Virus record (IMG/VR): IMGVR_UViG_3300032053_000328
Coordinates: 1 to 31,246 of that record
DNA length: 31,246 bases
Strand: one strand, 5' to 3'
Source of the DNA: a virus
A model generated the notes under the pieces. The model saw only the letters and a list, made by a program, of their open reading frames with translations. It searched no databases and had not been told where the DNA came from. Each line of letters begins with the position of its first letter. Within the stretch, counting starts at the first letter, position 1. The position numbers and the translations under genes were made by a program. This document shows positions 1 through 31,246 of this stretch, piece after piece.

Positions 1-3000
1 GGCGAATGAATTCGTCATGGCCGAGTTTTTCATAAGCAGACTGGATTTCTTCAGAAGGGGGCCATGCACCGCCCTCGATCTTCATCCCGGTGATCGGGAC
101 AGGCTCCTCGAACATTGCCTTGGGTTCTTTGCCTAAATCGGGGGTGCGGGAACGATATTCTTCAAACTCTCTTTGAAGCCATTTTGGTAACTTAGAAAGT
201 CCTTCGGAGCCATTAAGTGCTTCATCGGTGAAGGTTCTCATCCGATCCATTTTTAGAATAGCGGATACCTTCTTGTTATTCTCTTTTAATTCATCCCATT
301 TTTTCTCCTCTGTTAAACGGTCAGAAATGGCATTATGTTCATCCGATATTTTATCAACAAATTGACCAACCGCTTCACGAAGAGGTTTTGTAGTAGGTTC
401 TATGCGGGGAGGAAGTGGTTCAACTTCAAACGGAATCTTCGCTATCCTTTCCTGGTGTCTATACTCCATTAATGCTTCAAACTTTGTATCGTATCTTTCA
501 TGGCCCGTCGGCATTCTGTCTTTACGATCAATGGAGGTTGATCTCCATCCACCTTCCGGGTCTTTTGTAATTAAGTAGATGTGATTATCGGTTTGGAAAA
601 TGACTGGTTCGTTGGCCGGGATGGTCTTCTCCCATTCTACGAATGCCTTCTCATACTCTGCGATTTTATTTTCCCCCGCACCTTTGGCCGCAAAGTATTC
701 TTTTTCTGTTGGTCGTTTTGGAGGTTGGAATCCTAACTCCTCGGTAGGTTTTGGGGCGGGTTCGACGGATACCCTTTCGACAGGGGCTTTTTCTGGTTCG
801 GGAATTCCTCCGGGTGGTTTTTCTTGTAGCGTCTCATCAATTCGTTCACCACCGATTCGTTGAACTTCGGGCGGGAATAACCCTTTTTGTTCTGGGGTGA
901 CATATTTTTCCTCGATTGTTCTACGAGCCGCTTCTAAAATGTCAATCTTAGAGGGCGGCTTCTGGGCTCCAAAGAGTCCTTTCTGTTTTGGATTGCCAAC
1001 GTCATCTACCATTTTAGCATAAGCATCGAGGGTGTCAATGATTTTTCTTGGAGTTCGACTCATGTCATTGAACATCTTCATCAGTTCGGTCTCGATGGGG
1101 TTTTTCCCGAAAAGGTTCCCTTGAAGCAAATACTCCTCTACATTCGTTCCTGCATTTCTCAGATCAGAGATAGTGCGTGCCGCATCCGAGATTTCTTTTG
1201 CAATGGAAAGATCGTGGCGATCTCCTCGCCGTATCGCATCCATCAACACGGTTTGTCTGGGAGCCGCTATGAGAAGGGCATTTGTGATATTCTTGATATT
1301 GTTCTCAGGGTCTTCCGTCATCATAGTGATGAGGTCTGAATTCTCTTTACCGTATGCTTTGGCGAAAATCGCATTCTTGATTCTGGTAAGACCTTGAGAG
1401 GAGAGCTTTGCTTCTCCACCAATGCCTTCTCCCTTCTCGGTGATAAATTCTCCCATCTCATTGGCCGGAATCTTACCAAGAAAACTTCGGACGAATTCCC
1501 GATTGGAAGCCGCCAGCAAGTTGCCACTCTCGTCCGGGGCAAACACGGAAAGAACATCTGGTGACAACCGATCCATGTCAATCTTTGCTTTTTCACCTGC
1601 GGACATGACCAGGGTTGTCGGAGTGTTCGCATCTCTCGAAAACTCAACCCGCTCCTCCGGCGTCATCGCCGTAGTATTTTCTCGCACGAGTATCGGGTTT
1701 TTGGCACTTGCAACATCTTCTTTGGTGAGTCCGAACCTTTCCGCATTCTGGGTGAGCCATGCTTTGTATTTCTCGCCATTGGGATGGGCATCCTCGTAGA
1801 GCTTTTTGATTGCGACTGCACGACCATTACCGGATTCGGCCATGTTGTCGGCCCCGACGATGGGAGCCCCGGTATCGGCCCCACGGCTTTCTCCGAGTTG
1901 TTCTGGATCGAGTTTGCTGTAAATCCGCATGATCTGATTCATGGAAGTTACCTTGTCTCGATCCCGTGGTTGTAGTTCTTGATTGTAATTCGGGTTGTCC
2001 CTGAAATTGGTATCAATAGAAGTAATCACATCATTGGCCTCGACAACCTTGAACCGAGTTTGGGCCTTGATGCCCTTTGGCGTGATTACCTCTTCCGGTC
2101 TTCCACCAGCCGCAAGTGGCATGGCTGGTTGACCAGGAGCCGGGGTCGGGGCGGGAGCCGGAGTCGGTGGAACGCCAGAAGGGATGAGGTTGGGAAGTTT
2201 CCCCTTAATGTGTGCATCGATCATCTCTCTGGCGGTATCTCTCGATCCAGCAATCCCGATCTTTCCCTCTCCCTCACGATAGACTTCCCATCCGGCATCC
2301 GTCTTAATATAACCATATCCTTTTTTTGGCTTTGTCAACCCCTCCGGTAATGGAATCGAGGGTTTTTTTGGGACTTTCTCGGTGAAGGTATAAGGGTATA
2401 TCGCACGACCTCCACCGACCTGGGGTTCGATTTCGCCATTGGCATGAAGATAATCAAGAACCTCAGTTCCTTTCCTGGCATTGATCTTATTCCCCATCGC
2501 ATTAGCAACCCGTTGAATCAAAGCAATACCTAAACCTCCGAGATACTTTCCTTCGGTGCGGATGGCATCCATTTGATCCTGTGGCAGAGGAGTCTCGGCT
2601 GGTAAAGGAGGCTTTTCTGCCGGGGGAGGGGTAACGGCAGGGGGGATCGCTTTCTCGCCCGGCGGAAGGGCTCCTGTGACCGTGGGGGCTACTTCTGGGG
2701 GTGCTCCTCTCACTTCCATGACGATTTGATTAAGGACGACAAATTCCCCACTTGCTCGACCGATAATGTCGTATCCGTTGTCTGCGGCCCATTTTGCCCT
2801 TACCTCTGCCATGTCGGAGACCTTCCCGGCCAGACCGCTTCTCTTGATGAGGTCTTTCTCCATGATAACCTTTGCCCCATCCTTGATCCCGATCTCCATG
2901 ACCGTCGGCTTTCCTCCACGGCCTACGGCTTGTTTGCCGTAGGTTTCTGCGAGCGGGCGTGAAGTGGTGAGATAGAAGCCAGGATAATCTTTATTGCTCG

Positions 3001-4825
3001 CAAACCTGGCCTCAATGGGTTCTCCAGCCACAATCTTGTTCGCATTGACATCGGAAGTTCCATGATAAAACGCCCCCGGAGCAGGCATTGAGGGTCTTTC
3101 GGTGGGGAGGACACCGGCGGAGGTAATACCCACTTCGGGGGCAATTCTTCCCTTTCCGGTCTCGACCGTGGCCCCTTTAGGGACGATCTGAGACCGTTTG
3201 TAACTTTTATCTCCAAGGATCGGCCTTCCATCGGTCTCCATTCCGACAACCTCTCGGTAAGAGTCCTGGGCGATCCTGGCATAGACTTTCGGTTGAACCG
3301 GCTCCTTCATCCGAAAACCCTCTCCAGGGGTCGTTCCGGCAGGAGGGGGAAAGAAAGGTAATTGGAGAATAGGTTTTTCGAGATCGGGAAGAAGTAATTG
3401 ACGCAAAGATGAATAACCGTGTTCTCCTCCCGTGAGTAAATAAGGTTTTCCGTCTGGGCCAACGCCATACCATCGGTCGGCCTTATTGACAAGAAGTTGT
3501 GGTTCTTCGGTTCTTCCTCCATAAATCGTCCCACCCGATAACGGGCCAGGAGGAACAGGAAGACCCCCTTCTTCTCGGATTGCCGGAGCATGAAAAGGAC
3601 GGATTGCCGGGACTCTTTCTCTTTGACTCTTTAAGAGCCAGGCCATGTAATCTTCGTCGATAGGGATCGGACGTTTTCCTTGGATATGAAGATCGGCTTC
3701 TCGTTTCCACATTTGGGCGACTTCTGGGTCAATCTTTCCCAAATTCGCAAAAACTCGTGATGCCGCTTTCTCCCTGAACTGAGGATCAACGGTCTCATTT
3801 TTTAAAGAGGCGAAGGTTGCACTCCGATCTTGCCATCTCATCGCTCGTGTTCCGAGACCGAATAAGATCGAAATTCCAATCGAGGGAGCAATGGAATTGT
3901 AAGCGGCCTCTTCCGGTGTTGGGGTTGGAATGCCAGCTTCCTCTGCGGCCCTGGCTTGAAGTGCGGCGGAGGTTGCACCGGCGGCAGTTACGAGAGGAAC
4001 ATTCGTCGCCATGCCAGCGAGACTTTGAGTGAGGGTTGGGGTTAGAAGTTTGCGGATCGTATCGATGGCTGGCTTTTTAATAAACTTGCCTGCGATCCCT
4101 CCGGTTACGGCTTCCGCAGGAGCGAGAAGAGACCATACCCCACCTTCGATTGCACCGATCTTGTTCGAGTAGGATTGAGCTTGCTCTTCCGGCAAACCTT
4201 CGGCCAGGGCCTCTTCGTATGCCCGACCCTTTCCGGCAAGGCCGAATGTTCCAAAAACTCCGACCATCCCGCCGAGAATCGCACCCGCAGTCGGGCCAAG
4301 AAAGCCGGTGACGGGGGCAGTTAAGGCTCCAATGGCGGCTCCGCCCTTTGCGGCGGCCAGAATTGTAGGGAGACTCTCGCCCATTCCGGTTAGAAAACGT
4401 CTAAACCCACCCTGGCCCTCAGCTTCCGAAGGTTGAAGGAATGGAATTTTTTCTGGAAGTTCTTCTGCAAATCCGGTGATGGCCTTTCCAGTTTCTTTCA
4501 TCGGTTCGATCCCAGTCAAGGCTCCCATGCCAGTGATCGCTTGACCAGCGAATTGAGGAATGCCAACCGCTACGCCACGAGCGAGCGAAGAAGCGATGTC
4601 TCCCAGAACTCCACGTTGCGGAGGCGGAGGAGGCGGAGGAGTGGTTTCAAGGCCCCGGATGTGAGAAAGAAAAGGGTCTTCTGCGGTGGGTTCAGGAGCG
4701 GCTGGTCTCATTAAGGGTTTTGCAAAGGCAACCTGCGGAGGTTCCATTGGGGGTAGAGTTGTTCCCCCTATTGTTCCCCTTCCCAGTTCCGATTCACGCA
4801 GATAATCCAAAAACGGATCAGGCAT
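1..4825 (-). CDS. Giant polyvalent protein (partial): ART-like plus DdrB/ParB-like domains
   Basis: Open frame from ATG at 4825 to the left edge: 1608 residues with no stop, so the C-terminus lies outside. The upstream gene stops 3 bases before it and a GGGGGAAG stretch serves as ribosome site. Residues about 150-197 are Gly/Ala-rich and hydrophobic, like membrane-interacting parts of ejected virion proteins. Residues about 580-710 resemble the ART-PolyVal ADP-ribosyltransferase family: H588 in YHGT, Y618 in GFYLT, Y629 in ETYG, E694 in GEFVVLN. Residues about 908-1270 resemble the DdrB-like ParB domain of polyvalent proteins, with a GNGR motif (ESGNGR, 997-1002) and a conserved-looking helical end (DAIRRGD, NLFG). 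Pro-rich linkers separate the domains. Families are recognised by eye; the role, injection with DNA and modification of host targets, is inferred from known polyvalent proteins. Confidence 0.85.
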   Translation of the reverse strand, partial: MPDPFLDYLRESELGRGTIGGTTLPPMEPPQVAFAKPLMRPAAPEPTAEDPFLSHIRGLETTPPPPPPPQRGVLGDIASSLARGVAVGIPQFAGQAITGMGALTGIEPMKETGKAITGFAEELPEKIPFLQPSEAEGQGGFRRFLTGMGESLPTILAAAKGGAAIGALTAPVTGFLGPTAGAILGGMVGVFGTFGLAGKGRAYEEALAEGLPEEQAQSYSNKIGAIEGGVWSLLAPAEAVTGGIAGKFIKKPAIDTIRKLLTPTLTQSLAGMATNVPLVTAAGATSAALQARAAEEAGIPTPTPEEAAYNSIAPSIGISILFGLGTRAMRWQDRSATFASLKNETVDPQFREKAASRVFANLGKIDPEVAQMWKREADLHIQGKRPIPIDEDYMAWLLKSQRERVPAIRPFHAPAIREEGGLPVPPGPLSGGTIYGGRTEEPQLLVNKADRWYGVGPDGKPYLLTGGEHGYSSLRQLLLPDLEKPILQLPFFPPPAGTTPGEGFRMKEPVQPKVYARIAQDSYREVVGMETDGRPILGDKSYKRSQIVPKGATVETGKGRIAPEVGITSAGVLPTERPSMPAPGAFYHGTSDVNANKIVAGEPIEARFASNKDYPGFYLTTSRPLAETYGKQAVGRGGKPTVMEIGIKDGAKVIMEKDLIKRSGLAGKVSDMAEVRAKWAADNGYDIIGRASGEFVVLNQIVMEVRGAPPEVAPTVTGALPPGEKAIPPAVTPPPAEKPPLPAETPLPQDQMDAIRTEGKYLGGLGIALIQRVANAMGNKINARKGTEVLDYLHANGEIEPQVGGGRAIYPYTFTEKVPKKPSIPLPEGLTKPKKGYGYIKTDAGWEVYREGEGKIGIAGSRDTAREMIDAHIKGKLPNLIPSGVPPTPAPAPTPAPGQPAMPLAAGGRPEEVITPKGIKAQTRFKVVEANDVITSIDTNFRDNPNYNQELQPRDRDKVTSMNQIMRIYSKLDPEQLGESRGADTGAPIVGADNMAESGNGRAVAIKKLYEDAHPNGEKYKAWLTQNAERFGLTKEDVASAKNPILVRENTTAMTPEERVEFSRDANTPTTLVMSAGEKAKIDMDRLSPDVLSVFAPDESGNLLAASNREFVRSFLGKIPANEMGEFITEKGEGIGGEAKLSSQGLTRIKNAIFAKAYGKENSDLITMMTEDPENNIKNITNALLIAAPRQTVLMDAIRRGDRHDLSIAKEISDAARTISDLRNAGTNVEEYLLQGNLFGKNPIETELMKMFNDMSRTPRKIIDTLDAYAKMVDDVGNPKQKGLFGAQKPPSKIDILEAARRTIEEKYVTPEQKGLFPPEVQRIGGERIDETLQEKPPGGIPEPEKAPVERVSVEPAPKPTEELGFQPPKRPTEKEYFAAKGAGENKIAEYEKAFVEWEKTIPANEPVIFQTDNHIYLITKDPEGGWRSTSIDRKDRMPTGHERYDTKFEALMEYRHQERIAKIPFEVEPLPPRIEPTTKPLREAVGQFVDKISDEHNAISDRLTEEKKWDELKENNKKVSAILKMDRMRTFTDEALNGSEGLSKLPKWLQREFEEYRSRTPDLGKEPKAMFEEPVPITGMKIEGGAWPPSEEIQSAYEKLGHDEFIR

Positions 4826-4828
4826 TGT

Positions 4829-6385
4829 TTAATTCTTCCCCCAGTATTCTCCCCAAAGCTGATTGGTATATTGAGAAGTATATTTACTTCTCTCCTTTTT
4901 GGGCAATCTCGATACCCAGGCTTTTTGTTCCGCCATGAATTCAGGTCTTGTCATTTTATAAGCTTCCCTTGGAATGTCTATCCCCTGAGCCTTTAGCCAT
5001 GGGGCCATGAAGCCAATTTTCTGTCTGGCTCCCCGAATGTCGAACCCAGTTTGCATTCCTGTGTTCGGATCAGTCATCATCGATTTATTGATGACATCTC
5101 GAATGATGGGATGAATGGCTTCCGGTTTCTCTGGGACGTAACCCAATAACTTAGCCCCCTGGTAAACCGCAGAATTTGGAGCAAAGGCATGGGGTCTTTC
5201 AGCTTCGGAAAGGGCGTGCATTCCGGTAGCGTATCTGGCGAATTCTTCTCCGGGAAGGGCCTTCTCGTGAACTCCGGCCATCCGGCGATAATAATCACCC
5301 ATGGCTTCTCGATACGGTTTCTCCGCTCCAATCTCTGCCATCTTCGTTTGATAACCGGCTCCCGTGGCGGCCATCTTTTCGAGTGTTCCCGCAAAGTTTT
5401 CGAGGGCATTCAATTTCGTTTTACTATAACCGCCTTCTCTTCCGAGATATCCCTGGGGAGACCATGGTCTTGCTGTCGGTGTCATCAAAATCTTTTGGAT
5501 ACCTTGAAGAGCCGTTCTAATTTCGCCAGGCATCTCATAACCTGGAACCTCTGGGGCACGGCCCGTCGGAATTGGTGCTTCTCCCATGGCAGACAACGGG
5601 ATCGCTGATCCGCCACCAGTTCCAATTCTTTCTCTCGCAAGTTGATCTCCACTCACGGCCCCAGGCGTGCCTGCGGGAACTTCTCTTCCGCCAACGAAAA
5701 ATCTTTCAGGCCCGGCTGAATAAGTTCCTTGCTTTGCCAATTCTCCCTTCCAATCCCATCCACCTGTCGGAACTGGTTTCCCTGCTTCAAAAACTCCGGT
5801 AGGCCCACGCTCCATGTCAATTACGTCTTTTCCGGTAGGCATGAAAGTATTTCCGAACCCACCCGAAATGACGCCGGTGATAGGATCGGGATAATTTGCT
5901 CCATAGGCGGCCCTGAGTTGATCGAGCGTTCCACTCGTCGTTCCACCCACGTTAAAGGCAGTAGGTTCTGCCGGAAAACCAAGTTGTTGGGCTTCGGGTT
6001 GGGTTATCTCAGGATTGTAGGCCGCAAACCTTTTGAAAAGTTCCGGCAATGCAGGTCTATTGAGCTGAGGATTATATGGGCCACCCATGGCGGGTTGATT
6101 GGGAATCGCCTTTTCCGGGCCGCTTAAATTCGTAAATGGAGACCCTGGCGTTCCCTTTCCGCTCATCACATCCAGCACCTTACCGAATGTATCAGGATGG
6201 ATGGATGCCGCAAGAATTTTATCCCTTTCGATCTGGGCTTGCTCTTTCGTCATCGGCATCCCGGCAAGGGTTGTTTCTTGAGACTTCGCTATCGCCGGAG
6301 ACCCGGTTATGAGAGTCGGAAGGAACTTGTCCTGATAATCCGCCATGAATTGATCCACCTTCTCTTGATAAGGTCTATTTGCCAT
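4829..6385 (-). CDS. Probable internal virion protein
   Basis: 518 residues, ATG preceded by AAAGGAGG. I do not recognise the family. The N-terminus is helical and charged. Residues about 80-290 are rich in Gly, Pro and Thr with little predicted regular structure. The C-terminal third (about 320-518) is helical, rich in Lys/Glu/Arg/Tyr, and ends in a Lys/Tyr/Trp-rich tail. No signal peptide or membrane segment is evident. Its place between the tail genes and the giant polyvalent gene, 3 bases from the latter, fits an internal or ejected protein co-packaged with it, as in T7-like phages. That role comes from position only; it could also be a tail-associated protein. Confidence 0.6.
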   Translation of the reverse strand: MANRPYQEKVDQFMADYQDKFLPTLITGSPAIAKSQETTLAGMPMTKEQAQIERDKILAASIHPDTFGKVLDVMSGKGTPGSPFTNLSGPEKAIPNQPAMGGPYNPQLNRPALPELFKRFAAYNPEITQPEAQQLGFPAEPTAFNVGGTTSGTLDQLRAAYGANYPDPITGVISGGFGNTFMPTGKDVIDMERGPTGVFEAGKPVPTGGWDWKGELAKQGTYSAGPERFFVGGREVPAGTPGAVSGDQLARERIGTGGGSAIPLSAMGEAPIPTGRAPEVPGYEMPGEIRTALQGIQKILMTPTARPWSPQGYLGREGGYSKTKLNALENFAGTLEKMAATGAGYQTKMAEIGAEKPYREAMGDYYRRMAGVHEKALPGEEFARYATGMHALSEAERPHAFAPNSAVYQGAKLLGYVPEKPEAIHPIIRDVINKSMMTDPNTGMQTGFDIRGARQKIGFMAPWLKAQGIDIPREAYKMTRPEFMAEQKAWVSRLPKKERSKYTSQYTNQLWGEYWGKN

Positions 6386-6397
6386 CTTAATCCTCCT

Positions 6398-8320
6398 TTA
6401 TTCTGGCACGGGCATATCGTAGTTATAGTTGTAATTCTCATCCCTGCTACTTTTGTAACCGATGTCTTCTGATGCACTTCCCCTCGCATCGATTCCGGCA
6501 GAGACATGGATTGCGGTCAAGGCTCCGATTGCCAGGGACGAGGCGATCTGGGCCATACCTTTCATGGCCTCGATCTTTAATTGAGTTTCCGCTTCAAGGT
6601 TTTTGATCTCAATCTCTTTGGCCTTGATCTCTAAATTTGCCTTGGCGATCAATGCCTGGATTTTTACATCATAGACCTTAACTTCAAGGTTTGCGAAGGC
6701 GGCGGCTCCATCAATCTGTGCCTTGAATGATTCGACCTCTCCCACATATCCCTTCACGAGAGCGTCGATCCTTGCGGCTTCTCCTTGAATGATAGACTTG
6801 AACCCGTCAACCTCTGCGGCATACTGACCGGCAATAGATTTGTTCACGTCTGCGATGGCCCTAAGTTCGTCGGTCTTCGCTTGAAGTTGTGCGGCTTTTG
6901 CTGTGACCTCTGAACGATAGGCGTCAGCCTGTTTAGAAAAGACTTCGATTTTGGCGGTCTCTCCTTCAATCTTCGCCCGATACAAACTATATTCTGCGGT
7001 CTTCGCATTGATGCCCGCCATGAATCCTTCGATTTGAGCTCGATAGACACCCAAACGGGCGTTTTGAATTTCGACGAAAAGTTTCGCTCCTTCCATTTCC
7101 GCCCGGTAAAGGCCGATCAGAGATTCGACACCAGCGAGTTGGGCCTGATAAATTTTTACACGGGCGTCATTCATATCGACCGTGAGTCTGGCTCCCTCCA
7201 TCTGAGCCTTATAAACCTCGATCTTCCCGATCTCTGCACGGATGATGATCTCATAAACAGACGCACGGGTCTTATAGATGTCGGCGAGAATTTCTACTTT
7301 CTTAACTCCCGCATTGAAGGAAGCGATCATGGCATCTGCCGCCGCCTTGGAAGCCTCAAAGACTCTACGGGCGATAGCATCTGCGATTGTTCCATAAAAA
7401 CCTTGAAGTTGGACTCCCCCGTCAATTCCTTTGTGAACATTGGCCTGGGTTAATTCAAAATTCTTTATTACAAAATCCCGGATGACATCGAGACGTTTAT
7501 TTGAGAAATTCAATTCAGCTTCTTCGATGGCCGCCACAAGGACACCATTTGGAAGAACAGCCCTTCTCCGACTCCACTCTGCGGAGATTCGATCTATGGT
7601 ATCATTCTGGACTTGCCTTGCCGCTTCTATCCCTCGATTTATCATCGCCGTTTCGACTTCTTCCGTGAAGGCAGGTCGATCTCCCCTTATCATCTCTTCA
7701 ATCTTTTCCCTCAATCCTTCAATCACCGTGTATTCGCTTCCACCATCCGTAATCATCGGTTGCGGTGCGATCAGATTTGAAGCATCGGGTGGTTCGGCAT
7801 CGAAGGTCGGAAAAGCTGGATAGGGAACCTCCGGGATCATCGGAAGAATCAGCGAAGGCACATCGGGCAATACATAAATAGGTTTTGGCGGAATCTCCGG
7901 GTCAGTAATCTCAGGAATTCCCGGAACCGGATCGAAAGGGACAATGGGAGGCAAAGTAGGAATATCCAAGTCTGGCGGTTTTGCGGTGAAATCTGGAAAC
8001 GGAACTTCGGGGACATCGGGTAAGGGAAGATAGATAGGAAGAACCGGGGTTGGTGGATAAATAAAATTCCACGGAGGAACGTCGGGTGGTTCTCCTATGA
8101 AATCATCCAAAACAAAGGGGGGGTAATCAATCACCACATCAATGGGAATTGGGGAGATCGCCCCTGCGGTATTCTTTAAATCCGTTAGGGCCTGGTTTGC
8201 CATGCCGAAAGCAGATAGAGCATAACTCTGAGCCAAAGTGAAATTTGCGGTTACAAGGTCTTTAGCACCATAAAGAACATTTTCGATGTCCTCTTTTATA
8301 GTTGGGTTCTCTTCTGACAT
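6398..8320 (-). CDS. Pro-rich plus long coiled-coil virion protein
   Basis: 640 residues; its ATG overlaps the previous stop by one base (TAATG), so it is probably translation-coupled. Three parts are visible: a short helical N-terminus (1-55); a strongly Pro-rich stretch (about 56-190, PPD, PDVP and PxxP patterns) suggesting an extended rod; and a long helical region (about 200-590). The helical region contains repeated VYKAQMEG-like motifs with tyrosines at 370, 391, 405, 426 and 447. The spacings of 21, 14, 21 and 21 are multiples of seven, as in a coiled coil. The C-terminus is polar with NYNYNYD. No catalytic motif is seen. Likely a rod-shaped tail or internal protein; function inferred from architecture and neighbours. 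Confidence 0.7.
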   Translation of the reverse strand: MSEENPTIKEDIENVLYGAKDLVTANFTLAQSYALSAFGMANQALTDLKNTAGAISPIPIDVVIDYPPFVLDDFIGEPPDVPPWNFIYPPTPVLPIYLPLPDVPEVPFPDFTAKPPDLDIPTLPPIVPFDPVPGIPEITDPEIPPKPIYVLPDVPSLILPMIPEVPYPAFPTFDAEPPDASNLIAPQPMITDGGSEYTVIEGLREKIEEMIRGDRPAFTEEVETAMINRGIEAARQVQNDTIDRISAEWSRRRAVLPNGVLVAAIEEAELNFSNKRLDVIRDFVIKNFELTQANVHKGIDGGVQLQGFYGTIADAIARRVFEASKAAADAMIASFNAGVKKVEILADIYKTRASVYEIIIRAEIGKIEVYKAQMEGARLTVDMNDARVKIYQAQLAGVESLIGLYRAEMEGAKLFVEIQNARLGVYRAQIEGFMAGINAKTAEYSLYRAKIEGETAKIEVFSKQADAYRSEVTAKAAQLQAKTDELRAIADVNKSIAGQYAAEVDGFKSIIQGEAARIDALVKGYVGEVESFKAQIDGAAAFANLEVKVYDVKIQALIAKANLEIKAKEIEIKNLEAETQLKIEAMKGMAQIASSLAIGALTAIHVSAGIDARGSASEDIGYKSSRDENYNYNYDMPVPE

Positions 8321-9402
8321 TATCTTTTCCTCCTCGTGACAGCATCGGTTGTGAACCGAAGATTGTTATTATCAAAATCGCTCCCGTCCACATTGCGAAT
8401 TTCAAAAGCGAGAAATCTTTCGTCTATCCCTTTTGGAAGTTTACCACGATATTCGTAGGCCCTACCGGTTGGTTCAAAAATATCATCATAATAATCGTCT
8501 TCTCCGAGTTGAATCACAAACATCATTTGTCCATCTGTCCGGCAGGTGAGCCATGCGTCTCTTGCCTTTTTAACAATGTCTTGATAAGAATCGAGCATGG
8601 GCATCTTCGCCCTGGCGTTGATCTTAGTGCCATTGTCATTATTTCCCCCCAGGGCGAAGATGCCACTTTGACCACCCCCTAAGAATTTCCCATTGAAATA
8701 TGCCAGACTATTAAAATCGCAACCAATATAATCTGTGACGGCGAAATGACTCATGTTCATCGCAATACCTTTGAGATAGCGGGCCGCAAAAAATTGATCG
8801 CCAGTCATCACAAGGTAAGGAACTGGCATCGTTAGAACAAGGTTTCCCCTTGCCTCGATGAATCCTGACATTAAAAGACGTGGAGGTTTTAATTGCAGAG
8901 AAAGCGATCCCACAATTCCGGCGAGGCCGTGCATGGAAAGTCTCGGAGGTCTTAAAGATAAGATCAGGTTTCCGATCTCACTTTCCCTGCCGGTCATCAA
9001 TAAACTTGGAGGACGAAGCGTAAGGACTAAAGCACCGACTTCATTTAGATAGCCGGTCATTTCGAGGGAGGGAACGAAACCTCGAAGTAAAATGTTTCCA
9101 ACTGCTCCGTTAAGACCGGTCATTAATAAGGTCGGAACGGGCATCTTCAATTCGAGACTGCCGCCCTGGAACATCGAGAGGGTCGGCATTGGCATTGTGA
9201 GTCGGAGGTTTCCGATTGCTCCGACGAGGCCGGTCATCAAAAGTTGTGGAACCGGCATCGTTAAAACGAGATTAGCCGTTTCCGTCCAGCCAGTCATTTG
9301 AAGCTCTGGCATCGGCATCGTGAGAGAAAGTTCGTTGTTGATCCTGACCGTGACTTCCATGGAGGTCACGGCAGTAAGAGGAGCCTGAACCTGTGATCCC
9401 AC
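8320..9402 (-). CDS. Beta-repeat tail protein (LTMPxPxLxMTG repeats)
   Basis: 360 residues. The start is GTG at 9402, chosen because GGAGG lies six bases upstream. Residues about 23-200 hold nine units of roughly 17-21 residues, consensus G-N-L-x-L-T-M-P-x-P-x-L-x-M-T-G plus a short variable loop. Middle units change MP to RPP or KPP. The rest (about 200-360) is a non-repetitive mixed alpha/beta domain with YFNGKFLGGG and acidic patches. Repeats of alternating hydrophobic residues followed by Pro and Gly suggest stacked beta strands, as in fibre shafts. A single unit of the same repeat ends the product of 10883-11854. Probably a tail or fibre structural protein; host receptor and assembly partner unknown. 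Confidence 0.75.
   Translation of the reverse strand: MGSQVQAPLTAVTSMEVTVRINNELSLTMPMPELQMTGWTETANLVLTMPVPQLLMTGLVGAIGNLRLTMPMPTLSMFQGGSLELKMPVPTLLMTGLNGAVGNILLRGFVPSLEMTGYLNEVGALVLTLRPPSLLMTGRESEIGNLILSLRPPRLSMHGLAGIVGSLSLQLKPPRLLMSGFIEARGNLVLTMPVPYLVMTGDQFFAARYLKGIAMNMSHFAVTDYIGCDFNSLAYFNGKFLGGGQSGIFALGGNNDNGTKINARAKMPMLDSYQDIVKKARDAWLTCRTDGQMMFVIQLGEDDYYDDIFEPTGRAYEYRGKLPKGIDERFLAFEIRNVDGSDFDNNNLRFTTDAVTRRKR
8803..9334 (-). repeat. Nine-unit coding repeat array (LTMPxPxLxMTG)
   Basis: About nine tandem coding units of roughly 60 bases lie inside the gene at 8320-9402. On the plus strand they show as recurring 'ccggtcat' and 'ggcatcgt' blocks. The DNA has diverged between units while the protein pattern is kept, which points to selection on the protein rather than a recent slippage array. 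One unit lacks the normal loop and another has RGFVP in place of TMPxP. Confidence 0.8.
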
Positions 9403-9420
9403 TATTTACCTCCATGAAGA

Positions 9421-10071
9421 TCAGGAGACCCTTACAACCACATCTTCGAGAGTAAAAACCTGGCCAGTTGTTGCCTGTTGATTGCCTCCGAAATCGAGAA
9501 AACCGATCACTGTCTTATCCGATGTTGATTCGTCTATGAGTAACGCTCCCGGAGAAGGGCCTATCGTTCCGCCACTCGCCGTCCAGGAAGGATCGGCACA
9601 AGTCATCTCTGCCCGATCATTTGTGTTATCTTCGGTTAAGACTTGGCTCGCAAGAGCTTTTGCATACTGGGTATAACCGTAATTTGTTCCGATCTCATCA
9701 TCCGAAGAGACGGTCTTAACAACCGGGCCTTCATCAACCATCGTTTCATTTACCGTGATAACATACTGTGTCACATTCGTAATGGTGAATGGGCCAGGAT
9801 TGAGAGAGGCGTCCGTTAAAATTTTATTCCCTGGAATGAATCCATCGGTCAGCCATGATCCGGTTCCTCTCGAAATCGTTTTCGATGTAGAGAACGTAAT
9901 CGAGATCGCTCCCGAATTCGTTCTCATGTTTATTTTTTGGGCGACCTTATCTGGATTAAAACTATATCCGCTACGAACCAGACAAACACGAATACCATCG
10001 GCAGAAAGGTCGATCAGTTTTTTTGCAAGCTGATACTTATAGTGGTTGCTCAGGATCGCAGTAACCGCCAT
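9421..10071 (-). CDS. Tail-associated structural protein with inserted beta domain
   Basis: 216 residues, ATG preceded by GGAGGTAGGCT. The outer parts (1-50 and about 118-216) make one beta-rich domain: the N-terminus has a helix (YKYQLAKKLIDL) and the C-terminus ends in a strand-rich segment (FTLEDVVVRVS). Residues about 50-118 look like an inserted all-beta module with TISRGTGSW, DGFIPGNKI, PFTITNV and TVNETMVDEGP. A module with the same order of motifs sits inside the adaptor protein at 11854-12762. No enzyme motif is seen. The location between the propeller/nozzle-like gene and the repeat protein suggests a tail or tail-tip component, inferred only from context. Confidence 0.7.
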   Translation of the reverse strand: MAVTAILSNHYKYQLAKKLIDLSADGIRVCLVRSGYSFNPDKVAQKINMRTNSGAISITFSTSKTISRGTGSWLTDGFIPGNKILTDASLNPGPFTITNVTQYVITVNETMVDEGPVVKTVSSDDEIGTNYGYTQYAKALASQVLTEDNTNDRAEMTCADPSWTASGGTIGPSPGALLIDESTSDKTVIGFLDFGGNQQATTGQVFTLEDVVVRVS

Positions 10072-10083
10072 AGCCTACCTCCA

Positions 10084-10866
10084 TTAACTGACTGGCAAGT
10101 TGAAAAGTGCCGTGTCGATTGTCAACGTTGCCCCTATCACGAGATTGATGTTGGACAGGTTCAATTCGGCCCCGCTTGTTCCGATGGCCCCCTGAATCCT
10201 TCTGGATATTGTCGAAAGGGCTCCGGTATCATCGGGTCTTACGATCCTGAACCATGCCGCCGTCCCGCCGAGGACATTCACCCCAGACCAAACCTCAGAA
10301 GGTTTTGCCATCTGAGCGTTCGATGGTGTTCCCCATTGAAGAGCATCGCTTCGGACGTTGGCAATCGTGTTATCGGTGACTGTCCAGGTCGCCGTCCCGC
10401 CGCCTCCTCCACCACCCTTTGCGATGGTAAAGGTAAGTCCTTGGATAGAACTTTTAACCGCAACCTTTCCGTCTCCGCCTGCCGTTCCATGGGCGACCGC
10501 ATGAAGCTCAGGGATACCTTCCAGCATGAGAGCTACCTTCCGGGCAACCTTTCGGAGATCATCGTCTTCGGCCAGCACGAGATAGGTGTAATCGACGCCA
10601 TTGATTGCCACAATGACTGTCGCACCCACGCCCGCCACGGTGATGTCCATGGATGCCTGTTTTGCAACGGAAAGTTCCGTGGAAAGGACTTCCCCGGAGG
10701 CTTTAGTGATGGTGCAGAGAAGCGAACCTGAACCTGGTTCTGCTTGATCTGCATCCGATGGGGTAGAACCGGAGAAGATTCTGATTATAAAATCATCAAA
10801 GGCTTCCCGCAGGTCTTTCCCGCCAAGTAACCAATTTCTTAAACCAGTCGAATACTTTTCAGCCAT
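10084..10866 (-). CDS. Virion structural protein, probably tail
   Basis: 260 residues; strong site AAAAGGAGGG before ATG. The N-terminus (TGLRNWLLGGKDLREAFDD) and the C-terminal beta region (WFRIVRPDDTG, IQGAIGTSG, LTIDTALFNLP) look like a widespread type of small phage virion protein. Between them, residues about 55-160 form a beta-rich insert ending in a run of eight glycines near residue 150, a likely flexible linker. No catalytic residues stand out. It lies 16 bases after the propeller gene and 12 bases before the next tail gene, so it is part of the same tail operon. The exact role is not known to me. Confidence 0.7.
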   Translation of the reverse strand: MAEKYSTGLRNWLLGGKDLREAFDDFIIRIFSGSTPSDADQAEPGSGSLLCTITKASGEVLSTELSVAKQASMDITVAGVGATVIVAINGVDYTYLVLAEDDDLRKVARKVALMLEGIPELHAVAHGTAGGDGKVAVKSSIQGLTFTIAKGGGGGGGTATWTVTDNTIANVRSDALQWGTPSNAQMAKPSEVWSGVNVLGGTAAWFRIVRPDDTGALSTISRRIQGAIGTSGAELNLSNINLVIGATLTIDTALFNLPVS

Positions 10867-10882
10867 TTTTCGTTCCCTCCTT

Positions 10883-11854
10883 TTAATGACCTACCATCTC
10901 AATGGATGGCAGGGGCATTGTGAGATTTAATTCACCGCCACCAGTTCCTTCGACCATTTCGTAAAGACAAAGATATTGCCCGAAGCCACGATCCCATTTG
11001 TAGATCGCCGTGCCTTTTTCGCCGTCTTTAACTCCATAGGTTCCCTTGGTCACTTCTTTAACCTGACCGCCGGGAAGACCAAGATAAATACCATCTTCCG
11101 AGGCCCACAAAACCGTCTTTCCAAGAAGACCTGGGCCAATGTCTTCTCCTTCGACGGTGATTGCAGAACCTTCGAGTGCCTTACTATCTGTAACTCTGTC
11201 ATAAACAAATCCCCCTTGGAGAAGAGGATCATCCCCCAGGAGAAAAAAAACATCCTCTCCGGCCCCAACATAAAGTCCATCCTTGACAGACTTGAGCATC
11301 GTAATCCAACCGTTAAATTGAAGAAAATTTTTCCTCGTGTCCATCCTCATCGGTTGCGTTGCGTCGGAGAAAAATATCTTCGCTCCCTGGGCCGAATAGA
11401 GTCTCGAATTGTAAAGCTCGATCAAATGACCGCCTACCATCTTTTTCTTGAAGGCTAAGTCCGGGTTAGGAAATGGATGTGGTTTCCCATCTTCGATATA
11501 TCCGACAATGCTTTTGTTTGAGAAATAGATCGTTCCGGCCACATCCAAAAAACTCATCCGTTCTCCGGGATTGATCCCCCCAAGAATGGTTTCGGTGGAA
11601 TAATCCTCATACAGACGTTTCAGGTTTGTTTCCTCACAAAAGAAACAAACCTTACCATTCGACCAAAGCGAATGGACATCGCCGGATACGACAGGATCGA
11701 ACCCTTTTCTGCGATGTATCATCTTGTCATCGTCGATGTCGATATTTTCGCCGACCTCAAGATATGTCCCACCCTTTCCGACCGGGATTCTCAGGGGATC
11801 GGCCATGTTGTTCACACCAAGATAATTTCTGAAATCTATCCAGGGTTCAACCAT
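10883..11854 (-). CDS. Beta-propeller tail/nozzle-like protein
   Basis: 323 residues. ATG at 11854 shares one base with the adaptor stop (TGATG) and has AGGAG upstream; a GTG one codon earlier is less likely. The opening (LGVNNMADPLRIP, then NIDIDDDKMIHRRKGFDPV) matches the start seen in many phage tail-nozzle or stabilisation proteins, followed by repeating short beta motifs such as LWSNGKVCFF, VAGTIYFSN, LYNSRLYSA, VKDGLYVGAG and WASEDGIYLGLPGG, as expected for a beta-propeller. The last 17 residues form one isolated unit of the LTMPxPxLxMTG repeat found in the gene at 8320-9402. Position straight after the adaptor supports a tail-nozzle role (compare T7 gp12 and P22 gp10 by position). No nuclease or lysin motif. 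Confidence 0.75.
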   Translation of the reverse strand: MVEPWIDFRNYLGVNNMADPLRIPVGKGGTYLEVGENIDIDDDKMIHRRKGFDPVVSGDVHSLWSNGKVCFFCEETNLKRLYEDYSTETILGGINPGERMSFLDVAGTIYFSNKSIVGYIEDGKPHPFPNPDLAFKKKMVGGHLIELYNSRLYSAQGAKIFFSDATQPMRMDTRKNFLQFNGWITMLKSVKDGLYVGAGEDVFFLLGDDPLLQGGFVYDRVTDSKALEGSAITVEGEDIGPGLLGKTVLWASEDGIYLGLPGGQVKEVTKGTYGVKDGEKGTAIYKWDRGFGQYLCLYEMVEGTGGGELNLTMPLPSIEMVGH

Positions 11855-12762
11855 CACATCGCTCCTGGGTGCGGCCTGAGAACACGACTCGAATGTCTCA
11901 GCCGATACTTCTCCTTTTTAGCGAGAACCTTGCTTGCTTCAAATAAAATCCTATGTTTATCTGCGGCTTTGGGGTCATAGCATTCAGCATCTTGTTTCGA
12001 GTAAGCCTCTCTCAGAATTCCATCGATCAATTTCGGGTGATAATCAAAATTGATCTCCGGCGATTCTGTTTCCCAATTTGCAAGGGATAATTGAATAAGC
12101 GGCAACCGAGAGGTAGAGAGCCACAGCGTATCTCTAACTTTCTGAATAATTGCCGCAGAAGGGGTTTCGTCCGTGACAGCTTCGCTCACCGTAAAGGCAT
12201 CTGCGGTGGCCGTGACCACGGTTTTCATTCCTTGATTAGCGGTAGTGCCGGTGATGACCACTTGATTACCGACTGAAAGATAGGTGGAGAAGTTTGCACC
12301 CGCCTTTGTGATGCTCTTATCCGCCGTCGCAAAGGTCATCGGCCCGGAGAAATAGCCGTCCGAATTGAAATAGGGAACAATTCTCAACTTTGCCGCTTCG
12401 TAATCGGGCACGAGATAGCGAGGTTCGCCCACCCGTGTCTCCCATGAAAAGATATTGTCATCGAGCCAGAGTTCATCTTTGATTTCAATATTCGGCCATC
12501 CACTCAGGAGTCTTCCTTTGTGAAGGGCGACAATTCTCGAATCCATGGGAAAGATATATTGATTGGCAAGGAGAGAAATTTTACAGATAGCTTCGGTGGA
12601 GGAATCTCGAAAGCAAAGGGTCTGCCTGCACCATTCGTTCAAAATGAAATTCAGGTGACGAAGCAGTTCTTCGTCTTTCCAAAGTTCATATCCTTTTCCG
12701 TATCCCTTCACGTCATCGAGTTTATCCACCCTCGTCGAAGTGAGGATTTCCTTCGTATTCAT
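11854..12762 (-). CDS. Head-tail adaptor (connector) protein with inserted beta domain
   Basis: 302 residues from ATG 12762, chosen for GGGGG five bases upstream; the ATG at 12774 directly abuts a terminator. Helices at the N-terminus (EELLRHLNFILNEWCRQTL), a middle beta region with YIFPMDSRIVALHKGRLL, and helices at the C-terminus (PKLIDGILREAYSKQDAE, KHRILFEASKV) resemble adaptor proteins that sit under the portal in podovirus-like tails. Residues about 140-200 are a beta insert (SITKAGANFST, VGNQVVITG, AFTVSEAVTDETP) shared in pattern with the gene at 9421-10071. The order coat, small head proteins, adaptor, propeller matches P22/T7-like phages. Function inferred from fold pattern and position. 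Confidence 0.75.
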   Translation of the reverse strand: MNTKEILTSTRVDKLDDVKGYGKGYELWKDEELLRHLNFILNEWCRQTLCFRDSSTEAICKISLLANQYIFPMDSRIVALHKGRLLSGWPNIEIKDELWLDDNIFSWETRVGEPRYLVPDYEAAKLRIVPYFNSDGYFSGPMTFATADKSITKAGANFSTYLSVGNQVVITGTTANQGMKTVVTATADAFTVSEAVTDETPSAAIIQKVRDTLWLSTSRLPLIQLSLANWETESPEINFDYHPKLIDGILREAYSKQDAECYDPKAADKHRILFEASKVLAKKEKYRLRHSSRVLRPHPGAM

Positions 12763-12777
12763 AGTCGCCCCCATTTG

Positions 12778-12801
12778 AAAAAAGGGAGGCCGAAGCCTCC
12801 C
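12778..12801 (-). terminator. Intrinsic terminator with UUCG loop after head gene
   Basis: Read on the minus strand: GGGAGGC, loop TTCG, GCCTCCC, then six T. A perfect 7-bp GC-rich stem with a stable tetraloop and a T run is a textbook rho-independent terminator. It follows the stop of the gene at 12807-13415 and ends only 4-16 bases before the possible adaptor starts, so adaptor and tail genes would be expressed by read-through. Confidence 0.88.
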
Positions 12802-12806
12802 CCTTG

Positions 12807-13415
12807 TTAAGACTGATAGACCACCGTGAGTTTTTTCGAGGCATCGCCAGTCGGAACAAGAACCGTGTTTTCACACAATTCGTCTCCGATGACGACGGTG
12901 GGGGCGTTTACGATTGCCGTGCTGAAACCAACCAACAGAACATCGGTCGTTGCGGAGAGGCGGTCGGGGAGACCGACGACTTCACCGAAACCGATGACGA
13001 TGGTATCCGGGTTCGTGTCCACTATCCATCCAGAACCCACGATGGAAGTGACCTTTGCGAAAGCCTTCAATCCCTCAACGGTCGCTCCGCCATTCGGGAT
13101 GATAACCTCGGTGATGATCTTGCCGTTAATGTCGAAGCCGGTAACGGTGAGAATACCATTGGTATCCTCTAAGGCATCTGTGATCGTTTGCAGGCAGGTC
13201 ACGTTATGAGCAAGTCCGTCTCCTGGAAGACCGGAGTTTGCGATGGTATATGCCTTGTTGCCCATGACGACCGTAGTTACAAACCGGTTCGCCACGATAG
13301 CCGCCGGAACGCCTGCATAAGCCCTTACCATTTTCCGAATCATTCCAGCCACACCTGTTTTAATACCCTTGGTGATGGTGAGTTCACCAATGGTCATCTG
13401 TTCTCGTCTGCCCAT
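12807..13415 (-). CDS. Head-associated structural protein
   Basis: 202 residues; AAAGGAGG before ATG. Mostly beta-rich with Gly, Val, Thr and Ile, including RFVTTVVMGNKAYTIANS, a middle stretch ending ITEVIIPNGGATVEG, and a C-terminal run of strands (TVVIGDELCENTVLVP). No enzyme motif, signal or membrane segment. It lies between the small capsid gene and the adaptor, with hairpins on both sides, so its expression is probably set separately, as expected for abundant decoration or head-completion proteins. I do not recognise the family; a major decoration or tail protein is possible. Confidence 0.7.
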   Translation of the reverse strand: MGRREQMTIGELTITKGIKTGVAGMIRKMVRAYAGVPAAIVANRFVTTVVMGNKAYTIANSGLPGDGLAHNVTCLQTITDALEDTNGILTVTGFDINGKIITEVIIPNGGATVEGLKAFAKVTSIVGSGWIVDTNPDTIVIGFGEVVGLPDRLSATTDVLLVGFSTAIVNAPTVVIGDELCENTVLVPTGDASKKLTVVYQS

Positions 13416-13464
13416 TTGCTTTTCCTCCTTTCATCTTGGCGAGTTGGCCTTCTTCCAAAGATGT

Positions 13465-13493
13465 GAAAAATGCGGGCCGCACGAGGCGGCCCG
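13465..13493 (-). terminator. Intrinsic terminator-like hairpin between head genes
   Basis: Minus-strand reading gives CGGGCCGC, a five-base loop (CTCGT), GCGGCCCG, then CATTTTTC. An 8-bp all-GC stem followed by five T fits a rho-independent terminator just after the stop of the gene at 13502-13912. Confidence 0.8.
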
Positions 13494-13501
13494 GTTGAGG
13501 T

Positions 13502-13912
13502 TTATTCTGGGGTAAGCATATACCCTTCGAGCACCACATCGAAAATCGCACCGGTGATGTCCGCCGTTGCGATCAGCCCAACGATTGTCGTGGCGACCTT
13601 ATAATACTTCGGCAAGGAGGTCGTGCCATAAAACATCCCGATTGCGTTCATAATCTGAGCCGCAAGGGGAGTGATCGACCCGTCGTTCAAGGTCGAAGTT
13701 CCGGTCAAGAGGCTTGCAGTCTTGACACGGATGCCAACGGACTTGAGAACGAATCCAGCCGGGATTACTCCATACTGGTAGGTGTTCCCGTTTACGAGAC
13801 CACCGGTAATCTTCGTCAAATCGACGGGGATTTCGATGACTGCATGAGCCCTGATCCCGCTTGAGGGAACAACGCCCACCGTTTCTTTTCTGAGATCGAT
13901 TGTTGAAGCCAT
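13502..13912 (-). CDS. Small head protein, likely decoration or capsid-stabilising
   Basis: 136 residues with AAAGGAGG upstream. Beta-rich and without charged helices: TVGVVPSSGIRAHAVIEIP, IPAGFVLKSVGIRVKTAS, and a final strand FDVVLEGYMLTPE. A single gene of this size just downstream of the coat gene, followed by its own terminator, is typical of a decoration or capsid-cementing protein made in many copies. The family is not recognised with certainty, so the role rests on position, size and fold type. Confidence 0.7.
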   Translation of the reverse strand: MASTIDLRKETVGVVPSSGIRAHAVIEIPVDLTKITGGLVNGNTYQYGVIPAGFVLKSVGIRVKTASLLTGTSTLNDGSITPLAAQIMNAIGMFYGTTSLPKYYKVATTIVGLIATADITGAIFDVVLEGYMLTPE

Positions 13913-13943
13913 CTTTTTATCCTCCTTTACAGAGATTTAAGCG

Positions 13944-13965
13944 AGGCCCCCGTGGTAGCGGGCCT
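13944..13965 (-). other. Short hairpin after the capsid gene
   Basis: AGGCCC and GGGCCT arms (13944-13949 and 13960-13965) flank a ten-base interior in the 61-base gap after the coat gene. There is no clear T run on the minus strand, so it is more likely a transcript-stabilising or weak terminating hairpin than a full terminator. Confidence 0.4.
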
Positions 13966-13973
13966 GTTAAAGG

Positions 13974-14897
13974 TTATTTGTGGCAATACAGAATTCCAAC
14001 GCTCTCAGTCTTGAGAACCTTGAACCCCAGGATATTCAACCCTCGCACGATATCTGCGAAGGCATCCTGAGACCGAAGGGTCTCTGTCTCGGTGATCTGA
14101 GAAGCGAAAGAAGGCCCACTTCGATGGCCGAACATCGACTTGTAGCAAGTCACTCCATCAACTGCCGTGGGGAGAAGGTTCGAGGAGTAAAGGGTGAATC
14201 GGTCTATCTGCCCCAGTCTTCCATTCCGCAGAATGGAAGTGTTGTCTCCCGTAAGGGAGGCATCTTTCAGGTCGGACTTCTTGATGAGGCCCGCCATCCA
14301 GATGGGGATAAGTATCCATCGACCGGTTTCAGGGACGTTCTGCTCATCGAGGACGGAACCGCAGTCCACGATGTAGTCAAGGACATTCGCCTTATCAACG
14401 GTCTCAGGAAAGCCTGCGGCCCCCAGGCTATAAGAAGAAGACTTCACGCCTGCGGTAAGGCCCTGATTCTTGGCGTGAGCCCCGGATGCCATCGTCACGA
14501 AACAATCCGTTTCGATGGTGATCTTCATCTGCTGACCGGCTTCCTCTGTCCACTTGTCGAGGAGATTGATGTCGGACTGCACATCCATCACGTCGTCAAG
14601 TTCCACATCCCAGTAATATCCCTGGTCAATGGAGAGAGAAGTCGGAACGGAAGTAGGTCGTTCTCTCGTGAGAGCCTGACCCACAACGTATTTGCGGATG
14701 GTGATCGGAGCGACGGTTCGGATCAGGACGGTATCACCATACTTCTTGATCTCGCCCTCGTAATCGGTGTTGCTGATCTCCGACAGACAGGTCGCATCAT
14801 AAAACTTTACGAGAATTTTTCCAGACCAAATTTCCGGAATAAACTGAGCTCCTGATCTCGTATAATCAGGCACTTCTGCGACTCGTGGGTATGCCAT
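13974..14897 (-). CDS. Major capsid protein (HK97-like fold expected)
   Basis: 307 residues, strong site AAGAGGAGG before ATG. Features fit phage coat proteins of the P22/N4 type: an N-terminal arm (PDYTRSGAQFIPEIWSGKI), a strand pair typical of the long E-loop region (YGDTVLIRTVAPITIRKYV), a helix resembling the capsid spine helix (LLDKWTEEAGQQMKITIETD), and a long alpha/beta C-terminal half (VLDYIVDCGSVLDEQNVPE, RWILIPIWMAGLIKK). It comes right after a scaffold-like gene and before small head proteins, the standard position. No protease motif lies within it. Family inferred from pattern and neighbours; the fold could be confirmed by structure prediction. Confidence 0.88.
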   Translation of the reverse strand: MAYPRVAEVPDYTRSGAQFIPEIWSGKILVKFYDATCLSEISNTDYEGEIKKYGDTVLIRTVAPITIRKYVVGQALTRERPTSVPTSLSIDQGYYWDVELDDVMDVQSDINLLDKWTEEAGQQMKITIETDCFVTMASGAHAKNQGLTAGVKSSSYSLGAAGFPETVDKANVLDYIVDCGSVLDEQNVPETGRWILIPIWMAGLIKKSDLKDASLTGDNTSILRNGRLGQIDRFTLYSSNLLPTAVDGVTCYKSMFGHRSGPSFASQITETETLRSQDAFADIVRGLNILGFKVLKTESVGILYCHK

Positions 14898-14911
14898 GGT
14901 ATTTCCTCCTC

Positions 14912-16000
14912 TTATCCGTTAACGATCAATCCTTTCGTCATAGCCTCGTTGATCTCGGCAGTAATTTTTTCTCGATCTTTTGGTTTGTTCTTATATCGAC
15001 CGAGAGCAACATCGGTATGAAACTTCTTGACGAAGAATCGAGTGAAGGTTTTTGGTTTTCCATCGCCATCCCCCGGTTTCTTGGGAGGCGTTCCGCCACC
15101 AGGTCTCGAAGGAGCGAGGGCTTCATCACCTTCGACGGGTTTTTCTTCGCCGATAGGTGTTTCTATTTTAGGTGCAGGAGTCGCAGGCTTTTTAAGGGCC
15201 AGCCAGTCGTTGAAAAATTCTGCGACCGTATCCGCATCGGCATTAGTTAGGGCATTTCGCAAAAGATCAAAATCTGAGACCCCACGGTATTTCTTATTTT
15301 TGAGATGGATGGTGAATTCCTTGTCGTCGTTGATCTGCCTCCAACAAGGATTACCGTTCTCGTCCTTAATTAACCGATCCAGTTTCCCGGTAAAGGTTTC
15401 TGCGGCGGATTGCTTCACATCCTTTTCTACCGATGCCACCCTGGGCTCAACCGTTCCCTTGAAGACCTCATCCACGATGGAATACACCATACCCTTGAAT
15501 TCATCGGACTTGATCCATTGCTTCATCACAATGAGTTGGCCCCGATGGATTTCAGGATAGGCATCTTGGTAGGTTTGGAGGTCTTGAGCTTCTTGTGGAT
15601 CGGGTTTAGCGGCAGGTTCTTCGGGTGGCTTAGTGGCCTTCGATTGAAGGTCTGAAATCGTCGATTGAAGTGTTGCAATCTGACCAGCCATCATTCGATT
15701 TACCGAAACGAGGTCTGGAACCTCACTGTCAATCTTGCCCTTTAAGACATTGATCTGATGGAGAGCTTCCTCATATTTCACCTTGTAACCGTCGTCAGGC
15801 GGAGGAGTTTCCTTTCCAGGTTCAATATTGTCTCCTGGGGGAATAGCCGGATCGGGATTGGGTTCTATCGGGGGAGCCTCACCGGGTGGGATTTGGGTTT
15901 TCACGCCCAATTCCTGCGGGGTCTTCCCTTCGTCATAAACCTTCTTCCTAATCAGTTCCGCTCTCTCACCTTGTTTTGCGACATTCCGTGGTATAGCCAT
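14912..16000 (-). CDS. Scaffolding protein
   Basis: 362 residues from ATG 16000, chosen because AAGGAGATC sits just upstream and because DNA repeats further upstream lie in two different reading frames, so an extension to ATG 16090 is unlikely. The composition is that of a scaffold: soluble, rich in Lys/Glu/Asp/Pro, with a Pro-rich N-terminal linker (about 37-72), a coiled-coil stretch (about 75-120, YEEALHQINVLKGKI and IATLQSTISDLQSK), a helical middle, another Pro/Gly-rich linker, and a basic C-terminal helix (FTRFFVKKFHTDVALGRYK) of the sort that binds coat protein. It lies 14 bases before the capsid gene. No protease triad is visible. Confidence 0.82.
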   Translation of the reverse strand: MAIPRNVAKQGERAELIRKKVYDEGKTPQELGVKTQIPPGEAPPIEPNPDPAIPPGDNIEPGKETPPPDDGYKVKYEEALHQINVLKGKIDSEVPDLVSVNRMMAGQIATLQSTISDLQSKATKPPEEPAAKPDPQEAQDLQTYQDAYPEIHRGQLIVMKQWIKSDEFKGMVYSIVDEVFKGTVEPRVASVEKDVKQSAAETFTGKLDRLIKDENGNPCWRQINDDKEFTIHLKNKKYRGVSDFDLLRNALTNADADTVAEFFNDWLALKKPATPAPKIETPIGEEKPVEGDEALAPSRPGGGTPPKKPGDGDGKPKTFTRFFVKKFHTDVALGRYKNKPKDREKITAEINEAMTKGLIVNG

Positions 16001-16020
16001 AATGATCTCCTTCTTTCTGG

Positions 16021-16078
16021 GAGCCGACTTTACGGTCTTCCCTTTGGGTATTTTCTCCGAGCCGACTTTACGGTCTTC
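16021..16078 (-). repeat. Two 20-bp direct repeats in the scaffold leader
   Basis: The 20-base sequence GAGCCGACTTTACGGTCTTC (plus strand) occurs exactly at 16021-16040 and 16059-16078, 38 bases apart. Both lie between a terminator and the scaffold start. On the minus strand each copy can form a small hairpin (GAC CGTAAA GTC, or CCGA/TCGG in one copy). Because 38 is not a multiple of three, the two copies would be read in different frames, which argues that they are non-coding regulatory elements. Confidence 0.7.
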
Positions 16079-16094
16079 GGTGAATTGCACACAT

Positions 16095-16134
16095 AAAAAA
16101 AGCCCCGGAGAGTCAATAGACTCATCCGGGGCTT
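16095..16134 (-). terminator. Strong intrinsic terminator after the adhesion cassette
   Basis: Arms AAGCCCCGGA (16100-16109) and TCCGGGGCTT (16125-16134), extended by GAGTC/GACTC with an AATA loop and one bulged base, form a roughly 15-bp stem. On the minus strand it is followed by a run of T (complement of the A run at 16095-16101). It separates the adhesion cassette from the scaffold-capsid genes. Confidence 0.9.
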
Positions 16135-16179
16135 CGTAAGCTGTTTTGGTTCAGCGATTAAAGGAACCCGCTTTTCAAT

Positions 16180-16209
16180 CTTTTACCAGATACATTTAAA
16201 CAAAGTCAA
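16180..16209 (-). promoter_or_regulatory. Possible sigma-70-like promoter, weak
   Basis: Minus strand TTGACT (16209-16204), an 18-base spacer, then TAAAAG (16185-16180). The -35 is good, the -10 poor and the spacer one base long. A start here would meet the terminator at 16134-16095 at once, so if real it would need read-through or antitermination. The rest of the gap 16001-16218 holds the terminator and the two direct repeats, and no gene. Confidence 0.3.
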
Positions 16210-16218
16210 GTCTTTTTT

Positions 16219-17757
16219 TTATTTTATCATCTCTTGAAGATAGACATATCCGTCTTCGGGAAGACCCTCAATGGGTCTTTCTTCGATCCTTTCGTATCCG
16301 TAAGTCGAGGAAGCCGGGACTAAAATTGTTCTCCAAAGTTCGGTCTCCGCAGAGAGAAAAAAAGAAATGATAGAACTTTGAGTAATGGGAATGAAAACAA
16401 GTTCGTAGAGATAGGTCGCCAGGGAATTTAATGAGATGGTAACTTCTCCCAGAAAAGCGAATTCGGCAATATAGGTGGATGCTGGCGAAAGACTAAAAAC
16501 CACATCGCCAACCCAAACAAAACCACCCTCTTGATATTGATAAGCAGAATTCGGGATGAGTTCGAGAGAGACCGCTCCATTGTAAAGGAATGGTGGAATA
16601 TGTTCGTAAGTGGCAAGTGGGATGAATTCGATTAAGACCGCTCCGGCAAAAACATAGTCCGCAAAAAAGGATGATGCCGGAAGGAGGAGAACCAGGATGG
16701 CCCCGGCATAGGCCGGATGATCGTGGGTGTAGATCGCCCCTGGCGTTAAGACACAAAGGATTGCACCACCAAAAGGATAATCGGTAAAAAAAGTCGATCC
16801 AGGAGTTAACGAAAAGGTCATGTCTCCGGCATATTCCCATGAAGAAGAAGCGGAGTATTCATAAGCAGAACCAGGGATCAATTCAAAAAGGATCGCTCCA
16901 TTGTAGGCCCATTCTGGGGAATAGATCGCTCCTGGCGTAAGCGAGAGACCGACCGCACCCGCATACGGCGGATGATCCAGCGTGTAGATCGCTCCCGGAA
17001 CAAGAGAAGAGACAATGGCCCCAGGGTAAAGATAGGCGGCAAAGTAGGTTGATCCGGGAGTAAGAGCGAGGTCTATTGCACCGGCATAATTCCATGATGG
17101 AGGAGGAGGTTTTAGAGCGATATTGATGAGGCCCTTGTCGGATGCGGTAACAAGGGTCATCGAAGAAGCACCATAAGTTCCTGCCGATGCTTTTTCACCT
17201 TTCATCACAACAACACCACCCCCATTGCCATTATTGGTATTGTAGTTAAGGACGGTATAGGCAACGCTGGTTAAATCAGCATTTGCGGGAGTGCCCGTGC
17301 CTTGTGCGGAAGCTGAGTCTGTCTGATCCGAGGTCGCCGCAAGAACGAGACATTCAGCAATCGTGGTCGTTCCACCCGGAACAGAAACCGAAGTATCAGA
17401 AGCCGTTTCGATTGTCCCATTGGTAATATTCCAAGGGTCGCCCGTGGTGATACATCCACGGATGACGATGATCCCGCCGCATTGATGGTTAGTCGTTCCG
17501 CCCTGCGTGGCCGTAGGGCCAGTCTCAGATGCAGAAAGTCTTTTCCAATAGAGATGAAGTATGGTCGCTGTGGAGGATTGCGGACTGCTTGATACCTGTG
17601 TCCATCCTTGGTCAACCGAAATCGTGGCCGCATTTGCGGTTTCGATGAAGAGGAGGCCAATGTCATTAAGAGCATAGGAAACGCCCGTAAAGAGATACTG
17701 GACGTTCCCCGTTCCGTTCCCCTTTGGGCCTACACCTACAATAGTCGGGACTGCCAT
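16219..17757 (-). CDS. Fibre-like repeat protein (YxGxxxLxLxPxSxY repeats)
   Basis: 512 residues; its ATG overlaps the preceding stop by one base (TAATG). Residues 1-220 are a beta-rich domain of the kind at the start of some phage fibre proteins (GGIIVIRGCITTG, TTTIAECLVLAATSD, GGGVVVMKGEKA). From Y224 to about 450 there are some nine units of 20-27 residues with pattern Y-x-G-A-h-x-L-x-L-x-P-x-S-x-Y, for example YAGAIDLALTPGSTYF and YNGAVSLELIPNSAY. The tail contains SSTYGYER and a charged end. The same repeat fills the product of 18581-19909 on the far side of the Cys-cluster/glycosyltransferase gene. Probably a surface fibre or adhesin; ligand unknown. Confidence 0.72.
   Translation of the reverse strand: MAVPTIVGVGPKGNGTGNVQYLFTGVSYALNDIGLLFIETANAATISVDQGWTQVSSSPQSSTATILHLYWKRLSASETGPTATQGGTTNHQCGGIIVIRGCITTGDPWNITNGTIETASDTSVSVPGGTTTIAECLVLAATSDQTDSASAQGTGTPANADLTSVAYTVLNYNTNNGNGGGVVVMKGEKASAGTYGASSMTLVTASDKGLINIALKPPPPSWNYAGAIDLALTPGSTYFAAYLYPGAIVSSLVPGAIYTLDHPPYAGAVGLSLTPGAIYSPEWAYNGAILFELIPGSAYEYSASSSWEYAGDMTFSLTPGSTFFTDYPFGGAILCVLTPGAIYTHDHPAYAGAILVLLLPASSFFADYVFAGAVLIEFIPLATYEHIPPFLYNGAVSLELIPNSAYQYQEGGFVWVGDVVFSLSPASTYIAEFAFLGEVTISLNSLATYLYELVFIPITQSSIISFFLSAETELWRTILVPASSTYGYERIEERPIEGLPEDGYVYLQEMIK
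16400..17088 (-). repeat. Coding repeat array (YxGxxxLxLxPxSxY), copy A
   Basis: About nine diverged units of roughly 60-80 bases inside the gene at 16219-17757. Each encodes an aromatic-x-Gly turn, an alternating hydrophobic strand, Pro, and a Ser/Ala/Tyr strand. The units are clearly related in protein and only loosely in DNA. Confidence 0.75.
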
Positions 17758-18584
17758 TATATCCCCCTATGCTTGATGTCTAAGAGCCACCAAGCCTCGA
17801 TAGTTTTATAAGAATTCATTTTGATCTTTGAATTCCAATACCATCCGTCGGTAGTTGTCTCTTCTGGTGCATCCTCGAAAGAATTCTCTTCGATGATCTT
17901 TCTTGAAAATAGAGTGCATCCAAAACCAGACATCCATTCATTTGGAATTTGGTGATCTCCCCTAACCGGATAATCGTGAGAAATCCAGTCCATCTTCATT
18001 CCCCTATCAAGACTCATTAACAGTTTCAATGTTTCGGGAGGAACGATCACGTCGGCTTCGAGGTTAAACCATCGGTCGCAATCGGAACGAAGAAACCAAT
18101 TTCTTATAAACTCCATTCCGGCGGCGATCTTTCCGTTCGGGCCTTTACCTCTTCCGTCGATTCTTGCCCATCTCAATCGACCTTGCCAGCGATCAAAAAA
18201 TTCTGGCGTCTCCGAAGTGTCCACCATGAAGAGTTCTTTGGCTGGCCAATCCAGGGCTTCATACGCCCGGAGATATTCCTCGAAACAATATTCTTTCCCT
18301 TCATAAGTCGGGCAGGCGACCATAATCTTTTCGACTTCCACAAAATAATAACCGCACTTATTGAAGATTGAAGGATGCGTCATCGCCTGCGGAGATTCAG
18401 GCATTGTGATACATCCCAATAGATTTGCTGGCGATGTTCCTTGAAGAGAAGGATCGTCTCTCCTATCATGGATGGTGCAGGTTGCAATCTCACCATCGAA
18501 GATCAGATGGGGACATGGATCACGGAAACCCGTGCAACACATCCCACATCTTACGCATTGGCCATACCTGATATATTCTTTCAT
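17757..18584 (-). CDS. Cys-cluster (YkgJ-like) domain fused to a glycosyltransferase
   Basis: 275 residues; ATGA overlap with the gene upstream and TAATG with the gene downstream. Residues 1-45 have a YkgJ-like metal-binding cysteine cluster: C10, C13, C16, C17, C24 and C36 in CVRCGMCC, PCPHL and CTIHDRR, with further Cys at about 58 and 77. From about residue 84 it changes to a GT-A type glycosyltransferase pattern: strand IMVACPTYEGKEYC, ELFMVDTSET, an EADV motif (WFNLEADVIVPPETL) where the metal/nucleotide-sugar DxD usually sits, then WISHDYPVRG and GFGCTLFSRKII. It lacks a signal peptide, so it should act in the cytoplasm. Flanked by two proteins with the same beta repeat, it may glycosylate a fibre or modify a host glycan; that role is inference. 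Confidence 0.75.
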   Translation of the reverse strand: MKEYIRYGQCVRCGMCCTGFRDPCPHLIFDGEIATCTIHDRRDDPSLQGTSPANLLGCITMPESPQAMTHPSIFNKCGYYFVEVEKIMVACPTYEGKEYCFEEYLRAYEALDWPAKELFMVDTSETPEFFDRWQGRLRWARIDGRGKGPNGKIAAGMEFIRNWFLRSDCDRWFNLEADVIVPPETLKLLMSLDRGMKMDWISHDYPVRGDHQIPNEWMSGFGCTLFSRKIIEENSFEDAPEETTTDGWYWNSKIKMNSYKTIEAWWLLDIKHRGI

Positions 18585-19909
18585 TTCACTCTCTCCTCCG
18601 TCTCAATATAGATAACCGTTTCCGGTGGGATCGGCGGCGTTTTGGTTTCGATTGTCGGATAAGGATAAACCCCCTGGGTAACGGCTGGCATCGGTGAATC
18701 TATTTGTTCAAATAAAAATGACTCAATCGGCTCTTGAGCATCCAGGTTCGAGAGGATCAAGAAGAGACCAACAAGTCCAAGATAGACATAATTCGCATAG
18801 CTGATCTCTCCGGGAAAGAGAGAGATTTTGATCTGGCCAAGACAATAAAATTCTTGAATTAGAATGTAGGAAGATTGAGGGAAAAGAGAAATAAGGACAG
18901 ACCCTTCATAGGTGAAATAAAATTCAGTTTCGGAAGAGAGAATGAGGGATAAACCGATCATTCCCTGATAGGGTGGGAAATCCAAATAAGAAATCGAAGA
19001 AACTAAAAGACCGATCTGGACGGAGGAGGAATAGGGATAGTCTGCAAAGAACAAAGAATTTGGAGAAATAGAAAGGCCGATATTCCCTTGATAGACTTGA
19101 ACCACAATGGAGGAATAAGAAGAATTTGGGAAAAGGTTTAATGTTAAATCGCCCATCACGTTCCATTCAATCGAATGAATAGCACTCAAAGTGAAAACGA
19201 TGGACAAGGAAGAGGGATAAAAATAATCGACGTGATAGGTTCCTTGCGGCGAAAGGGCAAAGAGAACATTTCCCAAATAGGGATAAACTGCAAAAAAAGT
19301 GCTCTGCGGCGAGAGATTTAAACCAACCGATCCTTGATAGACGAAATGTGAAGAATAGGAAGAGTTTGGATTGAGATTGAGAAGAACATTGCCATTATAG
19401 AAGATCGCATACTCATACGAAGAATTTGGGATCAGGGCCTCCAAAACGCTCGCCTGATAATACCATTCCTCATAATAGATGGCGTTAGGACTCAGGGAAA
19501 GAGAGATGTTTCCCTGGTATTCAAAATTTAGGGGTGGAGAATACTGATAATTAGAATCCGGTTGAAGTTCTATGACGACCGTTCCAACATATTTATCGAG
19601 AGGGAGATTTCCTTTTGAGTCCCAGATACCAGATTCATCGACGGTCGCATACGGAGCCTTATGAGAACCAAATTCGGTTATCCCAACCTGGCCGCCAAAA
19701 ATAAATTGTCCTCTTTCGTTTAAGAAGTGAAAACGATAAATGGATGTGGGATTCAAAGAGAGTATGACATTGCCGGTATATTCTGGCCCGGAAGGGCCTT
19801 GGTATCCACTTCCAAAGGACGTGAGTGTAACGGTAATATTTCCGCTATAAACGAAAGGCGAAGGTAAACATTGGACAACGGCAATAAGCCAACTTGAGTT
19901 TATAGACAT
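18581..19909 (-). CDS. Fibre-like repeat protein (YxGNhxLxLxPxSxY repeats)
   Basis: 442 residues, ATG overlapping the previous stop by one base. Nearly the whole chain (about 20-385) consists of diverged units of roughly 20-28 residues: Y-x-G-N-h-x-L-x-L-x-P-x-S-x-Y, such as YTGNVILSLNPTSIY, YQGNISLSLSPNAIY, YNGNVLLNLNPNSSY and YQGSVGLNLSPQSTF. It is rich in Tyr, Ser, Asn and Leu with very few charges, as in fibre shafts. A Pro-rich, acidic C-terminus (TIETKTPPIPPETVIYI) follows. One longer break (about 60-105) holds FGGQVGITEFGSHKAP. It pairs with the gene at 16219-17757. The many Ser/Thr/Tyr/Asn residues would be possible targets of the embedded glycosyltransferase, though nothing proves this. 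Confidence 0.7.
   Translation of the reverse strand: MSINSSWLIAVVQCLPSPFVYSGNITVTLTSFGSGYQGPSGPEYTGNVILSLNPTSIYRFHFLNERGQFIFGGQVGITEFGSHKAPYATVDESGIWDSKGNLPLDKYVGTVVIELQPDSNYQYSPPLNFEYQGNISLSLSPNAIYYEEWYYQASVLEALIPNSSYEYAIFYNGNVLLNLNPNSSYSSHFVYQGSVGLNLSPQSTFFAVYPYLGNVLFALSPQGTYHVDYFYPSSLSIVFTLSAIHSIEWNVMGDLTLNLFPNSSYSSIVVQVYQGNIGLSISPNSLFFADYPYSSSVQIGLLVSSISYLDFPPYQGMIGLSLILSSETEFYFTYEGSVLISLFPQSSYILIQEFYCLGQIKISLFPGEISYANYVYLGLVGLFLILSNLDAQEPIESFLFEQIDSPMPAVTQGVYPYPTIETKTPPIPPETVIYIETEERVK
18770..19860 (-). repeat. Coding repeat array (YxGNxxLxLxPxSxY), copy B
   Basis: More than ten diverged units inside the gene at 18581-19909. On the plus strand they appear as purine-rich 'gaagaatt[t/c]gg' and 'ccttgataga' blocks recurring every 60-80 bases. 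The pattern is the one seen in copy A at 16400-17088. Confidence 0.72.
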
Positions 19910-21051
19910 TAAAGTGCCACCACATTTGGAGCAAGGAGAATCGCACTTGTTGGCATATTTGCGGTGATGTCGCCGCTTCTCTGGTGTCTTGCTCCTGTAA
20001 CGGTTGAACCAGAAATATCTATCGGTGTTCCATTCGGGTCTTTGACTAATTTAGTGCTCGAAGCCGCCTGCGATCCATAATGGGAATGATAGTATGCGAG
20101 AGCGATGGCGACCCATTCTGCCGATGTTGGATCAAAATAGTCATCGTAATCCGTCAACCCTGTTGCCCCTGCGGAAGGATAAATCATATTATAGCGTTCC
20201 TCAAACCTACCTACCGTTGTGGGAGGCGTTATTGATCCTGATCCAATATTGAATTGCCATAAGGTTCCTAAAATATAAACCGGATACTTTGAGTTTGAAG
20301 TTCTGGCTATGGCTTTATAATGGTATCCGTCGAGTGGAGTGAAACCGACTCCAAATCCACTTCCCGAATAAGATGTATTTGTCCAGGGGCCTCCATACCA
20401 AATCGTGCCGCCTGCAAAATTATAATTCCCATCATCTTGTTGAACTCCCAACCAAAAACTTCCCTTATCACTTGAAATATATGCCGCCACTTGCAAACTG
20501 CCCCAATAAGCGCCGTAGCTTGGCCCATCCCAATTTGCGGAAACAAAATCGCAATAGACCTGACCGGGAAGGTCAACCCAAACCGTATCTTGTATCCCCG
20601 TAGAGGATTTTCCAAAACAATTAAATCCAGGATGGACAACGGTGACAAAGGCATTCGTTCCACTTTGGGAAATACGAATTTTTCTTGCTATTAAAACTTG
20701 AAGTTGGCCCGCACTCGTGGTTTGAGCAAGCCTGATATGGTCAATATCATTGTAGGTGGTAGAGGAACTTCGGATTCTTGTAAAAAGAGTTGTCCCGGAA
20801 GGAACACTGACCGTGACTCGAACCGTCCCTGCGGCATTTAAGAACTCAACGGCCCTGGCCGCACTATCTGTATTCTTTGCGACAACCTCACCATACCAAA
20901 CATCCGTCCATGAAGAGCCAAAAAAAGTATAACTCGGAACCCACGGGGGCATTCTATCGAACGGCATATAGAGTCCCGTGCTTAAACTTTGCTCCAAGGC
21001 TGTGTTTAATAAAATTTCACCCCGAAATTTTCTTTGTGGATAATTGGCCAT
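19909..21051 (-). CDS. Fibre- or adhesin-like protein
   Basis: 380 residues from ATG 21051, which shares one base with the previous stop (TAATG) and has GAGG about ten bases upstream; a TTG nine codons earlier is less likely. It is beta-rich with many Gly, Ser, Thr, Tyr and Trp. An N-terminal part (about 60-140) has short strands (VVAKNTDSAARAVEFLNA, RVTVSVPSGTTLF). A middle beta-sandwich-like region (about 155-280) has VWVDLPGQVYCDF, GGTIWYGGPWTN and YHYKAIARTS, similar in feel to carbohydrate-binding or lectin-like domains. The C-terminus has HYGSQAASSTK and hydrophobic ILLAPNVVAL. No catalytic motif is certain. Likely a host-binding fibre part; inferred from composition and context. Confidence 0.65.
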   Translation of the reverse strand: MANYPQRKFRGEILLNTALEQSLSTGLYMPFDRMPPWVPSYTFFGSSWTDVWYGEVVAKNTDSAARAVEFLNAAGTVRVTVSVPSGTTLFTRIRSSSTTYNDIDHIRLAQTTSAGQLQVLIARKIRISQSGTNAFVTVVHPGFNCFGKSSTGIQDTVWVDLPGQVYCDFVSANWDGPSYGAYWGSLQVAAYISSDKGSFWLGVQQDDGNYNFAGGTIWYGGPWTNTSYSGSGFGVGFTPLDGYHYKAIARTSNSKYPVYILGTLWQFNIGSGSITPPTTVGRFEERYNMIYPSAGATGLTDYDDYFDPTSAEWVAIALAYYHSHYGSQAASSTKLVKDPNGTPIDISGSTVTGARHQRSGDITANMPTSAILLAPNVVAL

Positions 21052-21644
21052 TAGGCTAACCTCACTTGAGTATGACAACCCAGAGAACTTCCCTGGGCCA
21101 TCGAAGAAGGAGCCGGATCGGGAAGGGCTCCATAAGAATAACCTGTTTTGACAAGACCAGGATATTCATCTGCTTCTGCATTTAAGTATCCAGACCCTCC
21201 GTAACTCCGCATCCACGGTTGAAGACTCCGGCTATTGCCAAGAAAAGCAGTCCAGTAAATTTGTGGCCCCGATAAAATCAATGGCGGATTGAAAGAAGTC
21301 TCCTTGAGGCCGGTCGTGCTACAATCCATCTCTCCTCCATCCACGATAAGTCTATCGGGATAATGGAGTTGTGTTAGTGATCCCGATCTTTTCCCAAGAT
21401 AGATACCGCATCGGGCAAGACCGCCGCCAATGGCTGTGCAGTTATAGAAGGCAAGGCGATCAATACAAACTGTTTCGGGAAACCACATCGGCCAGAACTG
21501 AAAACAACCATCATAGTGTTCTCCCCAATAAACCGGGTCTTCTGGTCGTGCTCTTGGCGTGGCACACCCGCTTGTCCAGTTACCTTTTCTTCTGAATTTA
21601 AAAATATCCAAATATCCTGAACTTTGAATTGGGATTACTCTCAT
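21051..21644 (-). CDS. Paralogue 3 of a tandem beta-sandwich family
   Basis: 197 residues; ATGA overlap with the gene upstream. It shares a motif order with the two genes before it: a strand with a Gly-x-Tyr turn (ARCGIYLGKRSG), a DGGEMDCSTTGLKET segment, IYWTAFLGNSR, and a C-terminal GYSYGALPDPAPSSM block. The N-terminal part is Trp/Tyr-rich and differs among copies, as expected if it gives binding specificity. The motif order resembles a common phage virion domain made of Ile/Val/Leu strands around 'xGxYxDxGxxYPxxL'. Probably a tail or head-fibre subunit; the ligand is unknown. Confidence 0.65.
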   Translation of the reverse strand: MRVIPIQSSGYLDIFKFRRKGNWTSGCATPRARPEDPVYWGEHYDGCFQFWPMWFPETVCIDRLAFYNCTAIGGGLARCGIYLGKRSGSLTQLHYPDRLIVDGGEMDCSTTGLKETSFNPPLILSGPQIYWTAFLGNSRSLQPWMRSYGGSGYLNAEADEYPGLVKTGYSYGALPDPAPSSMAQGSSLGCHTQVRLA

Positions 21645-22255
21645 ACTCCTAACACCAAAGCATCATCCGTATTGTTAAAGACAGCATCCGAAGGAAAAGG
21701 ATTCGGAAGTGCCGCATAGGTATAGGTCTTTTTGTATCCCATCTGGATCGTGTTTCCGTCCGATGGTCGATACCCCAATACTGGTGGGCCATGAACGAAT
21801 CCCGTTCCATAAAAACCACCCGCAGAAGGTGTATTTCTCACATGAGCCGTCCAATAGAGCTTTGTTGGACTTGGGATGAACCCGCCCGTGATCGTGGCCA
21901 TGAGCCATCCCCACCCATATTCATTCCATTCTGGATCAGTCCAATTTAAGGCCCTCCCTACTTCAAAGCAAAGTTTTCCCGGAAACTTATTGCCGTTGTC
22001 TTCATAAACGCCCATGCGAATCAATCCGTTCACTAACGTCATTACTGGCCACTCATAGAAATAACTTCCCATAGAACCGAATTTGAAAGTCCGATGGAAA
22101 AAGATAGGATAAGCCCGAAGTTCATCCGCAACATCAATCCCTATTCTTGTCGATCCCTGTCCCGCCGTCCTACTCATTGCTCCAACTCTCAACGTCCCGG
22201 TTTTGCACGCCATCCAAATACTAAAAGGGCTTGGGGTTCCTCTGCTCAATCTCAT
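21641..22255 (-). CDS. Paralogue 2 of a tandem beta-sandwich family
   Basis: 204 residues, joined to its neighbours by ATGA overlaps on both sides. Motifs shared with the flanking genes: IRMGVYEDNGNKFPGKLCF, a strand LYWTAHVRNTPS, and the ending TYAALPNPFPSDAVF. Here the segment between them contains NEYGWGWLMATITGG instead of the DLSSTGVKEL-like element of the other copies, so this copy has diverged most in the middle. No enzyme residues are evident. The role is inferred to match its paralogues: a structural or host-binding subunit. Confidence 0.65.
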   Translation of the reverse strand: MRLSRGTPSPFSIWMACKTGTLRVGAMSRTAGQGSTRIGIDVADELRAYPIFFHRTFKFGSMGSYFYEWPVMTLVNGLIRMGVYEDNGNKFPGKLCFEVGRALNWTDPEWNEYGWGWLMATITGGFIPSPTKLYWTAHVRNTPSAGGFYGTGFVHGPPVLGYRPSDGNTIQMGYKKTYTYAALPNPFPSDAVFNNTDDALVLGV

Positions 22256-22833
22256 ACTTTCCTCAAAATAATGTGCGGGGCCGTATAAAGATTAGAGGCC
22301 CCGGCAGGAAATGGATTGGGTAAACTTCCATAGACTTGAGATTTATACCATCCCGTTTGCCAGGTTGATTGAGTAAAAGATGAAAATCCCATGATGGGGC
22401 AGGCGGCATCGTTTGAAGAAAGGAATACTCTTATGGTTGCGGTTGCGGAGGCGAGATAAGCCAGCCAATGAATTCTATTTTCTGGAAGGACGAGGGGAGA
22501 AGAAATCGTAAGTTCTTTGACGCCGGTTGATGAAAGGTCGATTTCCCCGGCATCCAATACGAGATTTGCGGGATAGAGATTCCCGTCATCTACATAAACT
22601 CCAAGCCGGGCATTCCCCGTGATCGCTCCCGTAACCTCGATTGCGATCCTGTTAAATGTCCTTTTTTGACCTTTCCAAAAAAAACAAGAATAGAGATTAT
22701 TGAGGATGAGAGAGGATGTTCCTAATGTGCCGACGCCAGCGAGACCTTCCCATATTGGGCTTTCATAAAAATCTGCAAGCTCATGTTGTTTGAAATGATG
22801 AGTCACCGTGCCCCGATAAATCCTGCCTCTCAT
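22252..22833 (-). CDS. Paralogue 1 of a tandem beta-sandwich family
   Basis: 193 residues, ATGA overlaps at both ends. It is the most canonical copy: NRIAIEVTGAITG, ARLGVYVDDGNLYPANLV, AGEIDLSSTGVKELTISS, RIHWLAYLASATATIR and YGSLPNPFPAG. This order of strand motifs is known from many phage virion proteins and fits a small beta-sandwich. The next two genes carry the same sequence of motifs, so the three arose by duplication. A basic, variable N-terminus precedes the domain. Likely a fibre or decoration subunit; not enzymatic as far as can be seen. Confidence 0.68.
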   Translation of the reverse strand: MRGRIYRGTVTHHFKQHELADFYESPIWEGLAGVGTLGTSSLILNNLYSCFFWKGQKRTFNRIAIEVTGAITGNARLGVYVDDGNLYPANLVLDAGEIDLSSTGVKELTISSPLVLPENRIHWLAYLASATATIRVFLSSNDAACPIMGFSSFTQSTWQTGWYKSQVYGSLPNPFPAGASNLYTAPHIILRKV

Positions 22834-23117
22834 TTTGTCTGAACCCCATCATACCCAACCAGTTTTGCGACACTATCCGTATTTTTCACACGGATATATT
22901 TTGAATTGGTGACATGGAATTCATACCAGGCCCAAACACCCAGACCCGTATCGGCATCGAAGAGGAGTGAGTTTGATCCATCATAAAAATACAATTCGAC
23001 TTTCGATTCGTGATAGATATTGTGGATAACCCATTCCTCTCCGGCTCCTGGTTGGAGGCTCAGAAATCCGGCGGCGGCGATACTTTGAAGATCGCTCTTG
23101 ACATCTCCAACGGCCAT
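22830..23117 (-). CDS. Small virion structural protein
   Basis: 95 residues; AAAGGAGG before ATG. The sequence MAVGDVKSDLQSIAAAGFL, then EEWVIHNIYHESKVEL and a C-terminal YIRVKNTDSVAKLVGYDG is of a type I have seen in many short phage proteins: a single small beta domain. The ATGA overlap with paralogue 1 makes it the first gene of the coupled cassette. A beta-domain monomer of this size may plug, cap or anchor the fibres; this is inference from position. Confidence 0.65.
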   Translation of the reverse strand: MAVGDVKSDLQSIAAAGFLSLQPGAGEEWVIHNIYHESKVELYFYDGSNSLLFDADTGLGVWAWYEFHVTNSKYIRVKNTDSVAKLVGYDGVQTK

Positions 23118-23161
23118 GATAGACCTCCTTTAACTTGGCAAACCGACCCCTTTGGTGCTCT

Positions 23162-23191
23162 TAACTTTACATCGTTAATCGTGTAAAGTTA
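23162..23191 (-). other. Perfect inverted repeat at a gene end
   Basis: TAACTTTACA (23162-23171) and TGTAAAGTTA (23182-23191) form 10-bp perfect arms around a ten-base interior. One arm includes the stop codon of the gene at 23189-23593. No T run follows on the minus strand, so a transcript-processing or stabilising hairpin, or a protein-binding site, is more likely than a terminator. Confidence 0.5.
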
Positions 23192-23593
23192 TGCCACGGT
23201 GATCTTCGGGGTGATCTTGACCGATCCGCCAACGACCACATTATAGGGGCCGTTCGAGAAAAGTTCCACGGCCAGGAGTATTCCCGCAGTCCCGGTCTGA
23301 TCCGTATTGATGTAATAACCGTATTGGTTTCCCCAATCGACCCCGGAGCAAGTGAAGGTTTGCTGTGCATAGTCGGCATGATCTAATGTAACTGTCCACG
23401 TCCCACGGGTTAAGACTATCCGGTTATAACCGTCAGTTCCAAGTGCGTGCTCCGTAATGGTCGCCATCGTCGCCTCTTCGGCGGGTTCGGTTGTGTTCGT
23501 AAAGAGACCCATCCAGAGGGTTGCGTCCACCGCCTGAGCCTTGAAAAGAATATTTGCGACTCTATTTTCTCCTACATCAACCCATTTTGCCAT
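23189..23593 (-). CDS. Small structural protein
   Basis: 134 residues, GGAGGGC before ATG, overlapping the end of the previous gene by 17 bases. An N-terminal helix (MAKWVDVGENRVANILF) is followed by beta-rich sequence with TLWMGLFTNTTEP, NRIVLTRGTWTV, WGNQYGYYINTD and a final VKITPKITVA strand. The pattern is common for small phage virion proteins that begin with a short amphipathic helix and continue as a beta barrel. It lies between portal-proximal genes and the adhesion cassette. The exact role is unknown. Confidence 0.65.
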   Translation of the reverse strand: MAKWVDVGENRVANILFKAQAVDATLWMGLFTNTTEPAEEATMATITEHALGTDGYNRIVLTRGTWTVTLDHADYAQQTFTCSGVDWGNQYGYYINTDQTGTAGILLAVELFSNGPYNVVVGGSVKITPKITVA

Positions 23594-23765
23594 TTGATTT
23601 GCCCTCCTGTATTTGATTTTCGAGGAGCCTCTTTAATCCTTTAATTCGACTCTCCACATCGCAGAGGCCCCCTTGACCGATGTGAAGAACAACCTGTCCC
23701 ACGTAATCGGGCGGAATGACCTTACAACGGATGAGAATTTCCATGATCTCCTTCGCAGGGGTCAT
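23577..23765 (-). CDS. Small helical protein of unknown function
   Basis: 62 residues beginning at ATG 23765, which overlaps the previous stop as ATGA. It ends 17 bases inside the next gene. The sequence (TPAKEIMEILIRCKVIPPDY, then SRIKGLKRLLENQIQEG) is helical and charged with a Gly-rich turn in the middle. Its coupling at both ends supports a real gene, although a longer frame exists upstream in the same phase that overlaps the gene at 23762-24064 and is unlikely to be used. Possibly an assembly factor; not recognised. Confidence 0.6.
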   Translation of the reverse strand: MTPAKEIMEILIRCKVIPPDYVGQVVLHIGQGGLCDVESRIKGLKRLLENQIQEGKSNGKMG

Positions 23766-24064
23766 GCCACACCTTCGAGTTTCTTCTCCGCCCGCTCCCT
23801 TGCCACTTGAATTTTCTCCATGGCTTCTTTCGGAGATTCTGCGAAGACGTAAAGATCGTTCATGGCCCAGGCGAGGCCCTGAAAAAACCTCACCTTGTCC
23901 GCCGGAACGTCCACGGCAAAAGCCGCCATCCTCTGTAAGGTCTCCTTTGATTCTCGAAGCCACTTTTTGATCTCGAACCAATTCGGCTCCATACTTCCAT
24001 TGAGATTTGCCATCGCTCTCAATGCGTCCTCCGTGATTTGAATCATTGAAATGTTCGATGCCAT
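23762..24064 (-). CDS. Small helical protein of unknown function
   Basis: 100 residues; GGGAGG before ATG. Almost entirely helical: TEDALRAMANLNGSM, NWFEIKKWLRESKETLQRM, VRFFQGLAWAMNDLYVF and KIQVARERAEKK. No signal, membrane segment or catalytic motif. Overlaps the next gene by four bases. A helical assembly chaperone or minor head protein would fit its place after the portal-proximal gene, but this is a guess from position. Confidence 0.62.
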   Translation of the reverse strand: MASNISMIQITEDALRAMANLNGSMEPNWFEIKKWLRESKETLQRMAAFAVDVPADKVRFFQGLAWAMNDLYVFAESPKEAMEKIQVARERAEKKLEGVA

Positions 24065-24089
24065 AAAATCCTCCCTCCCTCTGCGAGTC

Positions 24090-24446
24090 TTAATTTAACT
24101 CGCTTTTATATTCGGCATAGACCGCCGTTGTCCCGGTCTCGGTTAAGGTCGTGATGTTCACCCGAATATCATCGGCTGGTAAATCTTTGAAAAAACGGAT
24201 GGCCGCCTTTGCAGTCAATTCTCCGGCGGAAAAGGTAGCTTCTGCAAGTGTATCCGTCGCAACCAGGTCAGCCCATGCGTCCGGGGCATCAACCCCCCTT
24301 ATCCTTCCTTGGACTTTGAATTTCAGGACGGTTACGGAGCCTCCACTATTTGTAAACCACACCATGACGGCGTGATCCCTGGCCCCACTCCGATGAACAG
24401 GCCCAGGCCCCGTTGCTTCCACACCATTTAGAATTCTTGCACCCAT
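24090..24446 (-). CDS. Small beta-rich structural protein
   Basis: 118 residues; AAAGGAGG before ATG. It has mixed strands with Gly/Ala/Thr (NSGGSVTVLKFKVQGRI, DIRVNITTLTETGTTAVYA) and a central segment (DTLAEATFSAGELTAKAAI). No enzyme motif is evident. It is the first gene downstream of the portal, fifteen bases away. A decoration, head or tail component is likely; the family is not recognised. Confidence 0.62.
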   Translation of the reverse strand: MGARILNGVEATGPGPVHRSGARDHAVMVWFTNSGGSVTVLKFKVQGRIRGVDAPDAWADLVATDTLAEATFSAGELTAKAAIRFFKDLPADDIRVNITTLTETGTTAVYAEYKSELN

Positions 24447-24461
24447 TGTTTATCCCTCCTT

Positions 24462-26540
24462 TCATCTGGCCGGAGCCGGGCTCGATGCCGGGCCTCCTCG
24501 CCCTAAGACTGTTTGGAAATCTGTTCCCTGAGCCGGTTCTCCTGCGGCATTGAGTGTCGCCGGTTTCGCCAGACTCGGAGTTGCATTTGGCTGATAGCCA
24601 GCCATCGTTGAGAGTGGAATTGGAGAATCGTCCATGATCTCTTTCGGATCGATCTCGTGGGTCTTTAAAACTTTCTTGAACAACTTTCTCGTCTCTTGCG
24701 GTTGGAGAACCTGTGTCTGCGTTGAGATTGAAAGAAGTTCGGTCATCCGACTGGCTTGTTGTTCTTTGGCGATCAAGGAGACAGAACCCTTCGCAACGAT
24801 CTTCTGATCTCCCACGAGGCCAGAGTATTTCTTCCGTTCCATGTTCCAATAATATTGACGCCGGATCGAATCCTCGATAGCTTTCCGGTCAATGTTTTTA
24901 ACGAAGAGTTTGATCCCTCGTGCGGCCATGGTCATTAACATCGAGAGACCAGAAGCCGTGTTCCCGCCCCCGCCGACCTGGGGATCGCCGTGAGCATAGG
25001 CCGGGACACCGCTTGATTCATCGGCTTGCTTCATAAAGAATTCAAAGACGGAAATCAGTTGTTGGGCGATCAAGGTCGGTTGGTAAAATTCGATGGCCTT
25101 CCTTCCCGGTGCGGAGGCGTCGTTGTCATTGACCCACCATCTCTTCCACGGAACGAAGTCACCCTTCTCGAAATCGGCCAGCATTTCTTCGTTAATGACC
25201 ACCTGTGGGCCGGAAGCCATGCCGACGTTATTCACGAGAGCACGGGCACACGCATTGCAGGCGGCTTGGAGATCGGCAATAACCTCTGGCAGGCCCACAC
25301 CCCAAAATGAACCAGCTTTCTCGATAAAGGAAACCTTGGAATAAGGCTTCTTGCCCATCGGATCAGGATTCAAGATCGCCTTGATAACGTGGTTTCCCAC
25401 CAGGTAAGCGTTGATCTCATAAAACTTGTCTGCATCGGGAGCTTTCTTTTTCAATCCTTCATCCCATTCGTGAAGCGTCTTTCCCTGCACCGGCCCCCAG
25501 AATTCGAGGACATCAACCTCTTCCCAGTCACGGATCATTTCGACGGGTTTCTCTTCCATCTCCGCTCTTTCGGTATCAATGCTTGTCCATTCACGCAACG
25601 TCCCGCCTTCGCATTCTTGGAGAACCAGTCTGATTTCTTTTTCCTTGAATCCAGGCAATCCGATGAACCCTTGAATTTGAGATGGACTATAAGCGAGCTT
25701 ATCGAAGAGGTAGGCATTATCGAATCCTGTCGCCCCAGGGCCAGGGTAAATATCGAGAGGAGGTCTTCGTTCATAGGTGGGAATTTTTGTTGGCTCTACG
25801 GTCAACGTGGGGTTTCCATCATCATCGATGTCCACCTTTCTCTGATTTTCTATTCTCAGGGTTGGCCCTTTCAGAATTCCCGTTTTAAGAATGGCATCGG
25901 GGATGATCTCGTCAAAGGCGTCATACCATCCGCCCTCGACAAGTTGATCGTTGATCTGGTCTTTCATCTCTTCTGCCTTTTCCTTGGCATAATTTTTAAT
26001 TGCCTGCTTCGCCCCCGCCTTAATTTCGGGGATGGCGGCTTTTAATCGTTTGCTGAGAAGGTTCTGATCGACGGGAGCCCCGCTTTGCATGGACATGGTG
26101 ATAACGGTATCGACCGTTTGTTGCATGAAATCTTCGATGATCGTGGTTTCGAGATCGCCGGGCAGGTCTGGCATCGGGGTTGGCTCGATGTCCCATGGGA
26201 TATTGTTCGGCTGGAAGAGAATATCTTTCACCCAGGCTTCGCAATTACGAGCCTTGGTTTCGGTGAGCATCATATAAATTGTAGAACCCCCAAGTTTATT
26301 TATGTCCGCCATTTTTGCCGAATCATATTCTCCCTTGATCGCTCTCATGTTATCGAGAATTTGGTTTTCAACGGCTCGCTTCTCTTTTTTGGCGTCCTCA
26401 AACGCACTATGGAGATAAGAAGAAAGACTATCGGTGATCCGAGTGATCGTTTTTTCTTCCTCGAAAGAGATTAGGTCTTGGATGGCTTTTTCTTCTTCCA
26501 CGACCATTTGTTGATTAGATTTCATTTGAATAAGTCCCAT
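24462..26540 (-). CDS. Portal protein
   Basis: 692 residues, AAAAGGAG upstream of ATG. Size and position (54-residue gene after terminase, then this) fit the portal, the twelve-subunit ring through which DNA enters and leaves the capsid. The N-terminal half has long helices with charged residues (DSLSSYLHSAFEDAKKEK, KAAIPEIKAGAKQAIKNYAK) and a wing-like beta region (RPPLDIYPGPGATG). The central part has the usual alternation of short helices and a Pro-rich loop (PMGKKPYSKVSFIEKAG), then YAHGDPQVGGGGNTASGL, like the loop before the crown-side helices in portals. The C-terminal end is Pro/Ala-rich and probably disordered. Identification rests on these patterns and on gene order. Confidence 0.8.
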   Translation of the reverse strand: MGLIQMKSNQQMVVEEEKAIQDLISFEEEKTITRITDSLSSYLHSAFEDAKKEKRAVENQILDNMRAIKGEYDSAKMADINKLGGSTIYMMLTETKARNCEAWVKDILFQPNNIPWDIEPTPMPDLPGDLETTIIEDFMQQTVDTVITMSMQSGAPVDQNLLSKRLKAAIPEIKAGAKQAIKNYAKEKAEEMKDQINDQLVEGGWYDAFDEIIPDAILKTGILKGPTLRIENQRKVDIDDDGNPTLTVEPTKIPTYERRPPLDIYPGPGATGFDNAYLFDKLAYSPSQIQGFIGLPGFKEKEIRLVLQECEGGTLREWTSIDTERAEMEEKPVEMIRDWEEVDVLEFWGPVQGKTLHEWDEGLKKKAPDADKFYEINAYLVGNHVIKAILNPDPMGKKPYSKVSFIEKAGSFWGVGLPEVIADLQAACNACARALVNNVGMASGPQVVINEEMLADFEKGDFVPWKRWWVNDNDASAPGRKAIEFYQPTLIAQQLISVFEFFMKQADESSGVPAYAHGDPQVGGGGNTASGLSMLMTMAARGIKLFVKNIDRKAIEDSIRRQYYWNMERKKYSGLVGDQKIVAKGSVSLIAKEQQASRMTELLSISTQTQVLQPQETRKLFKKVLKTHEIDPKEIMDDSPIPLSTMAGYQPNATPSLAKPATLNAAGEPAQGTDFQTVLGRGGPASSPAPAR

Positions 26541-26552
26541 GGCGATCTCCTT

Positions 26553-26717
26553 TTAACTTTTGTCTTTTTCGACAATCGAACCGTCTGGCCCTTTATAAAT
26601 TCTATGTCTGCCAGAGCTTTGCTTGACGTTAACGACAAAACCCCATGGATATTTTATTTCAAGAGTATCTTTAGGTTCTAAATCGGATTCACTTTTTTCT
26701 TTTTCTTCGTCTTCCAT
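26553..26717 (-). CDS. Small charged protein between terminase and portal
   Basis: 54 residues starting at ATG 26717, nine bases after the terminase stop. It ends twelve bases before the portal start. The N-terminal third is very acidic with Lys (MEDEEKEKSESDLEPKD). The rest (KYPWGFVVNVKQSSGRHR) looks like a short beta hairpin. The snug fit into the gap supports a real gene. No family recognised; it could be a packaging or portal-assembly accessory. Confidence 0.6.
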   Translation of the reverse strand: MEDEEKEKSESDLEPKDTLEIKYPWGFVVNVKQSSGRHRIYKGPDGSIVEKDKS

Positions 26718-26726
26718 TTAACTCTT

Positions 26727-28316
26727 CTAAGTAAACGCCCCCATGGGTGCAGAAGGTTGTGCCGATCTTGCCGGTCGTGAACTACGTCCGAATTCTTCCA
26801 TTGACCGTTCCGTTCCCATCACCGCATATTGGAGAGCGTCATGCGGATGGGAAGCCTTATTTTTTGCTGGTTGATCTTTGAAGCGTTCTTGGCCCGTGAC
26901 CTGCACTCGATCCAACCTGTATTCTCCGAGAAATCCCTTGTGGAGCATTTTGCATCGAGGATTAAGTTGGTATCGACCACGGTTATCTATTGGAGTCCCG
27001 GTCAGGAGGCGGTTTACAGCACCATAACGGGCGTCCCAGGTGTTTGAATAGGCCGGGTGAATGATGGTTTTTTGAAGTTTGGCTTCCTTGAAGGCGTTAC
27101 TTGAATCTGTATCGGCACGGGTTTTCCCTGCGGGGTCTCCAATGATCCTCACCGGAAGTCCTTGATATTTGGCCGTCATAAATGGCTTAACGACTTCACT
27201 CAGGAATGTCCGAACATCGGTGTCCTCCGAATAAAGTTCATCATAGGTGTTGAACCTTCCGTTTGGGAACCATTGATTCACCACCCACGCTTGATTTCTT
27301 CCCGTGCAGTCGTAACCGCAGATCAAGGGATAACTCCGATGAGGTTCGATATCTTTTTGGGCAAGATGGAAAAAATCCGACCAGTTCATGTAAACAGGTT
27401 TGCCGTCTCTCACATAGCCATACTTTCCATCGACATATACCGTGACCCATCCTTGATCCTTTCCAACCATGAGATTTGAATAATAACCCGGTCGCAGATT
27501 ACGAAGGTTTTCAGCTTCCGGGCTCCGACCGGACGGTTGCTTATAAATCTGTGTCATTGGGATGCCCTCCTCTTCCTTCCGACCGCACTTAGGGCAATAA
27601 AGAGGGAGGTTATAGTTTTTGGGATCATCACGGATGAACATCACAAAGCCGCCATCCGGGTTCGTGCATTCTGGACACACCCTTGGTTTGTCTTCCTCGA
27701 AGAGAGTGTAATACCAATGATCCGTATCCGGCGGGTTAGTATCTCCGATGATTCCCGACCAGGTGGGGCCGCCATCTTTCATGGCAGGATAGCGACCGAT
27801 TCGACCGATCATGGTGTCCCAGATCAGTTTCGGGATGTGGCGAACCTCGTTGAACCAGGCCCCGGTCAATTCAAGAGACATAAGGTTTTCAACATCGTCT
27901 GGTTTATCGAGAGGCCGGAAAAGAACTTCTGCCTCCGCAAAAGTGCCGTCGCCGCATTTTAATTGGAGGATGAAGTTTCGAGGCGTTTTCTCGTAATATC
28001 CGAATTGCCCTTCCTTGATCCAATGAAACCAGGTGACAAGCGTTGTGTCGTCAAGTTCCCGGTTCGTATTTCGGATGGCCGCCCATCTTGTTCGCCTTAT
28101 TCCATCACGTCCAGGGGCTTGCTCCTGAGCTCGTTTCACGATTTCCATGATGCAACCGGAAGATTTCCCGGAACCAAACGGCCCCATGAGGCCACGCATG
28201 ATGCTCCGGTCGTCCTGGGAAAAAGTAAAAATCGTCGGGACATCCGAATAGTCGTATTTCACCGAGTAATCCACGGTGGGTTCGACTCGATAAAATTTCT
28301 CTTCTTCTGCGGTCAT
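26727..28316 (-). CDS. terL: Terminase large subunit
   Basis: 529 residues; its ATGA overlaps the stop of the gene upstream. The ATPase shows a Walker A-type loop GPFGSGKS at 45-52, an Arg/Thr-rich segment after it, and a Walker B-like region LELTGAWFNE ending at E157. A GDTNPPDTDH stretch (191-200) is at the usual coupling-motif position. The nuclease domain has likely metal-binding Asp residues: D335 (YDCTG), D394 (GDPAG) and D493 (HPHDAL). Between ATPase and nuclease (214-244) are two CxxC pairs (C214, C217, C241, C244), which look like an inserted zinc ribbon. It packages DNA into the capsid through the portal. A small terminase subunit was not found in this window. Confidence 0.93.
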   Translation of the reverse strand: MTAEEEKFYRVEPTVDYSVKYDYSDVPTIFTFSQDDRSIMRGLMGPFGSGKSSGCIMEIVKRAQEQAPGRDGIRRTRWAAIRNTNRELDDTTLVTWFHWIKEGQFGYYEKTPRNFILQLKCGDGTFAEAEVLFRPLDKPDDVENLMSLELTGAWFNEVRHIPKLIWDTMIGRIGRYPAMKDGGPTWSGIIGDTNPPDTDHWYYTLFEEDKPRVCPECTNPDGGFVMFIRDDPKNYNLPLYCPKCGRKEEEGIPMTQIYKQPSGRSPEAENLRNLRPGYYSNLMVGKDQGWVTVYVDGKYGYVRDGKPVYMNWSDFFHLAQKDIEPHRSYPLICGYDCTGRNQAWVVNQWFPNGRFNTYDELYSEDTDVRTFLSEVVKPFMTAKYQGLPVRIIGDPAGKTRADTDSSNAFKEAKLQKTIIHPAYSNTWDARYGAVNRLLTGTPIDNRGRYQLNPRCKMLHKGFLGEYRLDRVQVTGQERFKDQPAKNKASHPHDALQYAVMGTERSMEEFGRSSRPARSAQPSAPMGAFT

Positions 28317-30265
28317 GGAATTAGTTTCACCTTCTTTAAGGGCATAAGACCGAAATTTGCTTCAATGAATCCTTGATGAAGATACTGATAAAAATCATAA
28401 ATTCCTCGATGGGGGCCTCTTTTCCTTCCATTAAGTCTTACGTCATAAGGCGAAGGACTTATCGTTTTACCATTGGCATCTCTTGGCGTGGCATCGAGAA
28501 CAACCGGAGTATATTTTGATCTGAGAATAAAACCCCAAACGTAGGGATGATTTAATTCTTTTCCTCCGCCGTGAAGAGTGACCGGGCCGAAAATATATCT
28601 TTGTGAGGGAAGGAGAATCTTTGGAATGGGATCGGGTGAACCTTCAACCGAATGGCCATAGAGGTCTTTCGCTGGATACTTAAAATAATAACATCCATTC
28701 CATTGAATATAGGGTGCAATTTTTGCGAAATAGAAATCGGTATAAACCGTTCCCTTTGTGATTTCGCCAGCCCAAGGATCGTGAGCTTCCGCATGGGCCA
28801 AATTGCCGCCGCCCAGAGTGTTTCGATGAGTCGCACCGGTCGATCCAATGTTGTAATCAAAACCCCGATGATAGTTGATGTGCCATTTTGTTAGGTTTGG
28901 AACGGCCAGATTGTTTCGGGAATAATCATGTTTATAAATCCGTTCGGTATAATAAGAATCTGACGTGCCGCTTTTATCGACCACGACCGCATAGGATGAA
29001 TTCCAAACTTGCTGACTCGCTTGTTCCGGGATCACATCATGTTTGTGGCAGGCCCATACCTTGAGGTATCCCTTAATGCCCGTCCAGTCTTCATTAAAGA
29101 GAGGATGGCAGGACATACAGTTAATAGCGAACTCATACTCCTGATCGCTTCCCCAATACCAACCTGTGTGACGAAGAGCGATCCATGCCACATTCCACGG
29201 GCCGTTCGGAGGATCGGCGTCATAATCGATGTAACCTTTTTGAAGAATGGCAGACTTAGACATCCCATATCCATGATCGGTCGTCGAAAGATGATTTTCC
29301 CACCACCAGTCCACATGGGGGGGATCATATCCTGTAACAACAAATTGCATATCTGAATCGTGCGGATCGATCACTCGTGTCCACCCACCCTCGACCCCAG
29401 TAACCCCAGACTCCGCCCAATACCATACCCAATGATTAAGCCACCACATTGTCGATAGGGGACTTCCGCCAACCCATCCTTTAATCCCAATTTCAATATT
29501 CGTATGGGAGACAGCGTGCCATTTTAAATCGGTGAGACTGAATACCGGGTTATTGGGATCGGGAGGAATCCACCAACAAACCGCATGGCGAATATGATAG
29601 GCGGCGAATTGTTGCCATGAAAGAACGAGAGAGTCATAAGTGAAACTGCCATAATGGAGGCTGATTCCAGGGATGTAAACGTCTTGTCCTCCTTGCAGGG
29701 AGAAATAAAGAGTCTCCGTATTGATATAATTGAAGGAATATTTTAGATGTTTCTTCTCGCCCCAGGTATAAAAAACTTCGACGACGGGATCGGTGACTTG
29801 AAATTTTACAACCGTCCAATTCGAGGAAGAGGTCGCTCGATAAAAGAAAACTCCAATCCTGCATTCGTAATCCAAAACTGCAATCGGGCCGACAGAATAC
29901 ATGGTTGGACAAATCGTGGAAAGATCGATAAAGAGATTTCGATTCGGCTTCTCGCTCGTCCAAAAAATTTTCTTCTCGCTAATGTCAACCGTTACCATGG
30001 CTCCCACGGGAAAGAGATATTCTTCAAACACTTCTTCTTCTCCCGCCATTGGCGGATCGTAAACCCTCACTATATCGAGAAGACCCGCAATCTGAGCAAC
30101 AGTAAGGGTTTCCCCTGATCGAAGTTTTATTCTTCTTGTCCCGGTATCGAGATTGAGAATTCCCAGTTGCTCTTTCAAAAGGAAAAGGGTCTGTTTCGCT
30201 TGGGCAAGATAATCCTTGGGTCGATCTCCCCGAAGAATCAATTTTTTAGGATTCATTTTTTCCAT
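28313..30265 (-). CDS. Trp/His-rich protein of unknown function upstream of terL
   Basis: 650 residues, ATGA overlap with the terminase. I do not recognise the family. Residues 1-75 are helical and basic. The rest is beta-rich with an unusually high content of Trp, Tyr and His, especially 215-390 (MWWLNHWVWYW, VDWWWENH). A single CMSCH (C383-H387) looks like a heme-binding CxxCH, but there is no signal peptide and other cysteines are scattered. Later parts have a Gly-rich block (GATHRNTLGGGNLAHAEA). Such aromatic-rich sequences occur in carbohydrate-binding and adhesin proteins. Transcription order alone would suggest the place of a small terminase, but size and composition do not fit. Function open. 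Confidence 0.65.
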   Translation of the reverse strand: MEKMNPKKLILRGDRPKDYLAQAKQTLFLLKEQLGILNLDTGTRRIKLRSGETLTVAQIAGLLDIVRVYDPPMAGEEEVFEEYLFPVGAMVTVDISEKKIFWTSEKPNRNLFIDLSTICPTMYSVGPIAVLDYECRIGVFFYRATSSSNWTVVKFQVTDPVVEVFYTWGEKKHLKYSFNYINTETLYFSLQGGQDVYIPGISLHYGSFTYDSLVLSWQQFAAYHIRHAVCWWIPPDPNNPVFSLTDLKWHAVSHTNIEIGIKGWVGGSPLSTMWWLNHWVWYWAESGVTGVEGGWTRVIDPHDSDMQFVVTGYDPPHVDWWWENHLSTTDHGYGMSKSAILQKGYIDYDADPPNGPWNVAWIALRHTGWYWGSDQEYEFAINCMSCHPLFNEDWTGIKGYLKVWACHKHDVIPEQASQQVWNSSYAVVVDKSGTSDSYYTERIYKHDYSRNNLAVPNLTKWHINYHRGFDYNIGSTGATHRNTLGGGNLAHAEAHDPWAGEITKGTVYTDFYFAKIAPYIQWNGCYYFKYPAKDLYGHSVEGSPDPIPKILLPSQRYIFGPVTLHGGGKELNHPYVWGFILRSKYTPVVLDATPRDANGKTISPSPYDVRLNGRKRGPHRGIYDFYQYLHQGFIEANFGLMPLKKVKLIP

Positions 30266-30282
30266 GGTCTTCTCACCCCAAA

Positions 30283-30325
30283 GAAAAAGCCCCTACCGTC
30301 CCGTGACACGGATAGGGGCTTTTTC
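30283..30325 (-). terminator. Strong intrinsic terminator, possibly bidirectional
   Basis: Arms GAAAAAGCCCCTA (30283-30295) and TAGGGGCTTTTTC (30313-30325), extended by CCGT/ACGG, with an 8-base loop and one bulge. A run of T follows the stem in both directions, so it may stop transcription both ways. It separates the small-gene group on the right from the terminase/portal genes. Confidence 0.9.
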
Positions 30326-30344
30326 TATTCCTTGGGGGAGATTC

Positions 30345-30372
30345 ACCGGTTCAGGTGGCCACCCTCACCGGT
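30345..30372 (-). promoter_or_regulatory. Symmetric palindrome cluster, possible operator
   Basis: Two ACCGGT palindromes (30345-30350 and 30367-30372) flank a GGTGGCCACC palindrome (30354-30363). The three centres are spaced exactly 11 bases apart, about one helical turn, within an imperfect 28-base palindrome matching at 22 of 28 positions. It lies in the short gap between the small genes and the terminator. Equal helical spacing would suit a dimeric DNA-binding protein; an RNA hairpin is the alternative. Confidence 0.4.
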
Positions 30373-30387
30373 TATCTCAAACTTTAA

Positions 30388-30609
30388 TTATTTCTTTCGC
30401 CAGGGTTTCGGGCCTTCCCATAACCTTGCCTTTTCCCCGGACTTGGTTTCGCCTTTTGCATAAGGCCCTTTATAGGAACGCTCCATTCCTACTGGCTCCG
30501 CAGGAGAGGTTTTACCCTCATTTGGAGCAGGAGCGGGCGTTGGCTCCAAACCTGCCGCCTGTTCCAATCTTGCGATTTCGCTCGCATCACCATATTTGAG
30601 TTTTGCCAT
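30388..30609 (-). CDS. Small Pro/Ala-rich protein of unknown function
   Basis: 73 residues; AAAAGGAGAG before ATG. A helical start (GDASEIARLEQAAGL) is followed by a Pro/Ala-rich linker (TPAPAPNEGKTSP) and a basic, Trp-containing end (RLWEGPKPWRKK). No family recognised. It follows the previous gene by 15 bases, so it is probably co-transcribed. Its stop is followed by the palindrome cluster and terminator. Confidence 0.6.
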   Translation of the reverse strand: MAKLKYGDASEIARLEQAAGLEPTPAPAPNEGKTSPAEPVGMERSYKGPYAKGETKSGEKARLWEGPKPWRKK

Positions 30610-30624
30610 CTGGATTCTCTCCTT

Positions 30625-30888
30625 TTACCACTTCCCGTTTCGATGAGACCGGCTATGTCCGGCGTGATCCATCTTCCGTTTGGTTGTCTTGTGGGGAAGG
30701 TCTTTTCCCTTCGCCTCTGCCGAATGACTTTTTAGTTCCTTCATGGTCATTCCCTTGGCCATTTCCTTCGAGGCTCCCTTGAGTTTCGATTTCGGGAATT
30801 TTCCTTCCCGTGCGGCTAAGGCGATGTTTCCGGCGGTCGTCTGAACTTCCGAAGTGTATGGCGTATGTGGTCTGTGTTTGCCTGGCAT
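30625..30888 (-). CDS. Small basic Lys/His-rich protein of unknown function
   Basis: 87 residues; AAAGGAGATTAAAG before ATG. It is very basic and rich in Lys, His and Ser (SKEMAKGMTMKELKSHSAE, KRKMDHAGHSRSHRNGKW). The short helix-plus-basic-tail layout resembles small phage proteins with KS(A/G)KEM or MKELKS patterns and no known role. Nucleic-acid binding is plausible from charge. It overlaps the end of the preceding gene by 73 bases in another frame. Confidence 0.62.
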   Translation of the reverse strand: MPGKHRPHTPYTSEVQTTAGNIALAAREGKFPKSKLKGASKEMAKGMTMKELKSHSAEAKGKDLPHKTTKRKMDHAGHSRSHRNGKW

Positions 30889-31082
30889 GACTTTAATCTC
30901 CTTTCTCCTCCGACGACTCCTCTTTGAATGTAAAGGTTATACCTCTTCGTCATATCTTGAATCAAGTCCCCGATGACATCCGCCTTCATCAGGGATGATT
31001 CTCTATTAAACTCCTCCGAGAAATCAATGTCTCCAATCTCTCCGTCTTGCTCCCTGTAATAAATGGTGAACGCTCTTTTCAT
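30816..31082 (-). CDS. Small protein of unknown function overlapping its neighbour
   Basis: 88 residues; AGAGGG before ATG and an ATGA overlap with the gene upstream. The first 60 residues (DGEIGDIDFSEEFNRE, DVIGDLIQDMTKRYNLY) look like a compact mixed alpha/beta domain. The last 25 residues lie in the 73-base overlap with the next gene and are basic with low complexity. The overlap makes the exact C-terminus uncertain; a frameshift or sequencing error near 30890-30910 cannot be excluded. Confidence 0.5.
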   Translation of the reverse strand: MKRAFTIYYREQDGEIGDIDFSEEFNRESSLMKADVIGDLIQDMTKRYNLYIQRGVVGGERRLKSCQANTDHIRHTLRKFRRPPETSP

Positions 31083-31246
31083 GGTTTTCCCTCTATCGTG
31101 ATCCTAAATTGGGGATCATGCCCACGGAGAATCCGCAGTTCTATCGTGATCGGTGGTGGAGGCTCCTTGTTTATCAATGGGCTCAGGCCCAGACTTGCCA
31201 TTGCCCCCGCCGCCATCTTCGCCGATTCCTTCGCATACTTCTTCGC
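31079..31246 (-). CDS. C-terminal part of a protein, cut by the window edge
   Basis: An open frame enters from the right edge and stops at TGA 31081-31079, overlapping the next start as ATGA. The visible 55 residues are Ala/Lys-rich (KKYAKESAKMAAGAMASLG), then Pro-rich (KEPPPPITIELR), ending in a short beta segment (FRITIEGKP). The ATGA overlap and matched reading frame support a real gene; its identity cannot be told from this tail. Confidence 0.6.
   Translation of the reverse strand, partial: AKKYAKESAKMAAGAMASLGLSPLINKEPPPPITIELRILRGHDPQFRITIEGKP

Follow-up and report, generated by a model that had tools for sequence, protein, structure and literature searches.

The minus-strand gene at 17757..18584 of a 31,246-nucleotide virus record (IMG/VR IMGVR_UViG_3300032053_000328, positions 1 to 31,246; this whole stretch is referred to here as the window) encodes a protein in which a cysteine module related to the YkgJ family is joined to a glycosyltransferase (GT) domain of the GT-A type. 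Its best reading is as a fibre-modifying glycosyltransferase: we predict, with a probability of about 0.55, a two-module enzyme that modifies the fibre-type appendages of the phage itself. A dedicated modification system had been proposed in the original prediction, and it is partly supported, as the most economical account of the fusion, its coupling to genes on both sides and its recurrence in relatives. The component parts, Cys module and GT domain, are of known kinds; in the literature searched we found no description of the fusion, of the exchange of its N-terminal slot or of the family of small, coupled cysteine proteins described below.

The fused gene and its cassette

The window is a 31-kb virus record with genes for terminase, portal and major head protein on the minus strand, and its portal is distantly related (~25–29%) to those of HMO-2011-, Roseobacter- and Rhizobium-type phages. 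Compared with the related record L003, which has the 127-bp terminal repeat expected of a closed (circular) genome, the backbone is mostly 90–100% identical at the protein level, with a few small genes at 58–77%, whereas the fused gene lies in a cassette that is far more divergent. The features of this region are as follows.

16578..21057 (.): divergent cassette; amino acid identity to L003 only 31–78%
19909..21051 (-): 380-aa protein with an N-terminal ‘IRQEINI’ beta-sandwich domain, which adjoins the GT gene in relatives
18581..19909 (-): 442-aa beta-repeat protein, probable fibre; repeat type YxGNIxLSLxPNSxY
18581..18584 (-): ATGA overlap, 4 nt, between the upstream 442-aa repeat gene and the fused gene
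17757..18584 (-): fused gene, 275 aa, YkgJ-like Cys module plus GT-A glycosyltransferase domain
18333..18584 (-): N-terminal Cys module, residues 1–84, eight cysteines
18534..18557 (-): CVRCGMCC motif, residues 10–17, the first four cysteines, matching CxxCGxCC of PF03692
17760..18332 (-): GT-A domain, residues 85–275, from AlphaFold2, Foldseek and relatives
18051..18059 (-): E176-A-D178, DxD-type motif; E176 and D178 each kept in at least 90% of 19 rows
17847..17849 (-): D246, kept in at least 90% of the rows and, by analogy with GT2 enzymes, a candidate for the catalytic base
17769..17771 (-): H272, a histidine near the C terminus conserved to the same degree and, by analogy with GT-A enzymes, a candidate for a metal ligand
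17757..17757 (-): TAATG overlap, 1 nt, between the fused gene and the downstream 512-aa repeat gene
16219..17757 (-): 512-aa beta-repeat protein, probable fibre; repeat type YxGAIxLSLxPGSxY

The fused open reading frame has an ATG start with a GGAG-type Shine-Dalgarno sequence upstream. Its coupling on both sides to proteins sharing one beta repeat, claimed from the first inspection of the DNA, is confirmed by the 4-nt and 1-nt overlaps and by the repeat ‘Y-x-G-x-I-x-L-S-L-x-P-x-S-x-Y’ common to the 442- and 512-aa neighbours (blastp: 30% over 282 aa, E 3e-21). Both neighbours are rich in serine and threonine and contain only 1.4% lysine. Neither matched any family model in the libraries searched, known fibre families included, and for this reason the label ‘fibre’ is drawn from their repeat, position and variability; in that sense the placement of the fused gene inside a fibre-type cassette also holds.

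The order of genes within the cassette is not constant. An 822-aa fibre-type open reading frame in L003 corresponds to two window genes (380–389 aa and 442 aa); the fused gene precedes the 822-aa gene in L003 and follows the 442-aa gene in the window, so a fixed gene order was rejected as a requirement. The fused gene is thus found on opposite sides of the fibre gene in the two phages, and the cassette linkage therefore survives rearrangement. At the window junction at 19909 (19909–21078 / 18581–19909) the single frame of L003 is represented by two overlapping frames, which may reflect true splitting of the gene, a frameshift or a restart coupled to the first frame.

Just before the divergent cassette, positions 21051–22833 hold three tandem paralogues of 193–204 aa, ~26–30% identical and with overlapping ends. 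A second short repeat, LTMPxPxLxMTG, occupies the first half of a virion-type protein at 8320–9402 and occurs once more at the end of the 10883–11857 gene product. The incomplete frame at 2–4825 (-), ~1600 codons long, runs off the window and is homologous to a 2497-aa protein of the circular record G001, from which it diverges towards the middle and end.

Three further phage contigs, whose sample numbers differ, carry the same fusion: L003, L005 and L036, at 54, 36 and 34% identity respectively; L002 is a near-identical copy and was therefore not counted as independent. The recurrence of the fusion, in a set that includes one circular contig, means that it is not an artefact of assembly, a concern attached to the original prediction. 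Searches by tblastn with Cys-GT, methyltransferase-GT (MT-GT, see below) and stand-alone Cys proteins gave no full-length relative in 50,697 cultured phage records, nor did L005 in plasmids, and the one relative from a scan of 84,980 species genomes was L004, from a Woesearchaeota bin, whose GT lacks the Cys module.

The two modules

By sequence, the fused protein has no useful match in Pfam, PHROG, NCBIfam or the PDB, and because no Pfam, PHROG or NCBIfam model recognises it the GT assignment rests on structure and relatives. In an AlphaFold2 model built with 19 relatives, block means of pLDDT in the GT domain are 89–97 for residues 91–200 and 220–270, and 72–80 for residues 201–220. Foldseek with this model returns 524 PDB matches at E ≤ 1e-3, headed by the glycosyltransferase 6p61, WrtF, TarP and RmlT, as well as many viral GTs. 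The GT fold is thus found, and the proposed joining of a CxxCGxCC cluster to a GT-A-like enzyme stands, both for the window protein and for its fused relatives. The likeness to the four named GT2-type enzymes extends to the GT-A fold over ~200 residues and a DxD-type motif, although identity to the window GT domain is 12–17%, and to our knowledge none of the four carries such a Cys module. Residues D122, E176, D178, D246 and H272 are each at least 90% conserved in 19 aligned rows, and these acids and the histidine are as expected of a working GT2-type enzyme in which they would play the roles suggested above. The window protein gave no match to Glycos_transf_2 (PF00535) in the Pfam search (cut-off 23.3 bits), but the archaeal relative L004 exceeds the cut-offs for both Anp1 and PF00535 (30.9 vs 23.3 bits) and the MT-GT protein L019 scores 23.6 bits for PF00535. 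Taking model and relatives together, the enzyme very probably attaches sugars.

The N-terminal module has cysteines at residues 10, 13, 16, 17, 24, 36, 58 and 77. Their order is that of the YkgJ/CxxCxxCC family (PF03692, UPF0153): CxxCGxCC, CxxL, CxI[YH]xxR, a Cys before P and a last Cys. The second-half pattern of that family, CxxL ... CxI[YH] ... R ... C ... C, is represented by CPHL, CTIH, C58 and C77; in L003 it reads CVIYDSRPPACKEFP, and the first motif of L005, CNNCGACE, lacks the last cysteine. When five phage N-domains were aligned by hhalign with 25 archaeal PF03692 proteins the score was 46.4 (E 3e-8), compared with at most 23.6 in 40 column shuffles, and a profile-profile comparison of the stand-alone Cys set described below with PF03692 gave E 1.2e-11. 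Taken one by one, 13 of the 34 phage proteins in this family reach PF03692 with E ≤ 0.1, the lowest value being 1.7e-5. The window protein gives no Pfam match at the curated PF03692 cut-off, and L003 and L006 score 8.4 and 14 bits against a cut-off of 23. The phage module differs from the family in its fusion to a GT and in the near absence of the loop between CC and CxxL. This loop has ~40 aa in the archaeal members compared, against 6 residues for the window protein and from 1 to 8 for its fused relatives. Given the missing ~40-aa loop and the score under the Pfam cut-off, we regard it as a short-loop YkgJ/CxxCxxCC relative rather than a clean member. AlphaFold2 models this probably metal-binding module poorly (pLDDT 40–55).

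The YkgJ family is widespread, with matches above cut-off in 9 of 14 control genomes, and almost no function has been described for it in the open literature searched, where FliB was the only characterised protein with a comparable motif. FliB is a SAM-requiring flagellin lysine methyltransferase with a CX4CX3CC [4Fe-4S] site, and its authors compare this Cys-rich N-terminal site with PF03692 (PMC8598068). FliB and the phage protein have a Cys-rich site in common, and FliB modifies a surface filament protein. The phage spacing is however CX2CX2CC, the module of ~85 aa has no methyltransferase part, and the neighbouring repeat proteins are poor in lysine. The E. coli ykgJ gene (L068:3854–4183) is found just past ecpE, a gene for a fimbrial chaperone that is read in the same direction; alongside FliB and flagellin this is possibly a second case of a YkgJ-type gene associated with a surface filament, or maybe a coincidence. 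The circular relative of the window phage (L106 ~12690–13000 = G001:52690–53000) additionally encodes, at a distance from its structural genes, a YkgJ-like protein with the full loop, MPTKSELCIRCGDCCKFF...CPHL...CEIYGSHPTVCKKF.

The N-terminal slot and stand-alone cysteine genes

Relatives were collected by a scan with the GT domain, and 13 distinct close genes were kept, that of the window included. The slot before the GT domain is occupied by a SAM methyltransferase in eight of them (L018, L019, L020, L026, L027, L029, L033 and L035), by the Cys module in four and by nothing in one; L016 has the GT domain without the Cys module. The methyltransferase of these MT-GT fusions is of class I; the three that were scanned match Methyltransf_11 at E 1e-12 or better. 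In the GT tree the Cys-GT and MT-GT types are intermixed, and constraining either type to one clade is rejected (p-AU 3e-67 for Cys-GT and 0.005 for MT-GT). As the tree rejects a single Cys-GT origin, the N-terminal slot must have been swapped, and this GT domain has two interchangeable N-terminal partners, the Cys module and the methyltransferase, a point absent from the original prediction.

In 11 of the 13 cases the GT gene is followed by a gene whose product begins with an ‘IRQEINI’ beta-sandwich fibre-type domain, at a distance of -8 to +2 nt in ten cases and of 109 nt in the remaining one. The MT-GT set thus shares with the Cys-GT set both the GT domain and the adjoining fibre-type gene, and differs in having a class I SAM methyltransferase in place of the Cys module. 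The fused gene of the window does not directly adjoin its ‘IRQEINI’ gene. The structure prediction for the ‘IRQEINI’ protein is of low confidence (58), gives only weak matches to beta-sandwich and lectin-like structures, and was not relied on as evidence.

Most often the module forms a small phage protein of its own, whose gene is coupled to the one downstream; this too the original prediction had not included. In L006 it is a 77-aa protein whose gene ends in a TAATG overlap with a 508-aa gene. A scan of viral contigs for the pattern GxCNRCGxCC gave 78 stretches (L108–L185), with 34 non-redundant stand-alone genes besides L003 that encode 68–164 aa (for example L110:7061–7318, L116:2099–2368, L161:2856–3104 and L148:8689–8955); the search pattern guarantees the first motif in this set but, save for a loose C[GST][YFL] filter, neither the later cysteines nor the CGY-type end. 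The fused and stand-alone modules form one family (hhalign E 1.5e-23), and this small CxxCGxCC family is essentially absent from PHROGs. Where the next gene is on the same strand, 26 of 30 stand-alone Cys genes are coupled to it (gap -12 to +5 nt), compared with 34% of 113 control gene pairs in the same stretches (Fisher p 2e-7), a contrast that is only indicative because the control genes were modelled crudely and include false open reading frames. The following genes are mostly unrecognised, rich in S, T, N, G and Q and often long; they include two weak Ig-like matches, one GDP-mannose dehydratase and some head-tail connector/adaptor families, and tail-fibre families are among the genes upstream. 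The stand-alone neighbourhoods fetched contained nothing that clearly matches this GT or the ‘IRQEINI’ domain, from which it follows that the module has a function independent of the GT. In L125 (4812–6073) the stand-alone gene overlaps the gene for GDP-mannose 4,6-dehydratase, a second link of the module to sugar chemistry, and in L166 (7074–7930) two Cys-cluster genes are found in tandem with a 10-nt overlap.

What the enzyme may act on

In the reading that we favour, the GT domain would transfer a sugar from a host-made nucleotide sugar onto freshly made repeat proteins, with Ser, Thr, Tyr or Asn of these S/T-rich, lysine-poor proteins as the likely acceptors. The circular L003 genome contains no other PF00535 GT and would therefore rely on the nucleotide sugars of the host. 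Sugar genes near relatives such as L005 and L020, named below, are also in keeping with this reading. The Cys module would bind metal, as an Fe-S cluster of the FliB kind or as zinc, and may either dock the enzyme on the fibre being made or add a second, metal-dependent step equivalent to that of the methyltransferase that replaces it. The exchange of the slot with a methyltransferase and the FliB precedent make the second-step option worth testing; a straight copy of FliB is spoken against by the small size of the module and the scarcity of lysine residues among the repeat proteins. With a lysine content of 1.4%, these proteins are also unlikely to carry lysine methylation as their main modification. 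Decoration might alter the adsorption, stability or masking of the fibres.

Phage-encoded GTs that decorate a phage’s own structural proteins have established precedents: PMC12363180 cites Che8 gp110, Corndog gp38 and Myrna as cases in which mycobacteriophage virions are glycosylated. These are other phages with capsid and tail-tube acceptors, likened to the present case by function. The linkage of GT gene to structural genes that marks virion-glycosylation systems is found here in the two-sided overlap and in 11 of 13 relatives. A broader scheme, which we put forward only tentatively, is that small metal- or Fe-S-binding phage proteins act on the adjoining appendage protein, by FliB-like chemistry or in maturation, and have been fused to a GT in several lineages where the slot is otherwise taken by a SAM methyltransferase, giving a two-step, modular fibre decoration.

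The original prediction had left room for modification of the host surface. The enzyme might act on O-antigen, capsule or teichoic acid, for example to block superinfection, and be carried in the cassette since receptor-related genes are exchanged together. The best PDB fold matches do include surface-polysaccharide enzymes (WrtF, TarP and RmlT), divergence of the genome is concentrated in the cassette, and several sugar genes (DegT aminotransferase, nucleotidyl (NTP) transferase and further GTs) are found near L005 and in the L020 record. We nevertheless consider this unlikely: matches to the GT-A fold cannot tell acceptors apart, the ATGA/TAATG coupling ties the gene to structural genes, and 11 of 13 relatives are linked to one fibre-type domain. 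Typical seroconversion systems have membrane segments, and none is evident in the sequence of the fused protein.

Somewhat less probable again is that the Cys module is the working part, serving the adjoining structural protein as an Fe-S or zinc chaperone or as a maturation factor, with the GT as an accessory or for tuning. The common GT-less copies, of one family with the fused module and coupled to the next gene, would fit this idea, but the catalytic-type residues of the GT domain are conserved, and the domain is also found free of the module in L016 and joined to a methyltransferase in other relatives. Action of the GT on phage DNA or another small acceptor, its position being incidental, we think very improbable. 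Phage GTs that modify DNA exist and are reportedly the subject of a 2024 paper, but no thymidylate-synthase-type base-modifying gene (PF00303) was found in the five records searched, circular G001 included, and the gene sits in a late structural operon beside fibre-type genes. An assembly chimera or chance cysteine cluster, which might be suspected of a protein seen in metagenome contigs only and unmatched in cultured phages, is refuted by the same fusion at 34–54% identity in three other contigs and by a profile match far above shuffles.

Returning to fibre modification by the fused enzyme, the stand-alone copies just ahead of structural and often fibre-like genes in numerous other uncultured phages, together with the fusion and its exchanged slot, point to a means of chemical fibre decoration that has not been described before. 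The choice of host depends on the fibres of a phage, and their post-translational modification is hardly known. A phage relative of YkgJ fused to a GT, exchangeable with a methyltransferase and encoded beside fibre-type genes, offers a small, testable system both for the modification of fibres and for the function of the YkgJ family.
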